DNA of 43,637 nucleotides from Herpetosiphonaceae bacterium (GTDB lineage: Bacteria > Chloroflexota > Chloroflexia > Chloroflexales > Herpetosiphonaceae), in the NCBI GenBank assembly GCA_013813565.1, contig JACCRK010000226.1, positions 1 to 43,637 on the forward strand, given 5' to 3'. Below, one piece after another: positions 1-43,637 of the stretch. Numbering within the stretch: position 1 is the first letter of the stretch; each line of letters opens with the position of its first letter. Position numbers and translations under genes: made by a program. The notes under the pieces are model-generated. The model made no database searches, was not told the DNA's origin, and worked only from the letters and a program-made list of their open reading frames with translations.

Positions 1-2
1 AG

Positions 3-422
3 ATCCTTAGCCAACAGGTAGACAAATTCCTCCAAGCCGGCAAAAACGCCCAAGCCATCACAACCTTCTTAAAGGGCATCGGCATGCCGAAACTATTTGT
101 GTACCTCATACGGTTCATGCCTGGCTGGAAAACCATGGTTGCACTGGCCCCAACCCTGGCCTACGACATTGCTTTAACCCGCGATCTGCCACCGGTCGAT
201 CGCGCCTCGCTTGTTACGGTGCCGGTGCAGGTGATTGTTGGCGAAAAAAGCCCGGCCGGCATCCATACCGTTGCGATCCAATTAGCCAAAGCCATTCCCG
301 GCGCTACGTTCCTCCGGCTGGCAGGCCAAAATCATATGGTTGGTGCCAAGGCGCTCCTGCCAGTGCTCGCACGCTTCTTGAAGGCCCAGCCCGAACCGCA
401 AGCTGCCATATTACGCTCATAA
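3..422 (+). CDS. Alpha/beta hydrolase, C-terminal part (5' end outside the window)
   Basis: The reading frame is open to the left edge, so only the last 139 residues are present; the first internal Met (position 84) is not necessarily the start. The segment with PVQVIVGEKSP, followed by a predicted helix, then an LAGQNHMV stretch and a final FL helix, is the usual C-terminal part of an alpha/beta hydrolase. It carries the strand before the acid residue and the catalytic His (in GQNH). The nucleophile elbow would lie upstream of the window, so neither activity nor substrate can be judged. The gene converges on the minus-strand operon that ends at 514, with a long hairpin between them. Confidence 0.7.
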   Translation: MLSQQVDKFLQAGKNAQAITTFLKGIGMPKLFVYLIRFMPGWKTMVALAPTLAYDIALTRDLPPVDRASLVTVPVQVIVGEKSPAGIHTVAIQLAKAIPGATFLRLAGQNHMVGAKALLPVLARFLKAQPEPQAAILRS

Positions 423-445
423 AGCTAGCGCTTGTCCACACTGGG

Positions 446-488
446 GCAGCAGAATGGGCTATTTCTGAGAAATAGCCCATTCTGCTGC
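446..488. terminator. Bidirectional hairpin between convergent genes
   Basis: Perfect 21-bp arms at 446-466 and 468-488 (gcagcagaatgggctatttc and its complement) lie between the stop of the hydrolase and the stop of the minus-strand membrane protein gene. There is no clear T-run on either side, so it may act as a barrier or an mRNA 3'-end stabiliser and not as a classical intrinsic terminator. Confidence 0.6.
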
Positions 489-513
489 GGTAAAACTTCG
501 TGTCAGCCAGGGA

Positions 514-1107
514 TTAATAATCCTTCAGGCGATCATCCATACGTTTCTGGCGGGCGGCCTGCTCGGCCTGCTCGGCCGCTTCCTGCTGCTGGCGACGCTC
601 CTCGGCGGCGGCCCGGCCCTCGGCGGTAACCGGCAGGCTGACCCCGATATCGCCCAGCGTCTCGCTGGCGCGGCTCTTAACCTCCTGCAGCTGCTTGCCG
701 CCCGCCTCGACGCCCTGGCGAGTCTTGGCCCAGCCCATCACCAGCACATCCATCGCGATAATACCAACCACATTCCAGAAGGCCTGATAGAACGACCAGG
801 CCAGCTCATTGTAAACCGTATTGATCAGCGAGCGGAACGACCACGACGTGACCAGCTGAAAAATCAGGGCGATAAAGTAGGAGAAAATCAGCACCCGTGT
901 CAGCGAGTGATGCTCCTTTTTCCAGCGCAGGATCGAGACAACTCGTGGTATAAACGGCACAAAGTAGCGGATCAGCACATTCAGCAGCGCCAGGCCAAAG
1001 CCAATAAAGAAATTGGTGAGTGCCTGATCAACCAGCCCTAAAGAGTTTACATTAATCTTCGTGCCCGCCTGATAGAACATCTCCAGCAGGGTTACATGAA
1101 TTTCCAT
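514..1107 (-). CDS. Hypothetical three-helix membrane protein with charged C-terminal helix
   Basis: A 197-aa protein of unrecognised family and the last gene of the AAA+ cassette. Three hydrophobic segments are visible at about residues 31-52, 70-90 and 105-127. The rest is cytoplasm-like: residues 130-197 are charged, rich in Glu/Gln/Ala/Arg and likely helical or coiled-coil. It starts at ATG 1107. No good Shine-Dalgarno sequence sits at normal distance; a GGAGG lies about 29 nt upstream, so initiation may be weak. It follows the 406-aa gene by 94 nt. Its place in the cassette suggests a membrane anchor for the ATPase or coiled-coil partner, which is inference from gene order only. Confidence 0.75.
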   Translation of the reverse strand: MEIHVTLLEMFYQAGTKINVNSLGLVDQALTNFFIGFGLALLNVLIRYFVPFIPRVVSILRWKKEHHSLTRVLIFSYFIALIFQLVTSWSFRSLINTVYNELAWSFYQAFWNVVGIIAMDVLVMGWAKTRQGVEAGGKQLQEVKSRASETLGDIGVSLPVTAEGRAAAEERRQQQEAAEQAEQAARQKRMDDRLKDY

Positions 1108-1201
1108 GGCATTTGTCAGGCGTGTTCGGCCTGCCTCCTCAAGTTTTTAGTAACACCACATCATACGTACCGTCGCGGCCAAGGTTGCAGCAGCGATTAG
1201 C

Positions 1202-2422
1202 CTAGCTGGCAGGGGTGGCTGGCGGCTGCGTGGCGAAGCTATCGGGCAAGTACGGAAAGTGCGCCGCCAGATACTCGCGCTTGGCATCGCTGTAGCGCAG
1301 CCACTCGGCCTGGATAATGCGCTGGTGATGAAAGGACAGCAGGCGATAATCGTAGCGCACAAAGCGCGCCAGCAGATGGACCATCACCTCGTTGGCGCGG
1401 GCCGGCGCTGAGACCGCCCAGCGTCCCTCGGCCGAAAGCCGCGTCGCGCTAAACGGTGCGCCGGCCTGGACACGTTTCAGCTCGCCCTCAAGCTCCCAGT
1501 ACAGCGGCGGCAGCAGCGCCTGGACATTGGTATGGCGCGCCAGCTGGCGGCGGCGGGCGGCGCTATCCTCGCTCGGCTGGATGTTCGCATTGAGCAGGGT
1601 ATCACGCTCGAGATCGGCAACCCGTTTGCGGAAAAACGCCTCCGTGTCCATATAGCGCAGATAGCCGGCGGCGTGTAAATGGTCCACCAGATCGACGTCG
1701 AGATCCAGAACCTTTGATGGTATATCCAAAGGCACCTGCTCGGGCCGAATCGTAATGACAATCGGCTTGCTTTGACTCGCCTGCGCATCGCGGAGCACGT
1801 AGACCGGGCTGGGGAGTTCGGCCCAGAACGAGCTAGTGCCCTTCATGTGGAACGCCGGTGGCAGCGGGCGTCGCCGCGGGTTGCCAACCTGCTTGACCAG
1901 CGCCAGCATCGACTGAATATAGTTATCATCAAGCAGCCGCGACTCCTGGTGCAGCCCCTGGGCCAACGCCAGGAGCTGCGTCGTTTTGTTCAGGGTGTCC
2001 TGCGGCGTGGTCAGGGTGGCATGGATCGCGGTAATCGCCAGCACATCGGTCACATTGCGACAAAACGCCAGGCCATTATCGATCTCGACGATCACCGGCT
2101 CATGCTCGATCAGATGCAGCAGCGTCGTGTGGGCTTCCTGATAGACTTTGGTGATCAGGCCTGGCTCATACGAGAAGCGGCGCATAATCAGCGGCGCAGC
2201 GGCCTGATCGGGCGACAAAATAATGCCGTAGCGGATCGCCTCACAGGTCATGTAGTCCTGGCCCAGGACAGCGGCGAGCTGCGGGCTCCAGCCAAACCGG
2301 TCGATCTTAAAGTCCGGCAGCGGACAGTCAAGGCCGCAGGCGCTTTTCAGCGCCGCGGCATAGCGGGCCACCAGGTGGCCGCTGACGGCGAAGAGTGGAT
2401 TGCTCCAGGGTGTTTTACTCAT
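1202..2422 (-). CDS. Hypothetical protein, fourth gene of AAA+ cassette (406 aa)
   Basis: Soluble-looking 406-residue protein with no signal peptide, membrane helix or motif that I recognise. The N-terminal half is mixed alpha/beta. A central basic stretch (about residues 180-190, NPRRRPLPP) precedes a conserved-looking PSPVYVLRDA segment. The C-terminal half is helical and rich in Arg and aromatic residues. Its ATG overlaps the stop of the AAA+ ATPase gene by one base (TAATG at 2424-2420), so the two are translationally coupled and probably made in fixed ratio. It could be an adaptor or substrate-recognition subunit of the ATPase, but nothing in the sequence proves that. Confidence 0.8.
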   Translation of the reverse strand: MSKTPWSNPLFAVSGHLVARYAAALKSACGLDCPLPDFKIDRFGWSPQLAAVLGQDYMTCEAIRYGIILSPDQAAAPLIMRRFSYEPGLITKVYQEAHTTLLHLIEHEPVIVEIDNGLAFCRNVTDVLAITAIHATLTTPQDTLNKTTQLLALAQGLHQESRLLDDNYIQSMLALVKQVGNPRRRPLPPAFHMKGTSSFWAELPSPVYVLRDAQASQSKPIVITIRPEQVPLDIPSKVLDLDVDLVDHLHAAGYLRYMDTEAFFRKRVADLERDTLLNANIQPSEDSAARRRQLARHTNVQALLPPLYWELEGELKRVQAGAPFSATRLSAEGRWAVSAPARANEVMVHLLARFVRYDYRLLSFHHQRIIQAEWLRYSDAKREYLAAHFPYLPDSFATQPPATPAS

Positions 2423-4185
2423 TACTCTTGCTCAGCCGAACGATCGTTCAGCAGCTCACGGGCTTTGATCTGCGCCTCCAGCTCGGTCGCCAGTCGCTCA
2501 GCGCGTTGGACTTTGGCCTCGTCGCTGTAGCGCTGCTCGGAGTTGAAATACTGCTCCAGCTCAGCGGCGATCATCTCGCCGGTAATTGGCCGGTACAGCC
2601 CGGTCAGCATGGTGACCTTCTGGTCGTAGGGCTGCTCCATAAAGATCGTCGGGTCGGTGTACCAGGTCTCAGGGATATCAAAGTCGGCGCTTTCGGCAAA
2701 CAGCTTCTGGGTGACGCTCTCGATTGGCCGGCCGGTAAAGCGTGGATCCTTGCGCTTAAACTCAATGCACAGCTCGCCCAGCTCCTGCCAGCTGACCTGT
2801 TTTTTGCCAGCGAACGGGTTGGCCAGCTTGAATCCGGCCTTCGGCGCGGCGGTTGGCGCGGCCATTGGCGGCAGCGTGCCGCTGACCTGCACCAGATTGT
2901 GCTTGATCTGGCGGGCCAGCTTGATCTGGGTCAGGCGGGCGTAGTCCTCCCAGGTCTCGGGGCCGTCGATCGCCTCGCGCTGGTGGAAGCGCTGGCGCAG
3001 GGCGCTGTCGGTTGCGGTTGGCTCGTTGGTCGCGGCGTAGGTCTGGGCGTTGCCGATGTGCTTGGTAAATGCGCCATCAAGAAACTGCATGGTGATGTTC
3101 AAGACATCTTTGTCGGCGCCGCCCATGCCGGGGTCGCCACGGGAGAGCAGCAGCAGATCGACATCATCGAAGAACACCAGCACCAGCGAGCCGCGCTCGC
3201 GGACAATCGCCAGCTTCTCGTTGAGCAGCTTGCCGGTGCGCCCGTAGTACTCGTCCTTGATGCCGGGGTCGATCGTGACAAAGCGAACCGGCAGGCCGGT
3301 CTGCTCGCCGCGCTCGGTCAGGCGGGTCATCGCCATGCGAAAGAGCGAGGTTTTGCCGGTGCCAGGAAAGCCATCGAACAGCACCGTGCTGGGCAGGCCG
3401 CCAAGCTCAAGCAGCGGGTTGAAGCCGCGCTCAACATCGAACAGCGCCAGCCGATCGACGTAGCGCACCAGGGCGCGCTTGGCCGAGGTGTTGCCGACGA
3501 TCTGCTCGGGGAGCATTGGCGTGAACTCGACCTTGGCGACCGCGCCCTCAGCGGAGATCGCAAAGCCGCGCAGCTCAATCCCGCCAACCTTGATCGTGCT
3601 GCCCTCGACCTGGGCCAGCAGCGCCGCCGCGTGGGTATCGCTGCCGGCCACCAGCTGGTCGCGCAGGGCCATAAAGTAGTCGCGGGTCAGGTTGACCAGA
3701 TCGGCGGCGGTCTCGATCAGAAACGTGTTATCGGCGTTCTTCTGGGTGGTCGCCTTCAGATAGAACGAGAGGATGGTCTTCAGGTCGTCATCGGCGCCCA
3801 GGCCCAGCTTGAAGAAGCCTGGCTCCGGCTTGGGAAACGTCGCCAGATCCTCGCCCTCGGGCATGGGCAGCTCGTGGCTCACCAGGGCCGCCAGGGCAAA
3901 CATGGCATAGCTGCCAATAAACGCCGTCTGGCGCGGATCGATCTTGGCCCCCAGCTCCTCGGACAGCTCGAAGTACAGGCAGATCCCCCGGCGCAGCGTG
4001 ATCAGCACATGGTTGACCTGCTCGCTGAGCAGGTATCCGCCGGCGCCGGGGAGCTTGCGCAGCTCGCCCACCAGATCATACGAGACGCCGCGCATGGGCA
4101 CATTCTGCATGCGAAACTCGGCGTCGGCGCGATGTCCATCGAGGTCGGCATCGCTAATCGCATGAACGTTATCTTTCGTCGTCAC
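2422..4185 (-). CDS. AAA+ family ATPase with long N-terminal domain
   Basis: A 587-aa protein. Residues 1-225 form an uncharacterised N-terminal domain. The AAA+ core spans about 226-405: Walker A GFPGTGKT (272-279), Walker B VLVFFDD (335-341), sensor-1 Asn in ATNEP (387) and Arg-finger candidates in ALRQRF (397 and 399). The second acidic residue of Walker B is Asp where AAA+ proteins usually have Glu, which could slow hydrolysis. A helical C-terminal region of about 180 residues ends in a charged coiled stretch. Translation starts at GTG 4185, preceded by AGGGAG at good spacing. A 6-bp-stem hairpin (4204-4220) lies just upstream. The ATP-dependent remodelling role is known for the superfamily; the substrate is unknown. 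Confidence 0.9.
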   Translation of the reverse strand: MTTKDNVHAISDADLDGHRADAEFRMQNVPMRGVSYDLVGELRKLPGAGGYLLSEQVNHVLITLRRGICLYFELSEELGAKIDPRQTAFIGSYAMFALAALVSHELPMPEGEDLATFPKPEPGFFKLGLGADDDLKTILSFYLKATTQKNADNTFLIETAADLVNLTRDYFMALRDQLVAGSDTHAAALLAQVEGSTIKVGGIELRGFAISAEGAVAKVEFTPMLPEQIVGNTSAKRALVRYVDRLALFDVERGFNPLLELGGLPSTVLFDGFPGTGKTSLFRMAMTRLTERGEQTGLPVRFVTIDPGIKDEYYGRTGKLLNEKLAIVRERGSLVLVFFDDVDLLLLSRGDPGMGGADKDVLNITMQFLDGAFTKHIGNAQTYAATNEPTATDSALRQRFHQREAIDGPETWEDYARLTQIKLARQIKHNLVQVSGTLPPMAAPTAAPKAGFKLANPFAGKKQVSWQELGELCIEFKRKDPRFTGRPIESVTQKLFAESADFDIPETWYTDPTIFMEQPYDQKVTMLTGLYRPITGEMIAAELEQYFNSEQRYSDEAKVQRAERLATELEAQIKARELLNDRSAEQE

Positions 4186-4203
4186 AACGCAACTCCCTGT
4201 GTT

Positions 4204-4220
4204 CCTCTCGACAAGAGAGG
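4204..4220 (-). other. Intercistronic hairpin before the AAA+ gene
   Basis: The sequence cctctc-gacaa-gagagg forms a short perfect stem in the 45-nt gap between the 355-aa gene and the AAA+ gene. It may set relative expression within the operon. It has no T-run on the minus strand and is unlikely to terminate transcription. Confidence 0.4.
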
Positions 4221-4230
4221 TGAAAAATGA

Positions 4231-5298
4231 TTAGCACACCAGATCGCCATTTCGGGAAACTCCGTAGACGATATCGGGATTCCCATCCTCGTCGGTGTCG
4301 CCGAGGAACTGCTTCATTGGCAGCGGCACCAGCACAAACGTCGAGTGGATCGATGGGCCGGCCTGCATCGGCTCGCGGCCAAATAGAATATCGGTAAACG
4401 AGCGCTGGCCCGGCTTGGTGGTGGCGACCCGATCGATCGTACTGCGCAGCATCCATGGCTCGTCGGCGTGGGTAAAGGCGCGCCGCATAATCACATCGTT
4501 TTCCGTCCAGCGATGGTGGTAGGGGCCAATCGTGACCCGCTCGATCGTCTGGGGAATAATCCAGGCAGCCTCGTTGCACAGGCCGATGATCTCCTGCAGC
4601 GGGTGGCGGCCGTGGGCGCAGTTGTTGATCAGGTCCTGGAGCATGTCCAGCCCGCCGGTGACGTGCCAGCCGCCGCGCTCCTGAAAATGCAGCGTCGTGC
4701 ACTCAAACAGATTGACGCTGCGAATCACGCCGGTCCAGCTGATCGAGTACAGGCGATTGCCACGCCCTGGCGTCAGGCGAATCGGGTCGTAGATGCGAAA
4801 GTCGGCCACCACGCTGGTCGCCGCCAGCCGATCAAGGTAGGTGCGCTGCAGCCAGAGGATCTGCTGTTTGATCGGGCGCTCGCCACGAAAGATCGCCTCG
4901 ATCGCCTGCTCGATCAGCTCGCTGTGCGACGGGATCTGGGCCAGCTGCTGCAGGGCGTGCTCGCAGTCCTCGCGCAGGGTCCAGAAATCCTTGAAGGTCG
5001 GCATGCCCGACTCGGTCGGGTCGATCGTGAGCGGCAGCGGCTCGATCTGCAAGAGCTGCCGCCCGTGCTTCAGCGCCATCACCATCAGCGTGGCCCGCAG
5101 CTCGTGGAGGAACTCACGGGTCGCGTTGGCGGCGCCGATACTGAGCCGGCCCTCCTTCTGCTCCTCGCTGATCGCGGAGCGCAGCCAGCCGAAGCGCTCA
5201 CCAAGCTGATCGCAGTAGCCGACGACCGCCTCGTCAGGCAGCAGCCGCTCGGCCTGGCCAGCGCCCTGGGATTGCAGTGGGTGACGATTGATAGTCAT
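4231..5298 (-). CDS. Hypothetical protein, second gene of the AAA+ cassette (355 aa)
   Basis: A soluble 355-residue protein of unrecognised family. The N-terminal 160 residues are helical. The middle, from about 165, has beta-rich features such as FRIYDPIRLTPGRGNRLYSI. The C-terminus includes an acidic GDTDEDGNPD loop that resembles a calcium-binding turn but is not a full EF-hand. The ATG at 5298 lies 3 nt after the stop of the coiled-coil gene and lacks its own clear ribosome-binding site, so translation is probably coupled. Its position inside the cassette is the only clue to role. Confidence 0.8.
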   Translation of the reverse strand: MTINRHPLQSQGAGQAERLLPDEAVVGYCDQLGERFGWLRSAISEEQKEGRLSIGAANATREFLHELRATLMVMALKHGRQLLQIEPLPLTIDPTESGMPTFKDFWTLREDCEHALQQLAQIPSHSELIEQAIEAIFRGERPIKQQILWLQRTYLDRLAATSVVADFRIYDPIRLTPGRGNRLYSISWTGVIRSVNLFECTTLHFQERGGWHVTGGLDMLQDLINNCAHGRHPLQEIIGLCNEAAWIIPQTIERVTIGPYHHRWTENDVIMRRAFTHADEPWMLRSTIDRVATTKPGQRSFTDILFGREPMQAGPSIHSTFVLVPLPMKQFLGDTDEDGNPDIVYGVSRNGDLVC

Positions 5299-5301
5299 AG
5301 G

Positions 5302-6408
5302 TTACCGTTTTTGGGCATACTGATCTTCGAGCTGCTCCATGCGGGCATCGAAGGTCTGAATGATCTGTTCCAGGTGATCGGTGTAGGCCTTGAGCTTGTC
5401 TTCGTCGATCAGCTTCTTCTCGGCCCGGTCGGCGGTCTCGGCCAGAATTCCCTCAACCTGCTCGGTCATCACACGGGTGGTCGAGTCGGCGGCGTAGTTG
5501 ATCGACTTATCGATGGTCGAGAAGCCCTTGATCTCCAGCGCGGTCTCCATAATCTGGTAGATCCCCTCGAAGACCTGGGTCAGGTTGGCGATCTTCTCCT
5601 GGGTTTTGATTTTGTTCTGCGACAGGGCGGCGACAGCCTGCTTGAAGCCTTCCATATGGGCGCGCACGACCGGCTGGGCCTCTTTGGCGTTCTTGAGGAC
5701 CTCGAAGTACTGGGTCTCGTTGAGCTTGGCCTCGTCGAGCTCGCCTTGGCGCTGGGTGCGCTCGGCCTGGAGCGGGGCATAGCCAGTCTCATCGGAGACC
5801 TGGATCCGGCGGTCAAGCTCGGCCAGCTCGCCCTCCAGCCGCTTGACCTCCAGCCGCCAGTGCTCGTACTTGGGCTGGTTATCGACCAGCTTCTGCGACA
5901 GCTCCATGTCGGTGGCCTGCAGCTTGGAGTAGACCTGGGCGTTCTTGGCGATCGCCGCGCTAAGCGAGTCGACGGTGCCACGGGCATAGGCCAGGACGGT
6001 CTTCATCGAGCCATCAACATTTTGCTCCCGAATCCGATTGACCACCATCTGGCGGGCCCAGCGCTTGTTGAACACGCCGACGAAGCGCTCCACCGGGCGG
6101 GCATCGCGCAGGGTCGCCACATTCCGGCCCAGCTCATCAAGCTCGCTGGTCAGGTCGACGATCAGCGTCTGCAGATCGGCGGTGTACTCGCGGCCATTGG
6201 TGATGGCGCCATCAAGCTGGCTCAGCTCGGCCACGTTGGTCTTCTGGCGCTGCTTCGGGTCGGTCAGGCGATTGACGGTGGTTTCATACTGGGTCATCCG
6301 CTGGTCGACATCGCGCTCAAGCTCGACCTCGCGCAGGCGGACGGCTTTGAGCTTATCGGCTTTCTTTTTCCCGCCTTTGGTTTTACTGAGAATCTGTTCG
6401 TCAACCAT
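5302..6408 (-). CDS. Coiled-coil protein, first gene of AAA+ cassette
   Basis: A 368-aa, highly charged, almost entirely helical protein. Heptad-like patterns run through about residues 40-110 and 150-290, the N-terminus is Lys-rich (KTKGGKKKADK), and there are no membrane helices. The C-terminal 100 residues (from QNKIKTQEKIANL to the end) loosely recall the C-terminal region of TelA-type toxic-anion-resistance proteins. This is pattern memory only and should be treated as weak. The start is ATG 6408, with AAGGAG 11 nt upstream. It follows aceK by 166 nt and is tightly joined to the 355-aa gene. A scaffold or filament-like partner of the AAA+ ATPase is plausible. Confidence 0.8.
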   Translation of the reverse strand: MVDEQILSKTKGGKKKADKLKAVRLREVELERDVDQRMTQYETTVNRLTDPKQRQKTNVAELSQLDGAITNGREYTADLQTLIVDLTSELDELGRNVATLRDARPVERFVGVFNKRWARQMVVNRIREQNVDGSMKTVLAYARGTVDSLSAAIAKNAQVYSKLQATDMELSQKLVDNQPKYEHWRLEVKRLEGELAELDRRIQVSDETGYAPLQAERTQRQGELDEAKLNETQYFEVLKNAKEAQPVVRAHMEGFKQAVAALSQNKIKTQEKIANLTQVFEGIYQIMETALEIKGFSTIDKSINYAADSTTRVMTEQVEGILAETADRAEKKLIDEDKLKAYTDHLEQIIQTFDARMEQLEDQYAQKR

Positions 6409-6574
6409 GATGGATCCATCTCCTTGATAAAGGGTATTTCAGACATTGTTTGCTATGCGCTACAGGTATACTCTACGCCGGCCTGCTGGGAAGGTTGCAG
6501 CGCCGGAGTCGGCACTGGTGTGGTGCGGTCAGGAGTTCTGGCTATTGTAGAGCAACTTGCAGCTTCGTCAACCG

Positions 6575-8314
6575 CTAGCCGGGCAGCTGGCTCAGGCGCT
6601 GGCTGGAATCGTAGGGAAAGATGTCGATCACCTCGCCGGCGTTGAGCCGAGCCTGAATCTGTTGCCAGAAGTCGACGGTCAGAATCTCGCCGTGGGAGCG
6701 CATAAACACGTCGCGCAGGGGCGTCCGCAGACCCAGGAAATAGCGAAACTCTTCGGGAAAGACATCGTTCTCGCCGACGGCGTACCAGGGCTCGGCGGCG
6801 ATCTCCTCGTCGTAGCTGGTTGGCTCGGGCATGTGCTTGAAGTTACAGGTCGTCATCAGGCTCAGCTCGTCGTAGTCGTAGAACACGACCCGGCCATTGC
6901 GGGTCACGCCGAAGTTCTTGAGCAGCATATCGCCGGGGAAGATATTGCTGATCGCCAGATCTTTGATCGCGTTGCCGAACTCCAGCGTGGCGGCCGCCGC
7001 GGCGGCTGGCTCCGCCTCGCGCAGGTAGACATCAAGCGGCGTGACTCGGCGCTCAACATAGACGTGCTTGATGATCACATGGTCGTCCTCAACCACCACG
7101 CTGTTGGCGGCGACCCGCTGCAGCTCGGTCAGCAGGGCCTCCCCAAAGCGCTGGCGGTCGAGCTTGAGATACTCAAACTCGTGGGCGTCGATCAGGCGGC
7201 CGGCCCGATCGTGCTTGAAGACTAGATGATATTTGTCCATCACGGCCTGGCGGGTCGTGTCTTTGGGCGGCGAGAACCAGTCCTTGATAATCTTGAACAC
7301 CACATCGTAGGAGGGCATCGTGAAGACCGTCATCACCATGCCGCGCTCGCCAGGGGCGATCTCGAAGGTGTCCTGCGTCTGGCTGAGGTGGCGCAGCAGG
7401 TCGCGATAGAACTCGGTCTTGCCATGCTTGTGGTAGCCGATCGCAATGTACAGCGCCGCAATGCGCTTCTCGGGCATAATCGAGGCCAGAAAGTGGACCA
7501 GATCATAGGGTCGCTCGATATCGACGTGAAAGTACGAGCGGGTAAAGCTAAACAGAATATTGACCTCGGCCTCGCGCAGCAGCACCGCATCGACGGAGAT
7601 CCCGTCCGGGGTGGAGAGCAGCGCCAGCACCAGCGGAGTCGTCTGCTCCTGGCTGATGATGCGCCCGACCAGATAGGCGGCCTTGTTGCGATAGAACACC
7701 GCGCAGACCATCTCGACGCGCTCATAGGTTGCGGCGATGCCCAGCTCGGCCAGGTATGCCTCGATCACGTCGGCCGCCCGCCGCATATCGCGCTCCAGCG
7801 CCTGATAGCGCACCCCGAACGGATAGTCGAGCAGCACGGTCGCGATCAGCTCGGCGGTGGTGGCGGCGCGTGGGTAGGTGCGATAGACCGGCTGGCTGGC
7901 GCAGGTCTGCGGTGTGGCAAAGTCGGTGGCGATAAACTCAAGCTGGGGGTTGACCCCAACGGTGACAAAGATGCGCCGGGTCACCGAGTTGTAAAACGTT
8001 TCGGCCAGCTCCCAGTCGTCGCGGTCGGCGATCAGACCCGAGTAGACGGCTTTCATGCTGACCCAGACAATGGTGTTGGTGAGCCGCTCGCCGAGCATGC
8101 TGCTAATCTCGGCCACAATCCGCGTCACCAGGGTGGTGTACAGATCAAGGCGGGTGGCGGTGCCGGCCTGGAGCGCCGGCCAGTCCTGCTGCTCAAAGCG
8201 CCGCTGCACCTGGCGGGTGATCAGCTTAAAGTGCTGCTGGTACTCATCGAAGGTGTGATAGATGGCGTTGGCGGCCAGATTAGCCAGCCGGCTATCGGTG
8301 AGATGCTCGTTCAT
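6575..8314 (-). CDS. aceK: Isocitrate dehydrogenase kinase/phosphatase
   Basis: AceK phosphorylates and dephosphorylates isocitrate dehydrogenase and so sets the split between the TCA cycle and the glyoxylate bypass. The 579-aa product matches the usual length (about 578 in E. coli). Family landmarks are all present: ELAETFYNSVTRRIF near residue 103, HKHGKTEFYRDLLRHL in the ATP-binding region, GERGMVMTVFTMPSYD, VIIKHVYVERRVTPL, NIFPGDMLLKNFGVTR and VVFYDYDE, with the active-site Asp residues of the last two retained. I chose ATG 8314, preceded by AAGGAG, over an in-frame ATG 75 nt upstream, because the family N-terminus aligns here. No isocitrate lyase, malate synthase or icd is in the window. 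The family is best known from Proteobacteria, so lateral transfer is possible. Confidence 0.95.
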   Translation of the reverse strand: MNEHLTDSRLANLAANAIYHTFDEYQQHFKLITRQVQRRFEQQDWPALQAGTATRLDLYTTLVTRIVAEISSMLGERLTNTIVWVSMKAVYSGLIADRDDWELAETFYNSVTRRIFVTVGVNPQLEFIATDFATPQTCASQPVYRTYPRAATTAELIATVLLDYPFGVRYQALERDMRRAADVIEAYLAELGIAATYERVEMVCAVFYRNKAAYLVGRIISQEQTTPLVLALLSTPDGISVDAVLLREAEVNILFSFTRSYFHVDIERPYDLVHFLASIMPEKRIAALYIAIGYHKHGKTEFYRDLLRHLSQTQDTFEIAPGERGMVMTVFTMPSYDVVFKIIKDWFSPPKDTTRQAVMDKYHLVFKHDRAGRLIDAHEFEYLKLDRQRFGEALLTELQRVAANSVVVEDDHVIIKHVYVERRVTPLDVYLREAEPAAAAAATLEFGNAIKDLAISNIFPGDMLLKNFGVTRNGRVVFYDYDELSLMTTCNFKHMPEPTSYDEEIAAEPWYAVGENDVFPEEFRYFLGLRTPLRDVFMRSHGEILTVDFWQQIQARLNAGEVIDIFPYDSSQRLSQLPG

Positions 8315-8612
8315 GGTGCGCTCCTTGCGCCGATCCCAAAGGTTCAGCTCCGCTTTGATCGATGGTTGGCGCGAAAAAGGATACCACAATCTCTGGCAAC
8401 GTTGTTGGCCAGGTCGCTGAGTGGATGGTGTTCAGAAGTTGCTACGGATTTCAGCGATCAGGCCGCCAGTGCAGGCTCGTGGTACGGTGAAGCCAGGTGG
8501 GCTTAGCGTAAAGGGATCATTACTCCCAGCGCGCCACCGCTATGATAGGCTGGAGGACGGATAGGTAAAATCAGGCCAGCTTTCAGCGCTGCAAAGCCCA
8601 GGGAGGTGTGGA
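8315..8612. other. Divergent intergenic region between aceK and the metal transporter
   Basis: About 300 nt must hold promoters in both directions. On the plus strand a -10-like TATGAT is at 8541-8546 with no good -35. I see no convincing aceK promoter and no clear operator or gene. Confidence 0.4.
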
Positions 8613-9398
8613 ATGCTACTATGGCTACAGCGAGCCGCCATCAAACGCCGGCGCCGGCCGACTACTCTGATCAGTGAGCATCAGCCCGAGGTTATCCGCG
8701 AGCGGCTGGCGGGCCACCACGATACCAACTATCTGGGCGATGCGGTGCTCGGGGCGATCGATGGCTGTGTGACGACCTTTGCGGTGGTGGCTGGGGCCAT
8801 CGGCGGCGGCTTCTCGGCGACGGTGGTGATCATCCTGGGCTTCGCCAATCTGGTCGCCGATGGCTTTAGCATGGCTGTAAGCAATTATCTCGGCACCAAG
8901 AGCGACCGCGAGCAGGTCGAGAAGGCCCGCCGCCGTGAGGAGCAGCACATCGAGCGCTACCCCGACGGCGAGCGCGAGGAGGTTCGCCAGATCTTCGCCC
9001 AGAAAGGCTTTACAGGCTCGACGCTGGAGGAGGTGGTGGAGACGATCACTCGCGACCGGCGGCTGTGGGTCGATACCATGCTCACCGAGGAGCTGGGCCT
9101 GCAGCTCGATGGGCCGCATCCGCGCCGCGCCGCGCTGGCCACATTTCTGGCCTTTATCGTGGTCGGCCTGGTGCCGCTGATTCCGTTTCTGCTGCCGGGG
9201 CTGGCGCTCCAGCAAGCCTTTATCGCCAGCGCCAGCGCCACCGCAGTCGCGTTTTTCAGCATCGGCGTGGCCCGCGGCGTGGTGCTGCAGCGGCCGATCT
9301 GGCGCTCCGGGCTTGAGACGCTGCTGACCGGCGGGATCGCCGCCAGCCTGGCCTATGCCGTCGGCTACTGGCTCCACCAGACCTATGGGGCGGTGTGA
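8613..9398 (+). CDS. VIT1/CCC1 family iron/manganese transporter
   Basis: A 261-aa membrane protein of the vacuolar iron transporter family, which moves Fe2+/Mn2+ across a membrane. Typical features are GDAVLGAIDGCVTTFAVVAGAIGGG in TM1 (about 42-66), ILGFANLVADGFSMAVSNYLGTKS in TM2, and a Glu-rich cytoplasmic helical domain (about 95-165, with EE..E motifs that bind metal in the family). Three further hydrophobic segments lie at about 172-195, 197-222 and 235-255. The start at ATG 8613 has a strong GGGAGGTG site. It is the first gene of a plus-strand group. The next gene, Met/His-rich, could be functionally linked to metal. Confidence 0.9.
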   Translation: MLLWLQRAAIKRRRRPTTLISEHQPEVIRERLAGHHDTNYLGDAVLGAIDGCVTTFAVVAGAIGGGFSATVVIILGFANLVADGFSMAVSNYLGTKSDREQVEKARRREEQHIERYPDGEREEVRQIFAQKGFTGSTLEEVVETITRDRRLWVDTMLTEELGLQLDGPHPRRAALATFLAFIVVGLVPLIPFLLPGLALQQAFIASASATAVAFFSIGVARGVVLQRPIWRSGLETLLTGGIAASLAYAVGYWLHQTYGAV

Positions 9399-9477
9399 TC
9401 AGGGGGCGAGGGCTGGGCTTCGAGGATGCTATGGTAGAGCGCTGATTCGCCCCAAACAGGGTGATAAGGAGAATCTC

Positions 9478-9900
9478 ATGAAAACCCGCTGGATCGCTAT
9501 GCTTGGTGGAGCGCTGATTGTGCTGGCGCTGGGGATCAACCTCGCCCTGCCGTATTTTGCTCCCGCTCAGACAAATAGCCCAATGGGCGCAACGATGGGC
9601 AACCAGCCGATGATGGGCAACCATGCGATGATGGGCAACCATGCGATGATGCATGGTGCAATGATGGGCGGAATGAGCGGTGGAATGGCAGGATGGCACA
9701 CGTTCGCGATGGCAAGCTTCTGGATTGGCGCTTTGCTGCTGCTGACCTGGATTGCGCTGAAATTGCTTGCAGATCTGGCCGCGTCAAAGCAGACCGCTGC
9801 GGAATCACCCGACAGCCTGGCGATCTTGAAACAACGTTTTGCTCGAGGTGAGATCACCCGCGATGAATTTGAACAGATGCGCGGCGTCCTCAGCCAGTAA
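9478..9900 (+). CDS. Membrane protein with Met/His-rich repeats and SHOCT domain
   Basis: A 140-aa protein. It has a TM or signal anchor at about residues 7-27, then a Met/His/Gly-rich loop (about 34-72) built partly from a tandem 18-bp repeat with NHAMMG units. A second TM follows at about 75-95, and the C-terminus (116-138) has the LKQRFARGEITRDEFEQMRGVL pattern typical of SHOCT domains. Met/His-rich loops commonly bind copper or iron, so a metal-related role beside the VIT-family transporter is likely but inferred. I chose ATG 9478, preceded by AAGGAG at correct spacing; a longer frame runs back into the transporter gene and lacks a site. A terminator follows at 9927. Confidence 0.8.
   Translation: MKTRWIAMLGGALIVLALGINLALPYFAPAQTNSPMGATMGNQPMMGNHAMMGNHAMMHGAMMGGMSGGMAGWHTFAMASFWIGALLLLTWIALKLLADLAASKQTAAESPDSLAILKQRFARGEITRDEFEQMRGVLSQ
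9592..9645 (+). repeat. Three 18-bp tandem units coding the Met/His-rich loop
   Basis: Two identical units (atgatgggcaaccatgcg) occupy 9610-9627 and 9628-9645, and a degenerate unit precedes them at 9592-9609. They encode M-M-G-N-H-A repeats, so copy-number change would alter the number of metal ligands without breaking the frame. Confidence 0.8.
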
Positions 9901-9926
9901 TCAATCATTCTCCCATTATTCGGCCG

Positions 9927-9961
9927 ATGCGTCGCTGAAATCGGTTTCAGCGACGCATTTT
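9927..9961 (+). terminator. Rho-independent terminator after SHOCT gene
   Basis: Perfect 14-bp stem (atgcgtcgctgaaa / tttcagcgacgcat) with a tcgg tetraloop, followed by TTT, 26 nt after the stop codon. Confidence 0.85.
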
Positions 9962-10058
9962 GCCTGCTGGTGATTAAAAATAACACTGCGAATAACCGGC
10001 GAGCTCGATCATTTTGGCGCCTAAGATCATGCTATAGCCTGTCTGCCTGGAGGCGCTA

Positions 10059-10067
10059 TGCTATAAT
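10059..10067 (+). promoter_or_regulatory. Extended -10 promoter for ROK kinase operon
   Basis: TGCTATAAT is a perfect -10 with TGn extension, 30 nt upstream of the ROK kinase start; the matching -35 region (about 10039) is poor, as is common for extended -10 promoters. Confidence 0.65.
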
Positions 10068-10097
10068 TGCCGCACAAAAGGCCTAGAAAGGGGTTTT

Positions 10098-11051
10098 ATG
10101 GAGTGTGCAATTGGCATCGATCTCGGCGGCACGCATTTAAGAGCGGCCCTGGTTGATCGAGAAGGTAATATTTTAGCGCATCAGCGGGTGCGAACCCACG
10201 CCGCCGAAGGTCCCGATGCCGTGATCGGGCGGATGCTGGATCTGATTGGCGCGGTCAAGGCAGCCCATCCCGGCGCGACGATTCACGGAGTAGGCGTGGC
10301 CGCACCCGGCCCGCTCAATCCCGAAAGCGGCATGGTGATTACGATGCCGAACCTGCCTGGCTGGGATAATTTGCCGCTGCGCGACCGCATCGCCGCAGCG
10401 GTCGACTGGCCGGTCCTGATCGGCAATGATGCCAATCTGGCGGCGGTCGGCGAGTGGCTGTTCGGCGGCGGACGGGGCATGCGCAATATCATCTACATCA
10501 CGATTAGCACCGGCATTGGCGGCGGAGTGATCGCCGATGGCCATCTGCTGCTCGGCCACAACGGTTTCGCCGCCGAAGTCGGCCATATGATCCTCCACCC
10601 CGATGGTTTTCAGCCCAACACTGGCACCCCGGCGGGATCGTGGGAGGCTCTGGCGTCGGGGACCGCGATTGCCCGCGAGGCCAGGACGGCCCTGCTGGCA
10701 GGCACCCCAACCCTGCTCCACGAGCTGGCCACTCCGGAGACCGTCACAACCCAGCAGATCGAGGCGGCGGCGATTCGCGGCGATGCGTTTGCCAGCGGCC
10801 TGATCGAGCAGGCCGGGCGCTGGTGTGGCATCGCCTTTGTCAACCTGCTGCATCTCTACAGCCCGCAGGCGATCTTCATCGGCGGTGGTGTCTCAAACCT
10901 GGGCGACCGGCTGCTGGCCCCGGCCCGCGCCGAGATCGCCCGCCGGGCGCTCCCCGGCTACCACGATGTGCCAATTATTTTGACCCGTCTGGGCGACAAC
11001 ATTGGGCTGCTTGGCGCGGCCGCCTACGTATTCAGCGAATTCTCCTCGTAG
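10098..11051 (+). CDS. ROK family sugar kinase (glucokinase-like), zinc motif lost
   Basis: A 317-aa ROK kinase, probably phosphorylating glucose or a related hexose at C6 with ATP. The phosphate-1 motif GIDLGGTHLR (6-15), NDAN with the catalytic Asp (110-113), the ISTGIGGGV phosphate-2 loop and E-V-G-H (160-163) are intact. The CxCGxxGC zinc loop that normally follows is absent. The corresponding stretch, PNTGTPAGSWE (173-183), has no Cys, unlike the two other ROK proteins in this window. Loss of structural zinc does occur in the superfamily, but true substrate and stability are uncertain. It has its own extended -10 promoter and is probably the head of a small operon. Confidence 0.85.
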   Translation: MECAIGIDLGGTHLRAALVDREGNILAHQRVRTHAAEGPDAVIGRMLDLIGAVKAAHPGATIHGVGVAAPGPLNPESGMVITMPNLPGWDNLPLRDRIAAAVDWPVLIGNDANLAAVGEWLFGGGRGMRNIIYITISTGIGGGVIADGHLLLGHNGFAAEVGHMILHPDGFQPNTGTPAGSWEALASGTAIAREARTALLAGTPTLLHELATPETVTTQQIEAAAIRGDAFASGLIEQAGRWCGIAFVNLLHLYSPQAIFIGGGVSNLGDRLLAPARAEIARRALPGYHDVPIILTRLGDNIGLLGAAAYVFSEFSS

Positions 11052-11070
11052 TCAGGCTCCAGCAGTGGTG

Positions 11071-11102
11071 ACCAGCGGCTGCGTCCCAACTCAGCCGCTG
11101 GT
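11071..11102 (+). other. Hairpin between ROK kinase and CitE-like gene
   Basis: Arms accagcggctg (11071-11081) and cagccgctggt (11092-11102) form an 11-bp perfect stem 20 nt after the ROK stop. No T-run follows, so read-through into the next gene is likely. Confidence 0.45.
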
Positions 11103-11157
11103 TACGGCTGCCAGCTGCGCCAGCCAGCGAAGAATTCTGTTGACCGAGAAGAACACG

Positions 11158-12060
11158 ATGCAACCATCCCCCGTGATCCGCCGCACTGAGCTGACCTGCC
11201 CGGCCCACAGCCTGAAGATGATGGCCAAAGCTGCCGCGTCGGCTGCCGACGAGGTTATTCTCGACCTTGAGGATGCCTGCGCGGTCTCGCAGAAGGTCGC
11301 CGCCCGCCAGACCTTGATTGAGGCGCTGCGCACGCTGGATTTTGGCAGCAAGGTGGTGGCGATTCGCCCCAACGGCATCCATACCAGCTACCACTATCGC
11401 GATCTGATCGAGGTCGTCGAGGCGGCCGGCCAGCAGATTCAGGTCGTCGTGCTGCCCAAAGTCGAGCGCGCCGACGATGTGCTCTTTGTCGACCGCCTGC
11501 TGACCCAGATCGAGCAGCACTGTGGGCTGGAGGTCGGCCGCATCCGGCTGGAGGTCCTGATCGAGTCGGCCCGGGCGGTGCTGGATGCCGAGCGGATCGC
11601 CGCCTGCTCGCCGCGCATGGCCAGCCTGATCTTTGGCCTGGCCGACTATGCCGGCGATATCGGCGCCCGCTCAGCCGACGACCAGTGGAGCGCCTTCCAC
11701 TATCCCAAGCACAAAATGCTGATCGCCGCCCGCGCCGCCGGCATCGATGCGATCGACAATGTCACCTTCGCCTTTCGCGATGCCGAGCAGTGTCGCCGCG
11801 ATGCCGAGCGGGCCGCCCAGCTGGGCTTCGACGGCAAGTGGGTCATCCACCCATCGCAGATCCCGATCGTCAACGCGGCGTTTCTGCCGACGGCGCCCGA
11901 GCTTGAGCGCGCCCAGCGGATCATCAGCGCCTACGAGCGGGCCGATGCCGAGGCGGGGTTGGGCGCGATCGTGGTTGATGACGAGATGATCGATGCCGCC
12001 AGCCTGCGGGTTGAGGCCAAGAAGCTGGCCGTGGCCCGCCGCGCCGGAATGATCGTGTAG
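11158..12060 (+). CDS. CitE-like HpcH/HpaI family CoA-ester lyase
   Basis: A 300-aa protein of the citrate lyase beta/malyl-CoA lyase group, which cleaves or hydrolyses acyl-CoA thioesters such as citramalyl-CoA or malyl-CoA with Mg2+. Visible features are the CPAHSLKMMAKAAA N-terminal motif, EVILDLEDA with acidic metal ligands (about 32-40), VVAIRPNG with the substrate Arg, an E in VLIESARA, FGLADYAGDIG, and the C-terminal GFDGKWVIHPSQI motif typical of the family. It is a stand-alone enzyme, with no CitD/CitF nearby. The start is ATG 11158; an upstream in-frame start would overlap the ROK gene. The exact substrate cannot be deduced; malyl-CoA thioesterase or beta-methylmalyl-CoA lyase are alternatives. 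Confidence 0.85.
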   Translation: MQPSPVIRRTELTCPAHSLKMMAKAAASAADEVILDLEDACAVSQKVAARQTLIEALRTLDFGSKVVAIRPNGIHTSYHYRDLIEVVEAAGQQIQVVVLPKVERADDVLFVDRLLTQIEQHCGLEVGRIRLEVLIESARAVLDAERIAACSPRMASLIFGLADYAGDIGARSADDQWSAFHYPKHKMLIAARAAGIDAIDNVTFAFRDAEQCRRDAERAAQLGFDGKWVIHPSQIPIVNAAFLPTAPELERAQRIISAYERADAEAGLGAIVVDDEMIDAASLRVEAKKLAVARRAGMIV

Positions 12061-12076
12061 TCGAAAGGATTTCCTA

Positions 12077-12847
12077 ATGGCCGATAACACCCGACGTTTT
12101 TCCACTCGCGTTGATAATTATGTCAAATACCGACCGAGCTATCCAGCGGAAATCGTGGCGCTGCTGGCGGCTGAGTGTGGGCTGAGCGCCAGCGCGCAGA
12201 TCGCCGACATTGGCTCGGGCACCGGCATTCTGAGCGAGCTATGGCTGCGCAACGGCAACCCGGTCTATGGCATCGAGCCAAATCGCGCGATGCGCGAGGC
12301 CGGCGAGCAGCTGCTGGCCCTGTATCCCAGCTTCACCAGCGTTGACGGCAGCGCCGAGGGGACGACGCTGCCTGACGCCAGTGTGGATTTCGTCACCGCC
12401 GGCCAGGCCTTCCACTGGTTTGACCAGGCCAAAGCCCGCGCCGAGTGGAACCGCATCCTGCGGCCCGCTGGCTGGGTTGTGCTGATCTGGAATCTTCGGC
12501 GTGAAGATACGGCCTTTCTGCGCGACTATGAGACAGTGCTGCAAACCTACGGCACCGACTACAGCCAGGTCAGCCACCGCAGCAGCGCAATGCCTGAGCA
12601 GCGGCAGGCGGAGATGAGCGCATTCTTCGCCCCCGGCGGCTTCACGCTGTACACGCTCCCCAACCAGCAGCTGTTCGATCTGGCTGGGCTGAACGGGCGG
12701 GTGTTTTCATCATCGTACACGCCCGAGCCGGATCACCCGAGCTATGCGCCGCTCCAGAATGCGCTGCGCCAGCTCTTCGAGCGGCACCAGAGCAACGGGC
12801 AGGTTGCCTTTAAGTACCAGACTGAGGTGTACTTCGGGAAACGCTGA
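12077..12847 (+). CDS. Class I SAM-dependent methyltransferase
   Basis: A 256-aa Rossmann-fold methyltransferase of the UbiE/Methyltransf_11 type. The SAM-binding motif I is IADIGSGTGILSE (about 43-55), the acidic motif II is VYGIEPN (64-70), and motif III/IV is DFVTAGQAFHWFD (about 108-120), followed by RILRPAGWVVLIWN. The N-terminal FSTRVDNYVKYRPSYP is common in this subfamily. AAAGGA lies 10 nt before the ATG. It begins 16 nt after the CitE-like gene, so the two are probably co-transcribed. The methyl acceptor is unknown. Confidence 0.9.
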   Translation: MADNTRRFSTRVDNYVKYRPSYPAEIVALLAAECGLSASAQIADIGSGTGILSELWLRNGNPVYGIEPNRAMREAGEQLLALYPSFTSVDGSAEGTTLPDASVDFVTAGQAFHWFDQAKARAEWNRILRPAGWVVLIWNLRREDTAFLRDYETVLQTYGTDYSQVSHRSSAMPEQRQAEMSAFFAPGGFTLYTLPNQQLFDLAGLNGRVFSSSYTPEPDHPSYAPLQNALRQLFERHQSNGQVAFKYQTEVYFGKR

Positions 12848-12884
12848 GGCGGACCGCCGATCGGCGTCCCAGTGGAGGATGTGG

Positions 12885-13895
12885 ATGAAACTACTGATGA
12901 TCGGCGGGACGGCGTTTTTGGGACGGGCGGTGGTCGCGGCGGCGCTGGCCCGTGGCGACGACGTGACGATGTTCAATCGTGGCAAGACCAACCATGATCT
13001 CTTCCCCGGCGTCGCCAGAATCCAGGGCGACCGCACCAACCCCGCCGACCTGGCCCAGCTCAAAAGCGGGCGCTGGGACGCGGCGATCGACACCTGCGGC
13101 TACCTGTCGGCGGCGGTCGGCGCCACCGTCGCAGCGCTGCAAGATCAGGTTGATCACTACACCTTTATCTCCAGCATCTCGGCCTACGCCGACAACGGCC
13201 CGCTCAACCAGGACGAAAGCGCGCCGACCCTGGATCTGGGCGACGGGCCGGAGGATGCGGCGGATATGCCGACCTACGGCGCCCGCAAGGCCCGCTGCGA
13301 GCAGGCTGCCGAGGCGCTGATGCCGGGCCGCGTGCTTCATCTGCGGGCGGGGCTGCTGGTTGGGCCGCACGACACCAGCGGACGCTTTCCCTACTGGGTG
13401 GGCCGGATCGCCCGTGGCGGCGCGGTGCTGGCGCCGGATGGGCCGGATCACCCGCTCCAGCTGATCGACGTGCGCGATCTGGCCACCTGGAATCTCCACA
13501 TGGCCGAGACGCGCCAGGCGGGCGTGTTCAACGCCACCGGCCCCGACCACGACCTGACGCTGGGCGCGCTGCTGGCGGCCTGCCGCGAGGCCAGCGCCAG
13601 CGCCGCCGAGCTCACCTGGGTCGGTGAGGAGTTTCTGGCCGAGCACGACGTGACGCCGTTCAGCGACCTGCCGCTGTGGCTGCCCAACAGCCCCGAGTAC
13701 GCCGGGTTTATGCGTTACGACTGCACAAAAGCCCAGCGGGCCGGCCTGCGCTACCGGCCGCTCCTCGACACCGCCCGCGACACCCTGGCGTGGCTGCGGA
13801 CCCGCCCGACGATTGTCGAGTCAGCCCCTGAGCGGAGCCAGCCGGGCCTCAGCGCCCAGCGCGAGCAGGAGCTGCTGGCGGCCTGGCGAAAATAA
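12885..13895 (+). CDS. NAD-dependent epimerase/dehydratase family protein (extended SDR)
   Basis: A 336-aa Rossmann protein. GGTAFLGR at residues 8-15 is the dinucleotide-binding loop, the family Ser/Tyr/Lys active-site set appears as SSIS and YGARK, and an Arg-rich sugar-pocket side follows (HLRAGLLVGPHD). The C-terminus has the WLPNSPEYAGFMRYDCTKAQRAGL stretch common in this actinobacterial/chloroflexal epimerase group. The start is ATG 12885, with GGAGG upstream; a longer frame overlaps the methyltransferase and has no site. The gene is 37 nt downstream of the methyltransferase. Substrate unknown. Confidence 0.88.
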   Translation: MKLLMIGGTAFLGRAVVAAALARGDDVTMFNRGKTNHDLFPGVARIQGDRTNPADLAQLKSGRWDAAIDTCGYLSAAVGATVAALQDQVDHYTFISSISAYADNGPLNQDESAPTLDLGDGPEDAADMPTYGARKARCEQAAEALMPGRVLHLRAGLLVGPHDTSGRFPYWVGRIARGGAVLAPDGPDHPLQLIDVRDLATWNLHMAETRQAGVFNATGPDHDLTLGALLAACREASASAAELTWVGEEFLAEHDVTPFSDLPLWLPNSPEYAGFMRYDCTKAQRAGLRYRPLLDTARDTLAWLRTRPTIVESAPERSQPGLSAQREQELLAAWRK

Positions 13896-14022
13896 AGCGG
13901 ATTCGCGAAGGCGGGTACGGAGACCCGCCGTACAGCCCCATGCCGCCGCCCAGCCCAGCCCCTGGTTGCCTGGCCACCGATCTCTGCGTTGCGGACTTCT
14001 TCGTGCCCTTCGTGGATTATTC

Positions 14023-14159
14023 ATCAGGGCATGGGCAAAGTCGCGGGTTCGGTTGATGATCACGCTGGCCACCACCCCTCGCCGGGGTGCCCGGGGTACC
14101 CTGTGGGCACCAACTGCCGCAGCAGCGGGGGTGAGGGCTGACGTTGCCCATGCCCTGAT
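14023..14159. repeat. Small inverted-repeat-bounded element
   Basis: Arms atcagggcatgggcaa and ttgcccatgccctgat are perfect 16-bp complements, 105 nt apart. The interior contains further hairpins, for example gtgccc...gggcac. It may be a REP- or MITE-like remnant, or a large terminator/attenuator structure before the liv operon. No target-site duplication is certain. Confidence 0.4.
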
Positions 14160-14175
14160 TATTCGTCCCCTCAGT

Positions 14176-14204
14176 TTGACAATATTTTAATATCTTTGTA
14201 TGCT
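14176..14204 (+). promoter_or_regulatory. Promoter of Liv transporter operon
   Basis: Perfect -35 TTGACA (14176-14181), 17-nt spacer, then -10 TATGCT (14199-14204; four of six consensus bases). It lies about 100 nt before the livG start, in an AT-rich pocket of otherwise GC-rich DNA. Confidence 0.7.
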
Positions 14205-14307
14205 TGCATGACCACGCAACCAAACCAGCATCCCTAAACCTAAACTCTAAAACCAACCCTGCTCGTTCCCATTCGGGCGTTTTCTCAAAGGGGAGGAAGA
14301 CACCACA

Positions 14308-15090
14308 ATGGCGCAACTCTCCGTAGACGACATCACTCTACGCTTCGGCGGCGTGACGGCCATCGCCAACGTCAGCCTGACGATCGAGCCGGGACAAATC
14401 TACGCTATCATTGGGCCGAACGGCGCCGGCAAAACCTCGCTGCTCAACTGCATCAGCGGCGTCTACAAGCCCCAGCACGGCCGCCTGGTCTTTGAGGGCC
14501 AGGACATGGCCAGCCTCCGCCCCTACGATATCGCCCGCCTCGGCATCGCCCGCGCCTTTCAGAATATCGCGCTTTTTCGCGGCATGACCGTGCTCGACAA
14601 CCTGCTGGTCGGCCGGCATATCCATATGCGCAGCGGCGTGCTCAGCGGCATGGCCTTCTGGGGCCGCGCCCGCCGCGAGGAGATCGAGCACCGCGAGATT
14701 GTCGAGGACATTATCGATTTCCTGGAGATCGAGGCGATCCGCAAGCAGACCGTTGGGTCGCTGGCCTATGGGCTGCGCAAGCGGGTCGAGGTTGGCCGGG
14801 CGCTGGCGATGGCGCCCAAGCTGCTGCTGCTCGACGAGCCGATGGCCGGGATGAACGCCGAGGAAAAAGAAGATATGGCGCGCTTTATTATCGATATCAA
14901 CCAGGAGCGCGGCATCACCTGCATCTTGATCGAGCACGACATGAGCGTGGTGATGGATCTCTCCGACCAGGTCGCGGTGCTGGACTTTGGCCGCAAGCTG
15001 GCCGAGGGCACGCCCGACGAGGTCAAAGCCAATCCTGAGGTAATCAAGGCCTACCTGGGCGAGGAGCTGGCGATTGAGCACGTCGAATAG
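14308..15090 (+). CDS. livG: Branched-chain amino-acid-type ABC transporter ATP-binding protein (LivG)
   Basis: A 260-aa ABC ATPase, one of two that energise the Liv-type importer encoded here. Walker A is GPNGAGKT (36-43), the Q-loop is FQNIALF, the signature LAYGLRKRVEVGRAL is a degenerate LSGGQ typical of LivG, and Walker B is LLLLDEPMAG with the H-loop in IEHDMS. The LRFGGVTAI start and the long insert RHIHMRSGVLSG are typical of LivG and not LivF. Its last 17 nt overlap the acyl-CoA ligase gene. Liv-type systems also carry amides, urea or aromatic and aliphatic acids, so the substrate is open (see the ligases). Confidence 0.92.
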   Translation: MAQLSVDDITLRFGGVTAIANVSLTIEPGQIYAIIGPNGAGKTSLLNCISGVYKPQHGRLVFEGQDMASLRPYDIARLGIARAFQNIALFRGMTVLDNLLVGRHIHMRSGVLSGMAFWGRARREEIEHREIVEDIIDFLEIEAIRKQTVGSLAYGLRKRVEVGRALAMAPKLLLLDEPMAGMNAEEKEDMARFIIDINQERGITCILIEHDMSVVMDLSDQVAVLDFGRKLAEGTPDEVKANPEVIKAYLGEELAIEHVE

Positions 15091-16978
15091 CGATACATTT
15101 CCCAAGCTGCTCATGCGCAACACGGCCCAGTGGCCCGAGCGCGAGGCGCTGCGCGAGAAGGAGTTCGGGATCTGGAAGCCGGTGACCTGGCGCCAGTATG
15201 CCGCCCACGTCCACGACTTGGCGCTGGGGCTGCTGGCGCTGGGGCTGGAGCGCGGCGGGACAGTGGCGATCGTCGGTGACAATCGGCCGGAGTGGGTCTA
15301 TGCCGAGCTGGCCGCCCAGTCGCTCGGGGCGATCTCGGTCGGGCTGTATCAGGACGCGGTCGCCGATGAGGTGCGCTACATCATCGACCACTGTGACGCC
15401 AGCATCGTGGTGGTCGAGGACCAGGAGCAGGTCGATAAGCTGCTTGAGATCCTGCCCGATCTGCCCAAGGTCAAGCATGTGATCTACTACGACCCCCGCG
15501 GGCTGCGCGCCTACCGCGAACCGATCCTGCACGCTCTTCCCGCTGTCGAGGAGCTGGGCCGCGAGTATGCGCGCCAGCACCCCGGCGCCTACGCGGCCGA
15601 GGTTGCGCTGGGACAGGGCAGCGACCTGGCGATGCTGTGCTACACCTCGGGCACCACCGGCAAGCCCAAGGGCGCCATGCTGACCTTCCACAACCTGCTG
15701 GCGATGGGCGCCAGCCTGATGCAGGTCGACCCGCTTCAGCCGAGCGATGACTTTGTCTCGTTCCTGCCGCTGGCCTGGATCGGCGAGCAGATGATGGCGC
15801 TGGCCTGCGGCATGCAGGTTGGCTTCACGATCAACTTCCCCGAGGAGCCGGAGACCGTCCAGCAGAATATCCGCGAGATCGCCCCGCACGTCATGTTCTC
15901 GCCGCCCAGGATCTGGGAGAACATGGTCTCGCAGGTGCAGGTCAAGCTGGAGGATGCCAGCTGGCTCAAGCGCAAGCTGTACGCCTGGGCGCTGCCGATT
16001 GGCTACGCGGCGGCGGAGGCCAAGTTCAACCAGCGGCCGCTCGCCGGGGCACTGCGGCTCAAATACCAGCTGGCCAACGCCCTGATGTTTCACAAGCTGC
16101 GCGATCAGCTGGGTCTGGTGCGCTTTCGGCGCTGCTACACTGGCGGCGCGGCGCTCGGCCCGGATGTGTTCGGCTTCTACCACGCCATCGGGGTCAACCT
16201 GAAGCAGATCTATGGCTCGACCGAGATCTGTGGCATCGCCGTGCTGCACCGCGACGACGATATTCGGGTTGACACGATGGGCCAGCCGCTGCCCGACAAC
16301 GAGCTGCGCATCTCGCCCGAGGGCGAGATCCTGCAAAAATCGCCGGCCGTCTTTCAGGGCTACTACAAAAATCCCGCCGCCACCGCCGAAAGCCTGGTCG
16401 ATGGCTGGCTGCACACCGGCGACGCCGGCATGCTCGATGACCACGGCCACCTGGTAGTGATCGATCGGCTCAAGGATGTGATGCGGCTCAACGCCGGCGC
16501 GACCTTCTCGCCGCAGTTTATCGAGAACAAGCTCAAGTTCAGCCCCTACATCCGCGAGGCGGTAACGTTTGGCGGGGGCCGCGACTACGTGGTGGCGATG
16601 CTGAATATCGACTTCGCCAACGTCGGCAAGTGGGCCGAGAACCACCAGATCGGCTACACCACCTACACCGATCTGGCCAGCAAGCCGGCGGTCTACGACC
16701 TGATCGCCGCGGCGGTCGAGAAGGTCAATCGCGAGCTGCCGGCCGCCGCCCGGATTCGCCACTTCGTGCTGCTCCACAAAGAGCTCGACGCCGACGACGA
16801 GGAGCTGACCCGCACCCGCAAGGTCCGGCGCGGCTTTGTCGAGGAGCGCTACGCCACCATCGTCGGCGCGCTCTACTCCGGGGCCAGCGCGGTCGAGGTG
16901 GCGACCGACATCACCTACCAGGATGGCCGCACCGCCCGCATCGCCACCAGCCTGCCTATTCGCACCGTTCAGGCGTGA
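15074..16978 (+). CDS. AMP-forming long-chain acyl-CoA synthetase
   Basis: A 634-aa member of the ANL superfamily, FadD/bubblegum type, activating a carboxylic acid with ATP and CoA. The P-loop is YTSGTTGKPKGAM (about 190-202), then YGSTEICG (adenine motif) and the WLHTGDAG motif. The hinge is IDRLKD, and a C-terminal RKVRRGF replaces the canonical Lys region found in this subgroup. The start is TTG 15074, supported by GAGGAG 7 nt upstream and by the conserved DTFPKLL N-terminus; a later ATG (15112) would remove that motif. It sits inside the Liv operon, overlapping livG, which suggests that the imported compound is a carboxylate that is trapped as CoA thioester. Confidence 0.9.
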   Translation: MSTSNSDTFPKLLMRNTAQWPEREALREKEFGIWKPVTWRQYAAHVHDLALGLLALGLERGGTVAIVGDNRPEWVYAELAAQSLGAISVGLYQDAVADEVRYIIDHCDASIVVVEDQEQVDKLLEILPDLPKVKHVIYYDPRGLRAYREPILHALPAVEELGREYARQHPGAYAAEVALGQGSDLAMLCYTSGTTGKPKGAMLTFHNLLAMGASLMQVDPLQPSDDFVSFLPLAWIGEQMMALACGMQVGFTINFPEEPETVQQNIREIAPHVMFSPPRIWENMVSQVQVKLEDASWLKRKLYAWALPIGYAAAEAKFNQRPLAGALRLKYQLANALMFHKLRDQLGLVRFRRCYTGGAALGPDVFGFYHAIGVNLKQIYGSTEICGIAVLHRDDDIRVDTMGQPLPDNELRISPEGEILQKSPAVFQGYYKNPAATAESLVDGWLHTGDAGMLDDHGHLVVIDRLKDVMRLNAGATFSPQFIENKLKFSPYIREAVTFGGGRDYVVAMLNIDFANVGKWAENHQIGYTTYTDLASKPAVYDLIAAAVEKVNRELPAAARIRHFVLLHKELDADDEELTRTRKVRRGFVEERYATIVGALYSGASAVEVATDITYQDGRTARIATSLPIRTVQA

Positions 16979-16993
16979 TCGACTGGAGCACCT

Positions 16994-17899
16994 ATGCCAA
17001 ATTTCCTGCCGCTGCTGATTACCGGGCTGATGAATGGGGCGATCTACGCGCTGGTAGCCCTGGGCTTCGTGCTGATCTATAAGGCCACCGATGTGATCAA
17101 CTTCGCCCAGGGCGAGCTGCTGCTGGTTGGGGTCTACGTCACCTTTGCGCTGGTCGCCGAGACCGGCTTTCCGCTGCGCCCATGGCCGTGGCCGCTGGCG
17201 ATCGCCGCCGCCCTGGCGGTTGCGGTGGGGCTGGGCGTGCTGATCGAGCGGCTGGTGCTGCGCCCGCTGATCGGCGAGCCGATTATCTCGGTGATCATGG
17301 TCACGATCGGCCTCTCGCAGCTGCTGCGGGCGATCGTCGCGGCCTTTTTTGGCACCTCGCAGCGGGCCTTCCCGCCGATCTTCCCCAGCCATGTCATCGA
17401 GCTGTTTGGCACCCGCATCACCGCCGACCGGCTGTGGGCGCTGGGGATCGCCGGGCTGCTGCTGCTGCTGCTCAGCCTGTTTTTCCGCTTCTCAACCACC
17501 GGCATCGCCATGCGCGCCGCCGCCGACGACCAGCAGGCGGCGCTCTCGATGGGCATCTCGATCAAGCGGGTCTTTGCGATCGCCTGGTCGATCGCGGCGG
17601 TGGTGGCGACGATTGGCGGGCTGCTGGTCGCCAACAACAACGGCGGCATCAACACCTCGCTGGGCAACATTGGGCTGCTCGTCTTCCCGGTGGTGATCCT
17701 CGGCGGCCTTGACTCGATCCCCGGCGCGATCATCGGCGGGATCATCATCGGCATGATCGAGTCGTTCTCGGCGGGCTACCTCAACGTCAAGCTGGGGCTG
17801 GAGGGGCTGGAGTCGGTGCTGCCGTATGTTCTGCTGATTATCATTTTGATGATTCGGCCGTATGGCCTGTTTGGCCGTGAGATTATCGAGCGGGTGTAG
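16994..17899 (+). CDS. livH: Branched-chain amino-acid-type ABC permease (LivH)
   Basis: A 301-aa integral membrane protein with about eight hydrophobic segments. The N-terminus LLITGLMNGAIYALVALGFVLIYKATDVINFAQGELLLVGVY is the LivH hallmark. The C-terminal GLDSIPGAIIGGIIIGMIES is the ATPase-coupling region. It starts at ATG 16994 with GGAG upstream, 15 nt after the ligase stop. It forms the membrane pore with LivM. Confidence 0.93.
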   Translation: MPNFLPLLITGLMNGAIYALVALGFVLIYKATDVINFAQGELLLVGVYVTFALVAETGFPLRPWPWPLAIAAALAVAVGLGVLIERLVLRPLIGEPIISVIMVTIGLSQLLRAIVAAFFGTSQRAFPPIFPSHVIELFGTRITADRLWALGIAGLLLLLLSLFFRFSTTGIAMRAAADDQQAALSMGISIKRVFAIAWSIAAVVATIGGLLVANNNGGINTSLGNIGLLVFPVVILGGLDSIPGAIIGGIIIGMIESFSAGYLNVKLGLEGLESVLPYVLLIIILMIRPYGLFGREIIERV

Positions 17900-17927
17900 C
17901 ACTTGTAGTTTTCAGGGCGGGGCTTCT

Positions 17928-18998
17928 ATGCAATCTGGCGTATTTCACACCACCTACGGCAAAGATATGGCGCTCCAGCAGTCGTCGTGGCAGAAGTGGC
18001 GGCTGGGGCTGGTCCTGGCGGCGCTGCTGATCTTCCCCTTCGTCGCCGACAACTCCCAGCTATACCTGGCCAACACAATTGCGATCGCCGCGATTGGCGC
18101 GATTGGCCTGAACATTCTGGTCGGCTTCACCGGGCAGATCTCGCTGGGCCAGGGCGCGTTTCTCGGGGTCGGGGCCTATGCCTCGGCGCTGTTCACCGGC
18201 CGGCTGTTTGAGCTGTTCGGCGGCACCGGCGGCACGCCGTTTCTGGTCTCGATCCTGCTGGCGGCGCTGTTCACGGCCCTGGTTGGCACGCTGTTCGGGC
18301 TGCCGTCGCTGCGGCTGAAAGGATTGTACCTGGCGATTGCGACGCTGGCCGCGCAGCAAATCATCATCTGGATTATCACCCACACGCCCAAGCTGACCGG
18401 CGGCGAGTCGTTCTCGCTGCGGCCGACCCTGCTGTTCGGCCTGAATATGAACCAGAACGGCGACTTTCGCTTCTACTGGCTGCTGATCCCGATCGCGATT
18501 CTGGTGACGCTGGCGGCGACCAACCTGTTTCGCACCCGCGTCGGGCGCTCGTTCGTGGCGGTGCGCGACCGCGATATCGCCGCCGAGGTGATGGGCATCA
18601 ACCTGTTTCGGACCAAGCTGCTGGCCTTTGCGGTGTCATCGTTCTTTGTCGGGCTGGCCGGCGCGCTGCTGGCCCACTACCGGCTGGTGATCTCGCCCGA
18701 CCGCTTCGAGATCGGCACCTCGATCTCGTTCCTGGCGATGATCATCATCGGTGGCATGGGTTCGATCGCCGGCTCGATCTACGGGGCGGCGTTTATCACC
18801 CTGCTGCCGGCGCTGATCGAGAGCCTTGGCCGGCAGGTAAGCAACATCTACCCCAACATTGACACAATGCTGCCCTACATTCAGCAGGGCGCGTTCGGCC
18901 TGGTCATTATCCTGTTCCTGATCTTCGAGCCGGAGGGGCTGGCCAAGGTCTGGCACAACATCAAGAACTACTTCAATCTGTGGCCGTTCTCGTACTAG
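17928..18998 (+). CDS. livM: Branched-chain amino-acid-type ABC permease (LivM)
   Basis: A 356-aa membrane protein with roughly nine hydrophobic segments. LivM features are ANTIAIAAIGAIGLNILVGFTGQISLGQGAFLGVGAYASA near residues 45-85, VGRSFVAVRDRDIAAEVMGIN in the coupling loop, and GGMGSIAGSIYGAAF. The start chosen is ATG 17928, 28 nt after livH; upstream in-frame starts fall inside livH and give an atypical Cys/Gly-rich tail. A G-rich stretch precedes it. Confidence 0.9.
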   Translation: MQSGVFHTTYGKDMALQQSSWQKWRLGLVLAALLIFPFVADNSQLYLANTIAIAAIGAIGLNILVGFTGQISLGQGAFLGVGAYASALFTGRLFELFGGTGGTPFLVSILLAALFTALVGTLFGLPSLRLKGLYLAIATLAAQQIIIWIITHTPKLTGGESFSLRPTLLFGLNMNQNGDFRFYWLLIPIAILVTLAATNLFRTRVGRSFVAVRDRDIAAEVMGINLFRTKLLAFAVSSFFVGLAGALLAHYRLVISPDRFEIGTSISFLAMIIIGGMGSIAGSIYGAAFITLLPALIESLGRQVSNIYPNIDTMLPYIQQGAFGLVIILFLIFEPEGLAKVWHNIKNYFNLWPFSY

Positions 18999-19002
18999 GG
19001 AC

Positions 19003-19042
19003 GCTGGCTGAGCCGGTCTCTGAGCACGTCGAAGGGCAGCCA
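19003..19042 (+). repeat. Degenerate copy of the GGCTGAGCC hairpin repeat
   Basis: ctggctgagccggtc near the left and gtcgaagggcagccag on the right are imperfect versions of the arms seen perfectly at 20361-20410. It lies between livM and the substrate-binding-protein gene. Confidence 0.45.
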
Positions 19043-19097
19043 GCAGCAATGATTGATCGCGGCGGATAGTTTTTCTTCTTTGGACAAGGAGCTTGGT

Positions 19098-20294
19098 ATG
19101 CAACGACTCAGTAGATGGATTCTGATCACCATGATCGTCGGCGTGCTGGCGGCCTGCGGCGCCGAGACACCGGCAAGCGGCGGCGCGGCTGGCGACATCA
19201 AAGTTGGCGCGATCTTCGACCTGACCGGGGCGACCTCGGATGTGGGTGTGCCATACGCCAACGGCGTCAAGGCGTATGTCGAGTGGATCAACGGCAAGGG
19301 CGGCATCAACGGGCGCAAGATCGACCTGATCTCGCAAGACTATGCCTACAAGGTTGAGAACGCCGAGCGGCTCTACTCGCAGTATGTCTCGCAGGATAAA
19401 GTTGTGGCGATTATTGGCTGGGGCACCGGCGACACCGAGGCGCTGCGCCAGAAGATCGCCACCGACAAGCTGCCGTTTATGTCGGCCTCGCTCTCGGAGC
19501 AGCTGACCAACGTTGCCGAGGCGCCCTACAACTTTGTGGTTGGCGTGAACTACTCCGACCAGATGCGGATTGCGCTGCAGTACATTCTGGAGCAGAAAAG
19601 CAACGCCACCGGCATCAAAGTGGCCTTCCTCTACAACGACAGCCCCTTCGGCAAGTCGCCCGAGTCGGCGCTGGACACGATCGCCGCCGCCAGTGGCATG
19701 GAAACGCTCAAGGTAGCGATGCCCCGTGGCGCCACCGACCTGACCGCCCAGATCCAGCAGGTGCAGGCCTTCGCGCCCGACTACGTGGTGGTGCAGAACA
19801 CCGCCGGCCCGGCCTCGCTAGCGCTGAAAAACGCCGCTACAGTAGGGCTGAAAACCCAGTTTGTGATGCTCAACTTTGCCGCCAACGAGATTCTGGTTAA
19901 CACCGCTGGCCCGGCGGCCGAGGGTGCGATTGGCATCATCCCCTATGCCCCGCCGGCCGCTGACGTCGCCGCCGTCAAAGATATCAACGAGTATCTGGCC
20001 GGCAAGGGCCAGGGCAGCATCAGCGACAACGACAAGGGGCTGGTGTTCAGCCAGGGCTGGGCGACAATGGCGGTGATGACCGAGGGGATCAAGCGAGCCG
20101 CCGCCAAAGGCACAGTGACCGGCGAGACGATTCGCGTCGAGCTTGAAGGGCTGCAAAACTTCGACACCGGCGGCATCACCGCCCCGATCACCTTCGGCGC
20201 CAGCGACCACCAGGGCGCCGTCGCCACCAAGATCTATCAGGTCAAGGGCGGCACCTGGACGGCGATCAGCGACGTGGTTGAGGTTAAAAAGTAG
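19098..20294 (+). CDS. Liv-type ABC substrate-binding lipoprotein
   Basis: A 398-aa periplasmic-binding-fold lipoprotein (LivJ/LivK class). The signal peptide ends in lipobox LAAC (Cys20). A short Gly/Ala/Ser linker precedes the mature fold IKVGAIFDLTGATSDVGVPYANGVKAYVEWIN and the GINGRKIDLISQDYAY motif typical of Peripla_BP_6. The start is ATG 19098 with AAGGAG at 6-7 nt; upstream starts lack a site. It captures the ligand for LivHM-GF. The stop codon is the first base triplet of a 7-bp tandem-repeat run that begins the composite element at 20292. Confidence 0.92.
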   Translation: MQRLSRWILITMIVGVLAACGAETPASGGAAGDIKVGAIFDLTGATSDVGVPYANGVKAYVEWINGKGGINGRKIDLISQDYAYKVENAERLYSQYVSQDKVVAIIGWGTGDTEALRQKIATDKLPFMSASLSEQLTNVAEAPYNFVVGVNYSDQMRIALQYILEQKSNATGIKVAFLYNDSPFGKSPESALDTIAAASGMETLKVAMPRGATDLTAQIQQVQAFAPDYVVVQNTAGPASLALKNAATVGLKTQFVMLNFAANEILVNTAGPAAEGAIGIIPYAPPAADVAAVKDINEYLAGKGQGSISDNDKGLVFSQGWATMAVMTEGIKRAAAKGTVTGETIRVELEGLQNFDTGGITAPITFGASDHQGAVATKIYQVKGGTWTAISDVVEVKK

Positions 20295-20509
20295 CTAGTA
20301 GCTGGTAGCTGGTAGCTACTTTTAGACCATTCTAATCCGCTGAATCGCTTGTTTACCCCGCTGGCTGAGCCTGTCGAAACCTACGATGTGGCTTCGACAG
20401 GCTCAGCCAGCAACGAATCTATCGAACCCGACCCACCCGCTAGCTGCTAGCTACTAGACTATCGAACCCGACCCACCCACTAGCTGCTAGCTGCTAGCTG
20501 CTAGCCACT
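20292..20509 (+). repeat. Composite element: 7-bp tandem repeats flanking an 18-bp hairpin (copy A)
   Basis: On the left, four heptamers (TAGCTAG, TAGCTGG, TAGCTGG, TAGCTAC) occupy 20292-20319. In the centre, perfect 18-bp arms ctggctgagcctgtcgaa (20361-20378) and ttcgacaggctcagccag (20393-20410) enclose a 14-nt loop. On the right, a 34-nt direct repeat (20419-20452 and 20459-20492, one mismatch) carries TAGCTGC heptamers and ends with TAGCCAC at 20502-20508. The element fills the gap between the substrate-binding-protein gene and livF. Confidence 0.85.
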
Positions 20510-20518
20510 GGAGACACT

Positions 20519-21310
20519 ATGCTCAGCATCAACAACATCGAAGTGATCTATAACGACGTGATTCTGGTGCTCAAAGGGCTGTCGCTGGAGGTGCGCGAGG
20601 GGCAGATTGTGGCCCTGCTTGGCTCGAACGGAGCCGGCAAAACCACCACCCTCAAGAGCATCAGCGGCCTGCTCAAGCCCGAGAACGGCGCGGTGACCGA
20701 TGGCACGATTGAGTTTATGGGCCAGCGCATTGACCGCCGTGACGCCGCCGATATCGTGCGCATGGGTATCTTCCAGGTGATGGAAGGCCGGCGGGTGTTT
20801 GAGCACCTGACCGTGGAGGAGAACCTGCGGGCGGGCAGCTACATTCGGCGCGATCGGGGCGTGAAGGACGACATCGAGAAAGTCTACGCCTACTTTCCCC
20901 GCCTGCGCGAGCGCCGCCACCAGAAGTCGGGCTACATGAGCGGCGGCGAGCAGCAGATGCTGGCGATTGGCCGCGCCCTGATGGCCCGCCCGACGATGAT
21001 GCTGCTTGACGAGCCATCGCTGGGCCTGGCGCCGCTGCTGGTCCAGGAGATCTTCGGCATCATTCAGCGCATCAATCGCGACGAGGGCGTGACAATTTTA
21101 CTGGTTGAACAAAACGCCCGCCTGGCCCTGAGCGTGGCCGACTATGGCTATCTGATGGAGAATGGCCGCGTGGTCATGGCCGACGAGACCGCCAAGCTCC
21201 GCGACAACGCCGACGTGCGCGAGTTTTATCTGGGCCTGGGCGCCGGCGACACGGCGAAAAGCTATCGCAGCATCAAATCGTACAAGCGGCGTAAACGCTG
21301 GCTATCGTAG
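20519..21310 (+). CDS. livF: Branched-chain amino-acid-type ABC transporter ATP-binding protein (LivF)
   Basis: A 263-aa ABC ATPase. Walker A is GSNGAGKT (35-42), GIFQVMEGRRVFEHLTVEENL covers the Q-loop region typical of LivF, the signature is MSGGEQQMLAIGRAL, and Walker B is MMLLDEPSLGLAPL, with LLVEQNA as the switch. The basic C-terminal tail (SYRSIKSYKRRKRWLS) is about 20 residues longer than usual. GGAG precedes the ATG. It pairs with LivG but is separated from it by four genes and the repeat element. Confidence 0.93.
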   Translation: MLSINNIEVIYNDVILVLKGLSLEVREGQIVALLGSNGAGKTTTLKSISGLLKPENGAVTDGTIEFMGQRIDRRDAADIVRMGIFQVMEGRRVFEHLTVEENLRAGSYIRRDRGVKDDIEKVYAYFPRLRERRHQKSGYMSGGEQQMLAIGRALMARPTMMLLDEPSLGLAPLLVQEIFGIIQRINRDEGVTILLVEQNARLALSVADYGYLMENGRVVMADETAKLRDNADVREFYLGLGAGDTAKSYRSIKSYKRRKRWLS

Positions 21311-21328
21311 CAGAAGAAGGGATATCGT

Positions 21329-22537
21329 ATGGAATACAGCGCCCCCGGTGAACGCGAAGAGCAGCTCCGATCCCGCCTCCAGGCCATCCTCGCCGAGTCA
21401 CAGTCCAGCCACCTGCAGCATCGCCTGGCCGCCGCTGAGATCACGCCGGCGACCCTCCAGCACACCACCGATCTGACCAGCGTGGCGATTTTGCGCAAAG
21501 ACGAGCTGCGCGAGATCCAGGCCGCCGCGCCACCGTTTGGCGGCCTGCTGGGCGTGCCGATGAGCGAGATCAAGCGCATGTTTCAGTCGCCGGGGCCGAT
21601 CTACGATCCGCAGGGGCCGGGCGCGGACTACTGGGCCTGGGAGGCGGCCTTTGTGGCGGCTGGACTCAACGCCGGGGACCGGGCGATCATCTGCTTTTCC
21701 TTTCACCTCACGCCCGCCGGACACATGTTCGACGAGGGTGCGCGGGCGCTGGGCTGCATGACGATTCCGGCCGGCATCGGCAACCAGGAGCAGCAGATCC
21801 AGACGCTGGCGCACAGTGGCGCGACGGCCTACATCGGGCTGCCATCATACCTGAATGCGCTGCTGGACAAGGCCGCCGCGCAGGGGGTTGCGCTCGCCCT
21901 GAAAAATGCGTTTGTCTCTGCCGAGCCACTGCCGCAGTCGCTGCGGGTGGCGATCGAGGCGCGGGGGATCAATGTGCAGCAGGGCTACGGCACGGCGGAT
22001 GTTGGCTGTATCGCCTACGAGTGCGCCGCCAAAAACGGCATGCATGTGCGGGCCGATATGCTGGTCGATATCTGCGATACGGTGACCGGCCTGCCGCTGC
22101 CCGCCGGCGAGATCGGCGAGGTGGTTGTCACGCCGCTCAACCCAGTCTACCCGCTGGTCCGCTTTGGCACCGGTGATATGTCGATCCTGAGCGATGCGCC
22201 GTGTCCCTGTGGCCGGACAACCCCGCGGCTGCTCGGCATCCAGGGGCGGCTAGGGCAGGGGATGAAGGTCCGTGGGCTGTTCATCTACCCGCACCAGCTC
22301 CAGGTCGTGTTTGCCGGCCTGCCCACGGTGCGGACGTGGAGCGCCGTGGTCACACGGGTCAAGCATCGCGATGAGCTGAAGGTGCTGATTGCCGCCAACA
22401 AAGGTGATGCCGAGCTGGTCAGGCAGGTCACCGACCGGCTGCACACGGTGCTCAAGCTCAAGTGCAGCGTGGAGCTCGTCCCCTCCAGAAACCTGCTCAA
22501 CCCCGGCCAGCTGCGCGATGAGCGGGTCTGGGAGTAA
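21329..22537 (+). CDS. Phenylacetate-CoA ligase-like AMP-forming enzyme (PaaK family)
   Basis: A 402-aa ANL enzyme of the PaaK type. A helical N-terminus precedes the Rossmann part, then GYGTADVGCIAYEC (adenine-binding region), GEIGEVVVTPL, YPLVRFGTGDMS and a C-terminal swivel domain from about 300 (GRLGQGMKVRGLFIYPHQL). The usual Ser/Thr/Gly-rich ATP loop SSGTTG is replaced by FQSPGPIYDPQGPG (about 86-99), a divergence I associate with PaaK homologues in Liv operons. CPCG at about 290 may hold a metal with upstream Cys. It lies 18 nt after livF. It probably forms a CoA thioester of an imported aromatic or other acid; the substrate is not known. Confidence 0.85.
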   Translation: MEYSAPGEREEQLRSRLQAILAESQSSHLQHRLAAAEITPATLQHTTDLTSVAILRKDELREIQAAAPPFGGLLGVPMSEIKRMFQSPGPIYDPQGPGADYWAWEAAFVAAGLNAGDRAIICFSFHLTPAGHMFDEGARALGCMTIPAGIGNQEQQIQTLAHSGATAYIGLPSYLNALLDKAAAQGVALALKNAFVSAEPLPQSLRVAIEARGINVQQGYGTADVGCIAYECAAKNGMHVRADMLVDICDTVTGLPLPAGEIGEVVVTPLNPVYPLVRFGTGDMSILSDAPCPCGRTTPRLLGIQGRLGQGMKVRGLFIYPHQLQVVFAGLPTVRTWSAVVTRVKHRDELKVLIAANKGDAELVRQVTDRLHTVLKLKCSVELVPSRNLLNPGQLRDERVWE

Positions 22538-22553
22538 TTAAGGTATAGATGAA

Positions 22554-22859
22554 TTATGGCTTGAACGGATGGGCGGCGAGCAGAAGCGCCTCTATAATCA
22601 GACCGACGCCGCCGATGATGAGCATTGATATGGGGATGGATACCCGTGGAATGGTACGCTCAGTGATATAGATAAACACTATCAGCGCTATCAGCGCCAC
22701 TGCAACGACCACATATACCCCGAAGATGGCCAGCGCCCACCCTTTGAGGCCGACAGGGCGTTGGCACTGGCGACACTTCAGGTGCCAGGGTGAAGCGGCT
22801 AGCGCAAGTTGCATGAGCGTGATCGGGTTGGCGCAATACGGACACGGTGACTGAACCAT
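22554..22859 (-). CDS. Small zinc-ribbon membrane protein
   Basis: A 101-aa protein with CPYC at residues 6-9 and CRQC at 29-32, spaced like a zinc ribbon. Two membrane segments follow (about 45-66 and 74-95). GAGGAA precedes ATG 22859. It converges on the PaaK-like gene, with 16 nt between stops. No function can be assigned. Similar small zinc-ribbon/TM proteins are common and uncharacterised. Confidence 0.7.
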   Translation of the reverse strand: MVQSPCPYCANPITLMQLALAASPWHLKCRQCQRPVGLKGWALAIFGVYVVVAVALIALIVFIYITERTIPRVSIPISMLIIGGVGLIIEALLLAAHPFKP

Positions 22860-23175
22860 AACACTATTTCCTCAACTGTTCAGGGATAAAAAGTTATTCT
22901 ACCAGCACTTCGACCCAAGCCCGGCGTGGCATCGCGCAACAGGGGGCGGCTGGGTGTTTACGGTAGACTCTTCACTGCACAAAAAATGCGCCCAGCGAAG
23001 GGGATACAGATTATAGAAAAGGGTCGTTGTCATTTGCGTTTATGCCATTACTTCTGTGTTCGCTCCACGCCAATTATCAAATGATCGGGTGACTATTGCA
23101 TGCCCATGGGGCACAGAGACCCGCCGTACATACGGCGGGTCTCTGTACTACTCCGTAGCCGCCGTGATCTAAGCC
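22860..23175. other. 316-nt intergenic region 3' of the GlcNAc operon
   Basis: No gene is supported here. It contains the 16-nt word caactgttcagggata (22873-22888), which recurs at 39087-39102, and a perfect long palindrome at 23113-23146 that probably ends the GlcNAc operon transcript. Confidence 0.5.
23113..23146 (-). terminator. Perfect 16-bp palindrome 3' of GlcNAc operon
   Basis: Arms acagagacccgccgta (23113-23128) and tacggcgggtctctgt (23131-23146) have a 2-nt centre, 30 nt beyond the stop of the SIS gene. It lacks a T-run. The 15-mer gagacccgccgtaca is shared with 13920-13934, so it may be a dispersed palindromic repeat serving as a transcript 3' end. Confidence 0.55.
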
Positions 23176-24222
23176 CTACCGCGTCTCCGTCACCTTGCGA
23201 ATCCCGCGCGGCTGGTCGAAGTCGTAGCCGCGCGAGTGGGCGATGTGCAGCGCCAGCAGCTGGCCGGGCACAATCGCCACGATTGGCGAGAGCCACTCGG
23301 GGATGCCGGCGGGCAGCGTCAGCGGCACCTGGCCGAGCGCCAGCGTCTCCGCCGAGTCGCTGATCACCACCACATCGGCGCCGCGCTCCTTGACAGTGGC
23401 GATAAATGCCTGCATCTCCGGCAGCAGCACCCCCGACGGCGCCACGGCAATCATCGGGAAGCCCGGCTCGACCAGGGCCAGCGGGCCGTGGAGGAAGTCG
23501 GCGCTGCTGTAGGGCTCAACGCTGCTGTAGGTCAGCTCCTTCAGCTTGAGCGCCAGCTCGAAGGCGGTCGCATAGTTGTAGCCGCGCCCGATCACCACGC
23601 AGTGTTGCATAAACCGATAGCGCTGGGCGTACTGGCCGATCGTCGCGGCCTGCTCCAGTGTGGCCGTCACGAAGGCCGGGAGCTGGAGCAGCATCGCGCT
23701 CATCGCCTGGTCGTCGGCCAGCGCCGCGCTCAGCAGCGCGATCAGGGTCAGCTGGCTGGTGTAGGTTTTGGTCGCGGCGACGGCCTGCTCGACGCCCGCC
23801 TGCAGGTTCAGCACCACATCGGCGGCCTGGGCCAGCGGCGAGTCGGGCATATTGGTGATCGCGGGGGTCAGCACGCCCTGGCGCCGGCCCTCGTGCAGCA
23901 CCGCCACAATGTCGGGGCTGCGGCCGCTCTGGCTGATGCCCAGCACCAGGGCGCGGCCAAGCCGGGGCGGGCGCTGGTAGAGCAGAAACAGGCTCGGCGT
24001 CGCCAGCGTCACCAGCAGCCCATTGACCGCGCCAAGCAGATACTGGGCGTAGCGAGCCGCGTTGTCGCTGGTGCCTCGGGCGGCGATCACGACGTGTTCG
24101 ATCTGATGCTCGCGGATAGCGGCGACGAGGCGCTGGATATTCGGCAGCTCGCGATCGAGCACCCGCTGCATCACGGCGGGCTGTTCGTGGATCTCACGGT
24201 AGAGAAATGATTCAAGCAACAT
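23176..24222 (-). CDS. SIS-domain glucosamine-6-phosphate deaminase (GlmS-like, NagB-II type)
   Basis: A 348-aa protein with two SIS sugar-phosphate isomerase domains (about 30-165 and 190-330), equivalent to the isomerase half of GlmS but without the N-terminal glutaminase domain. Phosphosugar motifs are [27 protein letters not shown] and ATKTYTSQL, then [18 protein letters not shown], with a C-terminal [10 protein letters not shown] that matches the GlmS tail. In GlcNAc operons such proteins convert GlcN-6-P to fructose-6-P plus ammonia. I chose ATG 24222 (GGAAGG upstream). This overlaps the nagA stop by 11 nt, indicating coupling. An alternative is a different amino-sugar isomerase. Confidence 0.88.
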
Positions 24223-25378
24223 GTTCAGCCTTCCGATCAAAAACAATCTGGCCGTGGACGATCGTAGTCGCCACTTCGCCAGTCGGGGTGAGCAGCACCA
24301 GGTCGGCGAGCGTGCCCGGTGCAAGCACGCCCCGCTCGTAGTCCAGCCCCAGCAGCGTGGCAGGCGTGCTGGTGACGGTTGGGAGCGCTGCCTGGAGCGT
24401 GCAGCCGGTGAACGCCATCAGGTTGCGCAGTGCGGCGTCGAGCGCCAGGACGCTGCCGGCCAGGGTGCCATCGGCCAGCCGGGCGCTGGTCGCATCAACC
24501 GTCACCGCGTAGTCGCCGAGCTGATACTGGCCGGCGGGCATGCCCAGCGCCGCCATCGCATCGGTCACCAGGTTCAGCTGCCCTGGCCCCAGCCCCTCCC
24601 AGGCCAGCGCCACCATCATTGGGTGGACATGGATGCCGTCGGGGATGATTCCGCTGACCGCCGTGGCGCTGTGCAGCAGCGCACCGATCAGACCCGGCTC
24701 GCGATGGTTCAGCGGCGGCATGGCGTTGAACAGATGCGTGCCATAGCGCACCCCGGCGGCGAATCCAGCCCTGGACTCGGCGTAGCTGGCGCCCGAGTGG
24801 CCGGCGCTCACCACGACCCCGCGCTCGGCCAGCAGCCTGCTGACCTCAAGGGCGCCGGGCAGCTCCGGGGCCAGCGTCACCAGCCGCACCCCAGCGCCGG
24901 GCGACCAGCCGGCGACCGCCTCAGCCGTGGGCGGGCGCAGGTGGGCTGGATTGTGGGCGCCTTTGCGTTGCCGGTTGAGAAATGGCCCCTCCAGATGGAG
25001 CCCGAGCGGCTGCGCACCCTGCCAGCCGGACGGCGGCCCCAGCGCCAGCACCTGCTGCGCCGCCGCAACCTGGGCCGCTGGCGCGGTGATAATCGTCGGC
25101 AGAAACGCCGTCACGCCGTACTGCGGCAGCCGCTCCGCCACCGCCCAGATCGCGCCAGGATCGGCGGTAAAATCGTGGCCAAACGCGCCATTGAGCTGCA
25201 GGTCGATCAGCCCCGGCGCCAGCAGCAGCCCCTCGGCATCCAGCGTATCGGACCCAGGCGGCAGCGGCACGACGTGGGCCGGCCCAAGCATGATAATCCG
25301 CTGGTCATCGATCAGCATGGCGCCCTGCTCGATCTGGCGCTGTGGCGTAAGAATGGTGGCGTTATGAAGGTACAGCAT
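24212..25378 (-). CDS. nagA: N-acetylglucosamine-6-phosphate deacetylase
   Basis: A 388-aa amidohydrolase that removes acetate from GlcNAc-6-P. Family motifs: [33 protein letters not shown] (metal Glu and substrate loop), [12 protein letters not shown] (metal His), [20 protein letters not shown] (metal His), DGIHVHP and [10 protein letters not shown] (catalytic Asp). The C-terminal strands of the composite beta domain end in GQIVFDR. The length is normal. It lies 4 nt after the GNAT gene and overlaps the deaminase gene, placing the two consecutive pathway steps together. Confidence 0.95.
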
Positions 25379-25382
25379 CGCG

Positions 25383-25856
25383 TTAGCTTTTCAGCAATCC
25401 TCCGTAGATGCCCGGGTCCGAGTCGGGGATGATCGTCGCGCCAACCGACGCGGCGTAGAAATCCGCCGGGCCAACGCCGCCGATGATCGCGTAGGCATAC
25501 CCGGCATCAAACAGCGACTGGAGCGCCGCCACCAGCAGCACCTTGCCGATCCCACGGCCCCGCGCCGCCGGATCGACCCCGGTCGGGCCGAAGAAGCCGC
25601 GCGCGGTCACGTCGTAGCAGGCGAAGCCCAGCAGCGCCTCGCCGCTGGTCGCCAGCCAGCAGGCGATCGGCTGGCGGGCGAACGATACCGCGCACTCGCT
25701 CTGCCAGCCGGCATCGAAGTGCCGCGCCACCCACGCCAGCACCACGTGCTGCTCGGGGGCCAGCGCCCGGCGAATCGTCACCCCGGCGGCCTGCTGCCCG
25801 GCGACCAGCGGGGCCAGCGGCGGCAGAGTGTACAGTTTGACCAGCATATCAGGCAT
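25383..25856 (-). CDS. GNAT family N-acetyltransferase
   Basis: A 157-aa GNAT fold. The acetyl-CoA loop [16 protein letters not shown] (about 93-108) matches the R/Q-x-x-G-x-G/A motif, preceded by a beta-strand pair ([16 protein letters not shown]) and followed by [17 protein letters not shown]. The ATG overlaps the hexosaminidase stop by 8 nt and the stop is 4 nt before nagA, so it is a true operon member. Acetylation of glucosamine (rescue of deacetylated chitin units) would fit the context but is inference. Unrelated small-molecule or protein acetylation is equally possible. Confidence 0.85.
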
Positions 25857-27705
25857 TGGCTACCTCGTAATCCTGCTGCAGTTTCAGCAGATGTTGTTGG
25901 CTATCGACTAGACCGCCCCGGCGATTGCGCGCCAGCCAGATAACGCTGTGCTCGGCGATTAGCTCGGCGGCCTGGCGGGCTAGCATTGCCCGTGCTGCCT
26001 CTGGCTGACCCTCCAGGACCCAGGTGGCGCGGGCGCAGGCGTGCTGGAGCAGCCCGCCGGCCCAGCGCAGCTCGCGCTCGATCAGGGCTGCGTCGGGCCG
26101 CTGGAGCCGGGCCTCGTCGAGCGGTTCGAGAATGTCAGCGATCCTGGCGCTGGCCTGCTGCAGCCCGTCGAGCGTCAGCCCGGCGTGGGTGCCAACCTTG
26201 TCGAGCGGCGCCTGGAGCACCAGGAACAGCACCGAGCTGTTGTGCAGCTTTGGCCCGATCTGGCGGTAGACATCGCCCAGATCGTACAGGATCCGCCCGA
26301 CCAGGCCGGTCTGATCGCGCAGCACGTGGGTGTCGAGCAGCTCGACCACGTCACGGTCGATGTTGCTGGCGCCGCACCAGCTCAGCGCCGCGCCATAGGC
26401 AAAGCCCAGATAGCTGACCGGCAGCGGCTGCCAGTGGCCGTTATCGCCCCAGTCGGTGATCATGTAGCCGATCGCGCCGTGCTTCAGCCCAGCCCTGGCG
26501 GCGCTGCGCAGATTCTCCAGCGCGTTGTGGGTGCGCCCGGCCACGCTGTTCCAGCTCGATGTGCCAGGGCAGACGTAGAACGAAATCCCGGATTTGGCGA
26601 ACAGCTCGCCGTGCTCATCAAAGGGATGCTCGGCCTCGTAGCCCCACTCCAGCGCAATCGTGTCGCGCGGCAGCTCGGCCACCAGCTCCGGGTACTCGAC
26701 AATAATATCGCCCCAGAACTGCATGGTCCGCCCCCGGCTGGCGACCTCGCGGTAGATGTCGAGCACGAAGTCCAGGTAGACCCGGCCTTTGCCGCGCTCC
26801 GCGACCGCCGCCTTGCTGCGGCCCTGGCCCAGATCGACCGTCTCATCACAGCCGACGTTGATCTGGCGGCTGCGGAAGTGGGGCAGCAGCTCATCGAACA
26901 GGCTGCGCACCAGCGTCAGGCTGCCGGGATCGCCGGGGTTGAGCGTGAACGGCTCGTCAAAGCGGCCCCAGATCGTGTCGCAGCCGTCGGGGGCCTCGGA
27001 GAGAGCGTGATACTCGGGCAGGGTCAGCCAGCGGCGCATATGGCCAAACGTGTTTTGATTCGGCACCAGCTCAATCCCGCGCTCGGCGCAGTAGGCATCG
27101 AGCAGCAGCACATCCTCGCCGGTCAGCGGCGTGGCCTGCGCCCAGACCGTGGGGTGCTGGCGGTAGGCGAAGGTGTGCTCGGTGTACAGCTGGATTTGAT
27201 TGATCTTCCAGCTGGCCAGCTCATCGATCAGCGCCAGCAGCGTCTTCAGCGTCGGCACTTTGTCGCGGCTGATGTCCAGCATCACGCCGCGCTGGTCGAA
27301 GTCGGGCCAGTCATCGATCTCCAGGCACGGCAGCGCCCCGGCGGACTGGGCGATGATCTGGCGCAGGGTCAGGGTGGCGTACCCGGCGCCCACCGCAGTG
27401 CTCGCGGTGATCCGCACCAGATCCGGCGCAATGCTCAGGCGATAGCCCTGCGGATGGGCGGTCGCATTGGCGGCGACGGTGATCAGCACGCCGATCTGGG
27501 CGGGGGGAACCGCGCTGCCGGCGGCCAGCTCCCACTCCAGCTGGGCGATGTCGCGCAGATCCTGGGCCAGCTGGCGGGCGGCGAATAGCAGATCCTGCGG
27601 CCGCTGGCTGTCCAGCACAATCAGACGGCCAGCCGCCAGCGTGGCCACGCCGGCGTGCAGGGCCAGCGAGCGTGGGGCGGGCTGGAGCGAAAGTGAACGT
27701 GTCAT
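25849..27705 (-). CDS. Family 20 beta-N-acetylhexosaminidase, probably cytoplasmic
   Basis: A 618-aa enzyme that releases GlcNAc from the non-reducing end of chitooligosaccharides. Residues 1-125 form the GH20b alpha/beta domain. The TIM barrel runs from about 133 (DWPDFDQRGVMLDISR) to 470. The catalytic Asp-Glu pair is in NVGCDET (287-288), where the acetamido-assisted mechanism places the polarising Asp and acid Glu. IQLYTEHTFAY, PNQNTFGHMRRW and MQFWGDI line the pocket. A helical C-terminal region of about 140 residues follows. No signal peptide is visible from ATG 27705, which I prefer because it lies 5 nt after the permease stop with an AAAGGG site; longer frames run into the permease. 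It therefore probably acts on imported oligosaccharides. Confidence 0.9.
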   Translation of the reverse strand: MTRSLSLQPAPRSLALHAGVATLAAGRLIVLDSQRPQDLLFAARQLAQDLRDIAQLEWELAAGSAVPPAQIGVLITVAANATAHPQGYRLSIAPDLVRITASTAVGAGYATLTLRQIIAQSAGALPCLEIDDWPDFDQRGVMLDISRDKVPTLKTLLALIDELASWKINQIQLYTEHTFAYRQHPTVWAQATPLTGEDVLLLDAYCAERGIELVPNQNTFGHMRRWLTLPEYHALSEAPDGCDTIWGRFDEPFTLNPGDPGSLTLVRSLFDELLPHFRSRQINVGCDETVDLGQGRSKAAVAERGKGRVYLDFVLDIYREVASRGRTMQFWGDIIVEYPELVAELPRDTIALEWGYEAEHPFDEHGELFAKSGISFYVCPGTSSWNSVAGRTHNALENLRSAARAGLKHGAIGYMITDWGDNGHWQPLPVSYLGFAYGAALSWCGASNIDRDVVELLDTHVLRDQTGLVGRILYDLGDVYRQIGPKLHNSSVLFLVLQAPLDKVGTHAGLTLDGLQQASARIADILEPLDEARLQRPDAALIERELRWAGGLLQHACARATWVLEGQPEAARAMLARQAAELIAEHSVIWLARNRRGGLVDSQQHLLKLQQDYEVANA

Positions 27706-27710
27706 GACGA

Positions 27711-28577
27711 TTAACCCTTTACTGAGCCGGCCAGCAGACCACGAACAAAATAGCGCTGGAGCGAGAAAAACACCGCCAGCGGCACCAGCATCGAGACAAA
27801 CGCGCCCGCCGTCAGCAGGTGCCAGTCCTGACCACGGGAGCCAACCAGCGCCGAAAGCCGCCCGGTCAGCACCGCCACATCCGAGCTGGTGCCCAGAAAG
27901 ACCAGCGAGATCAGCAGGTCGTTCCAGACCCACAGAAACTGGAAGATGCCGAACGAGGCGATGGCCGGCAGCGACAACGGCAGCACCAGCCGCACAAAGG
28001 CCGTAAAGTGCGAGGCCCCGTCGAGATAGGCCGACTCAAGCAAATCGCGGGGCAGCTGCGAGATATAGTTATACAGCAAATACGTCGCCATCGGTAGGCC
28101 AAATCCGGTGTGCGCCAGCCAGACCCCCAGAAACGTCCCGTTCAGGCCCATGGTGGTGTACAGCCGCAGCATTGGGATGAGCGCCACCTGCAGCGGCACC
28201 ACCATCAAGCCGATCACCAGCGCGAAAAAAAACTTGCGGCCGGGGAAATTCATCCAGGCGAAGGCGTAGGCCGCAAAGGCCGCCACGGTGATCGGAATTA
28301 CGGTCGCCGGGATTGTGACCACCAGCGTGTTCAGAAAGGCCGTGCCCAGGCCATTCGAGGTCATCACCTCGCCATAGTTCTGGGTGGTCCACTGGGTGAA
28401 GTTGAACGGATGCGCCAGGGCGGTCCACCAGCCGGTCGTGCGCATAGCGGTCGAGTCGCGGAACGAGCTGATGAACACCCCGACCGTCGGCAGCGTCCAG
28501 AGAAAGCAGATGGCGACCACCGCGATGTGCAGCGAGGTGCGGCTAACGAACTTTTGCAGACCATAGGAGTTTTTCAT
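27711..28577 (-). CDS. Carbohydrate ABC transporter permease (MalG/NagG-like)
   Basis: A 288-aa inner-membrane permease with six hydrophobic segments. The ATPase-coupling EAA loop is YLDGASHFTAFVRLVLPLSLPAI (about 190-212). The C-terminus LQRYFVRGLLAGSVKG is the standard end of MalG-type (CUT1) permeases. It follows the partner permease by 2 nt. Its context with NagA, GH20 and chitinase points to GlcNAc or chitobiose import. Confidence 0.93.
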   Translation of the reverse strand: MKNSYGLQKFVSRTSLHIAVVAICFLWTLPTVGVFISSFRDSTAMRTTGWWTALAHPFNFTQWTTQNYGEVMTSNGLGTAFLNTLVVTIPATVIPITVAAFAAYAFAWMNFPGRKFFFALVIGLMVVPLQVALIPMLRLYTTMGLNGTFLGVWLAHTGFGLPMATYLLYNYISQLPRDLLESAYLDGASHFTAFVRLVLPLSLPAIASFGIFQFLWVWNDLLISLVFLGTSSDVAVLTGRLSALVGSRGQDWHLLTAGAFVSMLVPLAVFFSLQRYFVRGLLAGSVKG

Positions 28578-28579
28578 GG

Positions 28580-29692
28580 CTACTGTCCTTGGCGGCGGAA
28601 CGCCCGCACATTGGCGATCATCACAGGGAGAACCGCGATCAACAGAATCACTGCCAGGGCGCTGCCGTGGCCGAAGTTGCGGAAGCGGAACATCTCGGCG
28701 TACATGCGGTTAGCGATCACCTCGGTGTTGTGCTGGCCGTTGGTCATCACATACACAATGTCAAACACCTTCAGCACCGCGATCAGCACGGTGGTTCCAA
28801 CGGTGATAATGGTCGTCTTCAGCGCCGGAATGATAATGTAGAAGAAGATCTCGATCTCGTCGGCCCCGTCGATCCGCGCCGCATCCATAATCTCGCCGGG
28901 GATAGCCTTGAGCGCCGCCGAGAGAATGATCATACAGAACCCAGTCTGTAGCCAGATCATAATTGCGATCAGGGCGAAGGTGTTGAACTGGCGATCGATC
29001 AGCCAGCCGACCGGCTGGCCGCCCAGGCCCGTCACCACCGCGTTGAGCAGCCCAATCTGCGGGCGTCCCGGCGGCTGATACGCATAGATGAACTTCCAGA
29101 TCACGCTGGCGCCGACGAATGAGATCACCATCGGCAGGAAGATCAGCGATTTGGCGAAGGCCTCGTAGCGCACCCGATCGAGCATCACCGCGATAACCAG
29201 GCCCAGCACTACGCTGAACACCGTCACGCCGACCAGCCAGTAAATATTGTTGACAAAGGCCGAGCGCATCGTCTTGTCGGTTACTGCAAACGCATAGTTA
29301 TCCAGCCCGACAAAGCTATCGCCGCGGGCGTCCATAAAGCTCAGGTAGATGGTCTGCAGCGTTGGGTAGACCAGATAGATCAGCAGCAGCGCCAGGGCCG
29401 GGCCAACAAAAACCCAGGCCCGCAGCCGCTGCTGCCAGCGCTCGCTCGGCAGCAGCGCCACCGCCGTGTTGGCCAGCCAGAACAGCAGCCAGATGCCCAG
29501 CACCCCGATCAGCAGCGCAATGCTGGTGACCAGCCAGCGCGGCGTGGTCGGGTCGCGCATCACGCCAAAGCCCCAGCCAAACCCCAAGATCGTCGCCAGG
29601 AACGTCGCCAGCACAATCAGGAGCCGGAGCGGCCGCGATCGCAAGCGCCCCTGAGCATCGCGGTATGATGGCGTTGGTTGTTCGATCAGCAT
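28580..29692 (-). CDS. Carbohydrate ABC transporter permease (MalF-like)
   Basis: A 370-aa permease. It has two extra N-terminal hydrophobic segments (about 23-45 and 52-80), longer than a minimal CUT1 permease, and then six core segments. The EAA loop is MDAARIDGADEIEIFFYIIIPALK, and VKVFDIVYVMTNG-like residues follow in the region around 320. It pairs with the 27711 permease. It is preceded by the repeat element at 29707-29857. Confidence 0.92.
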   Translation of the reverse strand: MLIEQPTPSYRDAQGRLRSRPLRLLIVLATFLATILGFGWGFGVMRDPTTPRWLVTSIALLIGVLGIWLLFWLANTAVALLPSERWQQRLRAWVFVGPALALLLIYLVYPTLQTIYLSFMDARGDSFVGLDNYAFAVTDKTMRSAFVNNIYWLVGVTVFSVVLGLVIAVMLDRVRYEAFAKSLIFLPMVISFVGASVIWKFIYAYQPPGRPQIGLLNAVVTGLGGQPVGWLIDRQFNTFALIAIMIWLQTGFCMIILSAALKAIPGEIMDAARIDGADEIEIFFYIIIPALKTTIITVGTTVLIAVLKVFDIVYVMTNGQHNTEVIANRMYAEMFRFRNFGHGSALAVILLIAVLPVMIANVRAFRRQGQ

Positions 29693-29706
29693 AAGCGCTC
29701 CAGTTA

Positions 29707-29857
29707 TTAGTGATCTGTGATTAGAGGTCAGTGGTCAGGGCTGGCTGAGCCTGTGAAGCCCGACTGATAGGGCTTCACAGGCTCAGCCAGCGGCGGTGAT
29801 CAGATGTCTAGTTTTTACCTGCGAGCCTCTGATCACTAGCCACTAGCCACTGATCAC
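29707..29857 (-). repeat. Composite element: 7-bp tandem repeats flanking a 20-bp hairpin (copy B)
   Basis: Left heptamers TTAGTGA, TCTGTGA, TTAGAGG, TCAGTGG, TCAGGGC occupy 29707-29741. Perfect 20-bp arms at 29741-29760 and 29771-29790 (ctggctgagcctgtgaagcc and its complement) have a 10-nt loop. Right heptamers TGATCAC, TAGCCAC, TAGCCAC, TGATCAC occupy 29830-29857, roughly inverse to the left ones. It fills the gap between the substrate-binding-protein gene and its permease gene. Confidence 0.85.
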
Positions 29858-29863
29858 TACGTC

Positions 29864-31360
29864 CTACTTCTTCGGCCAGCTATCCTCAATCGACTGCAGC
29901 ACGCTGTCGAGGTCCTCGCCGCCGACATAGTCGACCATGCCGGTCCAGAAGGTGCCCACGCCAACCTCGGCGGGCATCAGGTCGGAGGCATCGAAGCGGA
30001 AGACGGTGGCGTCCTTGATGATCGCAGCCTGATTGCGGTCAACTTCGTTGGGGTACCAGTCCAGCGGCACGCTCTTGTTGGGCGAGAGGAAGCCGCCTTT
30101 TTGCGCCCAGGCTTTGGCCGCATCGGCGGTGGCCAGGTACTGCATGACGGCGCGAACCTCGGGGCGGTCGTTGTACATACCGAATATGTCGCCGCCACCA
30201 AGCACGGGCTTGCCCTGGGCCGGGTCGATCGGCGGCAGATAGAAGAAGTTGCTATCGGTGCCGGCAACTTTGCCCTCGGGGAAGAAGGCCGGGATCCAGC
30301 CAGCCTGGCGGTGCATCCAGCAGCCGGGCTTGGCGGCATCGAACATCGGGGTCTGGGTGTCGGCGACCGGAATGGTCAGGATGCCGGTGGTGCCGCCGTA
30401 GACATAGGATTCGTTGAACCAGATCTTGCTCATAATCTCGGCGGCGTTCTTGACGGCTGGGTCGTTGAACGGCAGCTCGTGCTTGACCCACTGATCGTAT
30501 TTGTCCGGCCCGGCGGTCCGCAGCATGATGTCTTCCATCCAGTCGGTGGCGACCCAGCCGGTGGCGCCGGCGTGCTCGATGCTGATACACCAGGGCGTGT
30601 TGCCGTCGGCGACCATCTGGTCGCTCAGGGCCAGCATCTCATCCCAGGTCTCGGGAACTTTGTAGCCAGCCTCTTCAAACTGGGGCACTGGATACCAGAC
30701 CAGGCTCTTGGCGCTGGCGCGGAAGAACGAGCCATACAGCTTGCCATCAACCGAGCCAAGATCGATCCACGATTGAATGTAGTCCTGCTTGAACTGATCC
30801 TGGTCCATAAAGCTGCTCAGCTCGACCAGTTTGCCCTCGCGGGCGAAGCTGGCCATCAGGCCGGGCTGGGGGAAGTTGGCGATATCGGGGGCGTTGTTGC
30901 CTTCGACGCGAACCGTGATCAGGGTCTCGAACTCTTTCGAGCCCTCGTACTTGATCTCGATGCCGCTGCGCTTGGAGAACTCGGCCAGGGTATCTTTGAA
31001 GCGGGTCTCATCTTCGTCAACCCAGACGCCAAAGATGCTGACGCTTTTGCCTTTGAACTCACCGGCCTCGGCCTGGGTAAGCTCCGTATAGGCGGCGGGC
31101 GCGGCTACCGTCGAGTCGCTGGCGGGGGCCTCTGTTGCAGCTGGGGCTTCGGTCGCAGCTGGGGCTTCAGTTGCGGCGGGCGCGGTGGGCGCTTCAGTCG
31201 CGGCGGGCGCGGCAGGCGCTTCGGTCGCGGCGGGTGCGGCGGCCGCTTGCGTGGGCGCGCTGGTGGCTGGAGCGGTGGTGGCGGCCTCGCTGCCACAGGC
31301 GGCGACAAACAACGACAGAATGGTGAGCAGGCTTAGCAGTTGCCAAAGTTTCCGATTCAT
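29864..31360 (-). CDS. Carbohydrate ABC substrate-binding lipoprotein
   Basis: A 498-aa lipoprotein of the SBP_bac_1 (CUT1) class. The signal peptide has lipobox FVAAC (Cys22). A low-complexity Ala/Pro/Thr/Glu linker (about 27-88, repeating ATEAPA units) then tethers the binding domain away from the membrane. The binding fold starts near GKSVSIFGVWVDEDETRFKDTLAEF. Later motifs VPETWDEMLALSDQM and DRPEVRAVMQYLATADAAKAWA are typical sugar-SBP features. The start is ATG 31360 with AAGGAGGAG. Chitobiose or GlcNAc is the inferred ligand, from context. No transporter ATPase gene is nearby. Confidence 0.92.
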   Translation of the reverse strand: MNRKLWQLLSLLTILSLFVAACGSEAATTAPATSAPTQAAAAPAATEAPAAPAATEAPTAPAATEAPAATEAPAATEAPASDSTVAAPAAYTELTQAEAGEFKGKSVSIFGVWVDEDETRFKDTLAEFSKRSGIEIKYEGSKEFETLITVRVEGNNAPDIANFPQPGLMASFAREGKLVELSSFMDQDQFKQDYIQSWIDLGSVDGKLYGSFFRASAKSLVWYPVPQFEEAGYKVPETWDEMLALSDQMVADGNTPWCISIEHAGATGWVATDWMEDIMLRTAGPDKYDQWVKHELPFNDPAVKNAAEIMSKIWFNESYVYGGTTGILTIPVADTQTPMFDAAKPGCWMHRQAGWIPAFFPEGKVAGTDSNFFYLPPIDPAQGKPVLGGGDIFGMYNDRPEVRAVMQYLATADAAKAWAQKGGFLSPNKSVPLDWYPNEVDRNQAAIIKDATVFRFDASDLMPAEVGVGTFWTGMVDYVGGEDLDSVLQSIEDSWPKK

Positions 31361-31508
31361 GGTGGAGCTCCTCCTTGAAGGTATCAAGGCATAACAAACG
31401 ATCAGGTTTTTGAAAATAAGCAAGCGATGTTTCAGGCACGGTGTGGGTCGCCAGGGTAGCGAGCAGCGTGGCGCTAAGGCCTAACCCCTCGTTGCTAACC
31501 CTGACGCC

Positions 31509-32579
31509 CTAGCGATTAGCGGCCAATAATCCCTCCTTGGCATTCGTGTTGGTATGAACAATCCGCGGCTGTACCGCCGCAGGAAGCGAAAGCGTGTGAT
31601 GGAGCCCCTTTTCTGCCAGCGCTACGCCGCCCCAGCCGCCAACGTTGTAGTCAGCCGCCACCAGCCCGACCAGCTCCGGCGTCAGCAGGGCGCGGGCCAG
31701 CTGCGACTCTTCGCGCAGGCGGTTCAGCTCAGCCACAATCGGCTGGAAAAAGGCATCTCCGGCAGCGGTCACTCCGCCGCCAAGCATAATCCGCTCAACA
31801 TCATAGGCCAGCGCCAGATTGTAGATCGCCCGACCGAGCGCCTGGCCGACCTGCCCGGCAATCCCCTGGGCTACCGCGTCGCCGGCCGCCGCCGCCGCAT
31901 AGACCTGGGCGGTTGTCGCCGGAGCCGCCATGTGCCGCAGGCTGGTCGGGGCACCTGCCTCCAGGGCCGCCTGGGCCATCCGGGCAATCGCCGGGCCAGA
32001 TGCCAGCATCTCCAGGCAGCCCCGCCCGCCACAGCTACAGCGCGGCCCGTGGGGATCGAGGCTGCTGTGGCCGATTTCGCCGGCCATGCCGTGGACTCCG
32101 CGATACAGCTGGCCCTGGAGCACCAGTCCGGCCGAGATGCCAGTGCCGATGCTCAGGTAGGCCAGACTAGCCCCGCTGCGGGCGTGGCCAAAGCGATGCA
32201 GCCCCCAGGCCGCCGCCCGAACATCATTCTCCAGAAAACACGGAATACTTAATGCCTCGCGTAGCAGCGCGCCAACCGGCAACGTGTCCCACTGAAGATT
32301 CACCGCCAGATTGACCACGCCCGTGCTTGAGTTCACCTGGCCTGGAATGCCCAGGCCAATTGCCCCGACCTCCGAGAGCGCCACATTGGCCCGCCGCAAC
32401 GTCTCACATATTGCATCGATGATGCTATCCAGCGTATGCTGGGGGCTGGTCAGATTGGTGGCCACCGTCAGCTGTTCGCACACCTGCCATTGGTCGTTAA
32501 CCAGCAGGGTGGCGATTTTCGTCCCGCCAACATCAACGCCGAGCAGCCATTTCCATAGGTTTTGTGATTCTCGATACAT
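31509..32579 (-). CDS. ROK family kinase, probable N-acetylglucosamine kinase
   Basis: A 356-aa ROK kinase that probably phosphorylates imported GlcNAc. The N-terminal phosphate loop is GVDVGGTKIA (14-23), the catalytic Asp is in END (119), the phosphate-2 loop is SIGTGISAGLV, and the zinc site GEIGH plus CSCGGRGCLE uses His171 and Cys181, 183 and 188. It is about 40 residues longer at the C-terminus than typical. It has no DNA-binding N-terminus, unlike the neighbouring regulator. AAAGGA precedes ATG 32579, 14 nt after the regulator stop. The substrate is inferred from the operon. Confidence 0.88.
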   Translation of the reverse strand: MYRESQNLWKWLLGVDVGGTKIATLLVNDQWQVCEQLTVATNLTSPQHTLDSIIDAICETLRRANVALSEVGAIGLGIPGQVNSSTGVVNLAVNLQWDTLPVGALLREALSIPCFLENDVRAAAWGLHRFGHARSGASLAYLSIGTGISAGLVLQGQLYRGVHGMAGEIGHSSLDPHGPRCSCGGRGCLEMLASGPAIARMAQAALEAGAPTSLRHMAAPATTAQVYAAAAAGDAVAQGIAGQVGQALGRAIYNLALAYDVERIMLGGGVTAAGDAFFQPIVAELNRLREESQLARALLTPELVGLVAADYNVGGWGGVALAEKGLHHTLSLPAAVQPRIVHTNTNAKEGLLAANR

Positions 32580-32593
32580 GCCGCTTCCTTTAT

Positions 32594-33799
32594 CTATGGA
32601 AATTGATTCAAGCCCAGTTCCTGTGCGAGCAGCAGGGCGGCGGCGCCCAGGGTGACAATATCCGGCCCCAGCGTGCTTTGCTCAATCATGGTTTGGTGGG
32701 CCAGGGTCGCCAGCGTGCGGCGCTGGAGCTGAGCGTTGAGCGGCTCAAGCAGGGCCTGGCCAAATCCAGCGACGGTGCCAGCAATAATCACGTGGTTGAT
32801 ATTGAGTGTGCCAACGACAAATGCCAGTGCGCTCCCCAGATAGCGGCCCACATTGGTGATGATCGGCTGGAGGGTGGTATCGCCAGCGTGGTGGGCCGCG
32901 ACCACATCGACCATCGTCAGCTCGTGCCCCTGGCTGACCAGCGCGTGCAGCTTCGACTCAGGCTGGTGGTGGGCCATTGTGCGCGCCTGCTGGATAATCG
33001 CCTGGCTGCTGGCCACCGTCTCCAGGCAACCAAAGCTGCCGCACCGACACAGTGTCCCGTGATCCACCACCACCACATGGCCAATCTCGCCGGCGCCACC
33101 GCCATCGCCGTAGAATAGTCGGCCGTTCAGAACCATGCCCATGCCAATCCCCCGGCCGATTTTTACCACCACCAGGTTGCCAACATTCTTATGGACGCCA
33201 AAGGTATATTCGGCGATCGCGGCGACGTGGCTGTCGTTGGCGACATGGACCGGCAGACTGTAGCGCTTAGTCAGGATTGTTCGCAGTGGTAGCTCGCGCC
33301 AGTCCAGGTTGACCGCCTGCCGCACCATACCCTGGGCGGCGTCGATAATGCCTGGTGCGCCAATGCCAATCCCCAGAATTGGGCTGGATGTGCTGGCGAT
33401 CAGCTGATCGATCAGCTGGTAGACCGCCGCCAGCACCGCCTCGCCGCCCTGGCCTGGCAGCGCCACGCTGGCCTGATGGCGCACCTTGCCCCGCATACTA
33501 ATCACGGCGCCACGCAGGGTTCCGCTAGCGAGATCCAGCCCAATCAAGTGCCGGGAGTCCTCGGCCAGGCTCAGCAGAGTTGGCGGTTTGCCGCCGACCG
33601 ATTCGCCAGTGCCAACTTCTTCAACCAGGCCTTCGTCGAGCATCTCGCTGACGTTGGCCGAGACGGTCGTGCGGGTCAGCTGGGTCATTCGCGAGATATC
33701 AACTCGGCTAATCGCCCCCTGATCGTAGATCGTCCGCAGAATAAGCCGTCGATTATGGACTTTGGTGTGTTCACGGGTGGCTTTTTCAAGTATGGTCAT
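32594..33799 (-). CDS. ROK family transcriptional repressor (NagC/XylR-like) of the chitin/GlcNAc regulon
   Basis: A 401-aa protein. A winged helix-turn-helix at about residues 14-65 (NRRLILRTIYDQGAISRVDISRMTQLTRTTVSANVSEMLDEGLV) precedes a ROK sugar-binding domain from about 85 (IGLDLASGTLRGAVI). NDSH (about 192-195) aligns with the sugar-binding NDxN. VKIGRGIGMGMVLNG is a modified phosphate loop, and the zinc site is GEIGH with CRCGSFGCLE. Such regulators release DNA when bound to sugar. It is the first gene of the operon. Its own promoter and that of the divergent chitinase gene carry the same 20-bp motif, probably its operator. Confidence 0.92.
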   Translation of the reverse strand: MTILEKATREHTKVHNRRLILRTIYDQGAISRVDISRMTQLTRTTVSANVSEMLDEGLVEEVGTGESVGGKPPTLLSLAEDSRHLIGLDLASGTLRGAVISMRGKVRHQASVALPGQGGEAVLAAVYQLIDQLIASTSSPILGIGIGAPGIIDAAQGMVRQAVNLDWRELPLRTILTKRYSLPVHVANDSHVAAIAEYTFGVHKNVGNLVVVKIGRGIGMGMVLNGRLFYGDGGGAGEIGHVVVVDHGTLCRCGSFGCLETVASSQAIIQQARTMAHHQPESKLHALVSQGHELTMVDVVAAHHAGDTTLQPIITNVGRYLGSALAFVVGTLNINHVIIAGTVAGFGQALLEPLNAQLQRRTLATLAHQTMIEQSTLGPDIVTLGAAALLLAQELGLNQFP

Positions 33800-33806
33800 G
33801 CATTCA

Positions 33807-33826
33807 GTCCATTGAACTTACAAAGT
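33807..33826 (-). promoter_or_regulatory. Candidate ROK-repressor operator O1
   Basis: On the minus strand this reads ACTTTGTAAGTTCAATGGAC, starting 2 nt after the -10 box. It differs from O2 at only two of 20 positions (both G/A). Confidence 0.7.
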
Positions 33827-33828
33827 GG

Positions 33829-33857
33829 AGTATAAAAGATCGCTGTAACTTTGTCAA
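33829..33857 (-). promoter_or_regulatory. Promoter of ROK repressor/GlcNAc operon
   Basis: On the minus strand: TTGACA (33857-33852), 17-nt spacer, TATACT (33834-33829). This is near-consensus sigma-70 spacing and sequence, 30 nt before the repressor ATG. Confidence 0.85.
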
Positions 33858-34054
33858 GCTCACTATTCAAGCGATTAATCCGATTGTCCCGGTAGTTCTA
33901 CCAGGCTTAGCAAGCAGCTTGTCCTCGCCGCCCGCTGGTGCATTATCGAACAAATTGAGCGTTCTACGGCCGCATATTGCCCTAAAAGATGCTGCTCGCC
34001 CCTCGATTCTCGGCGCATCTTCTGGCGCCGCTTGTGCTGGCTTAAAATTCCTAC

Positions 34055-34084
34055 TTGACAAACTTAAAATAATTATACTATTAT
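34055..34084 (+). promoter_or_regulatory. Promoter of chitinase gene
   Basis: TTGACA (34055-34060), 18-nt AT-rich spacer, TATTAT (34079-34084). It is followed 2 nt later by operator motif O2 and leaves a leader of about 190 nt before the chitinase ATG. Confidence 0.8.
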
Positions 34085-34086
34085 AT

Positions 34087-34106
34087 ACTTTGTAAATTCA
34101 ATGAAC
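34087..34106 (+). promoter_or_regulatory. Candidate ROK-repressor operator O2
   Basis: ACTTTGTAAATTCAATGAAC begins 2 nt after the -10 box, covering the expected start of transcription. It matches O1 on the opposite strand of the divergent promoter at 18 of 20 positions. Confidence 0.7.
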
Positions 34107-34279
34107 TATTCGATTGTTTTGCTAGAAGGAGGCAATCCTAGTCTGAAAGTGATAGAAATGCAATCGCATTGAGTTTAGGTCAGCCCATCAGCTTAACATC
34201 TATGTCCGCAATGGAGCACCCGCGCAACGACCTTTAACCTATGGAGCACCATGATAGCGCTCCTGAAAGGAATCCTGTA

Positions 34280-35986
34280 ATGAAGCGGTTTAGTCTACGA
34301 TGGTCACAAGCTGTATCACTCACCGTTCTTTTGATGATGATTTGTAGCCTTGTTGTTTTTAATCAGCCCGTGGCGGCAGCGGCACCTGCCTGGAACGGCA
34401 ACTTCCAGGCCTACAGCGTCGGCCAGGTCGTCAGCTACAATGGGGTCGAATACAAATGTATTCAAGCCCACACCTCACAGCCCGACTGGACCCCGGCAGC
34501 TGTAGCGTCCCTCTGGACGCCGGTCACCACCACCAACCCAACCACACCACCAACCGCAACGCCAATCGGCACCCCCAGGCCAACGGCGACCACCGCCCCG
34601 ACAACCTCACCCGGCGGCTGTACCTCAGCGGCCTGGGTAAGCACAAAGGTGTACACTGTTGGCAACACCGCCTCGCACAATGGCCGCGAGTGGCGCGCCA
34701 AGTGGTGGACCCAGGGCGAGCAGCCAGGCGTCACCACCTCAGGCGTCTGGGAAGATCGTGGCCCGTGCGTTGGGGCGACCGCAACGCCAATCAACCCAAC
34801 CGCAACGCCAATCAACCCAACCGCGACGCCAATCGGCCCAACACCCACCACCACACCTGGCGGCGGCGCGAAAATCCTCGGCTACTTTGTCCAGTGGGGC
34901 GTCTACGGGCGTAACTACCACGTCAAAAATATCGTCACCAGCGGCTCGGCTAGCAAGCTCACTCACATCAACTACGCCTTTGGCAACGTCACCAATGGCC
35001 AGTGTGTGCTTGGCGACACTTACGCCGACTACGATCGCTTCTACAGCGCCGCTGAGAGCGTCGATGGTGTGGCCGACTCGTGGGACGCCGGGGCGCTGCG
35101 CGGCAGCTTCAATCAGCTGCGCAAGCTGAAAAAGATGTATCCAAACGTTAAGGTGCTCTTCTCGTTTGGTGGCTGGACCTGGTCGGGTGGCTTTGGACAG
35201 GCCGCTGCCAACCCGGTCGCCTTCGCCAACTCATGCTATAACCTGATCGAAGATCCCCGCTGGGCCGATGTCTTCGATGGCATCGATATCGACTGGGAGT
35301 ACCCCAACGCCTGTGGCCTGAGCTGCGACACCAGCGGCTTTAGCTCATTCAAAACCCTGATATCCGCCCTGCGCACCCGCTTCGGCGCTAACTACCTGGT
35401 CACCGCCGCAATTACCGCCGACGGCAGCAACGGCGGCAAGATCGACGCGGCCGATTACGGCGGCGCGGCCCAGTATCTCAACTGGTACAACGTGATGACC
35501 TACGACTACTTCGGGGGCTTCAACGGCAACGGCCCAACCGCCCCGCACTCGCCACTAACCTCGTATCCCGGCATTCCGCAGGCCGGCTTCAACAGCGACG
35601 CCGCCATCCAGAAGCTCAAGAGCAAGGGCGTGCCGGCGAGTAAACTGCTGCTTGGCATCGGCTTCTATGGACGTGGCTGGACCGGCGTCAACCAGGCCGC
35701 CCCCGGCGGCAGCGCCACCGGCCCGGCACCCTGCACCGGCGTCGGCTGCGAGCCTGGCATCGAAGACTACAAGGTGCTCAAGAACAGCTGCCCGGCCACC
35801 GGCACCGTTGGCGGCACCGCCTACGCCTACTGCGGCAACAACTGGTGGAGCTACGATACCCCGGCCACCATCGCCAGCAAAATGACCTACAAGAAGAACC
35901 AGGGCCTCGGCGGAGCATTCTTCTGGGAGCTTAGCGGCGATACCACCAACGGCGAGCTGATCACCGCCCTCTATAACAACCGCTAG
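34280..35986 (+). CDS. Secreted GH18 chitinase with two chitin-binding modules
   Basis: A 568-aa extracellular endo-chitinase. The signal peptide spans residues 1-35. The first CBM5/12-like module (about 37-82) has W38, YSVGQVVSYNGVEYKC, AHTSQPDW and LWTP. It is followed by a Pro/Thr linker, then a second module (about 118-163) with YTVGNTASHNGREWRAKWWTQGEQP, and a linker made of near-repeats of ATPINPT. The GH18 barrel runs from 198 to the end. SFGGW is at 295-299, DGIDIDWE at 333-340 has catalytic Glu340, and YNVMTYDYFG supplies the Tyr/Asp pocket. The start is ATG 34280 with AAAGGA; an upstream in-frame ATG at 34241 would spoil the signal peptide. It is probably repressed by the divergent ROK regulator. 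Confidence 0.95.
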   Translation: MKRFSLRWSQAVSLTVLLMMICSLVVFNQPVAAAAPAWNGNFQAYSVGQVVSYNGVEYKCIQAHTSQPDWTPAAVASLWTPVTTTNPTTPPTATPIGTPRPTATTAPTTSPGGCTSAAWVSTKVYTVGNTASHNGREWRAKWWTQGEQPGVTTSGVWEDRGPCVGATATPINPTATPINPTATPIGPTPTTTPGGGAKILGYFVQWGVYGRNYHVKNIVTSGSASKLTHINYAFGNVTNGQCVLGDTYADYDRFYSAAESVDGVADSWDAGALRGSFNQLRKLKKMYPNVKVLFSFGGWTWSGGFGQAAANPVAFANSCYNLIEDPRWADVFDGIDIDWEYPNACGLSCDTSGFSSFKTLISALRTRFGANYLVTAAITADGSNGGKIDAADYGGAAQYLNWYNVMTYDYFGGFNGNGPTAPHSPLTSYPGIPQAGFNSDAAIQKLKSKGVPASKLLLGIGFYGRGWTGVNQAAPGGSATGPAPCTGVGCEPGIEDYKVLKNSCPATGTVGGTAYAYCGNNWWSYDTPATIASKMTYKKNQGLGGAFFWELSGDTTNGELITALYNNR

Positions 35987-36011
35987 TCGCAGCAGCGACC
36001 CTGATCACGCC

Positions 36012-36045
36012 TCACCCCAGTCAACGCTGTTGGCTGGGGTGATTT
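36012..36045 (+). terminator. Terminator after chitinase gene
   Basis: Arms tcaccccagtcaac (36012-36025) and gttggctggggtga (36029-36042) form a 14-bp stem with one wobble pair and a 3-nt loop, followed by TTT. Confidence 0.75.
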
Positions 36046-36144
36046 ACTGCCCACGAATTGCTTAGCTGAAAACAGTTGCCAGTTGGGCCGTCTTGACTGA
36101 TAATTGATTATTAATAGGTGATATTTGTTCATTTGAGGTTCATT

Positions 36145-37620
36145 GTGTTTGATCTGCTACCAGATGGGACAACCTTACAGGGCGCTCAGGGACAGTACCG
36201 GATCCTCGGCGTGATCGGACGCGGCGGTATGGGCGCGGTCTATCGAGGCGAGCGCTTGGGCGATGGCTCGATCTGGGCTGTCAAAGAGATGCGCCCACCC
36301 CTCGAGTCTACCCCGGAAGAAGTTGCCGAGAATCGTAAGCTCTTTACCCAGGAAGCGTCTATGCTGCGGTCGCTCAATCATCCCAACCTGCCCCAGATTA
36401 TCGATGACTTTGAGCAGGGCGGGCGCCCGTACCTAGTGATGGAGTATGTCCAGGGCAAGACGCTGGAAGATAAACAGCGGGAGACGAATGCGCCTTTCTT
36501 TCAAAAAGATGTGATCAACTGGGGCATTCAGATTGCGCGGGTGCTCCACTATCTGCATACCCGTGAGCCAGCGATTATCTTCCGGGATATGAAGCCGCCG
36601 AACGTTATGCTAACACCCGATGGCGTGATCAAGCTGATTGACTTTGGCGTGGCGCGCACCCATAAAGCCCATAAAAGCAAAGATACCGTGGCGATGGGCT
36701 CGGCTGGCTATGCTCCGCCGGAGCAGTATGGCAAGGGCCAGACCGATGCACGGGCCGATATCTACGGGCTTGGCGCAACCATGCTGCATATGCTGACCAA
36801 CCTGCCGCCAGTGCCGCTCCAGACGCCCAAGGAAGGGTCGCTGATCCGGCATAATCAGTCGGTGACCCCAGAGATGGAGCAGGTGATTATCAAAGCGATG
36901 GCGCTGGAGCGTGAGAAGCGCTATCAGGCTATGGCCGAGCTGGAGCAGGCGCTGGAGGATTGTGCCAATGGCAATCTGGCCCTGCCGCCAACGGCTCAGG
37001 CCGCCACTCCGCAGCCAGCACCAGCTTCAGCGAACCCAGCGCCCTGGTCGGCCCCCTCAGCCTGGCCCGCTCCGCCAGCCTGGCCAAATCAGCCGGCGGC
37101 CCAGGCCCGGCCGATTCCACAGCCGGTCCCGCAGGTGGCGCCACAAGGAGGGCCAGCTCAATCGCCCGTCTGGAATCCGCCAGTCCAACCAACCTGGACC
37201 CCGCCCCCAAGCCCCAGCGGCCCAATCTGTGACAACTGTGGGCGGATGAATAAGCCTGGAGCACGTTTCTGCACCGGATGTGGTTCGCCGATCAAGCTCC
37301 CCGTGCCAAAGCTCGTCATCACCTCGCCCCGTGCCGTCTGGGAGATGCCGCTGCTGCACCTGCCGTGCCGCATTGGACGGCGCGACCCCGTTCAAAACCA
37401 TCACCCCGAGATCGATCTAGCCGAGCATGATCGGGGCATTGCTTCACGTCGTCACGCTGTGATTCAGCAGCATGGCGACCGCTATCAGCTTGTCGATCAG
37501 GGCAGCGTCAACGGCACCAGCGTCAACGGTGTTACCATGACCGCCTATCAGCCCCATACATTGCGCGCCGGCGACCGGATTCGGATTGGCGATGTTGAGA
37601 TGGTGTTTAGTATCGAATAA
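36145..37620 (+). CDS. Ser/Thr protein kinase with zinc ribbon and FHA domain
   Basis: A 491-aa cytoplasmic PknB-like kinase. The kinase domain (about 18-275) has the Gly loop GRGGMG (25-30), Lys47 in AVKEM, catalytic loop FRDMKPPN (146-153) with Phe in place of the HRD His, DFG (166-168) and an APE-like APPE. A Pro/Ala-rich linker (281-360) leads to a four-Cys zinc ribbon (CDNC 362-365, CTGC 376-379). The C-terminal FHA domain (about 405-490) has GRR, SRRH and the QGSVNGTSVNG phosphothreonine-binding loop. No membrane helix is visible. I chose GTG 36145, preceded by TTGAGG; the earlier GTG at 36118 has no site. An attached FHA suggests self-recognition or recruitment of phosphorylated partners. 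Targets unknown. Confidence 0.9.
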   Translation: MFDLLPDGTTLQGAQGQYRILGVIGRGGMGAVYRGERLGDGSIWAVKEMRPPLESTPEEVAENRKLFTQEASMLRSLNHPNLPQIIDDFEQGGRPYLVMEYVQGKTLEDKQRETNAPFFQKDVINWGIQIARVLHYLHTREPAIIFRDMKPPNVMLTPDGVIKLIDFGVARTHKAHKSKDTVAMGSAGYAPPEQYGKGQTDARADIYGLGATMLHMLTNLPPVPLQTPKEGSLIRHNQSVTPEMEQVIIKAMALEREKRYQAMAELEQALEDCANGNLALPPTAQAATPQPAPASANPAPWSAPSAWPAPPAWPNQPAAQARPIPQPVPQVAPQGGPAQSPVWNPPVQPTWTPPPSPSGPICDNCGRMNKPGARFCTGCGSPIKLPVPKLVITSPRAVWEMPLLHLPCRIGRRDPVQNHHPEIDLAEHDRGIASRRHAVIQQHGDRYQLVDQGSVNGTSVNGVTMTAYQPHTLRAGDRIRIGDVEMVFSIE

Positions 37621-37696
37621 GGAGTAGGGAGTGCCACTTATCAGCAGTTGGTGAGAGTGGATTGCTGAGGGTAATGGAGCCTTCCTGAGATTGCTT

Positions 37697-38581
37697 ATGT
37701 CACGTAAAATAGTTGGCGCCAGCCTTGGAGCTGGGGTTGCCGGGGCCTTAGCCGGCGTTGCCGCCTACGCCGCCCGCCAGATCAGCGGCCCGACCCGCGC
37801 CGAGCGCCGCGACCTAACCTTTACCTTCACCCCATTTGAGACCGGGGTTGACTACGAGGCCATCGAGTTTACCACCAGCGACGGCCTGCGGATCAGCGGG
37901 TGGTGGCTGCCCCGTCCTGACAGCAAGCAGGTCGTGATTGGCTGTCATGGCCATCGCGGCAGCAAACACGAGCTGCTTGGGATTGGCTCAGGTCTCTGGC
38001 GCGCCGGTATGAATGTGCTGCTGTTTGATTTTCGCGGGCGCGGCGCCAGCGCTAACTCGATCTGCTCGCTGGCTTACCACGAGGTGGCCGACCTGCTGGG
38101 GGCGGTCAGCTATGCCACGGCACGCCGGCCAGACGCGACAATCGGCGTGATCGGGTACTCAATGGGGGCGGCGGTCTCGCTGCTGGCGGCGGCGATCGAG
38201 CCCCGGATCCGCCGCGTGGTCGCCGATAGCTCATTTGCCGTGATGCGTGATGTGGTCACCCACGCGGTCAACCGGCGGCGGCTGCCCTCACGGGCGGTGG
38301 TGGCGATCGCCGACCGGGTGACCGGCCATCGCTACGGCTACCGCTTTGACAGCGTTCGCCCGGTCGATGTGATTGCGCAGATCGGCCCGCGCCCGGTGAT
38401 GTTGATTCACGGCACCAATGATACGATGATACCGGTTCGGCATGCCTACCATCTATATAATGCCGCATCTTCACCCAAAGAATTGTGGATTGTCACGGGG
38501 GTCGCCCATTGTGGCGCCTACTTCCTTGATCGGGCCCAGTATGTGCAGCGCATCGCCAGTTTTATGGCGGCTGAATCCTGA
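37697..38581 (+). CDS. Membrane-anchored alpha/beta hydrolase
   Basis: A 294-aa hydrolase. An N-terminal hydrophobic Ala/Gly segment (about 7-28) is probably a membrane anchor or signal. The nucleophile Ser lies in GYSMGA (about 151-156), the acid Asp in HGTNDTMIP, and the His in GVAHCGAY. The oxyanion strand is VIGCHGHRGSKHE. This is the CocE/DLH-like group often annotated as alpha/beta hydrolase or peptidase S9-like. The start at ATG 37697 is better than the TTG two codons earlier. Substrate unknown; it stands alone between the kinase and MarR genes. Confidence 0.85.
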   Translation: MSRKIVGASLGAGVAGALAGVAAYAARQISGPTRAERRDLTFTFTPFETGVDYEAIEFTTSDGLRISGWWLPRPDSKQVVIGCHGHRGSKHELLGIGSGLWRAGMNVLLFDFRGRGASANSICSLAYHEVADLLGAVSYATARRPDATIGVIGYSMGAAVSLLAAAIEPRIRRVVADSSFAVMRDVVTHAVNRRRLPSRAVVAIADRVTGHRYGYRFDSVRPVDVIAQIGPRPVMLIHGTNDTMIPVRHAYHLYNAASSPKELWIVTGVAHCGAYFLDRAQYVQRIASFMAAES

Positions 38582-38599
38582 AACAGTGTCATCAACCCC

Positions 38600-38627
38600 T
38601 TGACATTCTTTTTAGCAGTAGTATTAT
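38600..38627 (+). promoter_or_regulatory. Promoter of the marR-type gene
   Basis: TTGACA (38600-38605), 16-nt spacer, TATTAT (38622-38627). The ATG lies only 15 nt beyond the -10, so the transcript has a very short or no leader. Confidence 0.75.
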
Positions 38628-38640
38628 TTAGCTAACTAAA
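38627..38640. promoter_or_regulatory. Candidate MarR operator, autoregulatory copy
   Basis: TTTAGCTAACTAAA has TTTAG/CTAAA inverted arms and overlaps the end of the -10 box and start of transcription. Read on the minus strand it contains TTAGTTAGCTAA, matching the site at 39119-39130 in 11 of 12 bases. Confidence 0.6.
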
Positions 38641-38642
38641 CA

Positions 38643-39071
38643 ATGAACACATTAAACATCCAAGAAACCATCAGCTACCTCCTGGCCCAGGTTTGCAAGG
38701 CCCATCGAAATGTGGCTAATAGCGCCTTGAACTCGCTTGATCTTCACGTTGGGCAAGAGATGGTGCTGCTACAGCTATCGCAGGAAGATGGACTGACTCA
38801 ATCGCAGCTCGCTGAGCGCATGTGTGTTGAGGCCCCGACACTGACCCGGATGCTCCAGCGGATGGAGCGCGATCTAGTGATCAGGCGCTTGCCAGATCGT
38901 GAAGATGCGCGTATTTCACGGGTCTATCTGACCCAAAAGGCGCTTGAACTCCAGCCGGCGATCGAACAATGCTGGTCCAATCTGGAAGCCCAGACCCTGG
39001 CCGGCTTAACTGCTGAAGAGCGCATGTTGCTCCGTCGCCTCTTGATGCAAGTGCGGACGAACTTAACTTAG
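38643..39071 (+). CDS. MarR family transcriptional regulator
   Basis: A 142-aa winged-helix regulator. Dimerisation helices lie at the N- and C-termini. The helix-turn-helix is LTQSQLAERMCVEAPTLTRMLQRMERDGL-like (about 56-85, here RDLVIRR), and the wing is DREDARISRVYLT. It probably binds as a homodimer to TTAGTYAGCTAA-like sites, one in its own promoter and one before the next gene. No Shine-Dalgarno sequence precedes the ATG and the predicted leader is about 9 nt, so translation may be leaderless-like. The ligand is unknown. Confidence 0.9.
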   Translation: MNTLNIQETISYLLAQVCKAHRNVANSALNSLDLHVGQEMVLLQLSQEDGLTQSQLAERMCVEAPTLTRMLQRMERDLVIRRLPDREDARISRVYLTQKALELQPAIEQCWSNLEAQTLAGLTAEERMLLRRLLMQVRTNLT

Positions 39072-39074
39072 CCA

Positions 39075-39106
39075 GCTATACCTGAGCAACTGTTCAGGGA
39101 TAGCTA
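39075..39106 (+). terminator. Hairpin after the marR-type gene
   Basis: The sequence agctat-a-cctga ... tcagg-g-atagct forms a 12-bp imperfect stem just after the stop, before the promoter of the next gene. No strong T-run follows. Confidence 0.45.
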
Positions 39107-39118
39107 TCGACAATATAC

Positions 39119-39130
39119 TTAGTCAGCTAA
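39119..39130. promoter_or_regulatory. Candidate MarR operator before the membrane protein gene
   Basis: TTAGTCAGCTAA directly follows a -10-like TATACT (39114-39119), the same arrangement as at the marR-type promoter. It lies 33 nt upstream of the membrane protein ATG. Confidence 0.55.
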
Positions 39131-39162
39131 TTTTATTTATTATTTAAAGCCAGGAGGAACCA

Positions 39163-39564
39163 ATGCAAACAGCCACTCGTTCAAGCAGCGGATCGATCGT
39201 CACCTACCTTAAAGCCGGGCTCATCGCCGGGGTCGTGGCGGCGGTCATTGCCAACATCTACTACTTTATCTATGAGCAGGTCACGGGCAACACCTTTGCC
39301 GAGCTAAATCTCGGCTCGATCACCGGGGCCAGCGTATTGCCGGGTCTGGTGGGAGGCTTAATCCTGTATGCCCTCCACCGCTTCACCAGCCGGGGCACCC
39401 AGATTTTCGTAATTGGCGGGGCGCTGTTTACCATCGTGAGCATTGTGCCAACGATTGTGGCGCCACTCTACCCAAACTTCTTCTGGGCCTCAGCGCCGCT
39501 GCACATCATTGTTGGCGCAGTTCTTCTGGCGCTGATCCCGCGCCTGGCAGCAACCAGCCGCTAA
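39163..39564 (+). CDS. Four-helix membrane protein, likely MarR target (DUF6069-like)
   Basis: A 133-aa integral membrane protein with hydrophobic segments at about 15-37, 52-70, 80-100 and 108-128, and no catalytic motif. Length and topology resemble small four-helix families such as DUF6069; this is a tentative match from memory. AGGAGG lies 7-8 nt before ATG 39163. It is probably controlled by the MarR regulator 92 nt upstream through the site at 39119. A role in stress, detoxification or membrane homeostasis would fit MarR context but is unproven. Confidence 0.8.
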   Translation: MQTATRSSSGSIVTYLKAGLIAGVVAAVIANIYYFIYEQVTGNTFAELNLGSITGASVLPGLVGGLILYALHRFTSRGTQIFVIGGALFTIVSIVPTIVAPLYPNFFWASAPLHIIVGAVLLALIPRLAATSR

Positions 39565-39583
39565 AGCAAGCCAAAGGCATACC

Positions 39584-39621
39584 AAAAGGGCGACTCCTTT
39601 GTATTGAGGAGTCGCCCTTTT
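39584..39621. terminator. Bidirectional terminator
   Basis: Perfect 15-bp arms aaaagggcgactcct (39584-39598) and aggagtcgccctttt (39607-39621) with an 8-nt loop; A-run on the left and T-run on the right serve both convergent genes. Confidence 0.9.
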
Positions 39622-39638
39622 CAATTAAGCAGGAACGC

Positions 39639-39827
39639 TTAGCGCTGGCGCAAGAATATGCGTTTAATAATAACTGCCAGTAGCGTAAAAAAAAATAAAT
39701 AACCAAGTAGTCGCGGAATAGCGCGTTCGGCATCGCCACCACTCGCCTGAATCGTGCGGCCAACAAGGGCGACAAGTATAATAATACCCAGCGTTCCGGC
39801 GATCAAGATAAGTGGCTTGAATTTCAT
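39639..39827 (-). CDS. Small two-helix membrane protein
   Basis: A 62-aa hydrophobic protein with segments at about 5-22 and 39-56 and a basic C-terminus (IKRIFLRQR). I chose ATG 39827, with GAAGGG 6-7 nt upstream; a longer frame to 39863 lacks a site. It has its own terminator at 39584-39621 and lies 106 nt downstream of fusA, beyond a hairpin. Function unknown; short genes of this kind carry some risk of being spurious. Confidence 0.55.
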   Translation of the reverse strand: MKFKPLILIAGTLGIIILVALVGRTIQASGGDAERAIPRLLGYLFFFTLLAVIIKRIFLRQR

Positions 39828-39873
39828 ATAGCCCTTCGGGTAAATTGACAGGCTCATAGACAATGTAAGAATT

Positions 39874-39916
39874 AACCCACATGGTCAGGCTCTTGTTGAA
39901 CCTGACCATGTGGGTT
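39874..39916 (-). terminator. Hairpin after fusA
   Basis: Perfect 16-bp arms aacccacatggtcagg (39874-39889) and its complement (39901-39916) lie 17 nt beyond the fusA stop; the minus strand then continues ttaattctt, a weak T-tract. Confidence 0.7.
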
Positions 39917-39933
39917 TGGCTAAGCTACTAGAG

Positions 39934-42039
39934 CTAGCCGCGGGCTTTTTCGATAATCTCTTCCTGCACCAGCCGTGGCAGCGCCTCGTAGTGGTGGAAC
40001 TCCATCGAATAGTTACCGCGGCCCTGGGTCTGCGAGCGCAGGTCGGTGGCATAGCCGAACATATTGGCCAGCGGCACATAACCACGCACCACCTGGGCAT
40101 TCCCAAGCGCTTCCATACCCTCGATACGACCACGGCGGCTGGTGATATCGCCGATGATGGAACCCATGTAATCTTCTGGCACAGTCACTTCAATCTTGAA
40201 GATTGGCTCCAGAATCTGGGGGCCACCTTTGCGAACGCCGTCCTTGAGCGCCATCGAAGCAGCAATTTTGAACGCCATTTCCGACGAGTCAACCTCGTGG
40301 TATGAGCCATCGTACAGGGTAGCTTTCACATCGACAACTGGGTAGCCAGCGATAACGCCGGTCTCCATGGCCTCTTTGATACCGGCCTCAACCGCTGGCA
40401 CGTATTCACGGGGAACCGTACCGCCGACGACGCCATTGACAAACAGGAAGCCCTTGCCTTCTTCATTTGGCTCGAAACGCACCTTAACGTGGCCGTACTG
40501 ACCTTTCCCACCGGACTGACGCACGAACTTGCTATCAATATCGGTAGCCTTGGTGATGCTTTCGCGATAAGCAACCTGGGGCTTACCAACGTTAGCCTCA
40601 ACCTTGAACTCGCGCATCATACGGTCAACGATAACCTCAAGGTGCAGCTCGCCCATCCCGCGGATAATGGTCTGACCAGTTTCCTGGTCGGTATTCAAGC
40701 GGAAGGTTGGATCTTCTTCGGCCAGACGTGATAGGGCAATGCCCATCTTGTCCTGGTCGGCTTTCGTCTTCGGCTCAATTGCCACCGAGATAACCGGCTC
40801 AGGGAACTTAATATTTTCCAGCACAACCGGATCATCAATTGTACAAATGGTATCGCCGGTGAAGGTCTCTTTCGGACCCACCATTGCAGCGATATCGCCA
40901 GCGTACACTTCCTTGATTTCCTCACGGTGATTAGCGTGCATTTGCAGCAAACGACCGACGCGCTCTTTGCGATTTTTGGTGGTATTCAAGACATATGAGC
41001 CAGATTCCAGCTTACCAGAGTAGACCCGGAAGTAGGCCAGCTTGCCGACAAATGGATCAGCCATAATCTTAAAGACCAGGCCAGCAAATGGTGCATTTTC
41101 GCTGTGCGGTCGCTCGACAAATTCAGCATCTTCCGCATCCGGGTCGTACCCAGGGCGAACAGCCTTAATCGGCGGAACGTCAATTGGTGCTGGCAGGAAG
41201 TGAACAACCGCATCCAACATGCGCTGGACACCCTTATTCTTCAGGGCCGAGCCACACAAAACTGGAACCAGTTTGTTAGCAATGGTCGCCTTGCGCAAAC
41301 CACGCTGCAGCTCATCGTAGCTAAGCTCCTGGCCCTCGAGATAGAGCATCGTTAGCTCATCATCGCTTTCAGCGATCGACTCGATCAGGAACTCGCGCGC
41401 TTTTGCAGCTTTGTCAGCCAGGTCAGCTGGAATTTCGCGCACTTCATGGTTCTTGCCCATATCATCCATATAGTAGATTGCATTATTGGCCATGAGATCA
41501 ATAATGCCCAGGAAGTTCTCTTCAGCACCGATCGGTAGCTGAATCGGCACCGGCTTTGCACCCAGGCGATCAACAATCATCTGAACAGTGCGGTCGAAAT
41601 TCGCGCCCATGCGATCCATTTTATTAACAAAACAGATTCGGGGTACGTTATATTTATCAGCCTGGCGCCAAACCGTCTCTGACTGCGGCTCTACACCGGA
41701 CACTGCATCGAACACAACCACACCGCCGTCAAGGACGCGGAGTGAGCGTTCAACTTCAGCGGTAAAGTCTACGTGACCGGGAGTATCGATAATATTGATC
41801 TGATACTCCTCATCATCAACCGACCACTTTGCAGTTGTAGCAGCCGCCGTGATCGTAATTCCACGCTCACGTTCCTGCTCCATCCAGTCCATCGTGGCTG
41901 AGCCGTCGTGGACTTCACCAATTTTATAGTTGCGGCCTGTATAAAACAGGACCCGCTCGGTGGTTGTAGTTTTACCTGCATCAATATGGGCAATAATGCC
42001 GATATTGCGTAATTTCTCTAGCGGTGTCGAACGAGGCAT
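39934..42039 (-). CDS. fusA: Translation elongation factor G
   Basis: A 701-aa GTPase that drives ribosomal translocation. G1 is AHIDAGKTT (about 17-25), the switch I region is ERGITI, G3 is DTPGHVDF, G4 is NKMD and G5 is GSALKNKG, where SA matches the family. Domains II-V follow with normal length, including domain [12 protein letters not shown] and domain [26 protein letters not shown] precedes ATG 42039. It has its own promoter and lies downstream of a terminator that follows rpsG. No tuf gene follows. Its base composition is less GC-rich than the metabolic operons, as expected of a highly expressed gene. Confidence 0.98.
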
Positions 42040-42132
42040 TCGAGTCTCCGTACTTCAAGGTTTAGGGACGAGGGTTCGCACTCGTCCAGACAATATTCAA
42101 TAACTTGTGATAGCCTTCACTGTGGGTATTTT

Positions 42133-42163
42133 ATTGTACCACAAATCGGTATCACACAGGCAA
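42133..42163 (-). promoter_or_regulatory. Promoter of fusA
   Basis: Minus strand: extended -10 TGGTACAAT (TACAAT at 42138-42133) with TTGCCT as a possible -35 (42163-42158, 19-nt spacer). It lies 94 nt upstream of the fusA ATG. Confidence 0.6.
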
Positions 42164-42194
42164 AAAGCGGCTAAACACACCGTCTAGCCGCTTT
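42164..42194 (-). terminator. Terminator after rpsG
   Basis: Arms aaagcggcta (42164-42173) and tagccgcttt (42185-42194) form a 10-bp stem followed on the minus strand by a TTTTT run (42166-42162). It separates rpsG from fusA. Confidence 0.8.
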
Positions 42195-42228
42195 GCAAAT
42201 TGCCATTCACCAGGTGATGACGGTGGGT

Positions 42229-42702
42229 TTAGAAGCGAGCGTAGTGGGAGAAAGCGCGGTTTGCTTCAGCCATACGATGCACCTCTTCGCGGCGTTTAAC
42301 AGTTGCCCCAGTGTTGTTAAAGGCATCCATCAGCTCAGCAGCAAGCCGTTCGTACATCGGTTTGCCAGAGCGGGCGCGCGCTGCCGTCAGCAACCAGCGA
42401 ATCGCCAGGGCGATACGCCGATCGGCCTTAACCTCAACTGGCACCTGATAGGTTGACCCGCCGACACGTTTTGGCTTGACTTCGATAGTTGGGCTGGAGT
42501 TACGAAGTGCTTGTTCAAACACTTCCAATGGCTCACGGCTTAAGCGCTGGCTGGCAATATCAAGCGACTGATAGACAATTTTCTCAGCAACACTTTTCTT
42601 GCCGTGCATCATCACTTTGTTGATGAACATTTGTACGTGGACACTATTGTGAATTGGATCGTTCGCAACAGGTCGCTTAGCTACTTTTCGTCGTCGTGGC
42701 AT
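42229..42702 (-). CDS. rpsG: 30S ribosomal protein S7
   Basis: A 157-aa S7, which nucleates assembly of the 30S head and contacts the 3' domain of 16S rRNA. The N-terminal [16 protein letters not shown], the [16 protein letters not shown] helix and C-terminal [26 protein letters not shown] are standard, and length is typical. AAGGTAGG precedes the ATG. It is 11 nt after rpsL and co-transcribed with it. Confidence 0.98.
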
Positions 42703-42713
42703 TTGTTCCTACC

Positions 42714-43148
42714 TTACTTCTTCTTACCAATTGGCTGCGCGTTCTTCTTCGTACCGTACTTCGATCGACCTTGCTTGCGGTTGTTCACGCCCTGTGCATC
42801 GAGAGTACCGCGAACGATGTGATAGCGCACGCCTGGCAGGTCCTTAACCCGTCCGCCCCGAATCAACACCACAGAGTGCTCTTGCAAGTTATGGCTCTCA
42901 CCGGGGATATACGCAGTGACCTCCATGTTATTGGTCAGGCGCACGCGCGCCACCTTGCGGAGTGCTGAGTTCGGCTTCTTCGGAGTCATGGTCTTGACCT
43001 GGGTACATACACCACGCTTCTGGGGAGCGCCGTTGCCACGGGTAAGCTTCCCCTTTAGCGAATTGTAGGTAAAGCGCAGCGCAGGAGCCTTGGTCTTTTT
43101 AGTGACAGGCTTGCGAGGCTTGCGGATCAGCTGGTTGATTGTGGGCAT
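42714..43148 (-). CDS. rpsL: 30S ribosomal protein S12
   Basis: A 144-aa decoding-centre protein. Conserved [18 protein letters not shown] and [17 protein letters not shown] hold the Lys residues at which streptomycin resistance arises in other bacteria; both are wild-type Lys here. An insertion of about 15 residues (around 26-42, [16 protein letters not shown]) relative to the short proteobacterial form is also seen in Bacillus-type S12. The start is ATG 43148 with GGAGG upstream, and the family N-terminus [10 protein letters not shown] confirms it; a longer frame to 43190 is not supported. Confidence 0.98.
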
Positions 43149-43194
43149 CCGTATCCTCCAAATGATGGGAAATAAAACGACGGTTCTCACGTCT

Positions 43195-43200
43195 ACTATA
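43195..43200 (-). promoter_or_regulatory. -10 box of the rpsL-rpsG transcription unit
   Basis: TATAGT on the minus strand, 46 nt before the rpsL ATG. The best -35 nearby (TTTAGC, 16-nt spacer) is weak. Confidence 0.5.
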
Positions 43201-43268
43201 CCGTGAGCGTGTTCTAGCTAAAGCTATGGCATTGCCGTCACAATGCCGTTGAACATTTAACAAAAATC

Positions 43269-43312
43269 GAAGACCTATTCTTAGCACTGCAATGGCTGTG
43301 CTGAAGGTCTTC
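43269..43312 (-). terminator. Second terminator-like hairpin upstream of rpsL
   Basis: Outer arms gaagacct/aggtcttc and inner arms agcac/gtgct form an interrupted stem, followed on the minus strand by TTTTT (43266-43262). It probably backs up termination of the rRNA transcript. Confidence 0.5.
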
Positions 43313-43509
43313 AGGGAGCAAAAGTGCATCATTATGCACGCTACATCTACGCGTAACGGCAGTGCAGTATACCATTCAGCATCGCTGATGTCAAACTAAT
43401 CAAAGTATTTACAACGTGGTTAGAACTTTATGTTATCTCATTTTGAGCAAAATAGTTTCTAGGTGCTTTTGATAAGACCTGAAATGGAATAAGAAGTTAT
43501 TCTATATAC

Positions 43510-43552
43510 AAAAACGCCAGACCGCCGAGCAGTGTGCACTGCTCGGCGGTCT
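43510..43552 (-). terminator. rRNA operon terminator
   Basis: Perfect 16-bp GC-rich arms at 43519-43534 and 43537-43552 with a 2-nt centre, followed on the minus strand by ggcg and TTTTT. It begins a few nt after the 5S rRNA 3' end. Confidence 0.9.
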
Positions 43553-43557
43553 AGCTG

Positions 43558-43637
43558 GATGGTCTGGCGCGCATCCCCCTACGCTCCCACGGCGAAACCG
43601 CAGTACCCTCGGTGTGTGGCGCCTTCACGGCCTGGTT
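43558..43637 (-). rRNA. rrf: 5S ribosomal RNA, 3' part (cut by the window edge)
   Basis: Read on the minus strand, the block ggtactgcggtttcgccgtg, then ggagcgtaggg, is the conserved 3' half of 5S rRNA (loop E/helix IV). It ends in a gccagacca stem strand that would pair with the missing 5' end. About 80 of roughly 117 nt are visible. The exact 3' end (about 43558-43560) is estimated. It implies an rRNA operon continuing to the right and transcribed toward rpsL. Confidence 0.85.

Follow-up and report, generated by a model that had tools for sequence, protein, structure and literature searches.

The window analysed here is a 43,637-nucleotide stretch of DNA from a Herpetosiphonaceae bacterium of the phylum Chloroflexota, whose genome has a size of 4.17 Mb and is 76% complete. 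Five open reading frames (ORFs) on the minus strand, A-B-C-D-E, span positions 6408 to 514. Gene A (5302..6408) encodes a charged, helical (coiled-coil-like) protein of 368 aa, gene B (4231..5298) a protein of 355 aa, gene C (2422..4185) a classical-AAA ATPase of 587 aa, gene D (1202..2422) a DUF6638 protein of 406 aa, and gene E (514..1107) a protein of 197 aa whose three hydrophobic segments precede a charged tail. The junctions measure 3 nt (A/B), 45 nt (B/C), -1 nt (C/D) and 94 nt (D/E). Base 2422 is common to C and D, the start of D overlapping the stop of C (TAATG). An earlier, sequence-only reading of this DNA had described the same five genes, and its coordinates and junctions were reproduced exactly in the ORF list of the window.

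A promoter-like site, TTGACG-16-TACAAT, is found 5' of A (6544..6571, minus strand; a match to the consensus only) and AAGGAG precedes the ATG of A; together they plausibly mark the head of an operon. The ORF 3' of E is convergent, and between the two lies a perfect 21-bp inverted repeat (446..488) that can form a hairpin (folding z=-5.5) and likely represents a bidirectional transcript end. In the Chloroflexota genome the cassette is adjoined upstream by the gene for AceK, isocitrate dehydrogenase kinase/phosphatase (6575-8389, minus strand, 724.5 bits).

The AAA motor and its partner proteins

The AAA core of C matches Pfam PF00004 (E=6e-13), and its key residues are invariant in an alignment of 10 homologues. 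The Walker A motif GFPGTGKT (3349..3372, minus strand; residues 272-279) is unvaried at P274, G275, T276, G277, K278 and T279, and the Walker B motif FFDDVD (3157..3174, minus strand; residues 338-343) at D340, D341 and D343, with Asp-Asp replacing the usual Asp-Glu in all homologues. The second region of homology (SRH), DSALRQRFHQR (2977..3009, minus strand; D393 to R403), is invariant at D393, A395, L396, R397, Q398, R399 and R403, and its arginines are candidate arginine fingers of the kind typical for classical AAA proteins. The sensor-1 Asn and a sensor-2-like GR motif (G485 R486) are likewise invariant. C thus combines a GxPGTGKT Walker A, a Walker B, sensor 1 and the SRH arginines of classical AAA proteins and, as judged from these motifs, is an intact classical-AAA motor, which bears out the initial identification of an AAA+ ATPase with an Asp-Asp Walker B.

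The closest solved structures to C are Cdc48/p97-type classical AAA proteins. C was nevertheless rejected as a member of that family: it scores 27.7 bits against TIGR01243 (cut-off 803) and has one AAA domain where the family has two. Nothing convincing was found in Pfam for its N-domain (~210 aa), and the MIT domain that is a criterion for Vps4 gave no Pfam match in seven N-domains at E<=10. The anti-phage ATPase IetA was also considered and dismissed, the similarity being partial and limited to the AAA core (31.8 bits in PADLOC; 20.4 bits against a cut-off of 510), with no partner peptidase such as the subtilisin IetS. In family profile searches none of the five proteins matched MoxR or vWA, nor did anything assign them to a gas-vesicle, tellurite or MoxR system, the known complexes that had been named beforehand as possible homes for the cassette.

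A has no transmembrane segment by hydropathy. Within the clade formed by Chloroflexota and Wallbacteria it is the most conserved non-motor subunit. Neither A nor B nor E has a significant match in Pfam or other family profiles. D, however, belongs to Pfam DUF6638 (PF20343; E=4e-22, 79.1 bits against a gathering cut-off of 27), so that the first impression of families unrecognisable apart from the AAA+ protein holds for A, B and E and fails for D. The length and charge of A suggested TelA (PF05816), which was rejected after a negative hhalign comparison with 11 TelA proteins and in view of the lack of a Pfam match. PspA_IM30 and Snf7 were discarded too: they are absent among the 25 families listed for 11 A members at E<=10, and single A members do not match them at E<=1 either.

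These results bear on the possibility that the cassette is a distant variant of an envelope-stress system already known, either Ter (TelA) or PSP/ESCRT-III (PspA/Snf7 with Vps4). The general layout of a classical AAA protein, a charged helical protein and a membrane protein is alike, and the tail of E loosely resembles MIM-type leucine-rich docking motifs. PspA/Snf7 genes at times adjoin AAA+ ATPases (PMC11237479). Against this, profile-profile comparison of A with TelA was negative, PspA_IM30, Snf7, TelA and MIT are missing among the Pfam matches listed at E<=10 for the A members and the C N-domains, and no Ter genes lie nearby. Judged by sequence, membership in such a system appears largely refuted, and we regard it as very unlikely.

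The AlphaFold model of B has a helical N-terminal half and an alpha/beta C-terminal half (pLDDT 77.5, pTM 0.78) and retrieved no PDB match at E<=0.1 with Foldseek. A similarity to maturation proteins of ssRNA phages in a viral structure library (E about 0.003) came with a TM of about 0.1 and was treated as noise. The D model (pLDDT 76.4, pTM 0.49) likewise had no PDB match at E<=0.1, a negative that carries little weight given the modest quality of the model. Neither Pfam nor Foldseek searches of the models revealed a nuclease, NTPase-effector or toxin fold in B or D. Since the two folds match nothing, B or D may have an enzymatic role. DUF6638 is not mentioned in the open-access literature searched.

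Distribution and co-inheritance of the cassette

The order A-B-C-D-E is found in different surroundings in a second Herpetosiphonaceae genome and in Chloroflexi AL-N1. In another genome of the Chloroflexales, B-C-D-E is interrupted between C and D by an additional ORF (2570-3991 of that record) that encodes 473 aa with a secretion-signal-like start. In three Wallbacteria genomes B-C-D is followed by a membrane protein of ~200 aa, and in a fourth the contig is cut off before B; all four also encode A, with about 50% identity, elsewhere in the genome and unlinked to the other genes. A divergent B-C-D operon is present in a further genome of the Wallbacteria group (L042).

Iterated profiles extended the A-B-C-D operon to Vibrio replicons of 0.88-0.94 Mb (termed megaplasmids), Sinorhizobium, Shinella and Rhizobium leguminosarum. 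In the S. meliloti record C and D are separated by an IS element and a short ORF, and mfd lies directly downstream of the operon in three Vibrio records (L010, L014 and L066; 0.92-0.94 Mb). The DUF6638 members of Vibrio and Rhizobiaceae adjoin C homologues. Profile-profile comparison establishes homology between the Chloroflexota and proteobacterial groups for all four proteins (A 93%, E=5e-7; B 98%; C 100%; D 99.8%). The operon is also carried by the 359-kb contig IMGVR_UViG_3300035698_035310, whose viral label consists of the IMG/VR classification and a weak match to an Rz-like spanin; no match to Terminase_6N was found on it. Phage-type genes lie near its operon. In PHROGs, A, B and D of this contig have no family and C has weak AAA matches only.

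Among 80 genomes of the window's order, the same set being used for every protein, A is found in five, B in the same five, and C and D in four each (a match to C at E=3.5e-13 in one further genome covers the AAA core alone and was left out of the count). C and D sit in four of the five genomes with A and B; the fifth has a contig that breaks off within B, so that C-E may be missing merely from the assembly. Apart from this contig-end case, none of the four proteins occurs without the others in the sample, and the co-occurrence of A with C has a hypergeometric probability of 3e-6. The distribution is patchy, as the carriers fall in different families of the order. A phylum-wide sample of 400 genomes, drawn evenly and differing in this from the order sample, contains the system in the window genome only.

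The FastTree phylogenies of all four proteins share a main split between Chloroflexota plus Wallbacteria and Proteobacteria plus the viral contig; the placement of the viral contig inside the latter clade differs between genes. Identity between the two main clades is about 14-27% for the four proteins. Across phyla within the Chloroflexota/Wallbacteria clade it is 51% for A, 45% for C, 26% for B and 18% for D. Distance matrices correlate best between A and C (r=0.98) and least between A and D (0.78). The tracking of A with C is as might be expected for a motor and its client; it is supportive and not proof of contact, because shared ancestry alone raises such correlations.

That the genes are unrelated and adjacent by chance has in its favour the unlinked A of Wallbacteria and nothing else. 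The way the set reappears in different phyla and the near-perfect co-occurrence refute it and leave it a negligible probability. Because the order A-B-C-D(-E) recurs in unrelated surroundings, the arrangement reflects more than chance, and we conclude with high confidence that A, B, C and D are one co-inherited system. The sequence-only reading had proposed a dedicated unit, to be abandoned if homologues scattered independently; instead they stay together, in the order sample as well as in the operons of Proteobacteria and the viral contig. As the cassette recurs in distant phyla and on a virus-classified contig, it probably is a real machine.

The same distribution could point to a conflict or exclusion system, anti-phage in bacteria or serving superinfection exclusion on the virus, in which the AAA ring and the coiled-coil protein would form a membrane-proximal barrier or mount an abortive response. 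Presence in 5 of the 80 order genomes is patchy, large Vibrio replicons and the 359-kb IMG/VR contig are carriers, and TelA-like sub-membrane genes have been described in jumbo phages (PMC7824862). However, PADLOC models detect nothing in the cassette past generic AAA similarity, B and D are without a recognised nuclease, NTPase-effector or toxin fold, and the neighbours of the cassette are housekeeping genes, not defence islands. We therefore consider a conflict function quite unlikely. That large Vibrio replicons and a virus-classified contig carry the cassette does suggest a useful portable function.

Membrane partners

Hydropathy, the sole basis for its predicted topology, gives E three hydrophobic segments followed by a charged C-terminal tail of ~70 aa. 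The protein ends in MDDRLKDY-COOH (517..540, minus strand), whose counterpart in the E-like proteins of Wallbacteria is LDDKLNNY-COOH. The profile relation between E and the Wallbacteria protein is weak (17.8%, E=0.0014); they have in common the position in the locus, the hydrophobic helices and the C-terminal motif. The extreme C-termini of E and its E-like counterparts follow the pattern hydrophobic-D/N-D/E-R/K/Q-L-x-x-aromatic, and in a background of about 400 C-termini, which includes the E and E-like members themselves, these alone reach the score of the last eight residues. We consider this motif a candidate docking tail. In the Wallbacteria-group genome L042, the protein in the E slot bears RMDELL near its C-terminus.

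In Wallbacteria-group operons the E-like gene is followed 3' by a gene for another membrane-anchored protein (L005, 11797-13251; L042, 5024-6289). Its Wallbacteria version has one N-terminal transmembrane segment and no family; the protein is possibly a sixth component of the operons in this group.

E was not found in proteobacterial loci. There, the downstream neighbour of the cassette in Sinorhizobium and Shinella is DUF2333 (PF10095), and on the viral contig a DUF2333 gene (304.9 bits) immediately precedes A. Four Vibrio replicons have DUF2333 away from the operon, and the operon of R. leguminosarum has no recognised membrane partner next to it. DUF2333 is absent beside the cassette of the window, where E holds that slot. 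Pseudomonas phage Y11 (OQ572412.1, 49859-50695) encodes a DUF2333 protein that shares 44% identity with its viral-contig counterpart. The open-access literature searched holds one paper on DUF2333, which gives no function.

A membrane protein thus travels with the cassette in most lineages, and the families differ per lineage (E, E-like, DUF2333). This makes a membrane association of the unit plausible, the localisation being a prediction. Of the membrane-associated machine with a scaffold that was first proposed, the membrane protein has found support in this recurrence; the machine and the scaffold are inferred, and A is unlinked in Wallbacteria.

A predicted remodelling machine and its relation to known systems

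We tentatively propose, at somewhat less than even chances, that the cassette encodes an AAA+ machine that is tethered to the membrane and remodels A, B and D serving as its adaptors. As a member of the classical AAA clade, C would assemble into an ATP-driven ring, presumably a hexamer. E would hold C at the cytoplasmic face of the membrane, its cytosolic tail docking through the conserved end hydrophobic-D-D-R/K-L-x-x-aromatic, and DUF2333 would take over the anchor role in Proteobacteria. A, the putative main client, would build a sub-membrane scaffold or polymer that is disassembled or reshaped by the ATP hydrolysis cycles of C, and B and D may deliver A, or cargo close to the membrane, to the ring. 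Of this scheme the sequences show the gene set, the obligate joint occurrence of its members, intact motifs of the ATPase, a membrane partner that recurs and the common E tail. That its task lies in membrane maintenance is inferred with low confidence. Several features argue against the proposal: A is without a match to PspA, Snf7 or TelA and, in Wallbacteria, lies apart from B-C-D; the N-domain of C is without MIT or any other recognised substrate-binding domain; E is missing from the proteobacterial loci; and the unmatched folds of B and D leave room for an enzymatic role.

Several of these observations also fit a chaperone or quality-control module, in which the AAA ring would unfold or assemble membrane-protein complexes brought by B and D, with A as a cofactor or stalk. 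Among solved structures the AAA core is nearest to Cdc48/p97-type unfoldases, the two large, fast-evolving partners B and D resemble cargo adaptors, and the membrane protein that accompanies the unit in most lineages would suit such a role. Yet genes for a protease, a ubiquitin-like protein or a known p97 cofactor are absent from the cassette neighbourhoods examined, and A is conserved at least as well as the motor in the Chloroflexota/Wallbacteria clade, which is unusual for a mere cofactor. We judge this explanation somewhat unlikely.

Whatever its substrate, the cassette unites DUF6638 and the model-less families A, B and E in one testable system, and in Proteobacteria it links DUF2333 to the DUF6638 system. 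Its presence in Sinorhizobium makes a compact AAA machine accessible to genetics, with which to ask if bacteria have ATP-recycled membrane scaffolds independent of PspA/Vipp1.

No description of the cassette as a system was found in the open-access literature searched. The membrane-remodelling operons of FtsZ-like-1 (PMC2875224) were compared and set aside, as their gene content differs. DUF2333 is membrane-anchored and adjoins the cassette in Sinorhizobium, Shinella and the viral contig but not in the window. Like the sub-membrane TelA of Ter, A is a charged helical cytosolic protein of similar size in a membrane context, but it has no profile relation to TelA and no other Ter gene accompanies the cassette. 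With the classical AAA proteins Cdc48/p97, Vps4/CdvC and PAN, C shares the Walker A and B motifs, sensor 1 and the SRH; it differs in having its own ~210-aa N-domain without a Pfam match, a single AAA domain, the Asp-Asp Walker B and the obligate partners A, B and D. Bacterial PSP/ESCRT-III with AAA+ proteins, for which ATP-dependent membrane remodelling has been proposed (PMC11237479), resemble the cassette in combining an AAA protein, a charged helical protein and a membrane protein, whereas A is not PspA or Snf7 and C has no detectable MIT domain. It is conceivable, if unlikely, that the cassette is a new bacterial counterpart of ESCRT-III/Vps4, in which a coiled-coil scaffold of A, unrelated to PspA/Snf7, would be recycled by a C ring recruited via the tail of E, in three phyla and at least one large virus.
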